A stretch of 41,598 nucleotides of DNA from Geobacteraceae bacterium (GCA_013377075.1 JACABD010000012.1:33839-75436), one strand, 5' to 3'; shown: positions 1 through 41,598, counted from the stretch's first letter. Numbers and translations are program-made. The notes: generated by a model from the letters alone, not told the origin.

Positions 1-837
1 GGAACCGGCAAGGAGCTGGTTGCCCGTTCCATCCATGCACAGAGTTCACGAAAAAATGCACCGTTCATAGCTGTCAACTGCTCGGCGATCCCCCGAGATC
101 TCCTTGAAAGTGAGCTGTTCGGCCATGTCAAAGGGGCTTTCACCGGTGCGATAAAAGATAGGGCAGGCAAATTCGAGCTTGCAGACAGTGGCACGATTTT
201 TCTTGATGAGATCGGTGAACTGCCGCTGGAACTCCAGCCAAAGCTGCTCAGGGTTCTTCAGGAGAGAGCGGTTGAACCTGTTGGTGGAGGAGAGCAGAAA
301 AAGCTCGACTTGAGAATAATAGCTGCCACCAACCTCGACATGAGCAAAGCCGTATCTGAGGGGCTTTTCAGGGAAGACCTCTACTACAGAATTGCCGTAA
401 TCCCCCTCCATCTGCCCCCTCTCAGGGAACGGACTGAAGATATCCCCCTTCTTCTCAGACACTTCTGCCAGAAACATGGCGGTTCAGATACAGTTTTTGA
501 CAGCGAGGCGTCTGCCCTTCTTGCAAGCTATACCTGGCCAGGAAACGTGCGCGAACTGGAGAATCTTGTAGAGCGCCTTTTGATAATGCGCAGCAGTAAC
601 ATCTTGACTTTGGGTGACATCCCTGACAATCTTCGCAAAAATGAGTGTCCAAACTCCCCTGAGAAAATGATAAACCTCCCCGCAGAAGGATATTCGCTGG
701 AAAAGCTCGAAGAAGAGATAGTAAAGGAAGCCCTTGCCATGTGCGGCTGGAATCAGACCGCAGCTGCCCGCTTCCTCCGCATTCCAAGACACACTCTCAT
801 TTACCGGATGGAAAAATACAACATTGCACCTAAATAA
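1..837 (+). CDS. Sigma-54-dependent transcriptional activator (5' truncated)
   Basis: The reading frame is open from the first base, so the N-terminal part (a receiver or other sensor domain) lies outside the window. It begins inside the Walker A motif (GTGKE) of the AAA+ domain. The GAFTGA loop that contacts sigma-54 follows at about residues 45-50, then a Walker B region ([12 protein letters not shown]) and the R-finger segment (FREDLYYRI). The last 50 residues form a Fis-type helix-turn-helix ([17 protein letters not shown]). It would remodel RNA polymerase-sigma-54 at -24/-12 promoters, and rpoN itself lies at 23257. The stop codon is one base before the ATG of the L,D-transpeptidase gene, so the two are probably co-transcribed. 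The signal sensed cannot be told from this fragment. Confidence 0.93.
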
Positions 838-838
838 T

Positions 839-2113
839 ATGACACTGAAATACCTGGCATTTATAATCGTCGTCCTTTTTGCTTCCACAGTATTCTCTGC
901 AGAGCCTATCTCAGGAGTCCGTGCCGATGCCCTCACCCTTCTGAAAACGCTCTCAAACACTGATCTGATCAAAACCTCTCCGGAAGAATTTGCCAGTTTT
1001 AAATCCACCATCGAAATTGGCGAAGATTTTCTAAAACAGGGAGAGCAGTTAGAGTCAGACCATTTTTTTTCCCTGGCAATACTTAAAGGAAAACTTCTTC
1101 AGAAAAATGCCGAGCAGCAATCAACTGTCACAACTCCTGTTAAGCAACATGAGCTGGCGCTTTTCAAGAAAATCAGCTCTGCCCGGCTTGCCCCGAAACC
1201 TGCTACGCTCACTCAGACAGTTGCGCAAATCGAACCTGTTATTGATAAGGAACCTGAACCCTACATCGAAGAGAAAATATCCGACAGGATTGTAGGTGGC
1301 GAAGGTGTTTATGTAGTTCAGAAAAAGGAGACTCTAAGGTTAGTTGCCTCCAGACTAGGCGTGCGGGTGAAAGACCTTGCCAGGCTTAACGAGCTTAAAA
1401 GGGATGCCATGCTGCATCCAGGCCAGAGGCTACATTACAACAACAGGCGAATTGTGCCTAAATCGATCAGAAACGGTATTCTTGTAAACATCCCGGAGCG
1501 CAGCCTCTACCTGTTTAGAAACGGCAAAGTCGCTGCCAACTACCCTGTCGCCCTTGGCATCTCCAAAAAGAAGGAGAGTACTGCCTGGCGCACACCGGTG
1601 GGCAAGTTCAAAGTAGTAGACAAGAAAGAGAATCCTGCCTGGCGCATTCCTCTGTCCATCCAGAAAGAGATGGAGGAAAATGGCGAAGAGGTTCTCGAAT
1701 TCATGCCCCCAGGGCCCAAAAACCCCCTTGGCAAGTATGCCCTGCGAACAACCCTTTCCGGCATCATGATCCACAGCACCACCAGACCGGCATCAATAAA
1801 CAGCTTCAGTAGCCACGGCTGCATTCGTGTTATGCCCGAACATATGGAAAATCTCTTCAGGTCAGTATCAATCCCCATGAACGGTGAAATAATTTATAAG
1901 CCGGTAAAAATTGAGAAGGCGCCTGACGGCAGGATTTTTCTGGAAGTAAATAACGACTCTTATGAGATGTTTGAAGACATCACCGCTGAGGTAAAGAAGG
2001 TAATCAGCAGTAAAAAGCTGGAAGAGAAGGTATCATGGCAGAGGGTTAACAGGGTTATAACTGAAAAATCCGGCATTGCAGAAGATGTAACCCTCCCTGA
2101 AATGCCGGACTGA
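839..2113 (+). CDS. LysM and L,D-transpeptidase (YkuD) domain protein
   Basis: The product has 424 residues and is exported. An N-terminal hydrophobic signal peptide (about residues 1-20, ending FSAEP) is followed by a linker, a LysM peptidoglycan-binding domain at about 156-200 and a YkuD catalytic domain at about 218-355. The catalytic SHGCIR motif is present with Cys328, and the upstream histidine of the family is in IMIHSTTRP. Such enzymes make 3-3 cross-links in peptidoglycan or attach proteins to it. About 70 residues after the catalytic domain resemble no domain I know. I chose the ATG at 839 because it starts the signal peptide and sits one base after the previous stop; the frame is open further upstream (to 734) but lies inside the activator gene. 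Confidence 0.9.
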   Translation: MTLKYLAFIIVVLFASTVFSAEPISGVRADALTLLKTLSNTDLIKTSPEEFASFKSTIEIGEDFLKQGEQLESDHFFSLAILKGKLLQKNAEQQSTVTTPVKQHELALFKKISSARLAPKPATLTQTVAQIEPVIDKEPEPYIEEKISDRIVGGEGVYVVQKKETLRLVASRLGVRVKDLARLNELKRDAMLHPGQRLHYNNRRIVPKSIRNGILVNIPERSLYLFRNGKVAANYPVALGISKKKESTAWRTPVGKFKVVDKKENPAWRIPLSIQKEMEENGEEVLEFMPPGPKNPLGKYALRTTLSGIMIHSTTRPASINSFSSHGCIRVMPEHMENLFRSVSIPMNGEIIYKPVKIEKAPDGRIFLEVNNDSYEMFEDITAEVKKVISSKKLEEKVSWQRVNRVITEKSGIAEDVTLPEMPD

Positions 2114-2126
2114 AGCTGTTTACAGA

Positions 2127-2351
2127 CTATTTGCCATGTTTTTTTATTATCTCTGTAGCCCGGTCGGCCTGATTCGGGAACAGATCTTTCGGAACATTCT
2201 CTCGGCCGATCACTTTAAAGATCATATACCTGCCACACTTTGAATAATCCTGTTCGCAGTAGATTTTTTTATACACAGCACCCGTCGAAGGCATATTTGC
2301 CATCTGGTCATTAAAAAATATACATTTTTCTACAAGTTCACACTTTGACAT
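2127..2351 (-). CDS. Conserved small cysteine-containing protein
   Basis: This is a 74-residue protein with four cysteines: CELVEKC near the N terminus and CEQDYSKC in the middle, followed by GRYMIF and a VPKDLFPNQ segment. I recall similar short proteins in Desulfuromonadales genomes, but no function is known to me. The paired C-x5-C arrangements could bind a metal or form disulfides; that is inference. The ATG at 2351 has a good ribosome binding site (AAGGAGC on the minus strand) and lies 16 bases after the aroF stop, so it is probably the second gene of an aroF transcript. Its stop faces the L,D-transpeptidase gene. Confidence 0.75.
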   Translation of the reverse strand: MSKCELVEKCIFFNDQMANMPSTGAVYKKIYCEQDYSKCGRYMIFKVIGRENVPKDLFPNQADRATEIIKKHGK

Positions 2352-2366
2352 ACCCAGCTCCTTTTA

Positions 2367-3434
2367 TCAGGCCAGCTTTCTGCCGCCGCATTTTTTCAGT
2401 CTTTTATGGGCATCGCGCAATATTTTTTCTGTTGTAGCCCAGTCAATACATTTGTCTGTTATGGAAACTCCGTACTTGAGCTTTGAACGATCTGCCGAGA
2501 TGGATTGATTACCCCCTTCAAGGTAGCTCTCAATCATCACTCCGGAGATACTTAGATTCCCTTTTTCAATCTGGTCGATAACAGCATTCAGTACATCCGG
2601 CTGTTTTTCATGGTTCTTTTCCGAATTGCCATGGCTACAGTCGACCATAATTGTCGGGAAGAGACCGTTTTTGGCAAGCATCTCCTCTGTTTTCTGAATA
2701 TCTTCAGGGTGATAGTTCGGCTTTTTGCCGCTACCGCGAAGTACAATGTGCACATCAGGGTTTCCGGTAGTCTGAACTATTGAGGAGAGCCCTTCGCGGT
2801 TTATGCCAAGGAAACAGTGGGGATGAAGGGCAGAAATCATGGCGTCAATTGCTATCTGCATATTACCGTCAGTTCCGTTTTTGAAACCGATCGGAAAGGA
2901 GAGGCCGCTTGCAAGTTCGCGATGCGTCTGTGACTCGGTGGTTCTTGCCCCTATGGCCCCCCAGCAGATCATGTCTGCAAGATATTCAGGGGTGATCGGA
3001 TCGAGCATTTCATTTGCAACCGGAAGCCTTAGCTCTGTCATCTTGCATAAAAGATTTCTGGCAACGCCAAGCCCCTTGGAAATTTTGTGTGAACCATCCA
3101 TGTCTGGGTCGTTGATGAGCCCTTTCCAGCCGATTGTTGTTCTCGGTTTTTCGAAATAAACCCTCATGATTATGAAGAGCTGGTCGGAAAGCTCGGCCGC
3201 AAGCGCAGAAAGCTTTTCCGCATACTCAATGGCACCTCTGGTATCATGAATCGAACATGGGCCGACAACAACCATCAGTCGGTTATCCTCACCTTTCAGG
3301 ATGCTCTTGATCTGCTCCCTGCTGGTTGCAATAAATTCGCTGCCACCTTCATTCATTGGGAACACCTGACGAAGGTCGGTCGGTGCGATTATCGGTGTAA
3401 TACTCTTGATCTTGAGGTTATTGGTCTTTATCAT
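2367..3434 (-). CDS. aroF: 3-deoxy-7-phosphoheptulonate (DAHP) synthase, AroF/G/H type
   Basis: The product has 355 residues, the usual length of type I-alpha DAHP synthase. It condenses phosphoenolpyruvate with erythrose 4-phosphate in the first step of the shikimate pathway. Visible family motifs are VVVGPCSIHD (metal Cys), the KPRTTIGWKG segment, GARTTESQTHRE, the GFKNGTDG loop and the metal-binding end VDCSHGNS. The N-terminal 45 residues correspond to the regulatory extension of the E. coli isoenzymes. Which aromatic amino acid inhibits it cannot be read reliably; the symbol aroF is generic. The gene is divergent from the GGQ protein at 3586 and is followed by the small Cys protein. Confidence 0.93.
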   Translation of the reverse strand: MIKTNNLKIKSITPIIAPTDLRQVFPMNEGGSEFIATSREQIKSILKGEDNRLMVVVGPCSIHDTRGAIEYAEKLSALAAELSDQLFIIMRVYFEKPRTTIGWKGLINDPDMDGSHKISKGLGVARNLLCKMTELRLPVANEMLDPITPEYLADMICWGAIGARTTESQTHRELASGLSFPIGFKNGTDGNMQIAIDAMISALHPHCFLGINREGLSSIVQTTGNPDVHIVLRGSGKKPNYHPEDIQKTEEMLAKNGLFPTIMVDCSHGNSEKNHEKQPDVLNAVIDQIEKGNLSISGVMIESYLEGGNQSISADRSKLKYGVSITDKCIDWATTEKILRDAHKRLKKCGGRKLA

Positions 3435-3534
3435 TATTTCTCCGGCAGAGGGTTATTAAACGTGTATAAGGCACCGCGTATTTATAGCAGACTTATGGAT
3501 GTTTTTCTAACTAAATCTGGATGGCATCAGCCCA

Positions 3535-3540
3535 TATAAT
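3535..3540 (+). promoter_or_regulatory. Putative -10 element upstream of the GGQ protein gene
   Basis: A perfect TATAAT lies 45 bases before the ATG at 3586. No convincing -35 hexamer is found 16-18 bases upstream, so this is a weak prediction. The rest of the 151-base gap to aroF has a TATAAA on the opposite strand (around 3481-3486) that could serve aroF, also without a clear -35. Confidence 0.3.
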
Positions 3541-3585
3541 GCCGATTTTACTCCTCTTTAACTACTTTTCTGTTACATTTAAAAT

Positions 3586-3924
3586 ATGGAGCCATTCTTG
3601 TCAACAGAGATCAGGGAATCAGATATTTCAGTTCAATTTTTCCGTGCATCAGGCCCTGGTGGACAGCATAGAAACACCACGGACTCGGCCGTAAGAATTC
3701 ATCACATCCCCACCGGCATCGTCGTTCAGGCGTCAGAATCCAGATCCCAGCACAGAAACAGGGAAGTTGCCATGGAGCGTCTTGCCGCAGCTCTTCGCAA
3801 GCGATTTGTCAAAAAGCGTCCCAGAGTCGCCACCAGAGCCACAAAATCCTCAGTTGAACAACGATTGAACATCAAACGAATAACCTCTCTCAAGAAAAAA
3901 CAACGCAGCAAATTTGACGATTAG
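3586..3924 (+). CDS. Small GGQ-domain protein (ArfB/RF-like peptidyl-tRNA hydrolase)
   Basis: The 112-residue protein holds a single class-I release factor catalytic domain with GPGGQHRN (GGQ at residues 25-27) followed by [11 protein letters not shown]. Codon-recognition domains are absent. The C terminus (about 85-112) is strongly basic, with [11 protein letters not shown] and KKKQR, like the tail with which ArfB (YaeJ) probes the empty mRNA channel of stalled ribosomes. The likely job is hydrolysis of peptidyl-tRNA on non-stop ribosomes. It is shorter than E. coli ArfB (140 residues), so membership of a different RF-like subgroup (PrfH-like or unnamed) is possible. It stands alone between a divergent aroF and the Rrf2 gene. 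Confidence 0.8.
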
Positions 3925-3945
3925 TCCTTTTATCAAAAAAAGATA

Positions 3946-3974
3946 TTGACTCTTTTTCACATTCAAAGTAAAAA
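3946..3974 (+). promoter_or_regulatory. Putative sigma-70 promoter of the Rrf2 regulator gene
   Basis: TTGACT (3946-3951), a 17-base spacer and TAAAAG (3969-3974) precede the Rrf2 gene start by about 30 bases. The -35 is good, the -10 poor. No long dyad like that before cydA is seen here. Confidence 0.35.
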
Positions 3975-4004
3975 GGATAAAAAAGGTCTTTTAAGGGCGA
4001 TGAA

Positions 4005-4421
4005 ATGATGGAGTTAACCCGCAAGGGCGAATATGCAATCAGAGGGATAGTTTTCCTGGCAAAACAGCCGACAGGAAAGGTTATTCTTGTCAGTGAAGTT
4101 GCCGAAGCGACCGGAGTTTCCCAAACCTTTCTCGCCAAAATCTTCCAGAACTTCGCAAAACTCGGACTGGTCAACTCCTTCCGCGGCACAGGAGGCGGCT
4201 TTCTTTTGGGAAGAGCAGCTTCAAAAATTACCCTGAGACAGGTTGTTGAAGCCATCGAAGGGCCAATAATCCCGAATCGCTGCCTCACCGAAGATGGCAG
4301 TTGCAGCAGGGAGGCACAGTGCACGGTTCACCCTGTGTGGCGACAAATTCAAGGTGAAGTTGCTGCCATTCTTGATGCAGTAACGCTTGAGGATCTGGCA
4401 AAAGAAAAAAATTTGGGGTAA
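4005..4421 (+). CDS. Rrf2-family transcriptional regulator with Fe-S cysteines
   Basis: The 138-residue protein has the Rrf2 winged helix-turn-helix (KGEYAIRGIVFLAKQ, then SEVAEATGVSQTFLAKIFQ and the wing FRGTGGGFLL). Three cysteines (93, 100, 106; C-x6-C-x5-C) match the Fe-S ligand region of IscR and NsrR, so it probably senses iron-sulfur status, oxygen or nitric oxide. It reads in the same direction as cydAB and ends 78 bases before cydA, which suggests it controls the bd oxidase. Two ATG codons are adjacent (4005, 4008), with AAGGGCGA as ribosome binding site; either may be used. It cannot be assigned to the IscR, NsrR or RirA subgroups from sequence reading alone. Confidence 0.87.
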   Translation: MMELTRKGEYAIRGIVFLAKQPTGKVILVSEVAEATGVSQTFLAKIFQNFAKLGLVNSFRGTGGGFLLGRAASKITLRQVVEAIEGPIIPNRCLTEDGSCSREAQCTVHPVWRQIQGEVAAILDAVTLEDLAKEKNLG

Positions 4422-4433
4422 CCCCCTTTTTTT
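4415..4433 (+). terminator. Short GC hairpin with T tract after the Rrf2 gene
   Basis: GGGG, a TAA loop (which is the Rrf2 stop codon) and CCCCC are followed by seven T residues. The stem is only four pairs, so termination would be partial. It could still uncouple the regulator from cydAB. Confidence 0.35.
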
Positions 4434-4471
4434 ACCCTGATTTGAGATAAAATAAGTCCTGTTAGGGGCAA

Positions 4472-4487
4472 TTAATATCAATATTAA
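4472..4487. promoter_or_regulatory. Perfect dyad in the cydA leader (operator candidate)
   Basis: TTAATAT, a CA centre and ATATTAA form a perfect inverted repeat of two 7-base arms. The last bases overlap the start of the cydA ribosome binding site (AAGGAGG at 4486-4492), 13 bases before the ATG. A protein bound here could block transcription, or the RNA hairpin could hide the ribosome binding site. The adjacent Rrf2 protein is the obvious candidate ligand, by inference. Confidence 0.45.
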
Positions 4488-4499
4488 GGAGGAGAGGTA

Positions 4500-5846
4500 A
4501 TGGACGTTCTGTTTTTAAGCCAGTTGCAGTTTGCGGCCACCTGTATGTTTCACTGGATCTTTGTCCCGTTGACCCTGGGTCTGTCCATAATGACAGCATG
4601 GATGGAGACAAAATATGTAACCACCGGCGATGATACCTGGCTTAGGATGACTAAGTTCTGGGGGAAACTATTTCTGATCAATTTTGCCCTTGGTGTTGTT
4701 ACAGGCATAACCATGGAGTTTCAGTTCGGTCTGAACTGGTCAGAATACTCCCGGATAGTTGGTGACATATTTGGAGCACCGCTTGCTGTAGAGGCAACAG
4801 TAACTTTCTTCCTTGAATCAGTATTTATAGGTGTCTGGATTTTTGGCTGGAACAAAGTATCCAAAAAGACTCATGCACTCACCATCTGGCTCGCAGCTAT
4901 CGGTACCAATCTATCAGCTCTTTTCATACTTCAGGCCAATGCCTGGATGCAAAATCCTGTCGGCTTCGCAATTCGTAACGGCAGAGCCGAAATGACCGAT
5001 CCGCTGGCAGTTTTCACCAACACCTATGGCATCATCAAATTCACACACACTGTACTCTCCGGCTACGCTCTGGCTGCATTCCTTATCATGGGGATCTCTG
5101 CCTGGCACCTACTCCGCAGGAACGAAATCGACTTTTTTAAACGTTCTTTCAGATTTGCCGCAATATGGGGTTTTATTGCCTCCATTATTGTCGGGATTTC
5201 CGGTGACTTCCATGCTGTTGAAATAGCCAAAGTTCAACCATCCAAGTTCGCTGCAATGGAATCAATCTGGGAAACCAAGCGGAACGCGGAGATGTGCCTG
5301 CTGCTGATACCCAATGCCAAGGAGGAGTGCAACGCGGTTGAAGCACTGAAAATACCGGGGATGCTCAGCTTTCTGGCCTTCCACGACACCAATGCCGAGA
5401 TCAAGGGACTGAAGGACTTCCCGAAAGATATGCGACCAACCGTTTTCCCGGTATTCGTAAGTTTCAGGACAATGGCGGCTATCGGCACGTTCATGATTAT
5501 AGTAAGCCTGGCAGGGATTTTCCTCTCAAGACGTGACAAGTTTGAAGACAACAAACTATTCCTTAATCTCATGCTTTTTTCAATTCCACTTCCCTATCTG
5601 GCACAGCAGATGGGCTGGATTGTCGCGGAACTTGGCCGCCAGCCATGGCTTGTTTATGGCGTTCTGAAAACCTCCGAAGGCGTATCAAAATCTGTCACGG
5701 CAACCCAGGTGCTCCTCTCCCTGATCGGTTTCACCGTCCTTTATGGTGTGCTGGGGGCAATAGACATCTACCTGCTTGTGAAGTACGCCAAAAAGGGACC
5801 TGACAGCGACCTGTCGAATATCATAAATGTTCAGGGGAGGGGATAA
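4500..5846 (+). CDS. cydA: Cytochrome bd quinol oxidase subunit I
   Basis: The 448-residue membrane protein is the haem-carrying subunit of cytochrome bd, which oxidises quinol and reduces oxygen to water. Recognisable ligands are His18 (haem b595 position), His183 in IIKFTHTVLSGY (haem b558), the Met in AQQMGW (second b558 ligand) and the Glu of AELGRQPW. The conserved acidic pair in VEATVTFFLES is present. At 448 residues it is shorter than the E. coli protein (522), consistent with the short Q-loop form. It starts with ATG after a strong AAGGAGGAGAGG site and is followed three bases later by cydB. In a mostly anaerobic lineage it would serve oxygen removal and microaerobic respiration. Confidence 0.96.
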   Translation: MDVLFLSQLQFAATCMFHWIFVPLTLGLSIMTAWMETKYVTTGDDTWLRMTKFWGKLFLINFALGVVTGITMEFQFGLNWSEYSRIVGDIFGAPLAVEATVTFFLESVFIGVWIFGWNKVSKKTHALTIWLAAIGTNLSALFILQANAWMQNPVGFAIRNGRAEMTDPLAVFTNTYGIIKFTHTVLSGYALAAFLIMGISAWHLLRRNEIDFFKRSFRFAAIWGFIASIIVGISGDFHAVEIAKVQPSKFAAMESIWETKRNAEMCLLLIPNAKEECNAVEALKIPGMLSFLAFHDTNAEIKGLKDFPKDMRPTVFPVFVSFRTMAAIGTFMIIVSLAGIFLSRRDKFEDNKLFLNLMLFSIPLPYLAQQMGWIVAELGRQPWLVYGVLKTSEGVSKSVTATQVLLSLIGFTVLYGVLGAIDIYLLVKYAKKGPDSDLSNIINVQGRG

Positions 5847-5849
5847 ACA

Positions 5850-6905
5850 ATGGATATTTCAATTTTCCAGATCACCTGGTTCGTACTTTGGGGAGTACTC
5901 TGGGCTGCCTACTTCATGCTTGACGGATTTGTCCTTGGCACCGGCTTTCTTTCCGGCATTATTGCCAAAAACGACACTGAAAAACGTGTCCTCATCAACA
6001 GCATAGGCCCGGTCTGGGACGGCAATGAGGTCTGGCTTCTGACAGCCGGGGGTGCAACCTTCGCAGCTTTCCCGACAACCTATGCACTGATGTTCAGCAA
6101 TCTCTACTCAGCCCTTATTCTGCTGCTCTTCTCTCTCATTGTGCGTGGGGTATCATTCGAATTCAGAGGCAAGATTGATAATGATATCTGGAGAGGGTCA
6201 TGGGACAAGGCAATGATGGTTTCCAGCTTCCTCCCTGCCCTTCTCTTTGGTGTCGCTTTCGGTAATATCTTCAAAGGGATTCCGATGCGAAACGATTTTG
6301 TCAACCTGCAGTTCACCTTCGAAGGAGGCTTGATCGGGCTTTTGAACCCCTATGGTCTGGTTACCGGGATATTGTTTGTTCTCCTCTTCGCCGTTCACGG
6401 AGCACTCTACATCTCGACCAAAACAGTCGGTGACCTGAGCAGCCGTGCACTTGCTCTTGCCAATAAAATCTGGCCGGCACTATTGGTCGTTGCCGTAGTA
6501 TTCCTGGCGTTCACCTACCCGGCGACAAAATTGTACGACAACTATCTGAATGCACCGGTGTTGATAATCGTGCCAATTATAGCGGTTGTCTCCCTGATAC
6601 TGATCAAAGTCTTTGCGGCAAAGGGTGAAAAGGGGAAAGCATTCACCTTTTCATGCCTGACAATCGTCTTTGTGGTATTTACCGGGGTGACCGGTCTGTT
6701 CCCGAATCTGCTGCCTTCGAACATTGACCCGGCCTCCAACCTGAACATCTACAACTCATCTTCGAGTCTGATTACGCTGAAACTCATGACAGTAGTCGCC
6801 CTGATCGTCGTGCCAATCGTCATCGCCTACAAGATCTGGGTCTACCGTATATTCAGAGCGCCGGTGACAGAAGAGCAGATAGAGGCAAATCAACATCCGT
6901 ATTGA
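5850..6905 (+). CDS. cydB: Cytochrome bd quinol oxidase subunit II
   Basis: The 351-residue polytopic membrane protein begins with the CydB signature FMLDGFVLGTGFL and GPVWDGNEVWLLTAGGATFAAF, then several more hydrophobic helices. It pairs with CydA to form the bd oxidase. The gene starts with ATG three bases after the cydA stop, behind GGGGAGGGG, so the two form an operon. No cydX-like short gene or cydCD transporter genes follow; transcription probably ends at the palindrome at 6932. Confidence 0.96.
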   Translation: MDISIFQITWFVLWGVLWAAYFMLDGFVLGTGFLSGIIAKNDTEKRVLINSIGPVWDGNEVWLLTAGGATFAAFPTTYALMFSNLYSALILLLFSLIVRGVSFEFRGKIDNDIWRGSWDKAMMVSSFLPALLFGVAFGNIFKGIPMRNDFVNLQFTFEGGLIGLLNPYGLVTGILFVLLFAVHGALYISTKTVGDLSSRALALANKIWPALLVVAVVFLAFTYPATKLYDNYLNAPVLIIVPIIAVVSLILIKVFAAKGEKGKAFTFSCLTIVFVVFTGVTGLFPNLLPSNIDPASNLNIYNSSSSLITLKLMTVVALIVVPIVIAYKIWVYRIFRAPVTEEQIEANQHPY

Positions 6906-6931
6906 TTGTACGATGTAAAGGGTAAGACGTG

Positions 6932-6967
6932 AAAAGAGCCGGTCAGGAATTCCTGACCGGCTCTTTT
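6932..6967. terminator. Perfect 36-base palindromic bidirectional terminator
   Basis: Two perfect 18-base arms (AAAAGAGCCGGTCAGGAA and its complement) meet without a loop gap. With T runs on both sides it can end cydAB on the plus strand and the cytochrome c gene on the minus strand. Its core GCCGGTCAG/CTGACCGGC recurs in the terminator at 15217-15251. Confidence 0.85.
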
Positions 6968-6989
6968 ATCTATACATGCACGAAAAAAG

Positions 6990-7298
6990 TTATTTGAACG
7001 TTTTGAGGACATAATCGGCAATAGCTTTGGCATCCTTGTCGGAGATAGTCTTCTTGTCAAACGCCGTCATACCTGCCTCAGGCTTACGCATGAGCTTGAT
7101 AATCCCTTTGGCATCCTTGACCCCTTCCCTGGCCATGTCCTTTTTATGGAGAGTATATTTAGGATTAATGATATTGCCGCCATCAGGATGGCAGCTTGCA
7201 CAGTGCTGTTTGTACATCTCTTCACCTGTAGCGGCAAAGACTGCGGAAGTGGCAAAGACAAAGGTAACTGCTGCAAGGGTCAGGGTCTGTTTCTTCAT
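6990..7298 (-). CDS. Periplasmic monoheme c-type cytochrome
   Basis: The product has 102 residues: a signal peptide (MKKQTLTLAAVTFVFATSAVFA), one haem motif CASCH close to the mature N terminus and a candidate axial Met in EAGMTAF. The C terminus SDKDAKAIADYVLKTFK is the usual last helix of small class I cytochromes. It probably shuttles electrons in the periplasm, plausibly to the caa3 oxidase encoded just upstream on the same strand. The frame opens at 7388, but the ATG at 7298 has AAAGGAG seven bases before it and starts the signal peptide. A separate promoter is predicted at 7379-7406, so it need not depend on the larger operon. Confidence 0.88.
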   Translation of the reverse strand: MKKQTLTLAAVTFVFATSAVFAATGEEMYKQHCASCHPDGGNIINPKYTLHKKDMAREGVKDAKGIIKLMRKPEAGMTAFDKKTISDKDAKAIADYVLKTFK

Positions 7299-7378
7299 GA
7301 ACATTCTCCTTTGATATGATCTACCGACGATGTCGGCAGCTAATAGGCGGACAGTACTTATGCACCAAATATTGAACG

Positions 7379-7406
7379 ATAATACCACAAATTTCAGGAT
7401 AGTGAA
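7379..7406 (-). promoter_or_regulatory. Putative sigma-70 promoter of the monoheme cytochrome gene
   Basis: On the minus strand TTCACT (7406-7401), a 16-base spacer and TATTAT (7384-7379), the latter preceded by TGG as an extended -10. The leader between promoter and gene contains a small stem (CCGAC at 7324-7328 with GTCGG at 7332-7336). This promoter lies in the 150-base gap after the haem O synthase gene. Confidence 0.5.
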
Positions 7407-7448
7407 GAAACGTTGAAGATTAGCTATGCTGAGTGCAGTTGCTAAAAC

Positions 7449-8360
7449 TTAAATTCTATCGATAATGATTGCAACGAGAATAATCGCCAGATAAGCGAGG
7501 GAAACGCGGAAACCGGCTCGGTAGGCACTGCTCCGGTACAGGCAGTGATGACAGAACAGCGGAAAAGTTATTCCTGTTAATAGCATAACCAACATAAAGC
7601 CCTCTGAAAAGCGGCCGGACAGACTTAGCAACATTAGCGCTGGGAGGATAGCTACAGCGCTCCAGAGGGTGAGTCGCTTGGTTAAATCCATACCGTGGGT
7701 TACTGGCAGTACCGGGAAACCGGCTTGCCGGTACTGCTCCAGATACTGCAGCGCCAGAAACCAGAAGTGGGGCAATTGCCAGATGATAATGATCCCGGCA
7801 AGTAACAACGGCAAAGCGGTAATCTGGCCGGTGACAGCGGCCGCACCGATCAGGGGCGGCAGTGCGCCGGGGATCGTTCCGGCCAGAACTCCCCAAGGGG
7901 AGCTTCTTTTAAACCAGAGGGTATAAAGCAGCAGGTAACTGCCGCTGGCTGCAATCAGCAAAAGCAGGGCCAGGCTGTTGAGGAACAGAGCGGTGATCAG
8001 GAATGCCGCAGCAGTCAAGAGCAGCGCCAACGTCATAACCAGTCCGTTGCCGGCTGTGGACAGTGCCCGGCTTCTGGCGGCCAGACGCGGCATTTGCCTA
8101 TCGGCAGCGGCATCCAGAAGACAGTTACCCATGGCCGCACCACTGGCAGCCATGATCAGGCTGAGTAGCGTCCAGCAGAGAATCGATGCAGGCGGCAGCT
8201 GTCCACTGCTGGCCAGAAGTATCCCGGCAAAGCCGGCCAATGTCTCGGCCAGGACGATTCCCGGTTTGGAGATCAACAATAGCGCGGTAGGGAGGCTGGG
8301 CGATTGCTCTGCTGTCAGTACGGCAACAGTCGCCTGACAGGTTTCCGGACGGGCGGCCAT
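7449..8360 (-). CDS. ctaB: Protohaem IX farnesyltransferase (haem O synthase)
   Basis: The 303-residue polytopic membrane protein belongs to the UbiA prenyltransferase superfamily. The family motif is seen in GNCLLDAAADRQMPR (N-x3-D-x3-D followed by M-x-R), and the second conserved stretch is LWFKRSSPWGVLAGTIPGA with PPLIGAAAVTG. It attaches a farnesyl group to haem b, giving haem O for the oxidase encoded immediately upstream. Its ATG overlaps the subunit II stop region (both coordinates meet at 8360). It is the last gene of the operon. No haem A synthase (ctaA) follows, so haem A formation would need a gene elsewhere; otherwise the oxidase carries haem O. Confidence 0.93.
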   Translation of the reverse strand: MAARPETCQATVAVLTAEQSPSLPTALLLISKPGIVLAETLAGFAGILLASSGQLPPASILCWTLLSLIMAASGAAMGNCLLDAAADRQMPRLAARSRALSTAGNGLVMTLALLLTAAAFLITALFLNSLALLLLIAASGSYLLLYTLWFKRSSPWGVLAGTIPGALPPLIGAAAVTGQITALPLLLAGIIIIWQLPHFWFLALQYLEQYRQAGFPVLPVTHGMDLTKRLTLWSAVAILPALMLLSLSGRFSEGFMLVMLLTGITFPLFCHHCLYRSSAYRAGFRVSLAYLAIILVAIIIDRI

Positions 8361-9274
8361 TATTTCACCTCCTTGATAAACTCCACCAAAGTGTCGACCT
8401 CGACATCCTTCAGGTCACCTATTGACGGCATGATCGGCTGAAATCCCTCGACTATTTTTGCATTGGGAAAGCGGATCGATTCCCTGATGTAGGCATCGTC
8501 AACTGTCATAGTCAGTTTTCTGCCGTTTTGCAGCACAGTTGTTTGTTTGTGATAGAGCCCCTTGAAGGTAGGGCCAACACCGCGACTACCGTCTAGTGAG
8601 TGACAGGCGAGACACCCCTTTTCCTTGGCTAACCGGGCGCCGTCAGACTTTTTTACACCGCCTGCAGCCTCTTTATGCTCCAGCCAGGCAGCAAATTCAG
8701 CTTCCGGCACCGCTTCAACGGTGGTGATCATGGCCGAGTGCCCCTTGCCGCAGTACTGGGAGCAGAAAAGGTCGTAAGAGCCGACCTTATCGGCCACGAA
8801 CCAGACATGGTTCTTCATTCCCGGGACTACATCCCGCTTTACCCGGAAAGCTGGCAGGAAAAAACCGTGGATGATGTCGCTTGACACCAGGTTCATCACC
8901 ACCGGTTTCCCCACCGGCACAACCAGTTTCGGGCTGGTCTTGCCATTTGCATAGGAAAAGCTCCACGACCACATCCGTGCCGTGGCGGTCACCGGCAGGG
9001 CAGCCTTCGGTACGGTACGCAGGGTCAGATAACCGGCCCAGCCGTAGTAAAACATGGCCAACACCAGAATGCTCGGCAAGACGATCCAGATCGTCTCCAG
9101 CCAGAAATTATTCTCCACCTGTGAAGTCGGCTCCGGGGCGCAGGAGCGGCGATAGCGGACGGCAAACCAGATAACCGTAGCGGTTATGCCGCCCAGCAGT
9201 AGTACGCAAGCCCAGATAATGAACTTGAAGACCGGGTCGACCGCGTCGGTTGTGGTGAGCAGTGCTGGGTTCAT
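8360..9274 (-). CDS. ctaC: Cytochrome c oxidase subunit II fused to cytochrome c (caa3 type)
   Basis: The 304-residue protein has two N-terminal membrane helices (about 15-40 and 60-82), a periplasmic cupredoxin domain and a C-terminal cytochrome c domain. CuA ligands are His136, Cys171, Cys175, His179 and Met182 in CSQYCGKGHSAM. The residue between the two cysteines that is usually Glu is Gln173. The haem motif CLACH (221-225) is followed by GVGPTFKGLY, and a late Met lies in IMPSIGD. This is the electron entry subunit of a caa3-type oxidase. There is no evident cleaved signal peptide or lipobox at the extreme N terminus. It lies between subunit IV and ctaB in the operon. Confidence 0.95.
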   Translation of the reverse strand: MNPALLTTTDAVDPVFKFIIWACVLLLGGITATVIWFAVRYRRSCAPEPTSQVENNFWLETIWIVLPSILVLAMFYYGWAGYLTLRTVPKAALPVTATARMWSWSFSYANGKTSPKLVVPVGKPVVMNLVSSDIIHGFFLPAFRVKRDVVPGMKNHVWFVADKVGSYDLFCSQYCGKGHSAMITTVEAVPEAEFAAWLEHKEAAGGVKKSDGARLAKEKGCLACHSLDGSRGVGPTFKGLYHKQTTVLQNGRKLTMTVDDAYIRESIRFPNAKIVEGFQPIMPSIGDLKDVEVDTLVEFIKEVK

Positions 9275-9280
9275 GTTGGG

Positions 9281-9565
9281 TTACCTGTACAGTACGTCAA
9301 AAAAAGTAAATCCGATGAAGATAGCTAATGTGAGGAGTGCCACGAACAGAAGCCAGCGCAGCAGCTTATCCTCATACTTCATGTGCATGAAAAAGGCGAT
9401 CACCAGCCCGCTCTTGAGCGAAGCGATAGCCAGCGCCCCCCAGACCCGGTTCACCCCCAGGTCAAGCCCGGAGACCCAGATCGTCAGCCCGGTCAGGGCC
9501 AGCAGGGTCAGCCAGACCGAGGTCAGCTTGGTGTAGCTGATAATATGATGATTTGTGTCGTTCAT
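9281..9565 (-). CDS. ctaF: Cytochrome c oxidase subunit IV (prokaryotic type)
   Basis: The 94-residue membrane protein has three hydrophobic helices and the sequence ALAIASLKSGLVIAFFMHMKYE, characteristic of the prokaryotic subunit IV family (COX4_pro). It is an accessory subunit that stabilises the oxidase. It lies 10 bases after subunit III and six bases before subunit II. Confidence 0.88.
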   Translation of the reverse strand: MNDTNHHIISYTKLTSVWLTLLALTGLTIWVSGLDLGVNRVWGALAIASLKSGLVIAFFMHMKYEDKLLRWLLFVALLTLAIFIGFTFFDVLYR

Positions 9566-9575
9566 TTCGGTACCT

Positions 9576-10178
9576 TCACAGAATCAGATAATACAACGGG
9601 AATATAAAGATCCAGATCAGATCCACCAGATGCCAGTAGAGGGCTCCGTTCTCCAGCCAGGAGTTGTTGTTGCTGTCGACCCTCCCCTGCTGCACTCGCA
9701 CAGCGACAAAGCCCAGCAGCGTCGCGCCGATGAGTACATGCAGTCCGTGAAGGCCGGTGGTAAGAAAATAGAGGCTGAAGAAGACCGATTCACCCTGCGG
9801 CCCCTTGATGAGCCGCTGTGAGCTGGGGTAGATGTCATGGCCGAACTTTTCGTTCCACTCAACATACTTGATGCCAAGGAAGATCAGGGCGCAGCCGATG
9901 GTTCCCAGTAGAAGCCTGATGCTGGTGCGCGGCGCCCCCCTCTGGACCGCAGTGACCGCCATGGCTGCCAGCAGGCTGCTGGTGAGCAGCACCACGGTAT
10001 TGACCGCGCCGAAGACCACGTTCAGCTCCTTGCCACCGCTGGCGAATTCGTGCGGGTAGCGGGCCAGGTAGACGGCATAGAGGAGAAACAGCCCGCCGAA
10101 AAGGATCAGCTCGGTGAGTAGGAACAGCCACATGCCGAGGGTTGCCCCGGACTTGTCCCTGTGCAGCTGTTCGCTCAT
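9576..10178 (-). CDS. ctaE: Cytochrome c oxidase subunit III
   Basis: The 200-residue membrane protein has five predicted helices. Conserved features are GMWLFLLTELILFGGLF, KYVEWNEKFG and FLTTGLHGLHVLIG with the WHLVDLIWIFIFPLYY end. It is the shorter five-helix form lacking the first two helices of the mitochondrial protein. The frame is open to 10271, but the ATG at 10178 overlaps the subunit I stop in an ATGA arrangement, which is the likely start and implies translational coupling. Confidence 0.94.
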   Translation of the reverse strand: MSEQLHRDKSGATLGMWLFLLTELILFGGLFLLYAVYLARYPHEFASGGKELNVVFGAVNTVVLLTSSLLAAMAVTAVQRGAPRTSIRLLLGTIGCALIFLGIKYVEWNEKFGHDIYPSSQRLIKGPQGESVFFSLYFLTTGLHGLHVLIGATLLGFVAVRVQQGRVDSNNNSWLENGALYWHLVDLIWIFIFPLYYLIL

Positions 10179-11791
10179 GGGATTCCCGTACTCTTGAAAT
10201 CGTAAGGCCCGTGGGTAACCACCGGCTCTTCCTCGAAGTTCTCCGTCGGGGGTGGTGTGGCTACGCTCCACTCCAGGGTCGCTCCTCCCCAGGGATTACC
10301 GCTGAACGGCTCACCGCGGAGTAGTCCGCGGAAGAGGTTCACCAGTAGCAGTATCAGGCCCAATGCCAGCAGCCAGCTTCCGAGAGTGGAGGCCAGATTG
10401 AGCGGGGCGAACTCGGGGAGGTAGTCGTAGTAGCGGCGCGGCATCCCCTTCATCCCCAGCACCATCATACAGAAGTAGGTGATATTGAAACCGACGAACA
10501 TCATTGACCAGGCGATGAGGGCCGGTTTCTCTTTGTAACGGCGGCCGTAGAACTTGGGGAGCCAGTAGTGCATTGCGCCGAAAAAGGCGAAGCCTGAACC
10601 GCCGAAGATGACATAGTGAAAGTGGCCCACCACGAACTGGGTGTCGTGTACATGGATGTCGGTTGCGGCGGCGCCGAGAATGAGGCCGGTGAGCCCGCCG
10701 ATGGAGAAGAGGAGCAGAAAGCTTAGGGCGAAAAGCATGGGCGCCTCAAGCGAAATAGAGCCCTTGTAGAGTGTGGAGACCCAGTTGAAGACTTTAATGG
10801 CCGAAGGAATGGCAACGACGAAGGTCAGGAAGGAGAATACCAACACAGCAGTATCGCTCATGCCGCTGGTAAACATATGGTGCCCCCATACAAGCGAGCC
10901 GGCCGCTGCAATGGCGACGCTGGAAAAGGCAATCATCTTGTAGCCGAAGACCGGTTTGCGGGAGAAGACTGGAATGATCTCAGAAATCACCCCCATGGCC
11001 GGCAGGATCATGATGTAGACCGCAGGATGGGAATAGATCCAGAAGAGGTGCTGGTACATGATAGGGTCGCCGCCCCGGGCAGCGTCGAACAGGCCGGTGC
11101 CGAGCATCCGTTCAGCAATTACCAGTGCCAGGGTAATGCCGAGGATCGGCGTCGCCAGTATCTGCACCCAGGCCGTGGCGTAGAGCGACCAGACGAAGAG
11201 TGGCAGCCTTGTCCAAGTCATCCCTTCGGCGCGAAGGCGGTGGATGGTGGTGACGAAGTTGAGTCCGGTGAGGATGGAGGAAAAACCAATGATAAAGACG
11301 CCGAAGACCGCCAGGGAAACATTGGTGCCGGTGCGGGTGCTGAAGGGGACATAGAAGGTCCAGCCGGTATCCGGCGGGCCGCTGCCTGTGAACAGGGCGG
11401 TAATGATGATGACGGCACCGAGCATATAAAGCCACCAGGAGAAGAGGTTCAGCCGTGGGAAGGCCACGTCACGGGCTCCGATCTGGATCGGCATGATCAA
11501 GTTGCCGAAGGCACCGGGGAAGCCGGGAATAATGAAGAGAAAGACCATGATCACGCCGTGGACGGTAAAAAGGGCATTGTAGGTCTGGGGCCCCATGATC
11601 GTCCGGCCCGGTGCCATCAGCTCGATGCGCAACAGCAGTCCAAGGCAGACGGCAATCAGGAAAAAGCCGAGTACCGAGTAGAAATAGAGCAGACCGATCC
11701 GTTTGTGGTCTGTGGAGAAGATCCAGGAAGTTATGCCTGTCTTGCCGGTATCGTTCCAGAAACTGCTCTGTGGAAGCTTTTGTGGATTCAT
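10175..11791 (-). CDS. ctaD: Cytochrome c oxidase subunit I (A2-type haem-copper oxidase)
   Basis: The 538-residue catalytic subunit has about 12 helices. Metal ligands are His78 (low-spin haem), His255, His304 and His305 (CuB), and His390/His392 (high-spin and low-spin haem). The His-Tyr cross-link pair is His255/Tyr259. Helix VI reads WIYSHPAVY, so the Glu found in A1-type enzymes (GHPEVY) is replaced and the YSHP motif of A2-type oxidases is present. The K-channel Lys is Lys333 in PSAIKVFNW, and ARDVAFPRLN supplies the D-channel Asp108. It reduces oxygen to water and pumps protons. The gene follows SCO with a short overlap (11788-11791). Confidence 0.96.
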   Translation of the reverse strand: MNPQKLPQSSFWNDTGKTGITSWIFSTDHKRIGLLYFYSVLGFFLIAVCLGLLLRIELMAPGRTIMGPQTYNALFTVHGVIMVFLFIIPGFPGAFGNLIMPIQIGARDVAFPRLNLFSWWLYMLGAVIIITALFTGSGPPDTGWTFYVPFSTRTGTNVSLAVFGVFIIGFSSILTGLNFVTTIHRLRAEGMTWTRLPLFVWSLYATAWVQILATPILGITLALVIAERMLGTGLFDAARGGDPIMYQHLFWIYSHPAVYIMILPAMGVISEIIPVFSRKPVFGYKMIAFSSVAIAAAGSLVWGHHMFTSGMSDTAVLVFSFLTFVVAIPSAIKVFNWVSTLYKGSISLEAPMLFALSFLLLFSIGGLTGLILGAAATDIHVHDTQFVVGHFHYVIFGGSGFAFFGAMHYWLPKFYGRRYKEKPALIAWSMMFVGFNITYFCMMVLGMKGMPRRYYDYLPEFAPLNLASTLGSWLLALGLILLLVNLFRGLLRGEPFSGNPWGGATLEWSVATPPPTENFEEEPVVTHGPYDFKSTGIP

Positions 11792-12621
11792 TGATTGTCC
11801 CCGGAAGACGGGCGCCGTTTTTTATTGGTCAGGACTAGAAAAGCCATGAAGCCACTGGCAACGAGAATCACAGTTGCGGCACTTACCCGCAGCAGGTTAA
11901 ATACATAGGTCTTGCCCACCGGATCGTAGGTGAAGCAGAAGTCCATTACTTTCCGGATTGACGTTCCGGCCACGCCGCTACGGGCTTCGGTTATGGCCAG
12001 GGCAAGATCCTTGGGAAGAACTGTCACACCATACAGGTAACGGATGATCTTACCGTCACCAGCCACCATGATACTGACCACCGGGTGAGAAAAATCCGCC
12101 CCCTGGCGTTGAAAATGAAAACCTGTGACGTCGAATAGTCGGTGGATGGCAGTGCGATCACCGGTCAGAAACCGCCACCCCTCTTCTGGAAACGGTTTTT
12201 TGATAGTAGACAGGTAGGTCTTCCTGCTGCGGGCTGCCATGTCCGGTGTTTCCTGTTCGTCGAAACTTATGGAGATCACCCGATAGTCTATTACCGGACT
12301 CAATTCCAGCTTTTGCAAAGCCGCTGCCGTACGAAACTGGAGAACACTGCAAACATTAGTACAGCGGTAGAAAACGGGCAGTATGATAGTCGGGCCGGTG
12401 ATCAACTTGGCAAGTTTAACGGGCTTTCCGGTCTCATCGCGGAAGGTCACATCAAGCGGTATTTTTGTCCCAAGACTCTCGGTAATGCCAGCCGTTTCCC
12501 TCTCCGTATTTTGAGAGGAGCCGTCACCACTATGGGCGCTGATGCTACACGGTAACAACAGCAGCAAGAGAACGAGGATTTGTAGTACAAACCGGATATT
12601 TTGCACGAAAGGCCTACCCAT
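11788..12621 (-). CDS. SCO1/SenC-family copper chaperone for the oxidase
   Basis: The 277-residue protein has an N-terminal signal/anchor helix (about 10-28), a thioredoxin-like SCO domain and a C-terminal membrane helix (ATVILVASGFMAFLVL). The copper motif is C86-T-N-V-C90, and the conserved distal His is in FSHPVVSIM. It delivers copper to or reduces the CuA site of subunit II. The reading frame extends upstream to 12897 inside the pentaheme gene. I prefer the ATG at 12621 because GGGGGAA lies seven bases before it and it starts a clean signal sequence; the ATG at 12654 is the alternative. Double anchoring (N and C terminal) is slightly unusual for the family. Confidence 0.88.
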   Translation of the reverse strand: MGRPFVQNIRFVLQILVLLLLLLPCSISAHSGDGSSQNTERETAGITESLGTKIPLDVTFRDETGKPVKLAKLITGPTIILPVFYRCTNVCSVLQFRTAAALQKLELSPVIDYRVISISFDEQETPDMAARSRKTYLSTIKKPFPEEGWRFLTGDRTAIHRLFDVTGFHFQRQGADFSHPVVSIMVAGDGKIIRYLYGVTVLPKDLALAITEARSGVAGTSIRKVMDFCFTYDPVGKTYVFNLLRVSAATVILVASGFMAFLVLTNKKRRPSSGDNQ

Positions 12622-12640
12622 GCAGGCTTCCCCCGATACG

Positions 12641-13474
12641 TCAGAACCGGCCATAAGTTTTTCTGAGCAGATATGCCAGCAAAGCTGACAGAAGGGCTCC
12701 GGCCACGGCAAAGGCCCCAATGAGCTTACGTTGACGTTGCTGATCATCCATGATTTTGAGTAAATCATCGAGTTTCTGCAGTTCGGCCTGAATACGTGTA
12801 GTTTCCATCTCGACTCTGGTGATGTCAACGGTATGGAACAATGAGTGAAAACTGTTTCGTACGGAAAACAACCCCTTTTCCAGACGGTCGGTGTCAATCC
12901 CTTTTTGTTTTAGCCCATTGATACCGGCGTCAATTATCAGAATCCTGCTCTCCGTACTGGCCATGGCCATCTTGATTATTTCCGCCTGTTTGAAATCATG
13001 GCAACGACTACAGTTTTTCTCGTTGATCAGATCCAGCGATGCCTTAACAACCTTATGATTACCATGACAGGTCACACAGGTAGGCCCACCAGTCCCTGCC
13101 GCTTTGCCATGGAGGCTGGACAGATAATCCTTCAACACCCCTACATGACAGCGTCCACAGAAAGCCGGAATATCCTTTTCTTTCGGCACACCGAGAAATC
13201 CGCGTGCCGGGCTCATGGCGTTTGCCGCATCCCGGGGATCGCCGCCGTGGCATGAATTGCAGGCGATACCGTTTTCCTGATGGATACTCCCCTGCCAAAG
13301 CGTAACCGGTTCGCCATATTTCCCCTGCAGTTTGGAGTGGCACTGGATGCAGACTATTTCGTCAGATCCGGCAGCAGCAGAGAAAGCGGGAATAAATAGC
13401 ATGACAGCGAGAGCCGGAATCAAGACGATTACAAGTCGTCTAATCATTTTTATGGATAGAATTAGCCCTCTCAT
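12641..13474 (-). CDS. Membrane-anchored pentaheme c-type cytochrome
   Basis: The 277-residue protein carries an N-terminal signal sequence (about 10-35), five CxxCH haem motifs (CIQCH 42, CNSCH 72, CGRCH 106, CVTCH 133, CSRCH 155) and a C-terminal helix (FAVAGALLSALLAYLLR) with a basic tail. The region between 165 and 250 looks helical and haem-free. It lies directly after cytochrome b, where cytochrome c1 genes sit in standard bc1 operons. It probably replaces cytochrome c1, carrying electrons from the Rieske protein toward the caa3 oxidase. The ATG at 13474 overlaps the cytochrome b stop in ATGA; an internal ATG at 13447 would give a shorter leader. Confidence 0.9.
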   Translation of the reverse strand: MRGLILSIKMIRRLVIVLIPALAVMLFIPAFSAAAGSDEIVCIQCHSKLQGKYGEPVTLWQGSIHQENGIACNSCHGGDPRDAANAMSPARGFLGVPKEKDIPAFCGRCHVGVLKDYLSSLHGKAAGTGGPTCVTCHGNHKVVKASLDLINEKNCSRCHDFKQAEIIKMAMASTESRILIIDAGINGLKQKGIDTDRLEKGLFSVRNSFHSLFHTVDITRVEMETTRIQAELQKLDDLLKIMDDQQRQRKLIGAFAVAGALLSALLAYLLRKTYGRF

Positions 13475-14574
13475 GAGTAGTGCCCCCAGATGGAAAGTCC
13501 GATCCAGAGCAGGATCCCTCCCACAGCCATAACCATGAACAACGGCCGTTTCAGCGGGTGCCGTTTGTCACCCCGGTCGATAAAGGGGAGAATCGCCAGG
13601 AAGGTCATTGCCGCACCCTGAACCGATAAGCCGATGAACTCATTGGGAAATATTTTCAAGACCTGGTAGTTGGCCAGGAAGTACCACTCAGGCTTGATAT
13701 GGGCCGGGGTCTGGAAAGGATTAGCCGCAATAAAAGACTCTCTGGTGAAGAAAAGATACGGGTCGAAAAAAACTACTGCCAGGAAAAATGCCAGGTAGAC
13801 TGCTAGGGAAGTAGCGTCCTGCAAGGCATAGTTTGGAAAAAAAGGGATGCCGCCAGGATGGTCTTCATAGCGATAGACATCACCTTGCCACCTGACACTG
13901 CTCTCTTTGTCACCAAAAGGTGGTGTCGAGACACCGGTACGTTTGAGGAAGAACAGGTGTGCCCCCACCAGTGCGGCAATTGCCAGCGGCAGGACCGTCA
14001 CATGCAAGGCGAAGAACCGCCCCAGGGTTGCCGGGCCAACGAGCTTGCTGCCACGGAGAAACTCCACCAGGAACTGACCGACTACCGGGATCGAACTGAC
14101 GCTGTTGGTAGCCACCGTAGTTGCCCAAAAAGAGAGCTGGCTCCAGGGAAGCAGATAGCCGGTGAGGGAAATACCCATGATCAGGTTAAAGAGGATGAAA
14201 CCGGAGAGCCAGTTAAGTTCCCGCGGCTTCTTGTAGCTACCCATGAACAGCACCGACAGCATATGAAAGAACAGAATCAGCACCATCATATTCGACCCGA
14301 CGGCATGACTCATGCGAATCAGCCAGCCGAACGGCACGTCGTTCATGATAAAGGTGACGCTTTTAAAAGCTTTGTCTGCATCGGGCACGTAATAGATCAG
14401 CAACAGGATGCCGGTCACCACCTGTAGGCCGAATATGAAGAGGAGGATACTCCCCATGGAGTACCAGACATTGATGTTTTTCGGCAGCAGATATCCGGTC
14501 AGTTCCTTTGCAACAATCTCGCGGATTCCTATCCTGCAGTCGATCCAGTCTGTAAGTCTTTTGATCAGTCCCAT
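13471..14574 (-). CDS. Cytochrome b of a Rieske/cytochrome b (bc) complex
   Basis: The 367-residue membrane protein carries four haem b ligands: His90 and His104 (13 residues between) and His191 and His206 (14 between). The second spacing is that of b6-type proteins. The Qo-site motif PEWY is present in HIKPEWYFLANYQ. The N-terminal four-helix part and the C-terminal subunit IV-like part are in one chain. It oxidises quinol and passes electrons to the Rieske protein and the b haems. The gene lies 12 bases after the Rieske gene and overlaps the pentaheme gene by four bases. Confidence 0.94.
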   Translation of the reverse strand: MGLIKRLTDWIDCRIGIREIVAKELTGYLLPKNINVWYSMGSILLFIFGLQVVTGILLLIYYVPDADKAFKSVTFIMNDVPFGWLIRMSHAVGSNMMVLILFFHMLSVLFMGSYKKPRELNWLSGFILFNLIMGISLTGYLLPWSQLSFWATTVATNSVSSIPVVGQFLVEFLRGSKLVGPATLGRFFALHVTVLPLAIAALVGAHLFFLKRTGVSTPPFGDKESSVRWQGDVYRYEDHPGGIPFFPNYALQDATSLAVYLAFFLAVVFFDPYLFFTRESFIAANPFQTPAHIKPEWYFLANYQVLKIFPNEFIGLSVQGAAMTFLAILPFIDRGDKRHPLKRPLFMVMAVGGILLWIGLSIWGHYS

Positions 14575-14586
14575 GGAGCCTCCGCT

Positions 14587-15006
14587 TCAACCTACAGTGA
14601 TAACGCCATTGGCGACGACAAAGGGAAGTTTGGCCAACGGCTTGGGAGGTGGGCCAGAGAGAACCGCACCTTCATGACTGTAGTGCCCGGCATGACATGG
14701 ACAGAGGAAGTCCTGCTTCTCTTTTTCCCATTGAACGATGCATCCCAGGTGAGTACATACTGCGGAAAGAGCCACCAGGTCGCCACTTTGCCTGCGCACC
14801 AGTACAGCCGTGGAGCCGGCATACTCAAAGAATTTTGCCCCACCTACGGGGACCTCCTGTTCGGGAATAACCACCTTCCCTGCCGTCTTCGCCTGCTGCA
14901 GCGGCGCCAGATAATTATATACTGGATACGACACAGCAACTGCAGCTGCAGCAGCCACACCGCCAAGGCAGACACCGAGAAACTTTCTTCTGTCCTCGTC
15001 AACCAT
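14587..15006 (-). CDS. Rieske iron-sulfur protein of the bc complex
   Basis: The 139-residue protein has a twin-arginine leader (DRRKFLG, then an Ala/Val-rich helix that anchors it) and a Rieske fold. Cluster ligands by family alignment are Cys84, His86, Cys102 and His105, with Cys89/Cys104 as the disulfide pair (CTHLGC and CPCH). After CPCH the sequence is AGHY, so the Ser that in high-potential proteins hydrogen-bonds the cluster is Gly107. The start at 15006 has AAGGAG six to seven bases upstream; an in-frame ATG at 15036 lacks this. It is the first gene of the operon. Confidence 0.94.
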   Translation of the reverse strand: MVDEDRRKFLGVCLGGVAAAAAVAVSYPVYNYLAPLQQAKTAGKVVIPEQEVPVGGAKFFEYAGSTAVLVRRQSGDLVALSAVCTHLGCIVQWEKEKQDFLCPCHAGHYSHEGAVLSGPPPKPLAKLPFVVANGVITVG

Positions 15007-15112
15007 AGAATGCTCCTTCTTTATAGCAACCGACATTTTTCACGAGAGCGTATAAAAAGTAGATAATTTAACCGTTGTTGCAATGCTTTTATACCCATCA
15101 ACTATATCGAAC

Positions 15113-15140
15113 AGCGTATCAGCTCTCTTCGTTTTGTCAA
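15113..15140 (-). promoter_or_regulatory. Putative sigma-70 promoter of the Rieske-caa3 operon
   Basis: On the minus strand a perfect TTGACA (15140-15135), a 16-base spacer and TACGCT (15118-15113), about 107 bases before the Rieske start. The leader has no clear operator dyad. It is the only good promoter seen in the 269-base gap before the operon. Confidence 0.5.
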
Positions 15141-15216
15141 TTGGCACCCCTGCCCCGGCGTTGTCGTTCTAGTACGCTTTTTTCATTTCAACCTTATTTA
15201 GGCAAATGAATGACAC

Positions 15217-15251
15217 AAAAAAGCCGATCAGGGTTTCTGACCGGCTTTATT
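15217..15251. terminator. Rho-independent terminator of the nitronate monooxygenase gene
   Basis: Arms 15220-15231 and 15237-15248 pair over 12 positions with one mismatch and a five-base loop. The minus-strand transcript ends in a run of six T. The core (CTGACCGGCTTT) is nearly the same as in the palindrome at 6932-6967. Confidence 0.85.
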
Positions 15252-15275
15252 TTTAAGCATATTTGAACATTATAA

Positions 15276-16367
15276 TCAGGCTGCGGCATCTGCCTCTGCT
15301 TTACCCAAGTCAAAAAGTTCATTAAAGATCTCCTGAACAGTACCTATATGATCTGCCTTCCAGGCGTTCGTGCCGCAAAAGACGAGACCTGTCTCGACAT
15401 CACCGCGCTGTGCACGATCAAGGGAGGTAACAATACAAAACCTCTCACGACTCTCCTTGTAGGAGCATTTCTTCAAACACGCCATCCTGCAAGGGTTTTT
15501 CTGATCCAGATCGTATTGTCGGATGTTTGCAGTGTTACTGAGAATCGCTCTGCCGGGAAGCCCCGCCGGGCTCATGATCAGGCCGATATCCTCTTTCTTG
15601 CAGTTAATATAAGCCTGTTTGAACTCATCAGCAGCATCACACTCGACAGTTGCAACAAAACGGCTTGCCATCTGCACCCCGTCAGCCCCCTGCTCAAGGG
15701 CGTTTAACAGATCCGGCCTATCCCAGACACCTCCAGCTGCAATTACGGGGATCTCTGCCTCGGGGAACTCTGCCTTCAGATATGCCTTGATTTCCCTTAT
15801 CGTACCGTACTGATCGTAGTCACCATTGCCGATAACCTCCATCTTCTCGCCAAGGTGTCCACCGGCGGTATCAGGATCTTCAACAACAATCGCATCAGGA
15901 AGACGGTTGAACCCCTTGTGCCACTTGCGGACAATCAGCTGAGCGGCACGCAGGGATGAGACAATCGGCACAAGGGCAACATCAGGAGCATGGGCAGTCA
16001 GCCCAGGCAGGGTCAACGGCAGACCCGCACCGCAGACAATCACCTTGGCGCCACCTTCGATTGCTGCCTCGACAAGCTTCTCGAAATCTGCCAGAGCAAC
16101 CATGACATTGACACCGATAATGCCGTCAGGGGCTATTTCATAGGCTTTCTTCAGCTCAGCCTTGAAAGCCAGAGGTTCGGCCTGAAAGTAGTTGCGCCCG
16201 TCGTAGAACTCGCTGTTAAGAGCAATCCCGGCAGCAGCCACAAGACCGACGCCACCGCACTTGGCAACATGACCGGCAAGGGACCCGCCTGATATGCGAA
16301 CACCCATGCCCCCCTGAATGAGAGGATATTTAACGGTATAGTGCCCTATTTTCAAAGGTTTAATCAC
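15276..16367 (-). CDS. Nitronate monooxygenase-like FMN protein (2-nitropropane dioxygenase family)
   Basis: The 363-residue TIM-barrel flavoprotein begins with KYPLIQGGMGVRISGGSLAG and contains IGVNVMVA, AGLPLTLP, EDPDTAGGHLG and VIAAGGVWDRPD with GADGVQMASRF, all typical of the NMO/FabK superfamily. A late cluster of four cysteines (C-x3-C-x3-C-x9-C, in PCRMACLKKCSY and RFC) is unlike classical NMO. Substrates may be nitronates or an enoyl-thioester; sequence alone does not decide. I prefer a GTG start at 16367, with GGGAGG seven bases upstream, over the ATG at 16400. It is monocistronic and divergent from kdsB. Confidence 0.85.
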   Translation of the reverse strand: MIKPLKIGHYTVKYPLIQGGMGVRISGGSLAGHVAKCGGVGLVAAAGIALNSEFYDGRNYFQAEPLAFKAELKKAYEIAPDGIIGVNVMVALADFEKLVEAAIEGGAKVIVCGAGLPLTLPGLTAHAPDVALVPIVSSLRAAQLIVRKWHKGFNRLPDAIVVEDPDTAGGHLGEKMEVIGNGDYDQYGTIREIKAYLKAEFPEAEIPVIAAGGVWDRPDLLNALEQGADGVQMASRFVATVECDAADEFKQAYINCKKEDIGLIMSPAGLPGRAILSNTANIRQYDLDQKNPCRMACLKKCSYKESRERFCIVTSLDRAQRGDVETGLVFCGTNAWKADHIGTVQEIFNELFDLGKAEADAAA

Positions 16368-16497
16368 TGGAGAACCTCCCGCTGTTTGAAGTGTATACAT
16401 CTTAGCAAGATTCCGGTGATTTCTTTTGTAATAGAATTGTAAAACCGGCAGGTAAACTCTCCAGACGGTTACAAAAAAAATCCCTCCTCTTCCCCGC

Positions 16498-16526
16498 TTG
16501 ACACCTCCAACCTTTTTATGTAGTGT
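16498..16526 (+). promoter_or_regulatory. Putative sigma-70 promoter of the kdsB-pyrG-kds-lpt cluster
   Basis: A perfect TTGACA (16498-16503), a 17-base spacer and TAGTGT (16521-16526), 55 bases upstream of the kdsB ATG. The -10 matches the consensus at few positions. It is the best candidate in the 214-base gap before kdsB. Confidence 0.5.
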
Positions 16527-16581
16527 TGAACGTCCCGCCGCAAAGAAGGGACTGACTCCAGGAAAAACGGTCCTTACTCAC

Positions 16582-17340
16582 ATGAAAATTACAGCTATAA
16601 TCCCCGCAAGATACGGTTCTACAAGGTTCGAAGGCAAAGCGCTTGCTGATATTTTCGGCAAACCGATGATTCAGCATGTCTATGAGCGCACAAGCCGCTC
16701 TGCCCTTGTTTCCGACGTAATTGTCGCAACCGATGATGAGCGGATTGCATCGGCTGTCAAGAAGTTCGGCGGCAAAGTGGAGATGACCTCAACAGCCCAT
16801 GAAACCGGCACAGACAGGTTGGCAGAGGTTGCCGGACGGATCGACTCTGATATCATTGTCAATGTTCAGGGTGACGAACCGCTGATTGACCCGGGCATGA
16901 TCGACGAAGCTATCGAGCCAATGACAACTGACAGCTCGCTGGTCATGTCTACGCTCAAGTCGAGGATAAAAACCCTCCATGACTTCCTGAGCCCGAATGT
17001 TGTCAAAGTGGTTACCGACTGGGAGGGAAACGCACTCTACTTTTCCCGTTCGCCGGTTCCCAACTTCCGTGACAAGTGGAATGACCTTAAAGACGAGAAG
17101 TTCTCAAGCGGCAAACTCCTCTGCTACAAACATATCGGCCTCTACGTCTACAGGAGGGATTTCCTGCTCCAGTATTCACAGATGTCACCTACCTACCTGG
17201 AGCTTGCCGAAAAGCTGGAGCAGCTTCGTGTTCTGGAAAACGGCTACAAAATCAGGGTTATCGAAACATCCCATGACTCGATCGGCGTTGATACTCCGTC
17301 CGACCTTGTCGCAGTGATAGAAAAACTCAAAAAACAGTAA
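16582..17340 (+). CDS. kdsB: CMP-Kdo synthetase (3-deoxy-manno-octulosonate cytidylyltransferase)
   Basis: The 252-residue enzyme activates Kdo with CTP for LPS core assembly. The nucleotide-binding start [16 protein letters not shown], the DDERI segment, ETGTDRLAE and the metal-binding [10 protein letters not shown] motif are all present. The CTP it consumes is made by the next gene, pyrG. The frame opens at 16498, but homology starts at the ATG at 16582; no strong ribosome binding site precedes it. It heads the kdsB-pyrG-kdsA-kdsD-kdsC run that supplies CMP-Kdo. Confidence 0.95.
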
Positions 17341-18957
<1,617 letters not shown>

Positions 18958-18961
18958 TTAA

Positions 18962-19801
18962 ATGAATCTGGAAACCCCAGTCAAAAATGTGAAAATCGGC
19001 AATCTATCAATCGGCGGAAAGAATCCGCTCATGCTGATCGCCGGGCCGTGTGTCATTGAAAACGAGACTGAAACCCTCAAGGCGGCGGAACGGCTGATTG
19101 AAATCACCACCAAGGTCGGCATGCCGCTCGTCTTCAAGGCATCCTACGATAAAGCGAACAGAACGTCAGTGACCTCATTCCGCGGACCGGGGATGAAAGA
19201 GGGGCTGCGGATACTTGCCAAGATCAAGGAGACTTTTGGCCTGCCACTGCTATCTGACATTCATGGTATTGACCAGATTGACGAAGCGGCTGAAATACTC
19301 GACATCCTCCAGATCCCTGCGTTTCTCTGCCGTCAGACAGACCTTGTGGTTGCTGCGGCAAAATCCGGCAAAGTTCTTAATATCAAGAAAGGGCAATTCC
19401 TTGCGCCTTGGGACATGAAAAATGTCATCGGCAAGGCGGTAGATTCGGGCAATGACAATCTAATCCTGACCGAGCGAGGTGTATCTTTCGGCTACAACAA
19501 TCTTGTCTCGGACATGAGAAGCCTGCCGATCATGCGTGGCATGGGCTATCCGGTTGTTTTTGATGCCACTCACAGCGTACAGCTACCTGGCGGCCAGGGT
19601 GGCTCATCCGGCGGGCAGCGGGAGTTTGTGGAGTATCTAGGTCGTGCCGCCGTTGCCACCGGCATTGACGGCATCTTCATGGAAGTCCATAACGACCCTG
19701 ACAAGGCACTCTGCGACGGTCCAAACTCGATCAAGTTGAGTGAACTGGAAGAGCTGCTGAAAAAACTAAAAGCGATTGACGGGATAGTAAAACCATTATG
19801 A
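18962..19801 (+). CDS. kdsA: Kdo-8-phosphate synthase, probably metal-dependent form
   Basis: The 279-residue enzyme condenses phosphoenolpyruvate with arabinose 5-phosphate. Motifs are [41 protein letters not shown] and [16 protein letters not shown]. Cys30 in IAGPC stands where the E. coli enzyme has Asn26; in this family that Cys marks the metal-dependent class, and the metal is inferred from this. The substrate arabinose 5-phosphate is made by the next gene, which overlaps its stop by four bases (ATGA). Confidence 0.96.
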
Positions 19802-20763
19802 TTATTGAAGAGGCAAAAAAGGTAATCCGTATAGAGGCAGAAGCGCTACTTGCTCTTGCCGACTCCATCGACAGCAGCTTTGAACAGGCTGTCAAAACAA
19901 TTCTCTCGGCAAAAGGGCGGGTTATTGTTACCGGCATGGGAAAATCTGGGCTTATCGGCCAGAAGATCGCCTCTACAATGGCCTCAACAGGGACTCCGGC
20001 GTTTTTCCTCCACCCGGCTGAGGCGCTTCATGGCGATCTCGGGATGATTATCCGCGGTGATGTGGTTATTGCCATCTCCAACAGTGGCGAGACCGAAGAG
20101 GTTCTGCGAATTCTGCCGATTGTGAAAAGGATCGGCGCGGAACTGGTCTCCATGACCGGCAAACCGTCGTCAACACTTGCAAAGGCAGGCGACATACACC
20201 TGAACATTGCCATCAAAGAGGAGGCCTGCCCACTTGGGCTCGCCCCGACCGCCTCGACAACCGCAACACTTGCCATGGGGGATGCACTTGCTGTTGCCCT
20301 CCTTGTTGAGCGGGGCTTCAAGGCTGAGGATTTCGCCCTCTTCCACCCTGGCGGAGCGCTGGGGAAAAAGCTGCTCCTCTCGGTCGGCGACATGATGCAC
20401 TCGGGCAGCGCTGTCCCACTTGTCGATCTGGAAACACCGATGCGCGAGGCATTGTTCGAAATCACCTCAAAGGGTCTTGGTTGCACCGGTGTAACCTCTG
20501 CTAACGGCACATTGGCTGGGGTAATTACCGACGGTGACCTGCGCCGCGCCCTTGAGAAGGGGACGGATTTCATGGAGAAGAGCGCCGGGCAGATGATGAC
20601 TGCCAACCCGAAGAGGATCCTGGTAAACGACCTTGCCGCCAAAGGCTTGCAGAAGATGGAGCAGTTCTCCATCACCACCCTCTTTGTCTTTGATAATCCC
20701 GGATCATGCATACCTGTCGGGATACTCCACCTTCACGATCTTCTTAAATCGGGGCTTGCATAA
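19798..20763 (+). CDS. kdsD: Arabinose-5-phosphate isomerase (SIS plus CBS domains)
   Basis: The 321-residue protein converts ribulose 5-phosphate to arabinose 5-phosphate. The SIS domain (about 35-170) carries [20 protein letters not shown] and [14 protein letters not shown]. Two CBS domains (about 205-320) follow, with [13 protein letters not shown]. It overlaps kdsA by four bases and ends directly against the kdsC ATG. KpsF and GutQ are paralogues with the same chemistry; the position between kdsA and kdsC supports the housekeeping Kdo role. Confidence 0.95.
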
Positions 20764-21276
20764 ATGAACGACAGACTCGCAAAAATCAGGCTGCTTATCC
20801 TCGATGTTGACGGCGTCATGACCGACGGTCGAATTATTTTTGACTCCAACGGTATCGAAAGCAAGTTCTTCAATGTAAAGGATGGCCATGGCATCAAGAT
20901 GCTGCAACGCGCCGGGATTGAGGTCGCCATAATCTCAGGTCGCGAGTCAAAGGTGGTTGCCAATCGTGCAGCGGAGTTGGGAATTGAGCAAGTATTCCAG
21001 AAATCTCTGAACAAGTTGGAACCATACCTGAAGATACTTGCTGATACCGGACTGGCAGATGAGGAGATTGCTTTTATCGGTGATGACCTGATCGATATTC
21101 CTGTTTTGAAACGGGTCGGCTTTGCCGCAGCCCCGGCAGATGCAATTGGAGAGGTTCTCCCTTTTGTCCAGTTTGTAACAAAAAACAGCGGCGGATGGGG
21201 AGCAGTTCGAGAGGTTTCTGACATGATTTTAAAGGCTCAGAACAGATGGGAAGAGCTCACTGCACGCTACTTTTAA
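20764..21276 (+). CDS. kdsC: Kdo-8-phosphate phosphatase (HAD family)
   Basis: The 170-residue HAD phosphatase has the nucleophile/acid pair Asp14/Asp16 in LILDVDGVMTDGR, the second motif IISGRES and the metal-binding IGDDLIDIPVL. It lacks a cap domain, as KdsC proteins do. It releases free Kdo for KdsB. The ATG follows the kdsD stop with no gap, so translation is probably coupled. A 145-base gap then separates it from lptC. Confidence 0.95.
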   Translation: MNDRLAKIRLLILDVDGVMTDGRIIFDSNGIESKFFNVKDGHGIKMLQRAGIEVAIISGRESKVVANRAAELGIEQVFQKSLNKLEPYLKILADTGLADEEIAFIGDDLIDIPVLKRVGFAAAPADAIGEVLPFVQFVTKNSGGWGAVREVSDMILKAQNRWEELTARYF

Positions 21277-21381
21277 CCATCCCTTCACCCGCAGTCCGGT
21301 GGAACTGACAGCAATTCAATAGTTTGCGGGCAACTCAATACAATCTTTATGCCAACATCAACAAACCCAACCAGAAACCTC

Positions 21382-21411
21382 TTTACTCGTCCCTCAACAC
21401 AATGATATAGT
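21382..21411 (+). promoter_or_regulatory. Putative internal promoter before lptC
   Basis: TTTACT (21382-21387), an 18-base spacer and TATAGT (21406-21411) lie in the 145-base gap between kdsC and lptC, only 11 bases before the lptC ATG. The gap also holds CCCGCA (21288-21293) and TGCGGG (21325-21330), a distant inverted repeat that might fold in the transcript. Confidence 0.35.
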
Positions 21412-21421
21412 TTCTCAACTT

Positions 21422-22000
21422 ATGCCCAGATATATCATCTTCAGGCGCATTCTCGGCTTCATAATTCTGCTGGCAATTGCTGCAACTGCTGTTGTTGTTA
21501 TTCGCTATTTTATCGATAACACCCGAAAAGAGAGAAAGAACCTCCAGAAATCAGTTTCAGCTGAAATCTCAATGAAGACACTTCATTTCACGGAGAATCA
21601 GGAAAGCTTGAAGAAATGGGAACTTTTTGCCCAGAGCGGAACTCACGACAAGCCTGCTGAAAAAACCTCTCTGGAGGATATCCGTTTTATAGTCGAACGT
21701 GATGAAAAAAGCGGACCCGTAACAGTTACTTCAAAGAATGGCGTGTATCTGCATCTGCCAAAGAGTGTCGAGCTAAGTGGCAATGTTCTGGCAAAAACAA
21801 AAGACGGCATGACATTTGAGACAACAGAGATAACATACAATTCCTCTAAACAGACATTCTCGACAAAGGAGCGGGTCAAGCTGACTGATGCTGCTCTTAT
21901 TGTCGAAGGTATCGGCATGGATCTTTTTGTTGATAAGCAGCAGGCAATCGTAAAAAAGCAGGTAGAGGCTACAATTTACCCTGGTAAGGGGCTTAAATGA
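21422..22000 (+). CDS. lptC: LPS export protein LptC
   Basis: The 192-residue protein has one N-terminal membrane helix (about 9-27: ILGFIILLAIAATAVVVI) and a periplasmic beta-jellyroll, with alternating hydrophobic strands and segments such as DGMTFETTEITYNSSKQTFST. LptC bridges the LptBFG transporter and LptA. Sequence identity in this family is low, so the call rests on topology and on the position directly before lptA and lptB. It overlaps lptA by four bases. Confidence 0.87.
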   Translation: MPRYIIFRRILGFIILLAIAATAVVVIRYFIDNTRKERKNLQKSVSAEISMKTLHFTENQESLKKWELFAQSGTHDKPAEKTSLEDIRFIVERDEKSGPVTVTSKNGVYLHLPKSVELSGNVLAKTKDGMTFETTEITYNSSKQTFSTKERVKLTDAALIVEGIGMDLFVDKQQAIVKKQVEATIYPGKGLK

Positions 22001-22512
22001 TTCGCAAATCAGTGTTTTTCACACTCCTTTTTCTATCTTTTTCAGCTCTGCTTTTTGCTGAAACCAGAAAGCTCCGTGCGTCACGGAGTAATGAACCTGT
22101 CAAGATCAAATCTGACCAACTGGTTACAGATAACAACCGCAAGATGGCTACTTTCACCGGAAGCGTTGTGGCAAGACAGGGTGACCTGACAATTTATTCC
22201 GACAGGATGATCATCAGTTACTCTGACGAAGAGGGGGGCATCAGCAGCTCCGAAGTATTCGGCAGTGTAAAGATTATCCAGGGCGAGCGCCGTGCACAGG
22301 CCGACCACGGCATATATGATGCCAAACTGGGCACTATCGTTCTTGACGGCAATCCGAAAGTATTTCAAAACAGTGATACTGTTTCCGGAAACGTAATAAC
22401 CTACTTTCTTGATCAGGAAAAAAGCGAAGTTACGTCAGGCCAGGGAAGCAGGGTTGAAGCTATAATTCATCCAAAGGGAAAAGGTAACGATGGAAAACCA
22501 GCGAAACCTTGA
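21997..22512 (+). CDS. lptA: LPS transport periplasmic protein LptA
   Basis: The 171-residue protein has a signal peptide (about 1-21, ending LLFAET) and an OstA-like repeat domain: [32 protein letters not shown] and the closing [19 protein letters not shown]. It forms the periplasmic bridge that carries LPS to the outer membrane. It starts in an ATGA overlap with lptC and its end overlaps the lptB start. Confidence 0.92.
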
Positions 22513-23230
22513 CACCCTCACTGCCAGAGATCTGCAAAAGTCATTTGGCGGCAGAAAAGTTGTTAACGGTATCGATATAGACCTTGAAGCAGGCGAGGTC
22601 GCAGGTCTCCTCGGTCCAAACGGTGCAGGCAAAACAACCACATTCTACATGGTTGTCGGCCTCTGCCGTCCGGACAACGGCTCAATTACAATGAACGGTG
22701 AGGATATTACAAAACTCCCGGTCTATTTGCGCGCCAGAAAAGGTCTGAGTTATCTGCCTCAAGAGCCATCTGTCTTTCGCAAACTCTCTGTAGAAGACAA
22801 TCTCATGGCGATTCTGGAGGCAGTAGAGGAGACAAAAGAACTCAGACAAAAGAGAGTAGAAGAACTACTTAACGAGTTCAGAATAACCCATATAGCGAAG
22901 AGCATGGGGTACGCTCTCTCAGGTGGAGAGAGGCGCAGAGTCGAAATAGCCAGGGCTTTGGCAACAAGACCAAAATTCATACTTCTTGATGAGCCTTTTG
23001 CAGGGATCGACCCGATTGCAGTAATTGACATTCAAAACATCATTGCCGAACTAAAAGCAAAAAACATTGGTATACTTATTTCAGACCATAATGTCCGTGA
23101 AACACTTGGTGTCTGCGATAAGGCCTATATTGTAAACTCCGGAGAACTCCTTGAATGCGGCACTCCGGAACAGATTGCAAACAGCCGTAAAGCCCGAGAA
23201 ATTTATCTCGGCGACAAATTCAGACTCTAG
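22490..23230 (+). CDS. lptB: LPS export ABC transporter ATP-binding protein
   Basis: The 246-residue ATPase has Walker [10 protein letters not shown] (residues 42-50), the signature [15 protein letters not shown] and Walker [14 protein letters not shown]. The C-terminal [14 protein letters not shown] is typical of LptB. It powers LPS extraction with LptF and LptG, which are not in this window. It overlaps lptA by 23 bases and is followed by rpoN, an arrangement also seen in enterobacteria. Confidence 0.96.
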
Positions 23231-23256
23231 TCACAGACCACTTCAGAGGATAATTT

Positions 23257-24699
23257 ATGGCTCTTGAAATGCGACAGCAGATGAAGCTGACCCAGCAGCT
23301 GGTTATGACGCCGCAGCTGCAACAGGCTATAAAGCTTCTTCAGCTTTCACGTCTTGAGCTTCAGGATCTTGTCCGTCAGGAGCTTGAAGAGAATCCGATT
23401 CTTGATGAAACCGTCGAACAGGAGAACATCAAAGAGCTCGAACAGGTTGAGATCCAGGAGCATGAACCACCACCACTCGAAGAGAGTGAACGGTTCAAGG
23501 AAGTGACTGCCGGCAGTGAAACAATCCGTGAAATGGATTGGGACAGCTACATTGACGGCTACAACTACAGCTCAGGCGAACAGTACAGTGAGGATGAAGA
23601 TCGCCCCTCTTTTGAAAATCTACTTACCAAAAAAGGCACCCTGGTAGACCACCTGGTCTGGCAGCTTAGTCTTTCGAAATTTGACGAAAACGAAGTAGCC
23701 ATAGGTGTTGAAGTTATCGGCAATATTGATGATGACGGCTACCTGAGAAGCACTGTCGAAGATATTGCCAGGTCATGTGAAGTCATGCAGGAGACCGTAG
23801 AGTCGGTTTTACAAAGGATTCAGGACTTCGATCCCCCCGGCGTTGCGGCCAGAGATCTTAGAGAGTGCCTGCTGATCCAGGTTAATCAATTGGGTATGCA
23901 AGGGAGCATAGTCGAGTTCATACTGAAAGATCACCTCAAAGACCTGGAGATGCGTCGTTACAAACAGATTTCCCGTGCTCTCGGTGTAAACATTCAGGAC
24001 ATCCTGACCGCTGCCAAGGTGATATCAGGTCTTGATCCCAAGCCCGGACATATTTTTGCTCAGGACGATGTTCACTACATCTCTCCCGACATTTTTGTCT
24101 ACAAGGTCGGTGACGATTACGTAGTGACCCTTAATGACGAAGGGTTGCCAATGCTCCGTATCAACCCTTACTATACCGATGACAAGGTTAAAGGTATGGA
24201 TTCCGGCACTGAAGAGTATGTTAGTGACAAGATGAGATCTGCGATCTGGCTTATAAAAAGCATCCACCAGAGACAGAGGACAATTTTCAAAGCGGCAAAG
24301 AGTATAGTAAAGTTCCAGCGCGAGTTTTTTGAAAAAGGAATAGAATTCCTGAGACCACTTGTTCTCAGAGATGTTGCTGAAGATATCGGAATGCATGAGT
24401 CAACCATCAGTCGCGTCACCACAAACAAGTATATGCATACCCCCCAGGGGATATTTGAGATGAAGTATTTCTTCAACAGCGCCATATCCATATCCGGTGG
24501 GGACTTCATTGCATCAGAAAGCGTCAAGAGGAAAATCAAGGAATTGATCGAGTCCGAAGATCCCAAAAAGCCTCTCAGCGACCAGACGCTTGCCGAAATG
24601 CTTGCAGCGTGTAACATTAATATAGCAAGAAGAACCGTAACTAAATACAGAGAGATGCTCAGAATCGGCTCCTCATCTGAAAGGAAGAGGATGTTTTAG
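23257..24699 (+). CDS. rpoN: RNA polymerase sigma-54 factor
   Basis: The 480-residue protein has all three regions: a Gln/Leu-rich activator-interacting N terminus (QQMKLTQQLVMTPQLQQAI), an acidic linker (about 45-110), the core-binding region and the DNA-binding C terminus with the RpoN box ARRTVTKYREML. It directs polymerase to -24/-12 promoters and depends on activators such as the one truncated at the left edge. AGAGGA precedes the ATG by nine bases. Confidence 0.96.
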   Translation: MALEMRQQMKLTQQLVMTPQLQQAIKLLQLSRLELQDLVRQELEENPILDETVEQENIKELEQVEIQEHEPPPLEESERFKEVTAGSETIREMDWDSYIDGYNYSSGEQYSEDEDRPSFENLLTKKGTLVDHLVWQLSLSKFDENEVAIGVEVIGNIDDDGYLRSTVEDIARSCEVMQETVESVLQRIQDFDPPGVAARDLRECLLIQVNQLGMQGSIVEFILKDHLKDLEMRRYKQISRALGVNIQDILTAAKVISGLDPKPGHIFAQDDVHYISPDIFVYKVGDDYVVTLNDEGLPMLRINPYYTDDKVKGMDSGTEEYVSDKMRSAIWLIKSIHQRQRTIFKAAKSIVKFQREFFEKGIEFLRPLVLRDVAEDIGMHESTISRVTTNKYMHTPQGIFEMKYFFNSAISISGGDFIASESVKRKIKELIESEDPKKPLSDQTLAEMLAACNINIARRTVTKYREMLRIGSSSERKRMF

Positions 24700-24737
24700 C
24701 AACGTCCGCTTAACTACCACTATTAACAGGAGGCATT

Positions 24738-25283
24738 ATGCAGATCACAACAACATTCAGACACATGGAACAGAGTGATGCTCTAAAGAGCTATGTGGAA
24801 GAAAAACTTGAGCGGGTAAAGAAGTATATCGACGAACCGGTTGTTGCACAGTCCTACATGACTGTTGAAAAGATAAGGCACATCGTTGAGATAACCCTGA
24901 CGGCAAAAGGAGTTACCATCAAGGCCTCAGAGGCAACTAACGACATGTACGCATCTATTGACGCCGTAGTTGACAAGATCGAGCGCCAGCTTCGCAGATA
25001 CAAAGAGAGACTCAAAGGACACAAACCATCTACCGATGTACGCGCTAAAGAGGGTAAAAGGACGATCGTTCAGGCAGAAAGTCTTGAGCAGCAACAAACT
25101 CCTGTTGTCATTAAAACAGAATCGATCTCTATTAAGCCAATGTCTGTAGATGAGGCAGTAATGCAGATGGACCTCATGCACAAGGACTTTCTGGTATTTA
25201 CCGATGACTCGAGTGAGAATATTAATGTCATATATCGTCGTAAAGATGGCAATTACGGGCTCATAGAGCCTAACAGAGGCTAA
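24738..25283 (+). CDS. hpf: Ribosome hibernation promoting factor, long form
   Basis: The 181-residue protein has an N-terminal HPF/YfiA domain (about 1-100; ITTTFRHMEQSDALKSYVEEKL, split here as a beta strand and helix) and a C-terminal dimerisation domain (about 125-181; SIKPMSVDEAVMQMDLM and FRRKDG-like VIYRRKDGNYGLIEP). The long form alone makes inactive 100S ribosome dimers in stationary phase. AGGAGG lies six bases before the ATG. It sits between rpoN and hprK, as in many proteobacteria. Confidence 0.93.
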   Translation: MQITTTFRHMEQSDALKSYVEEKLERVKKYIDEPVVAQSYMTVEKIRHIVEITLTAKGVTIKASEATNDMYASIDAVVDKIERQLRRYKERLKGHKPSTDVRAKEGKRTIVQAESLEQQQTPVVIKTESISIKPMSVDEAVMQMDLMHKDFLVFTDDSSENINVIYRRKDGNYGLIEPNRG

Positions 25284-25290
25284 CGGACTG

Positions 25291-26250
25291 TTGAACACTG
25301 CCAGCCTTACAATTCAGGATCTCCTGCAGGACAAGGAGTATGGGCTAGACCTTTCACTCTTTGCAGGTGAAAAGGGGCTGTCACACCGTCTCTACAGTGC
25401 CCGCATCCAGAAGCCCGGACTTGCTCTGACCGGATATACGGAGCATCTCCATCCGGACAGGCTTCAGGTACTAGGCAACACCGAAATATCATATCTACAT
25501 AAGATGCCACCTGAGCAGTCTACTGCAAACATTGCAAGATTCTGCTCATTTCCGATCTCTTGCTTTATTGTGACCAAAGGGCTGGATCCCCCTGACTACC
25601 TCAAGAATGAGGCGGAAAAAGCAGGGATCCCTCTCTTGGGAACATCTCTTCAATCTTCCATTTTTATCTCCCTGATAACAAAGTTTCTTGAAGAACGACT
25701 CCTTCCTACCACTCACATTCACGGCGTTCTTGTAGATGTACTGGGTGTAGGAGTCCTTCTTCTTGGAAAAAGCGGCATCGGCAAAAGTGAATGTGCACTT
25801 GACCTTGTAATAAGAGGGCATCGGCTTGTCGGAGACGACATCATCAACATAAAGAAAAAGGTCCCCTCTTCCCTCGTCGGTCAGGCCGGCGAACTGATTC
25901 AGTATCATCTTGAAATCAGGGGGCTTGGCATTATCAATATTAAAGATCTTTACGGTGTTTCTTCAATAAGAGAAAAGAAGATCATTGACATGGTCATAGA
26001 GCTTGTGGAGTGGGATCCGGATCAAGAATACGACAGACTCGGCATAGACGATCAGATTTATACAATTCTTGGAGTGGAGTTGCCTCACATCTGTATACCG
26101 GTGAGACCCGGAAGAAACATAACATCCATAATAGAGGTCGCAGCAAGGAATTTTCTTCTGAAAGGTATGGGTTACCACTCTGCAAAAGAGTTTCAGGAAA
26201 AGCTTCTTGCCCGCATGGAAGTAAGGCCCATCGGTGATGAAGTTGAGTAA
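25291..26250 (+). CDS. hprK: HPr kinase/phosphorylase
   Basis: The 319-residue bifunctional enzyme phosphorylates or dephosphorylates HPr on Ser46. The Walker A motif GKSGIGKS is at 159-166, and the family signature EIRGLGIINIKDLYG is followed by the conserved VELVEWDP region. The start appears to be TTG at 25291, eight bases after the hpf stop, with AGAGG about 11 bases upstream; no in-frame ATG occurs before residue 72, which would remove much of the N-terminal domain. Its target HPr is encoded at 27611. The end overlaps rapZ. Confidence 0.93.
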   Translation: MNTASLTIQDLLQDKEYGLDLSLFAGEKGLSHRLYSARIQKPGLALTGYTEHLHPDRLQVLGNTEISYLHKMPPEQSTANIARFCSFPISCFIVTKGLDPPDYLKNEAEKAGIPLLGTSLQSSIFISLITKFLEERLLPTTHIHGVLVDVLGVGVLLLGKSGIGKSECALDLVIRGHRLVGDDIINIKKKVPSSLVGQAGELIQYHLEIRGLGIINIKDLYGVSSIREKKIIDMVIELVEWDPDQEYDRLGIDDQIYTILGVELPHICIPVRPGRNITSIIEVAARNFLLKGMGYHSAKEFQEKLLARMEVRPIGDEVE

Positions 26251-27109
26251 GTTGCGGATATGCGTTATTACCGGCCTTTCAGGCTCCGGCAAATCCACTG
26301 CCATACGTTCCCTTGAGGACCTAGGCTTTTTCTGCCTGGACAACCTGCCGCTGACTCTCCTGCAGGTATTTATCGAGTTGGCAGAGAAATCATCGGAACG
26401 GATCAAAGATGTGGCAATTGTCATAGATATTCGCGCCAAGGATTATTTCAAGGGGAAAGAGAATACATTCAAAGAGCTTCGCGATGCCGGTCATAAGGTA
26501 GAAATTATTTTTCTCGACTCTACTGACGATGTTCTAGTAAGAAGGTTTTCCGAAACAAGAAGAAAACATCCGGCAGTCGATAACGGAACCGTCCTGGACG
26601 GAATAAAGCTGGAACGGGAGTATCTTGCCGTCTTAAGACAGATATCCACTTCGGTAATTGACACGTCCGAACTGAACGTACATGAACTAAAAGACCTGAT
26701 AACAAGAATGGTATCAGGTGAAGATGCTCCTAAAGTTTTCAATATCCACCTGCTCTCTTTCGGGTTCAAGTATGGAGTGCCACTTGAATCTGATATTGTA
26801 ATGGATGTCCGTTTTCTGCCAAACCCGTACTTTGTTCCAGAATTGAAGCATTTGACAGGAATGGATAATGGCGTAAGGGATTTTTTGCATAAGCTGCCGG
26901 ATACAAGTGAGTTTCTAGACCGTTTTCTCTGGTTCATCGAGTTTTTGATCCCTCGTTATCAGAGTGAGGGTAAATCCTACCTAACCATTTCAGTAGGATG
27001 TACAGGTGGAAGACATCGCTCTGTATACATAATTGAGGTTTTACGAAAGTTTATTTCTGAGAAAAGATACTCACTTAAAGTTACACATAGAGACATGGGG
27101 AAAGGATAA
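26237..27109 (+). CDS. rapZ: RNase adapter protein RapZ (YvcJ) family NTPase
   Basis: The 290-residue protein has a P-loop GLSGSGKST at residues 13-21, the DNLPLTLL segment, and a C-terminal domain with FGFKYGVP, DVRFLPNPYF and GCTGGRHRSVYI. In enterobacteria RapZ senses glucosamine-6-phosphate and guides decay of the sRNA GlmZ; in other lineages the function is less clear. An adjacent GTG at 26234 could also serve as start. The gene overlaps hprK by about 14 bases. Confidence 0.93.
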   Translation: MKLSKLRICVITGLSGSGKSTAIRSLEDLGFFCLDNLPLTLLQVFIELAEKSSERIKDVAIVIDIRAKDYFKGKENTFKELRDAGHKVEIIFLDSTDDVLVRRFSETRRKHPAVDNGTVLDGIKLEREYLAVLRQISTSVIDTSELNVHELKDLITRMVSGEDAPKVFNIHLLSFGFKYGVPLESDIVMDVRFLPNPYFVPELKHLTGMDNGVRDFLHKLPDTSEFLDRFLWFIEFLIPRYQSEGKSYLTISVGCTGGRHRSVYIIEVLRKFISEKRYSLKVTHRDMGKG

Positions 27110-27110
27110 A

Positions 27111-27506
27111 ATGACCGGACTAGTCATAGTAGCACATGCAGGACTTGCAGCAGAGCTCATCAATGCGGCTGAAATGATCGTAGGGAAAATCGAAGCTTCT
27201 GCTTATGTAGAAATAAAACCGGATGATTCTGTTGACAAAATACGTACAACTCTCACCTCTGCCATCGAATCTGTTGGTTGCGAGAATATAATAATCATGA
27301 CCGACATGTTTGGAGGAACACCTTCAAACATGAGTCTCTCCTTTCTGAAAGAGAACAGGATTGAAGTCCTTACGGGTGTCAACCTTCCGATGATAATCAG
27401 ATTCGCAAGTGATCGTAATAAGTTCGGAGTATCTGAGCTTGCAGCCCAGATACGTGATACCGGTAGAGAGGGTGTTACAGTCGCAGGGGACTATCTGAAG
27501 AAATAA
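27111..27506 (+). CDS. PTS system mannose-family EIIA component
   Basis: The 131-residue protein is a free-standing EIIA domain of the mannose/ManX family. The phosphorylatable His9 is in VIVAHAGLA, and the conserved IIIMTDMFGGTPSN follows. No EIIB or membrane EIIC/EIID genes are present in the window, so it probably serves regulation rather than transport. The frame opens upstream at 27033 inside rapZ; the ATG at 27111, one base after the rapZ stop, begins the domain and has AAAGGA upstream. Confidence 0.9.
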   Translation: MTGLVIVAHAGLAAELINAAEMIVGKIEASAYVEIKPDDSVDKIRTTLTSAIESVGCENIIIMTDMFGGTPSNMSLSFLKENRIEVLTGVNLPMIIRFASDRNKFGVSELAAQIRDTGREGVTVAGDYLKK

Positions 27507-27610
27507 TTCTAGCTACTATCCATAATCAAACTATACTGCCGCAATCAGATGCCTAGCAGACTTGCTCAGATCGCATCAAGCCTAACCATTTCGAGGAGTT
27601 ACAATAATAT

Positions 27611-27877
27611 ATGTTTGAGCAGCAATTTACAATAGTCAACAAACTTGGTCTTCACGCAAGAGCATCAGCGCTTTTTGTAAAAACAGCGAGCCAGTTTAAA
27701 TCCGATATCAAGGTCGTGAGAGACGGAATTGAAGTAAACGGGAAAAGTATCATGGGAATCATGATGCTGGCCGCAGCCAAGGGGACAGAGATTGTTCTCA
27801 AAGTTTCCGGCACAGATGAATCTGAGGCGTTTCAAAAACTCGGTGAGTTGGTTTCAAATGGTTTTGGAGAGGAGTAA
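27611..27877 (+). CDS. ptsH: Phosphocarrier protein HPr
   Basis: The 88-residue protein has both phosphorylation sites: His15 in KLGLHARAS (from EI) and Ser46 in NGKSIMGIMML (from HPr kinase). It passes phosphate from EI to the EIIA encoded upstream. The GAGGAG site is about 12 bases before the ATG, rather far. The 104-base gap after the EIIA gene shows no clear terminator or promoter. Confidence 0.95.
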   Translation: MFEQQFTIVNKLGLHARASALFVKTASQFKSDIKVVRDGIEVNGKSIMGIMMLAAAKGTEIVLKVSGTDESEAFQKLGELVSNGFGEE

Positions 27878-29621
27878 AAACCTCTGCCTCTCCGGAGTAC
27901 CTGCATCGCCAGGTATTGCCATAGGACTGGCCAGAGTTACTGATCGTGCCAGAGTTGCAGTGTCCGAGCACGCAGTAAAGCCTGAAGCAGTTCCAGCTGA
28001 AATAACCAGGCTTCTGGAAGCGATATCAGAAGCAAAAGAAGAGCTTCTCCTCATAAAAAACCATCTCGAAAAAGAGAGCGGATCAGAACATCTATACATC
28101 CTTGATACTCATCTTATGATACTGGAAGATCCGATGCTTACCTCGGAAACAGTATCCTGCATAAAAACTCAACTTATCAATGCTGAAGGCTCTCTGAGAA
28201 GGACTCTCCTTAAATTCAGGGAGTTCTTTAATGCCATTGAGGATGAATATCTTCGAGAAAGAGGAAGCGACGTCGACATAGTCGGTGAGCGAATTCTTCG
28301 CAAAATGGTTGGTTTCCAGCAAGAGCCCCTGCCTCAGCTTGACAGTAAGGTTATTATCATTGCTCATGACCTCTCACCTACCGATGTCCTGCAGATAGAT
28401 AAAAGCAAGGTCATTGCTTTTGTGACCGATCTGGGGGGGAAAACCTCCCACACAGCCATTCTTGCACGGGCACTCGGTATTCCGGCCGTAGTTGGTCTGG
28501 AATCTGCTACAGCAGAGATAATAAGCGATGACAGTATTATTATAGACGGTGCGACCGGCACAGTTGTCATAAACCCTAGCGATGAGTCTTTCAGAAATTA
28601 TCTTTCCAGAAAACAGCGATATGAATACTTCTGTCAGGAATATGTAAAGTTCCGCGATCTCCCGGCAGAAACCGTAGATGGCCATCGAATACGACTTAAA
28701 GGAAATCTTGAATTTATTGAAGAGGTCCCAGCGCTGAAAGAGCATGGCGGCGAAGGTGTCGGTCTATACAGAACAGAGATGCTGTATATGAACCGATCAA
28801 CGCTTCCTGACGAAGAAGAGCAGTTTGAAGCGTATCTGTCGATGTGTCGTAAAGTTGCACCATTCCCGGTCAGCATAAGAACACTTGATGTGGGTGGTGA
28901 CAAGTTTGTCCCAGAACTAAATCTTGCAGATGAATTGAATCCAGCCCTAGGGCTTCGTGCAATAAGACTATCACTTAGAAATATTGAAACTTTCAAACCT
29001 CAAGTTCGGGCAATCCTTCGTGCAAGCGCCTTTGGAGAGATAAGAATGTTTTTTCCGATGATTTCTGGAGTATCTGAAATCCGCGAGGTAAAACGGATCA
29101 TCTCTGAGGTAAAGTACGAACTCAGATCTCAAGGGATTACCTATGATGATTCAATCAAGATCGGGATAATGATTGAAATCCCTTCAGCTGTCTTGGTAGC
29201 TGACCAGCTTGCAAAAGAGGTAGATTTTTTTAGTGTCGGCACTAACGATCTGATCCAGTACACATTGGCTATTGATAGAACAAATGAGCACCTCTCCCAC
29301 CTATACCAGCCCTTGAATCCAGCTATTATAAGATCTCTGCAGATTGTGGCTGATGCAGCCCACCAAGCAGGAATAGAAGCCTGTATATGTGGCGAAATGG
29401 CAGGAGAACCGCAATATTTGCCAATTCTGCTTGGGCTTGGTTTTGATGAATTATCCATGACTCCACCCTCAATTCCGAGGGTAAAAGAGATTCTCAGGCG
29501 CTGTTCCTTGACAGAAGCAAAAAAACTTACGGCCAAGATTCTTGAAGCTGAAACTGCCGAAGCTGTTGAATCGATTCTGAAATCTGAATTAACAGCACAC
29601 TTTTCCGAAGGTTTTGACTAA
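27858..29621 (+). CDS. ptsI: PTS enzyme I (phosphoenolpyruvate-protein phosphotransferase)
   Basis: The 587-residue enzyme takes phosphate from phosphoenolpyruvate. The N-terminal part begins SGVPASPGIAIG, and the active His198 lies in GGKTSHTAILARALG. The C-terminal PEP-binding barrel has GLYRTEMLYM, VGTNDLIQYTLAIDR and the proton donor Cys511 in CICGEMAG. The ATG at 27858 overlaps ptsH by 20 bases; the frame is open further upstream (27792), but that would extend into HPr coding sequence. A bidirectional terminator begins at its stop. Confidence 0.95.
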   Translation: MVLERSKNLCLSGVPASPGIAIGLARVTDRARVAVSEHAVKPEAVPAEITRLLEAISEAKEELLLIKNHLEKESGSEHLYILDTHLMILEDPMLTSETVSCIKTQLINAEGSLRRTLLKFREFFNAIEDEYLRERGSDVDIVGERILRKMVGFQQEPLPQLDSKVIIIAHDLSPTDVLQIDKSKVIAFVTDLGGKTSHTAILARALGIPAVVGLESATAEIISDDSIIIDGATGTVVINPSDESFRNYLSRKQRYEYFCQEYVKFRDLPAETVDGHRIRLKGNLEFIEEVPALKEHGGEGVGLYRTEMLYMNRSTLPDEEEQFEAYLSMCRKVAPFPVSIRTLDVGGDKFVPELNLADELNPALGLRAIRLSLRNIETFKPQVRAILRASAFGEIRMFFPMISGVSEIREVKRIISEVKYELRSQGITYDDSIKIGIMIEIPSAVLVADQLAKEVDFFSVGTNDLIQYTLAIDRTNEHLSHLYQPLNPAIIRSLQIVADAAHQAGIEACICGEMAGEPQYLPILLGLGFDELSMTPPSIPRVKEILRRCSLTEAKKLTAKILEAETAEAVESILKSELTAHFSEGFD

Positions 29622-29653
29622 AAAAAGGCGCACCATTTCGGTACGCCTTTTTT
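29621..29653. terminator. Bidirectional terminator between ptsI and the OmpA-like gene
   Basis: An A tract, GGCGCACC, a five-base ATTTC loop, GGTACGCC and a T tract. Eight pairs with one mismatch plus the A/T flanks serve both convergent genes. Confidence 0.85.
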
Positions 29654-29674
29654 ATGCAGCTTTTACATAACCGG

Positions 29675-31024
29675 CTATTCAGGACATGTGAAAACAGCCT
29701 CTACACGTCTATTGTTCCTGCGCCCGTCTTCCGTCTTGTTCGAATCAATCGGCTTGGTTAAACCATAGCCTTTTGCGGTGATACGCTTGGGATCAATCCC
29801 GAGTTTGTCAACTAGGTACTTTCTTACAGCATCAGCTCTGTGCTGGGAAAGTTTCAAGTTTGAAGCAGCTGATCCTACATTGTCAGTATGCCCTTCGATT
29901 ACAGTTGTTGCTTTGGGATAAGCCTTCAGTTTGTCTGAAACCAGCTTTAGTTCATCGTAATGCCTCTCTTTGATATTAGCTTTGGCTGTCTCAAAAGTAA
30001 TACTGAGTGTCATGCTCTTGCACTCAATAACCGGAGGCGGTGGTGGTTGAACAACATGTACCGACGCATTGCTCTCAGCACTGCCACCGGGGCCATTGCA
30101 AGCAAGCTTGTATGTAGTCGTTTCAACAGGAGTTACACTGAGTTTACCAGTAGACTGATTACTGCCGCTTGTCTGAACAGTGCCTACGCCAGGCAACAGA
30201 CTACACTCGGTAGTATTCTGTGTATTCCAGGAAAGTGTTGCAGGAGTTCCTTTGTCAACGGTTACAGGTGAAGCAGAAAGAGTTACAACGGGTGCCGGTG
30301 GAACTGGAACTGGAACTGGAACTGGAACTGGAACTGGAACTGGTGGTGGTTCTACTTTCTTAGGCGCAGGAGGAGGCTCTACTGGTTTAGGTGGTTGAAC
30401 AGGAGCCGCTTTAGGTGCGACGGTAGCAACCACCGGCTGAGGAGCAGGTTTATTCCCGCCAAACTGGAAGTTGAGGCCAAGAGTATACTCGTAATTATAA
30501 ACAGTCGTACGACGCCCGAGTGCGGGGTTGTACGCCGTAAAGCCCGGATCAATAATCAGGTTGCGCAAGTCAGCCCTTAAAGCTACGTTTTCACTCATGA
30601 AATATTTGGCACCAAAACCGTAACTGAATGCGCCAGAGTCAGCAAAGTTTTGCCCGGAGTTATGGGGATGTGTTGAAACTCCACCATATCCCGCAGCAAG
30701 GAAAGGAACAAAAGAGTTTTGGGGGAACATGTGATAGAGAAGTTCCATCCTGTATGTAATGACATCAGTAGTCTGATTGGAGAGCGTATCTGACTTCGGG
30801 TTCACATAATGGAATAAGCCCTCCACCGTAAATCTGTCAGTCAGATTGTAACCTGCCTTGATACCAACAAGGAAATTCGCATCAATCTTCTGAACACCGT
30901 CAAAAGTGTAGCCACCTATTACAGGTGTTACACTGAATGCCCCGGCCCTGTTTTCGGCCATAGCAGCTGTTGCGCAGAGTGAAACAGTTGTCAGCGCCGC
31001 TAAAGCGGCCAAGCTTCTTTTCAT
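29675..31024 (-). CDS. OmpA-family outer membrane protein with Ig-like insert
   Basis: The 449-residue protein has a signal peptide (about 1-23), an eight-stranded OmpA-like barrel (about 30-195), a Pro/Lys-rich linker with a Val-Pro repeat (about 200-243), a beta-sandwich-like domain (about 245-325; VTLSASPVTVDKGTPATLSW) and a C-terminal OmpA peptidoglycan-binding domain (about 335-449; VIEGHTDNVGS, LSQHRADAVRKYL, NNRRVE). It links the outer membrane to peptidoglycan. The Ig-like piece between linker and anchor is not part of ordinary OmpA. GGAG lies seven to eight bases before the ATG. Confidence 0.93.
   Translation of the reverse strand: MKRSLAALAALTTVSLCATAAMAENRAGAFSVTPVIGGYTFDGVQKIDANFLVGIKAGYNLTDRFTVEGLFHYVNPKSDTLSNQTTDVITYRMELLYHMFPQNSFVPFLAAGYGGVSTHPHNSGQNFADSGAFSYGFGAKYFMSENVALRADLRNLIIDPGFTAYNPALGRRTTVYNYEYTLGLNFQFGGNKPAPQPVVATVAPKAAPVQPPKPVEPPPAPKKVEPPPVPVPVPVPVPVPVPPAPVVTLSASPVTVDKGTPATLSWNTQNTTECSLLPGVGTVQTSGSNQSTGKLSVTPVETTTYKLACNGPGGSAESNASVHVVQPPPPPVIECKSMTLSITFETAKANIKERHYDELKLVSDKLKAYPKATTVIEGHTDNVGSAASNLKLSQHRADAVRKYLVDKLGIDPKRITAKGYGLTKPIDSNKTEDGRRNNRRVEAVFTCPE
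30300..30341. repeat. Seven tandem copies of a hexamer in the OmpA-like gene
   Basis: GGAACT is repeated seven times without change; in the gene (minus strand) it encodes alternating Val-Pro. Copy-number change would keep the reading frame and alter only linker length. Confidence 0.95.
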
Positions 31025-31040
31025 ACTTGAGCTCCTTTTC

Positions 31041-31063
31041 GACTCAAATTAAACAGTTGAGTC
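31041..31063 (-). other. Hairpin in the 5' leader of the OmpA-like gene
   Basis: GACTCAA and TTGAGTC form a perfect seven-pair stem with a nine-base loop, ending eight bases before the GGAG of the ribosome binding site. It may stabilise the mRNA or modulate translation. Confidence 0.5.
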
Positions 31064-31094
31064 ACTTTTGGTATATTCATACAAATCTTTGCTA

Positions 31095-31122
31095 TTTATA
31101 GCATTCATTTTAGATTTGTCAA
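31095..31122 (-). promoter_or_regulatory. Strong sigma-70 promoter of the OmpA-like gene
   Basis: On the minus strand perfect TTGACA (31122-31117), a 16-base spacer and TATAAA (31100-31095), preceded by TGC as an extended -10. This suits an abundant outer membrane protein. Confidence 0.7.
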
Positions 31123-31170
31123 ATTTTCATCCGTAAAAATGCAATTTGATTTCAAAAAAACAGTAAAATC

Positions 31171-31199
31171 TTGACCCAAAACTTATAAAAAGCTATAAC
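31171..31199 (+). promoter_or_regulatory. Sigma-70 promoter of metK
   Basis: TTGACC (31171-31176), exactly 17 bases, and TATAAC (31194-31199). A six-pair stem (CTACAT 31199-31204 with ATGTAG 31213-31218) lies at the start of the transcript. I looked for a SAM riboswitch in the leader and saw none; it is too short for one. Confidence 0.7.
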
Positions 31200-31245
31200 T
31201 ACATGATAAATTATGTAGCAGAAAGTAAAGGGGGAAAGGCTGATA

Positions 31246-32415
31246 ATGGAGAAGAAAGAGTATATTTTCAGTTCGGAGTCGGTTTCAGAAGGACATCCGG
31301 ACAAGGTTGCCGACCAGATTTCCGATGCGATACTTGATGCGATCATATCACAAGATCCAAAAGCCCGCGTTGCCTGTGAAACGCTTGTCACAACAGGCAT
31401 GGCAGTCATTGCCGGTGAAATAACAACAACTGCCTACGCAGATATGCCGTCAATCGTAAGAGAGACCATCAGAGAGATCGGTTATAACGACTCTGCTATG
31501 GGCTTTGACTGGGAGACCTGTGCGGTTCTAACCTCAATTGATAAGCAGTCTCCAGATATATCCATGGGCGTAACTGAAGGTGAAGGAATGTTCAAGGATC
31601 AAGGTGCCGGAGATCAGGGAATAATGTTTGGTTACGCCTGTAACGAGACACCAGAACTGATGCCAATGCCAATTCTGCTCTCCCATCAACTCGTAAAACG
31701 CCTTGCAGATGTCAGAAAATCCGGTGAGCTCCACTTCCTCCGCCCGGACTCGAAATCACAGGTATCAATCCGCTATGAGAATGACAAGCCAGTATATGTA
31801 GACACGGTTGTAATTTCTTCCCAGCACACCCCCGACGTCTCCCATGAGACAATTCAGGAGGGGGTTATTGATGCGGTTGTTAAAAAAGTGATACCAGCGC
31901 ATCTGATGGATGCAAATACGAAAGTTTTTATCAACCCCACTGGTCGTTTCGTTGTAGGTGGCCCGATGGGAGACTGTGGCCTTACCGGAAGAAAGATAAT
32001 TGTTGACACTTACGGGGGAGCCGGTCGTCACGGTGGCGGAGCTTTCTCAGGCAAAGACCCTTCCAAGGTAGACCGCTCGGCAGCTTACATGGGTCGTTAT
32101 GTTGCAAAAAACCTTGTTGCAGCCGGAGTATGTGAAAAATGCGAAGTCCAGGTAGCTTACGCTATCGGTGTTGCCGAACCGGTTTCAGTAATGGTTAACA
32201 CCTTTGGCACTGGAACTATTGCTGAATCAAGGATTGCACAGATTATCCGCGATGTATTTGATCTTCGCCCAAGAGCAATAATCGAACAGCTTGATCTGCT
32301 CCGCCCTATATACAAGCTAACTGCAGCATATGGACACTTTGGAAGAGAACTACCGGAGTTCACTTGGGAAAGAAAAGACAAGGCGGACATAATAAGAGCT
32401 AAGGCAGGACTTTAA
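31246..32415 (+). CDS. metK: S-adenosylmethionine synthetase
   Basis: The 389-residue enzyme makes S-adenosylmethionine from methionine and ATP. Motifs are [17 protein letters not shown], the hexapeptide region [12 protein letters not shown], the P-loop-like [19 protein letters not shown] and [13 protein letters not shown]. Length is standard. GGGGGAAAGG lies upstream of the ATG. It is monocistronic, between its own promoter and a strong terminator. Confidence 0.97.
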
Positions 32416-32431
32416 TCTGTACTTATTTTTT

Positions 32432-32471
32432 AAACAAAAAAGCCAGGGCGCAACCTCTGGCTTTTTTGTTT
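32432..32471. terminator. Bidirectional terminator between metK and the response regulator gene
   Basis: A 15-base perfect stem (AAACAAAAAAGCCAG with its complement) closes a short loop, with T runs on either strand. It abuts the response regulator stop codon. Confidence 0.9.
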
Positions 32472-33166
32472 CACCTTCTGCTGAATCTGTAACCTACGCC
32501 TCGAACTGTCTGGAAATAGACGGGATTACCCGGCTCCTGTTCAAAATACTTCCTGAACCTGACGATAAAATTATCCAGAGTTCTGGTTTCGACATCGTTT
32601 GCATATCCCCATACCCGCTCCAGAAGCTCACTTCTGCTTACAGCCTCCCCTTCTCTCTGAAATAGCAGCATCAGCATTCGCACCTCTAGATCAGTCAGGT
32701 CGATTTCGCCCTGTGCTGTTCTGGCTCTGTACGACAGAAGGAATACTTCATTCTCTCCAAATCTGTACCCCTCCTCAATCGGTTCAGGTAGATACCAGGA
32801 GGAGCGACGAAGCATCCCTTTTACGCGGAGCAGAAACTCACTCAGGCTAAACGGTTTTGTCAGGTAATCATCTGCACCGCTTGCAAGTCCTGTTATTCTA
32901 TCCCCCTCTTCTGAACGGGCTGTAAGCATCAAAACCGGCACCCTGGTATCGGCTTCACGCACCTTGCTACAAAGTTCGAACCCATCCATTCCAGGAAGCA
33001 TTACATCAAGAATAATCAGGGCAAATCTGTCATAAGCCAGCCTTTCAAGCGCTTCTTCACCGCTTTCAACATGACTGACACGATAATCCTCCTGCTCCAG
33101 ATTAAAACATATTCCGCGGGCAAGATGAATTTCATCTTCTACTAGAAGAATATGTGGCCTGTCCAC
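32471..33166 (-). CDS. OmpR/PhoB-family response regulator
   Basis: The 231-residue protein has a receiver domain (about 4-118) with acidic residues Glu10/Asp11, phospho-acceptor Asp54 in LIILDVMLPGMDG and the conserved Lys in LTKPF. A winged-helix DNA-binding domain (about 135-230) has LTDLEVRMLMLL, SRSELLERVWG and the wing VRGVGYRFSR. The start is GTG at 33166, which shares its first base with the kinase stop (TAGTG), so translation is coupled. The target genes are unknown; the envelope sugar operon divergent from the kinase gene is the nearest candidate. Confidence 0.93.
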   Translation of the reverse strand: MDRPHILLVEDEIHLARGICFNLEQEDYRVSHVESGEEALERLAYDRFALIILDVMLPGMDGFELCSKVREADTRVPVLMLTARSEEGDRITGLASGADDYLTKPFSLSEFLLRVKGMLRRSSWYLPEPIEEGYRFGENEVFLLSYRARTAQGEIDLTDLEVRMLMLLFQREGEAVSRSELLERVWGYANDVETRTLDNFIVRFRKYFEQEPGNPVYFQTVRGVGYRFSRR

Positions 33167-34110
33167 TATCTGACCTCCATGGACGGAAGGGTCAGAACAA
33201 ATCTTGTTCCCATGCCAGCGCCGCTGCTTTCAGCGACAATACTCCCTTTATGCCTTTTAATCACAGATTTTACGATGTATAATCCGAGTCCGGTTCCACG
33301 AATGGTCTCTCCCGTATTCCTTACACGATAAAACATCCTGAATACCTTGCTTAGTTCACTTCGCACCAATCCTCTGCCATTGTCCGACACCGTCAATATG
33401 CAGTTCCTCCCGGAACTACGCAGTTCCAGCTTAACCTCCGGCGATGCATTGCTATAAAGAAAAGCATTTTCGAGAAGATTACGAAGTACCATTTCCATTC
33501 CCTCACTATCGATTTTCAGATTGATCCCCGGTTCTATGTCAGATGTAAGTATGCTTCCTTCAGGAATACTCCGACGGAACTCTGTAGCAAATTTATCGAC
33601 GAAAGCGCTGAAATCTACTTTGGCAAGCCCAGGACTAGTGGGTCTCTGTTCTAGCTTTGCAGCCATGAGGAAGTTGCTGATGAGACTGTTAAGCCGCTCT
33701 GTGTCAGCAAGCATGGTATCAAGAAACCGCTCCATCTTATCCGGTGGAGGGTTACGCAGCCGTATAGTCTCCAGGTGCAACCTGATTGAGGCAAGAGGGG
33801 ATTTAAGCTCATGGGTTATCTGTGAAATGAAACGCTTTTGCTCTACATAAAGGCGTGACTGCCGCTTCCAATAGATGAAAATCACATAAAGGCCGCACAG
33901 CACAAGAGCCAGCATCAATATACCGCCTGCCAGAACTGGCCAGTTCAGATGAGTCGGCACAAGTTCCGGACGATACTGTTCGGCAAACTTCCTTAGTTCA
34001 TTGTGCCGCCCGAGAAACCAGAGTATCCAGAGGACAAGAAGCCCTATCCAGACAATCTGGACAACTATCAGCGTAATGATCGGGTTAAAAAGGTTCTTGA
34101 GTCGACGCAT
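33166..34110 (-). CDS. Membrane sensor histidine kinase
   Basis: The 314-residue protein has two membrane helices (about 10-33 and 57-80) around a short periplasmic loop of about 24 residues. The DHp helix with phospho-acceptor His100 in QITHELKSPLASIRLH comes directly after the second helix, without an evident HAMP or PAS domain. The ATPase domain has N (LRNLLENAF), G1 (VSDNGRGL) and G2 (GTGLGLYIVK) boxes. The small sensor loop suggests sensing in or near the membrane, or through a partner protein. It is co-transcribed with the response regulator. No strong ribosome binding site precedes the ATG. Confidence 0.92.
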   Translation of the reverse strand: MRRLKNLFNPIITLIVVQIVWIGLLVLWILWFLGRHNELRKFAEQYRPELVPTHLNWPVLAGGILMLALVLCGLYVIFIYWKRQSRLYVEQKRFISQITHELKSPLASIRLHLETIRLRNPPPDKMERFLDTMLADTERLNSLISNFLMAAKLEQRPTSPGLAKVDFSAFVDKFATEFRRSIPEGSILTSDIEPGINLKIDSEGMEMVLRNLLENAFLYSNASPEVKLELRSSGRNCILTVSDNGRGLVRSELSKVFRMFYRVRNTGETIRGTGLGLYIVKSVIKRHKGSIVAESSGAGMGTRFVLTLPSMEVR

Positions 34111-34258
34111 ATTAATGCTTTAGCAGCTGAAAACGATAAAGGCAACCCCTTTACAAAAGAATCAGCTTAATTATGAAACTTTAAATTAAAAAAACTTGTG
34201 TTCAAGCCAATATCAGAATATTTTATTATTATGTTCAATCAATGTTACCAAACTGCGT

Positions 34259-34276
34259 CTGTAACAAACCTGTCAA
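34259..34276 (+). promoter_or_regulatory. Pho-box-like direct repeat upstream of the sugar operon
   Basis: CTGTAAC, AAAC, CTGTCAA: two near-identical seven-base half sites four bases apart, the geometry of a PhoB box. It agrees with 14 of 18 positions of the E. coli consensus as I recall it. It lies 64 bases before the glycosyltransferase ATG, in the 230-base gap shared with the two-component genes. The first -10-like sequence (GATAAC at 34291) is about 14 bases downstream, somewhat farther than in E. coli Pho promoters. It might serve either strand. No other convincing promoter is seen in this gap. Confidence 0.35.
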
Positions 34277-34340
34277 TTATCACAACCTCAGATAACCTTT
34301 CACATCACACTTTATTAAATATCATTTCAAAGCTGACTCA

Positions 34341-35339
34341 ATGAAAAACATCTCCATCATAATACCTGTTTACAACGCTGAACTGACGATAGAGTCCCTC
34401 TGCAACACCCTGATAGACAGCTACTCACAAAGATACGTGCTGGAAATAGTTCTTGTCAATGACAACAGCCAGGACAGCACCGATATAATCTGCAGAAGAC
34501 TTCAGGAAAAGTTCAGTCAGGTCATTACCTACATCAGACTAGCCCGAAATTTCGGCGAGCATAATGCCGTAATGGCCGGCCTACACAGTGCTCACGGTGA
34601 CTTCTGCGTAATCATGGATGATGATTTTCAAAACCCCCCTGAAGAGGTTGAAAACCTGATTTACGCAGCTGAACAAGGATACGATACTGTCTATGCCAGT
34701 TATTCCAGAAAAAATGACAATATTTTAAGAAACCTAGGAAGCTTTGTTAACGACAAGATGGCAAATTTCATCCTCCGCAAACCGGCAGATCTCTATCTTT
34801 CCAGCTTCAAGATAATGAACAGGTTCCTTGTTAACGAAGTCATCAAATATACCGGGCCGGACCCATATATCGACGCAATAATACTGAGAAGCACGTCAAA
34901 TATCGGCAGCATTGAGGTCAGGCATGATAAACGCAGACATGGACACTCCGGGTATACCCTCAAAAAACTGATCTCCCTCTGGGGCAATATGGTGCTTAGC
35001 TACTCCCTTATTCCACTCAGGGTTCTAGGTTTTGTAGGGATGATCATGACCTTAATCGGCATTTTTACCGCTGGTGCTGCAATGTTTGACCAGATAATGC
35101 CGAACAGAGTAGATCCGAGCGAAATTGAAACACTTACTGCCGTTACATCTTTATTCAGAGGGATTCAACTGCTCGCCATCAGCGTTGTTGGCGAATATGT
35201 CGGAAGGATCTACCTTGCCCTGAACAGCGACCCACAGTTTATTGTAAGAGAGAAACTCTCTGCTCAGCGTAAAGCAGAGATAAGATCAATCCATAAGGCA
35301 ACTGGTTACAGTCATGAGATCAGTAAAAACGTCATCTAA
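34341..35339 (+). CDS. Family 2 glycosyltransferase, polyprenyl-phosphate type (ArnC/DPM-like)
   Basis: The 332-residue protein has an N-terminal GT-A domain (ISIIIPVYNAE, LVNDNSQDSTD, LARNFGEHNAVMAGL and the metal motif DDDFQNPPEE) and two C-terminal membrane helices (about 230-255 and 268-292). This is the architecture of enzymes that load a sugar from a nucleotide donor onto undecaprenyl phosphate at the inner face of the membrane. The donor is probably the deoxysugar nucleotide made by the following genes. It is the first gene of the operon and overlaps the next by 26 bases. Confidence 0.9.
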   Translation: MKNISIIIPVYNAELTIESLCNTLIDSYSQRYVLEIVLVNDNSQDSTDIICRRLQEKFSQVITYIRLARNFGEHNAVMAGLHSAHGDFCVIMDDDFQNPPEEVENLIYAAEQGYDTVYASYSRKNDNILRNLGSFVNDKMANFILRKPADLYLSSFKIMNRFLVNEVIKYTGPDPYIDAIILRSTSNIGSIEVRHDKRRHGHSGYTLKKLISLWGNMVLSYSLIPLRVLGFVGMIMTLIGIFTAGAAMFDQIMPNRVDPSEIETLTAVTSLFRGIQLLAISVVGEYVGRIYLALNSDPQFIVREKLSAQRKAEIRSIHKATGYSHEISKNVI

Positions 35340-36783
35340 AATTTGCCCAATAAAAGCCCCTCTGAACCTACGCCTCTGTTGTCTTGGATCAGCTGACCAT
35401 AGAGACATATTCAGATCAGTGAATCTAAAGACTTCCCTGCACTCAGACCGACACCTCGAAAGGTGGGTTACGTCCAGACTTCTGACACGAAGTCTCAAGG
35501 TAGGGACGATCTCGCTAAATGAGACCAGAGGATGGTCTATTAACCAAGAAACCGGTGACATCGGCCATGACTCCGGCAGGTTTTTCTCAATAACCGGGGC
35601 TAAAGTACGGCACCGGTCAGAAACATTTGAGCTTGAGTGGGATCAGCCAATAATAGATCAGCCGGAAGTCGGCATACTTGGGATTATTGCCAAGAAAATC
35701 AATGGCGTTCTGCACTTCTGCCTTCAGGCAAAAGAAGAACCTGGAAACATCAACTCAGTACAATTATCTCCAACCCTTCAGGCCACCTACAGTAACTACA
35801 CCCGTGTCCATGGAGGAACACCTCCAAAATTCATAGAGTATTTTACAGATCCAGCCAGAGGACGCATTATATTTGCAAAACTACAGACCGAAGACGGCGG
35901 CAGATTCCTATACAAATCAAACCGAAATATGATTGTGCTGGTAGAAGAATCCGAACTTGAGTATCTTCCAAATGAGTTCATATGGGTAACTCTGAGGCAG
36001 GTTGGTAAACTGCTACAACGGGACAACCTTGTGCATGCCTGTACAAGAAGCATTATTGCTGCACTGGCACTTTCGACATCCTCTTTAGGTCAAAAAGCTG
36101 CCAATAGCAGAAAACATGATCACGGTACTTTTCATGACAGCTCCCTGGCCTCTATCTTCCAGTGGATTGACAACCGCAAAGCCACCAATCACTTCCAGGT
36201 CAGGCGAACAGCTTTAAACAGCCTTAAAGAGTGGGGAATGGATCGTGACGGTTCATTCTCACATGAACATGGTCGATTTTTCCGGGTAGTCGGCCTAAAT
36301 GTGGAGTCAAAAGGGCGTGAGGTTACTGCCTGGAACCAGCCAATCCTTGACAGCCCCGGAACCGGAGTAATCGGACTCCTCACAAAGATGGTAGATGGTG
36401 AGTGTTTTTTCCTGATGAATGCAAAAGCAGAGCTTGGGAACAGAGGAATCATCCAGATCGGCCCCACTGTGCAGTTTACGCCAGGTAACTATATCGGAAA
36501 TGAAAAACTTCAAAAGCCATTTCTCTTCGAAGAATTCTACAAACCGGAAAGATTTCCAACTATTCATCAGAGTCTTCAGAGTGAGGAAGGAGCAAGATTC
36601 TACAATGAATCACATATTCACAGAATCCTTCAGCTACCCCAGTCAGAAGAGCTTACAATTCCTGATGATTTTCACTGGGTCTCGCAGACAGACTTAAATC
36701 TCATGATAAATCTTGGTGAGATGGTAAGCTCCAGCGCAAGAAGCATTATCTCGCTTATGATCTCAAACGAGTGCAGTGAATGA
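35314..36783 (+). CDS. NDP-hexose 2,3-dehydratase (EvaA/TylCVI/SpnO family)
   Basis: The 489-residue protein is built of two homologous halves (about 50-255 and 275-485), as in this family. The first half has GDIGHDSGRFFSI, WDQPIIDQPEVGILGI, QAKEEPGN, QLSPTLQATYSNY and RVHGG; the second repeats it as HEHGRFFRV, WNQPILDSPGTGVIGL and NAKAELGN. It removes the 2-hydroxyl of an NDP-4-keto-6-deoxyhexose, giving an unstable 3,4-diketo-2,6-dideoxy intermediate. The family is best known from macrolide and glycopeptide antibiotic sugars. The first 40 residues have no counterpart I recognise. It overlaps its neighbours at both ends. Confidence 0.9.
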   Translation: MRSVKTSSKICPIKAPLNLRLCCLGSADHRDIFRSVNLKTSLHSDRHLERWVTSRLLTRSLKVGTISLNETRGWSINQETGDIGHDSGRFFSITGAKVRHRSETFELEWDQPIIDQPEVGILGIIAKKINGVLHFCLQAKEEPGNINSVQLSPTLQATYSNYTRVHGGTPPKFIEYFTDPARGRIIFAKLQTEDGGRFLYKSNRNMIVLVEESELEYLPNEFIWVTLRQVGKLLQRDNLVHACTRSIIAALALSTSSLGQKAANSRKHDHGTFHDSSLASIFQWIDNRKATNHFQVRRTALNSLKEWGMDRDGSFSHEHGRFFRVVGLNVESKGREVTAWNQPILDSPGTGVIGLLTKMVDGECFFLMNAKAELGNRGIIQIGPTVQFTPGNYIGNEKLQKPFLFEEFYKPERFPTIHQSLQSEEGARFYNESHIHRILQLPQSEELTIPDDFHWVSQTDLNLMINLGEMVSSSARSIISLMISNECSE

Positions 36784-38432
36784 ACATGCTCAAGGAGCAG
36801 GTCAGTTTAAAGCTGCACCAGCAACATACCAGCCAGACCAAAGAAATATCTCCAAAACAGGATATTCTAATCATTGTTATCCTCCTTGCAGTAGCACTCT
36901 GCATCCGCCTCTACTCCCTTAAGTTTTTCCATGTGATCTCAACCGACGGCACAAGTTATGCTCTTACGGCCAGAGCATTCGCACAAGGAGATCTGCATGG
37001 TATCGGCACATATGGATTTTACCCTGTACTAATTGCAGCAGCCAATTTTTTCATAAACGACCTTGAAACCTCAGGCAGGATAATATCTGTTATTTTCGGA
37101 ACTTTTATTGTCCTTCCTCTCTATCTGCTTGGGAAATCCATCTTTTCAAGAAATGTTGCCATTGCGGCATCATTGGTTTCCACAGTATGGCCACCTTTTG
37201 TGTCTTCATCATGTGAGGTCATTACTCAAGCAACCCATACAACTCTACAGCTCGCCTCTATCTGCCTTATCTGGTACACGTTCCGAAAACCATCTGCAAT
37301 AAAAGGCATATGTGCAGGGATCTTAATCGGGCTCACCTACCTCACAAGGCCGGAAAGCATTCTCCTTGTACTGGCAATGCCTTTAGCTCTGGCCGTTCTT
37401 GAGCCTGAAAAGCTCGTAGAGAGGAAACGCTCTATCACCTTCTACATTTTCGGCTTTACTATCCCTTTTCTGGCAAACATGATTCTTGTGCATCACATGA
37501 CCGGCGAATGGCAACTCTCTGCAAAGACTGACAGCGCCCTGAACGATGCCCTGAGCTACTACCTTAATCTTCCGGATTTAAATTATGTCCCGGGATATGA
37601 ACCCAAAAGCTATGTTGAAATACTTAAAGAGCATCCTGGATTCATCTGGCACAACCTTGCTAAGAACCTGAAAATGCTCTGGAAGAGTCTGCTCCCGCCA
37701 ACTATATGGGTCATGTTTGCCGTCGGGTTTCTCAGTGGAGGATTCAAGCGTGAAAGTAATATAAAAAGGCTTTTTCTTTTCGCTACCATTACACCGGTAG
37801 TGGTTCTTGTTATTTTTTACTACATTGACAGCGGCTATATTCAGGCATATCAACCCTTCATTTTCCTTTTTGCAGCCTATGGTTTAACGACTACAGGCGA
37901 CAAAATAAAAGTTTTTATTTCTGGCAGTCTCAAGATGTCAACCATCCTCCAACGAACGCCACTACTTCTACCAGTTGCCATCATCTATGCAGCAATTCTT
38001 TTAGCGCCTCAGATAAGAAAGAACACTACAGATGCAGAGTACTGGCCATATCAAGATGACGGAAGGCGATCGGAAAAACATATAGGCAAACTCCTCAAAG
38101 CAAAGCTTCCACCTGGAAAGATAATGACAAGGTGGGCAAGGATCGCTTTTTATGCTGAAAGAGAGTGGGTAAATGTCCCGGTAGCATACTTTGATGAAAT
38201 AATTAAAACAGCCCGTGAAAACAAAGTCAGATTCCTGATTGCAGATGGACTACTCTATGAAAACCGCCCCGGCTTTGGGCTTGAAATTTTCAAGTACTTT
38301 ATGGACAGGAATATCCCATCAGGGCTGCATATAAATACAGATCCATCACTCAGGATAAAAGGGCTAAAACCAGTTCTCATCTACAAAAGCCCAAGAAGCA
38401 TCGGCGTGATCGTCTATGAAATCCCATATTGA
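36780..38432 (+). CDS. Membrane GT-C glycosyltransferase (PMT/ArnT-like)
   Basis: The 550-residue protein has about ten or more membrane helices. After the first helix comes FHVISTDGTSYALTARAFAQGD, where GT39/GT83 enzymes keep their catalytic acidic residue; the corresponding Asp is followed by Gly here. A periplasmic C-terminal part (about 420-550) follows the last helix. Such enzymes move a sugar from polyprenyl phosphate to an acceptor on the periplasmic side. The acceptor may be lipid A, core sugar or protein; sequence does not say. It starts in an ATGA overlap with the dehydratase gene, and its end overlaps the oxidoreductase gene. Confidence 0.82.
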   Translation: MNMLKEQVSLKLHQQHTSQTKEISPKQDILIIVILLAVALCIRLYSLKFFHVISTDGTSYALTARAFAQGDLHGIGTYGFYPVLIAAANFFINDLETSGRIISVIFGTFIVLPLYLLGKSIFSRNVAIAASLVSTVWPPFVSSSCEVITQATHTTLQLASICLIWYTFRKPSAIKGICAGILIGLTYLTRPESILLVLAMPLALAVLEPEKLVERKRSITFYIFGFTIPFLANMILVHHMTGEWQLSAKTDSALNDALSYYLNLPDLNYVPGYEPKSYVEILKEHPGFIWHNLAKNLKMLWKSLLPPTIWVMFAVGFLSGGFKRESNIKRLFLFATITPVVVLVIFYYIDSGYIQAYQPFIFLFAAYGLTTTGDKIKVFISGSLKMSTILQRTPLLLPVAIIYAAILLAPQIRKNTTDAEYWPYQDDGRRSEKHIGKLLKAKLPPGKIMTRWARIAFYAEREWVNVPVAYFDEIIKTARENKVRFLIADGLLYENRPGFGLEIFKYFMDRNIPSGLHINTDPSLRIKGLKPVLIYKSPRSIGVIVYEIPY

Positions 38433-39402
38433 CCCATCTTCTGTCAGAATAGGTCTGCTTGGCTATTCCGACATAGCCACAAGGAAGTTTATTCCCGCGA
38501 TTCAAAAATGTAAAAACTCCTGTCTTAAGGCAATCTCCACCCGAAACCCCGAAATAACCCGCAGCAAGTCACCTGAAACACCAGTACTGTCCCACGAAGA
38601 GCTTCTCGCCTCGCCTCTCATCGATCTTGTTTATCTCTCTCTGCCGAATCATCTGCATGAAGAGTGGGCAATAAAAGCTCTTGAAGCTGGAAAACATCTT
38701 ATCTGCGAAAAACCACTCTCCACGTCTCTGGCCTCCTCCCTGAAAATACTGGATGCGGCCAAAAGCAACAAACGGCTGATATATGAAAACCAGATGTTCC
38801 TCTTCCACCCACAGCACGCACTTGTAAAGGCAATGATAAATTCAGGTAAAATAGGCAGAGTCAGGGAACTTCGTAGCGTCTTCGGCTTCCCGATGCCTGC
38901 TGAAGGCAATTTCAGACTCGATCCAGATCAGGGGGGAGGATCCTTTCACGACTTGGCGCGCTATCCGCTCGGAATTGCAGTTTACCTTCTGAACTCCATT
39001 CAAGAGGAATTTCATGGCTGCTCAACGTGTAAAAGTGGCATTAATACGTCGGTCAACGGCGTTACGGTCACAGCTAACAGTGAGCTTTTCTCCTTCTCCA
39101 TCAGCTTCGGACAACAGTACGAAGCTTTCTATGAAATAGTCGGTGAAACCGGTAAAATACGAGTTGAACGGGCTTACACCACGCCTGCCGAACGTGAGAA
39201 CCGGATATTTTTAACAGTTGGCAGCAAAACCAGTGAAACAGTCGTCCCGGCCGTAGACCATTTTCAACTGATGATAGAAGAGATTTCAAATATCATTCTA
39301 ACTGACAGCGATTTCACCCACCTGAACAGACAGGCTGAAATCATTGCAAGGCTTGCGGATCAGATGGAGAAAGGGTGCATGGAGAATAGATATGAATTAT
39401 GA
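38416..39402 (+). CDS. Gfo/Idh/MocA oxidoreductase, probable NDP-sugar 3-ketoreductase
   Basis: The 328-residue protein has an N-terminal Rossmann fold (GLLGYSDIATRKFIPAI), the conserved Lys99 in HLICEKPLS and DLARYPLGIAVYLL in the C-terminal domain. The start resembles that of antibiotic-sugar 3-ketoreductases (SpnN, KijD10), which reduce the product of the 2,3-dehydratase. That dehydratase is two genes upstream, so this activity is likely. Other sugar dehydrogenase functions in the family cannot be excluded. It overlaps the gene on either side by 11-17 bases. Confidence 0.85.
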   Translation: MKSHIDPSSVRIGLLGYSDIATRKFIPAIQKCKNSCLKAISTRNPEITRSKSPETPVLSHEELLASPLIDLVYLSLPNHLHEEWAIKALEAGKHLICEKPLSTSLASSLKILDAAKSNKRLIYENQMFLFHPQHALVKAMINSGKIGRVRELRSVFGFPMPAEGNFRLDPDQGGGSFHDLARYPLGIAVYLLNSIQEEFHGCSTCKSGINTSVNGVTVTANSELFSFSISFGQQYEAFYEIVGETGKIRVERAYTTPAERENRIFLTVGSKTSETVVPAVDHFQLMIEEISNIILTDSDFTHLNRQAEIIARLADQMEKGCMENRYEL

Positions 39403-40519
39403 CGAACCGGTAAAATACTGGGACTACCTCCCTGCATATTTCCGCAACCGGCAGGAAATTCTGAAAATAACTGACGAGGTATTCTCTTCAGGCAGGCTCA
39501 TCCTCGGCAGCCGGGTAGATTCGTTTGAGAAAAACTTTGCGAAGTTCTGTGGCACAGCGTTTGGCATCGGGGTAAACTCCTGCACTGACGCGCTTTTCCT
39601 TGCACTAAAGGCACTTGGCATCAAAGAGGGGGATGAAGTCATTACCGTTTCCAACACGGCTGTGCCAACCGTTGCAGCAATAAGGGCTGCCGGGGCTACA
39701 CCGGTTTTTGTCGATGTAGAACCGGATACATATCTGATGAATACTTCCCTTCTTGAAAGGCTTGTCTCTATCAGAACCCGCTGCATCATCCCTGTGCACC
39801 TCTGCGGACAGGCTGTTTCCATGGGACCTCTTCTGGATATTGCCGCAAAACATGGGTTATCTGTCATAGAGGACTGTGCCCAGGCAGCCGGGGCCAGCTA
39901 CAAGGGAACGCGGGTTGGCAGCTTCGGACAGATTGGCGCTTTTTCCTTCTACCCGACCAAGATTCTCGGTGCATTCGGCGATGCCGGAATGCTGACCACA
40001 TCTTCCGAACAGATTGCCGGACACCTGCGGTGCCTCAGATTCTACGGCATGAAGGGGGAATATTACTCTGAAGAAGAGGGGTATAATTCCAGACTTGACG
40101 AACTTCAGGCAGCCATTCTCGACTTCATGTTGATCGGACTTGAGAAAGAGGTCAGACAGCGACAGATTATTGCTGACAGATACAGTAAAGGGCTTGGAGG
40201 GGTTGGCGACATCTTGCTTCCGGTGACTCAACCAGAAAGGGATCACCGCTATTATCTCTACACAATAAGAACCGGCAGAAGAGATGAACTCAAGAAGTTT
40301 CTCTCCGGTTTCGGCATCGAGGCACGAATCAACTACCCTTACCCGATTCACCTTATGCGAGGTTACGCGATTCTAGGGTACAAAGAGGGCGATCTCCCTG
40401 TAACGGAGAGGCTTGCCGAAGAAATCCTTTCGCTCCCCATGTACGGGGATCTGCCGATGAAACATGTCGACAGGGTTATTAATGCAGTAAAGTGCTTCTT
40501 TGCAGGAGTCGCCTCCTGA
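39392..40519 (+). CDS. DegT/DnrJ/EryC1 PLP-dependent sugar aminotransferase
   Basis: The 375-residue enzyme has the fold-type I features of sugar aminotransferases: GVNSCTDALFLALKALG, VSNTAVPTVAAI, PVHLCGQ, EDCAQAAGA (Asp161) and the PLP Lys190 in SFYPTKILGAFGDAGML. The last motif resembles 3-aminotransferases such as DesV and QdtB/FdtB, though a C-4 enzyme like SpnR is possible. It would put an amino group on the keto sugar. The frame opens at 39344, but the ATG at 39392 with GGAGAA upstream begins the conserved part and overlaps the previous stop by 11 bases. Confidence 0.88.
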   Translation: MNYDEPVKYWDYLPAYFRNRQEILKITDEVFSSGRLILGSRVDSFEKNFAKFCGTAFGIGVNSCTDALFLALKALGIKEGDEVITVSNTAVPTVAAIRAAGATPVFVDVEPDTYLMNTSLLERLVSIRTRCIIPVHLCGQAVSMGPLLDIAAKHGLSVIEDCAQAAGASYKGTRVGSFGQIGAFSFYPTKILGAFGDAGMLTTSSEQIAGHLRCLRFYGMKGEYYSEEEGYNSRLDELQAAILDFMLIGLEKEVRQRQIIADRYSKGLGGVGDILLPVTQPERDHRYYLYTIRTGRRDELKKFLSGFGIEARINYPYPIHLMRGYAILGYKEGDLPVTERLAEEILSLPMYGDLPMKHVDRVINAVKCFFAGVAS

Positions 40520-41274
40520 ACCCCGGTGAGTACAGACAGATGTATGATGTGGAGGAGACCCACTGGTGGTATGTATCACTGCATGAGCTGATCATCCCGG
40601 TTGTGAGAAGTATGAAGGAAGCAACCGGAGATCTTCGCATACTTGATGCGGGGTGTGGAACAGGAAGGCTCTGCGTATTACTGGATGAATTTGGAGCTGT
40701 TTCAGGCTGTGACATTTCAAACGAGGCCCTTGAACTCTGCCGTAAAAGGGGGCTGAGGTCGATTTTTCAGGCTGACCTGAACAGTGTCTCCTTTCGATCT
40801 TCACACTATGACGTCATCACCTCCATAGATACTCTCTATCATCTCGGCATAGATGACGAACTTGCTGTGCTCAGGAAGTTTCATGCTGCCCTCAAGCCTG
40901 GAGGGTCTCTGATCATCAACCTCGTTGCCCATGAGTTTCTTCGCAGTACCCATGACATTGCCGTCCATACCCGCAAACGCTACACCCGCAAAGAGGTGGA
41001 GACCCTTCTTGAAAGCAGCGGCTTCAAAGTCAGTATCTCCAGCTACAGACTCGGTTTTCTCTTTCTCCCCATAGCCGCATTAAGATTAATGAAAAAACTG
41101 CTTGATTTTAACAGCAACCCACAGCTTGTAAAATCAGATGTCACTTCGCCAAACAGAGCTCTGAACCGGCTTCTGCTCTGGGCTGCCAGACAGGAAAACC
41201 GGTTTGTTCTTAAATCAGCTGTTCCACTCGGGACTTCAGTTTTTGTTGTCGCACAAAAGCCGCTTGCCGGATAA
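40516..41274 (+). CDS. Class I SAM-dependent methyltransferase
   Basis: The product, about 252 residues from the proposed start, has motif I LDAGCGTGRL, then GCDISNEALELC and DVITSIDTLYHLG, and a hydrophobic segment near the end (LGFLFLPIAALRLM). The start EYRQMYDVEETHWWY resembles many envelope-sugar and polysaccharide methyltransferases. As the last gene of the operon it may N- or O-methylate the sugar; a metK gene lies nearby but is unrelated in transcription. The start is uncertain: CTG at 40516 overlaps the previous TGA and has AGGAG seven bases upstream; GTG 40492 and ATG 40540 are alternatives. Confidence 0.82.
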   Translation: MNPGEYRQMYDVEETHWWYVSLHELIIPVVRSMKEATGDLRILDAGCGTGRLCVLLDEFGAVSGCDISNEALELCRKRGLRSIFQADLNSVSFRSSHYDVITSIDTLYHLGIDDELAVLRKFHAALKPGGSLIINLVAHEFLRSTHDIAVHTRKRYTRKEVETLLESSGFKVSISSYRLGFLFLPIAALRLMKKLLDFNSNPQLVKSDVTSPNRALNRLLLWAARQENRFVLKSAVPLGTSVFVVAQKPLAG

Positions 41275-41364
41275 CCAGTTGGAGGTATTCAGAAAAAGTG
41301 ACTTGCCCGTAATTCGTCCTTTGAAGATTATCAACAGTCAGAACAACAATTCATTAGTGTAACA

Positions 41365-41389
41365 GTGGCAACCAGCATAATGTTGCCAC
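41365..41389. terminator. Hairpin between two convergent genes
   Basis: GTGGCAAC and GTTGCCAC form a perfect eight-pair stem with a nine-base loop, between the methyltransferase stop and the stop of the convergent partial gene. There is no T run after it, so it is an atypical terminator at best. Nothing else is seen in the 133-base gap. Confidence 0.4.
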
Positions 41390-41407
41390 CGTATCCGTAT
41401 CTCTAAC

Positions 41408-41598
41408 TCACTTCCTCATATCATGGGGGACAATCACCGTAGCTGATTTAGTAGTTTTATTACCGGCCAGATCGGTTGCCACCGCCGTAATGGTATAGAT
41501 TCTGCCGTCCATGTCATTGCCGTCACGCCAGGCCTCCAGCATTACCGTATCGCCGAATTTCAGCCCCTGCATGTTGTACTTGCCATATTCATCGGCTA
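41408..41598 (-). CDS. C-terminal end of a secreted Ig-like-repeat protein (5' part outside window)
   Basis: The last 62 codons of a minus-strand gene run stop-free to the window edge and end with TGA at 41408-41410. The translated end contains GRIYTITAVATDLAGNKTTK and closes with SATVIVPHDMRK. This pattern, a beta-strand followed by ATDxAGN and TVxVPHD, is typical of the last Ig-like or HYR-type repeat of large surface or secreted proteins. The function of the whole protein cannot be judged. It converges on the sugar operon, so that operon ends at 41274. Confidence 0.75.
   Translation of the reverse strand, partial: ADEYGKYNMQGLKFGDTVMLEAWRDGNDMDGRIYTITAVATDLAGNKTTKSATVIVPHDMRK

Follow-up and report, generated by a model that had tools for sequence, protein, structure and literature searches.

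Described systems closest to the locus analyzed here come from antibiotic biosynthesis and from the glycosylation of the cell envelope. In the EvaA–EvaB (vancosamine) and SpnO–SpnN–SpnR (forosamine) pathways, as in our operon, a 2,3-dehydratase, an aminotransferase, a ketoreductase, and a methyltransferase are combined on a dTDP-4-keto-6-deoxy sugar. A review reports 2,3-dehydratases from antibiotic biosynthesis only, and mutants of EvaA in E139 and E190 lost activity (PMC8987622). The Arn pathway (ArnB, ArnC, and ArnT), which places L-Ara4N on lipid A, shares with the operon an ArnC-like GT2, a GT-C glycosyltransferase, and an amino sugar donor. Three-component glycosylation of the Gtr/Csb type (GtrA, GtrB, and GtrC) has in common with it an inner-face GT2 and an outer-face GT-C. 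The PMT_2 domain is shared with the PMT/TMTC protein O-glycosyltransferases, and many relatives of the operon have a putative TPR-containing membrane GT-C.

The window, by which we mean the whole analyzed stretch of 41,598 nucleotides from a Geobacteraceae bacterium (GCA_013377075.1, JACABD010000012.1:33839-75436), was confirmed to contain six ORFs with short overlaps on the plus strand at 34341-41274 (Table 1). The six overlapping genes and the family labels given to them in the initial annotation were borne out by ORF calling and by family assignment using Pfam and NCBIfam. The aminotransferase likely starts at ATG 39392, with a longer frame reading from TTG 39344, and the start of the methyltransferase is uncertain (about 40492-40540). 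In the source genome, PF03559 was found in this operon only. The 5' flank comprises a divergent two-component pair of the OmpR/PhoB type, followed by metK and a gene for an OmpA-like protein. The contig (75,436 bases) stops at the end of the window, and thus genes downstream of the window could not be read. No PKS/NRPS scaffold genes were found among the scanned genes neighbouring the operon, as had been claimed for antibiotic scaffolds in general, and Rfam gave no match across the operon region. Scans for sigma-70 promoters (15 promoter-like sites, 10.0 expected) and for terminators (12 terminator-like sites, 6.5 expected) were discarded, as the sites were scattered inside genes and on both strands.

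Table 1. Operon genes (positions in the window) and associated features at other loci (our locus or genome labels, followed by positions where available).
Feature	Location	Strand	Size and family match
GT2, ArnC-like polyprenyl-phosphate sugar transferase	34341..35339	+	332 aa; PF00535, 2.6e-28
NDP-hexose 2,3-dehydratase	35314..36783	+	489 aa; two PF03559 (Hexose_dehydrat) domains, 2.4e-135
GT-C glycosyltransferase	36780..38432	+	550 aa; PMT_2 PF13231, 1.1e-10
Gfo/Idh NDP-hexose ketoreductase, KijD10-like	38416..39402	+	328 aa; GFO_IDH_MocA, 3.8e-19
DegT/DnrJ/EryC1 sugar aminotransferase	39392..40519	+	DegT, 4.5e-107
Class I SAM methyltransferase	40492..41274	+	Methyltransf_11, 2.6e-17
Apparent split dehydratase loci	L085:8837-10390, L102:8651-10266, L103:5447-6999, L105:9878-11436, L109:9866-11484		
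Single-copy PF03559 gene	L110:9806-10633, L111:9896-10663		
Interrupted module GT-C	L044:7422-9131		
Clustered TPR-GT-C-like paralogues, source genome	G000:C44:19093-43712		
Large membrane proteins, Nitrospirota	L102:14386-16815, L103:8904-11345, L105:13303-15792, L101:15892-18147		
B12-binding radical SAM-like protein near the module	L056:2424-3860; also L085, L086, L090, L092, L094, L095, L101		
Small protein upstream of GT2	L044-L050, L053-L055, L057, L059, L061, L062, L064, L066, L068-L074		
Small protein upstream of GT2, Nitrospirota	L085, L089, L101, L102, L103, L105		
Weaker relative of the small protein, source genome	G000:C61:5761-6063 (L134:5743-6069)		

From the gene set, its conserved order, the clade structure of the dehydratases, the conserved catalytic residues, and the presence of RmlB, all of which were directly observed, we infer the structure of the sugar, its loading on a carrier, and its transfer. 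The operon is likely a self-contained module that builds a dTDP-2,6-dideoxy amino hexose, attaches the sugar to undecaprenyl phosphate, and passes it on to an acceptor outside the cytoplasm. The merging of antibiotic-type dideoxy-sugar enzymes with ArnC/ArnT-like carrier transfer, proposed in the initial annotation, was strengthened by the conserved order and the intact catalytic residues.

PF03559 was detected in 33 of the 147 genomes searched, a set that includes the genome of the window. In 32 of these 33, the dehydratase was of the window type, and it was always immediately preceded by GT2 and followed by the aminotransferase (32/32, including the window's own); the GT2 gene adjoins and mostly overlaps the dehydratase gene in all 32. 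The exception, G118, has another type of dehydratase with 36% identity. The methyltransferase was detected in 30 and the ketoreductase in 22 of the 32 modules. The named close relatives are genomes of Geobacter, Geotalea, Geomonas, Citrifermentans, and Pelotalea. A scan of named genomes further retrieved ten Nitrospirota loci with the same order, all with GT2, dehydratase, and aminotransferase and four with the ketoreductase. The flanks of the operon, compared among relatives as ORF families only, differ from genus to genus. The GT2–dehydratase–aminotransferase neighbourhood is therefore more than chance. Of the co-occurrence proposed for all six families, this three-gene core was strict (32/32), the GT-C was variable, and the ketoreductase was optional. 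Neither of two objections that the initial annotation had anticipated, a neighbourhood not conserved in relatives and a dehydratase-like protein lacking activity, found backing, the neighbourhood being strictly conserved and the catalytic residues intact.

In the wider phylum, PF03559 was rare (10/395 genomes), and members outside the bacterial order of the source and its named relatives belonged to a type with 33-37% identity. Most loci of this type encode the dehydratase, then the ketoreductase, and then, where the locus reaches, the aminotransferase, without this GT2. In a tree of 23 dehydratases, built by a quick method and containing one long branch (L108), the GT2-coupled ones fell on one side of a branch with a support of 100, which indicates a single clade apart from the antibiotic type. 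A protein whose sequence pattern resembles that of B12-binding radical SAM enzymes was also encoded near the module at loci of several Geobacterales and Nitrospirota.

The dehydratase, with its two Nudix-like PF03559 domains, matched EvaA with 274 bits, and its E142 and E193, the counterparts of the catalytic pair E139 and E190 in pocket A of EvaA, were invariant in an alignment of 13 sequences. Judged by its sequence, the protein is an EvaA-type 2,3-dehydratase with both catalytic glutamates kept, which agrees with its earlier designation as a 2,3-dehydratase. In several Nitrospirota, the two PF03559 halves look like separate genes, and loci of Omnitrophota and Uhrbacteria have a single-domain PF03559 gene; this form may be ancestral or heterodimeric. 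The best match of the ketoreductase was 3rbv (KijD10) with 141 bits, the next protein scoring 104 bits. Its K99 (EKP) and Y183 align with the positions that we take to be the active-site Lys and Tyr of KijD10, an enzyme that reduces C3. RmlB is encoded elsewhere in the source genome (G000:C65) and was found in 26 of 26 genomes tested; it would supply dTDP-4-keto-6-deoxyglucose, from which the 2,3-dehydratase would remove the C2 hydroxyl to give a 3,4-diketo-2,6-dideoxy sugar.

The aminotransferase would put the amine on this diketo sugar. Its PLP lysine is present (residue 206 of the frame from TTG 39344), and a role as a 3-dehydratase (ColD, E1, SpnQ) was ruled out because the lysine is kept instead of their histidine. 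In profile ranking, DesV (400 bits) and QdtB (373), both known as 3-aminotransferases, scored above perosamine synthase (277), ArnB (222), and DesI (182), with a comparison set that left out SpnR-like 4-aminotransferases. Single-sequence comparison also placed DesV and QdtB above 4-aminotransferases. The enzyme thus appears nearest to sugar 3-aminotransferases, a ranking not decisive for the amination site. The analogy to forosamine, a 4-amino sugar, drawn in the initial annotation was weakened by these scores to the same, not decisive, extent.

The distribution of the ketoreductase gene also bears on the amination site. The module lacks it in 10 of the 32 genomes, and a search for Gfo/Idh elsewhere in the ketoreductase-less genomes returned weak homologues only. 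On the aminotransferase tree, the presence of the ketoreductase changes at least two times on well-supported branches and five times by parsimony, and the orthologous aminotransferase is found both in modules that have it and in modules that lack it, a pattern that would also fit reduction at C4 after amination at C3. As the ketoreductase is optional, the aminotransferase seems to work with or without it; this apparent independence favours amination of the diketo product at C3, with the ketoreductase acting on the remaining C4 ketone afterwards. Amination is therefore most likely at C3 rather than C4. In the alternative order, the ketoreductase would reduce C3 first, and amination would follow at C4. 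The methyltransferase would probably methylate the dideoxy amino sugar. Its predicted structure was good (pLDDT 89), and searching by fold yielded more than 1,400 matches at E <= 0.001, from which no substrate stood out; it resembles many unrelated enzymes, such that its substrate is not assignable by sequence or fold.

The GT2 is the candidate for loading the dideoxy amino sugar on undecaprenyl phosphate. Its best PDB relatives were ArnC structures (133 bits), and a DDD motif is present at residue 93, with two hydrophobic segments towards the C-terminus. These features place it in the polyprenyl-phosphate-sugar type, with ArnC as the nearest solved relative. It scored 163.5 bits against the ArnC equivalog cut-off of 529 bits and, being far below it, is not ArnC itself. 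The source genome encodes no close paralogue (best 32% identity), and no GtrA flippase (PF04138) was found in its assembly, which is 95.5% complete; a flippase other than GtrA would turn the product over.

On the outer side of the inner membrane, the GT-C would then pass the sugar to its acceptor, which would be a glycan or a protein that is secreted or membrane-bound. Asp56 of the enzyme, invariant within VISxDGT, sits in a low-confidence loop of its model. The predicted fold matched OST, PglB, ArnT, Pmt4, and ALG9, with OST enzymes ranking above ArnT; the model was of moderate quality (pLDDT 74, TM-scores about 0.5), the PMT_2 score was modest, and a sequence search for a solved relative gave none. 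A multi-pass ArnT/OST-like fold is thus predicted with moderate confidence. The window-type GT-C was present in 8 of the 32 genomes with the window-type dehydratase and is not conserved as one family. In the close relative G003, it is interrupted: there are two ORFs, and the matched frame contains a single TGA and a single TAA. Loci without the window-type GT-C often encode, after the methyltransferase, a membrane protein of ~600-670 aa that ends in TPR repeats and which we presume from its sequence pattern to be a GT-C of the TMTC kind; in Pfam and PDB searches, only its TPR part was matched. Paralogues of this putative GT-C are numerous in the genomes, and several are clustered in the source genome; their number makes the link to the module suggestive only. 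With the GT-C family varying as well, the GT-C in the operon is not necessarily the enzyme that uses the carrier, or the only one to do so. At some Nitrospirota loci, the methyltransferase is followed by large multi-pass membrane proteins (750-830 aa) that lack annotation; they have one weak YfhO match and no credible family in Pfam and are possibly a further type of GT-C.

The acceptor could be lipid A or the core, with GT2 and GT-C performing an Arn-like modification in which the dideoxy amino sugar replaces L-Ara4N and brings a positive charge. We regard this as rather unlikely; it is a special case of the preferred module that names the acceptor only, and the two estimates overlap. The closest solved relative of GT2 being ArnC, the presence of ArnT among the fold matches of GT-C, the charge that an amino sugar would bring, and the LPS genes in the window are consistent with it. 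However, ArnT ranks below OST enzymes among these fold matches, and many relatives have TPR repeats in the putative GT-C after the methyltransferase. The Kdo/Lpt genes, which the initial annotation had taken as a link to LPS, form a housekeeping block (pyrG-kdsA-kdsD-kdsC-lptB-rpoN) about 11 kb from the operon that does not travel with it in relatives. The lipid A idea therefore gains no support from this block, and these genes were dropped as evidence.

It is improbable that the dideoxy amino sugar is an ordinary building block of O-antigen or exopolysaccharide repeat units, with the operon a fragment separated from a polysaccharide locus, GT2 conventional, and GT-C modifying the polymer. Rare deoxy amino sugars often end up in LPS O-antigens or capsules (PMC8987622), and the other dehydratase type of the phylum occurs with ketoreductase and aminotransferase without this GT2. 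However, the window operon is flanked by housekeeping and regulatory genes (metK, the two-component system, and OmpA) in surroundings that vary by genus, and GT2 is ArnC-like, its two C-terminal membrane segments marking the type that makes polyprenyl-phosphate sugars. Adjacency of sugar and transferase genes serving different sugars, GT2 and GT-C moving a common hexose, is very improbable: neither transferase's substrate can be read from sequence, but the GT2–dehydratase pair persists in two phyla, in contrast to the changing presence of GT-C and ketoreductase.

For the preferred module, a further component may lie directly upstream of GT2, where many relatives encode a small protein of 109-150 aa with an N-terminal membrane segment. 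Strong matches upstream of GT2 were found in 22 relatives and at six Nitrospirota loci, and the family had at least one match in 71 of the 147 genomes. It has a central KPKPRPRAV or KKKRAVL motif and a C-terminal S/G-x-S/A-P-P (RAPP/LSPP), and a dN/dS of 0.16-0.63 shows it to be a genuine protein; Pfam gave no credible match. The protein is absent before GT2 at the window operon, and a weaker relative is encoded in the source genome. A glycosylation system of Geobacterales and Nitrospirota in which interchangeable PMT-like or TPR-bearing GT-Cs attach a polyprenyl-phosphate-linked 2,6-dideoxy amino sugar, produced through the distinct dehydratase clade, to extracytoplasmic proteins, with the small protein as partner or acceptor, is a tentative extension that we hold with low confidence.

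If the preferred reading is true, environmental metal-cycling bacteria use a separate 2,3-dehydratase clade for their own envelope by lipid-carrier transfer, and the operon would be a defined gene set from which new enzymes for dideoxy amino sugars could be drawn. It might also account for surface glycosylation of these bacteria that has so far lacked an explanation. Glycosylation is known for the OmcS and OmcE filaments of Geobacter (PMC9473688); the matches of the named-genome scan included no G. sulfurreducens locus, and thus the operon probably does not explain that glycosylation.

Compared with the vancosamine and forosamine clusters, the operon keeps the EvaA catalytic residues and the KijD10 positions, but it has an ArnC-like GT2 and a membrane GT-C in place of a polyketide or peptide scaffold, and its dehydratase clade is separate from the other, 33-37% identical type. 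Unlike in the PMT/TMTC systems, which use mannose, it would draw on a dideoxy amino sugar as donor, a protein acceptor being only a candidate. It differs from Gtr-type systems in its dedicated sugar genes and in the lack of GtrA in the source genome. In contrast to the Arn pathway, its sugar would arise by the 2,3-dehydratase route; its aminotransferase was not ArnB-like in the ranking, ArnA and ArnD are missing from the operon, and none of its proteins reached an Arn equivalog cut-off. As the initial annotation had held, this gene set matches no system that we could find described in the open-access literature. Each kind of enzyme is known, and we consider their combination a variant of lipid-carrier sugar transfer.
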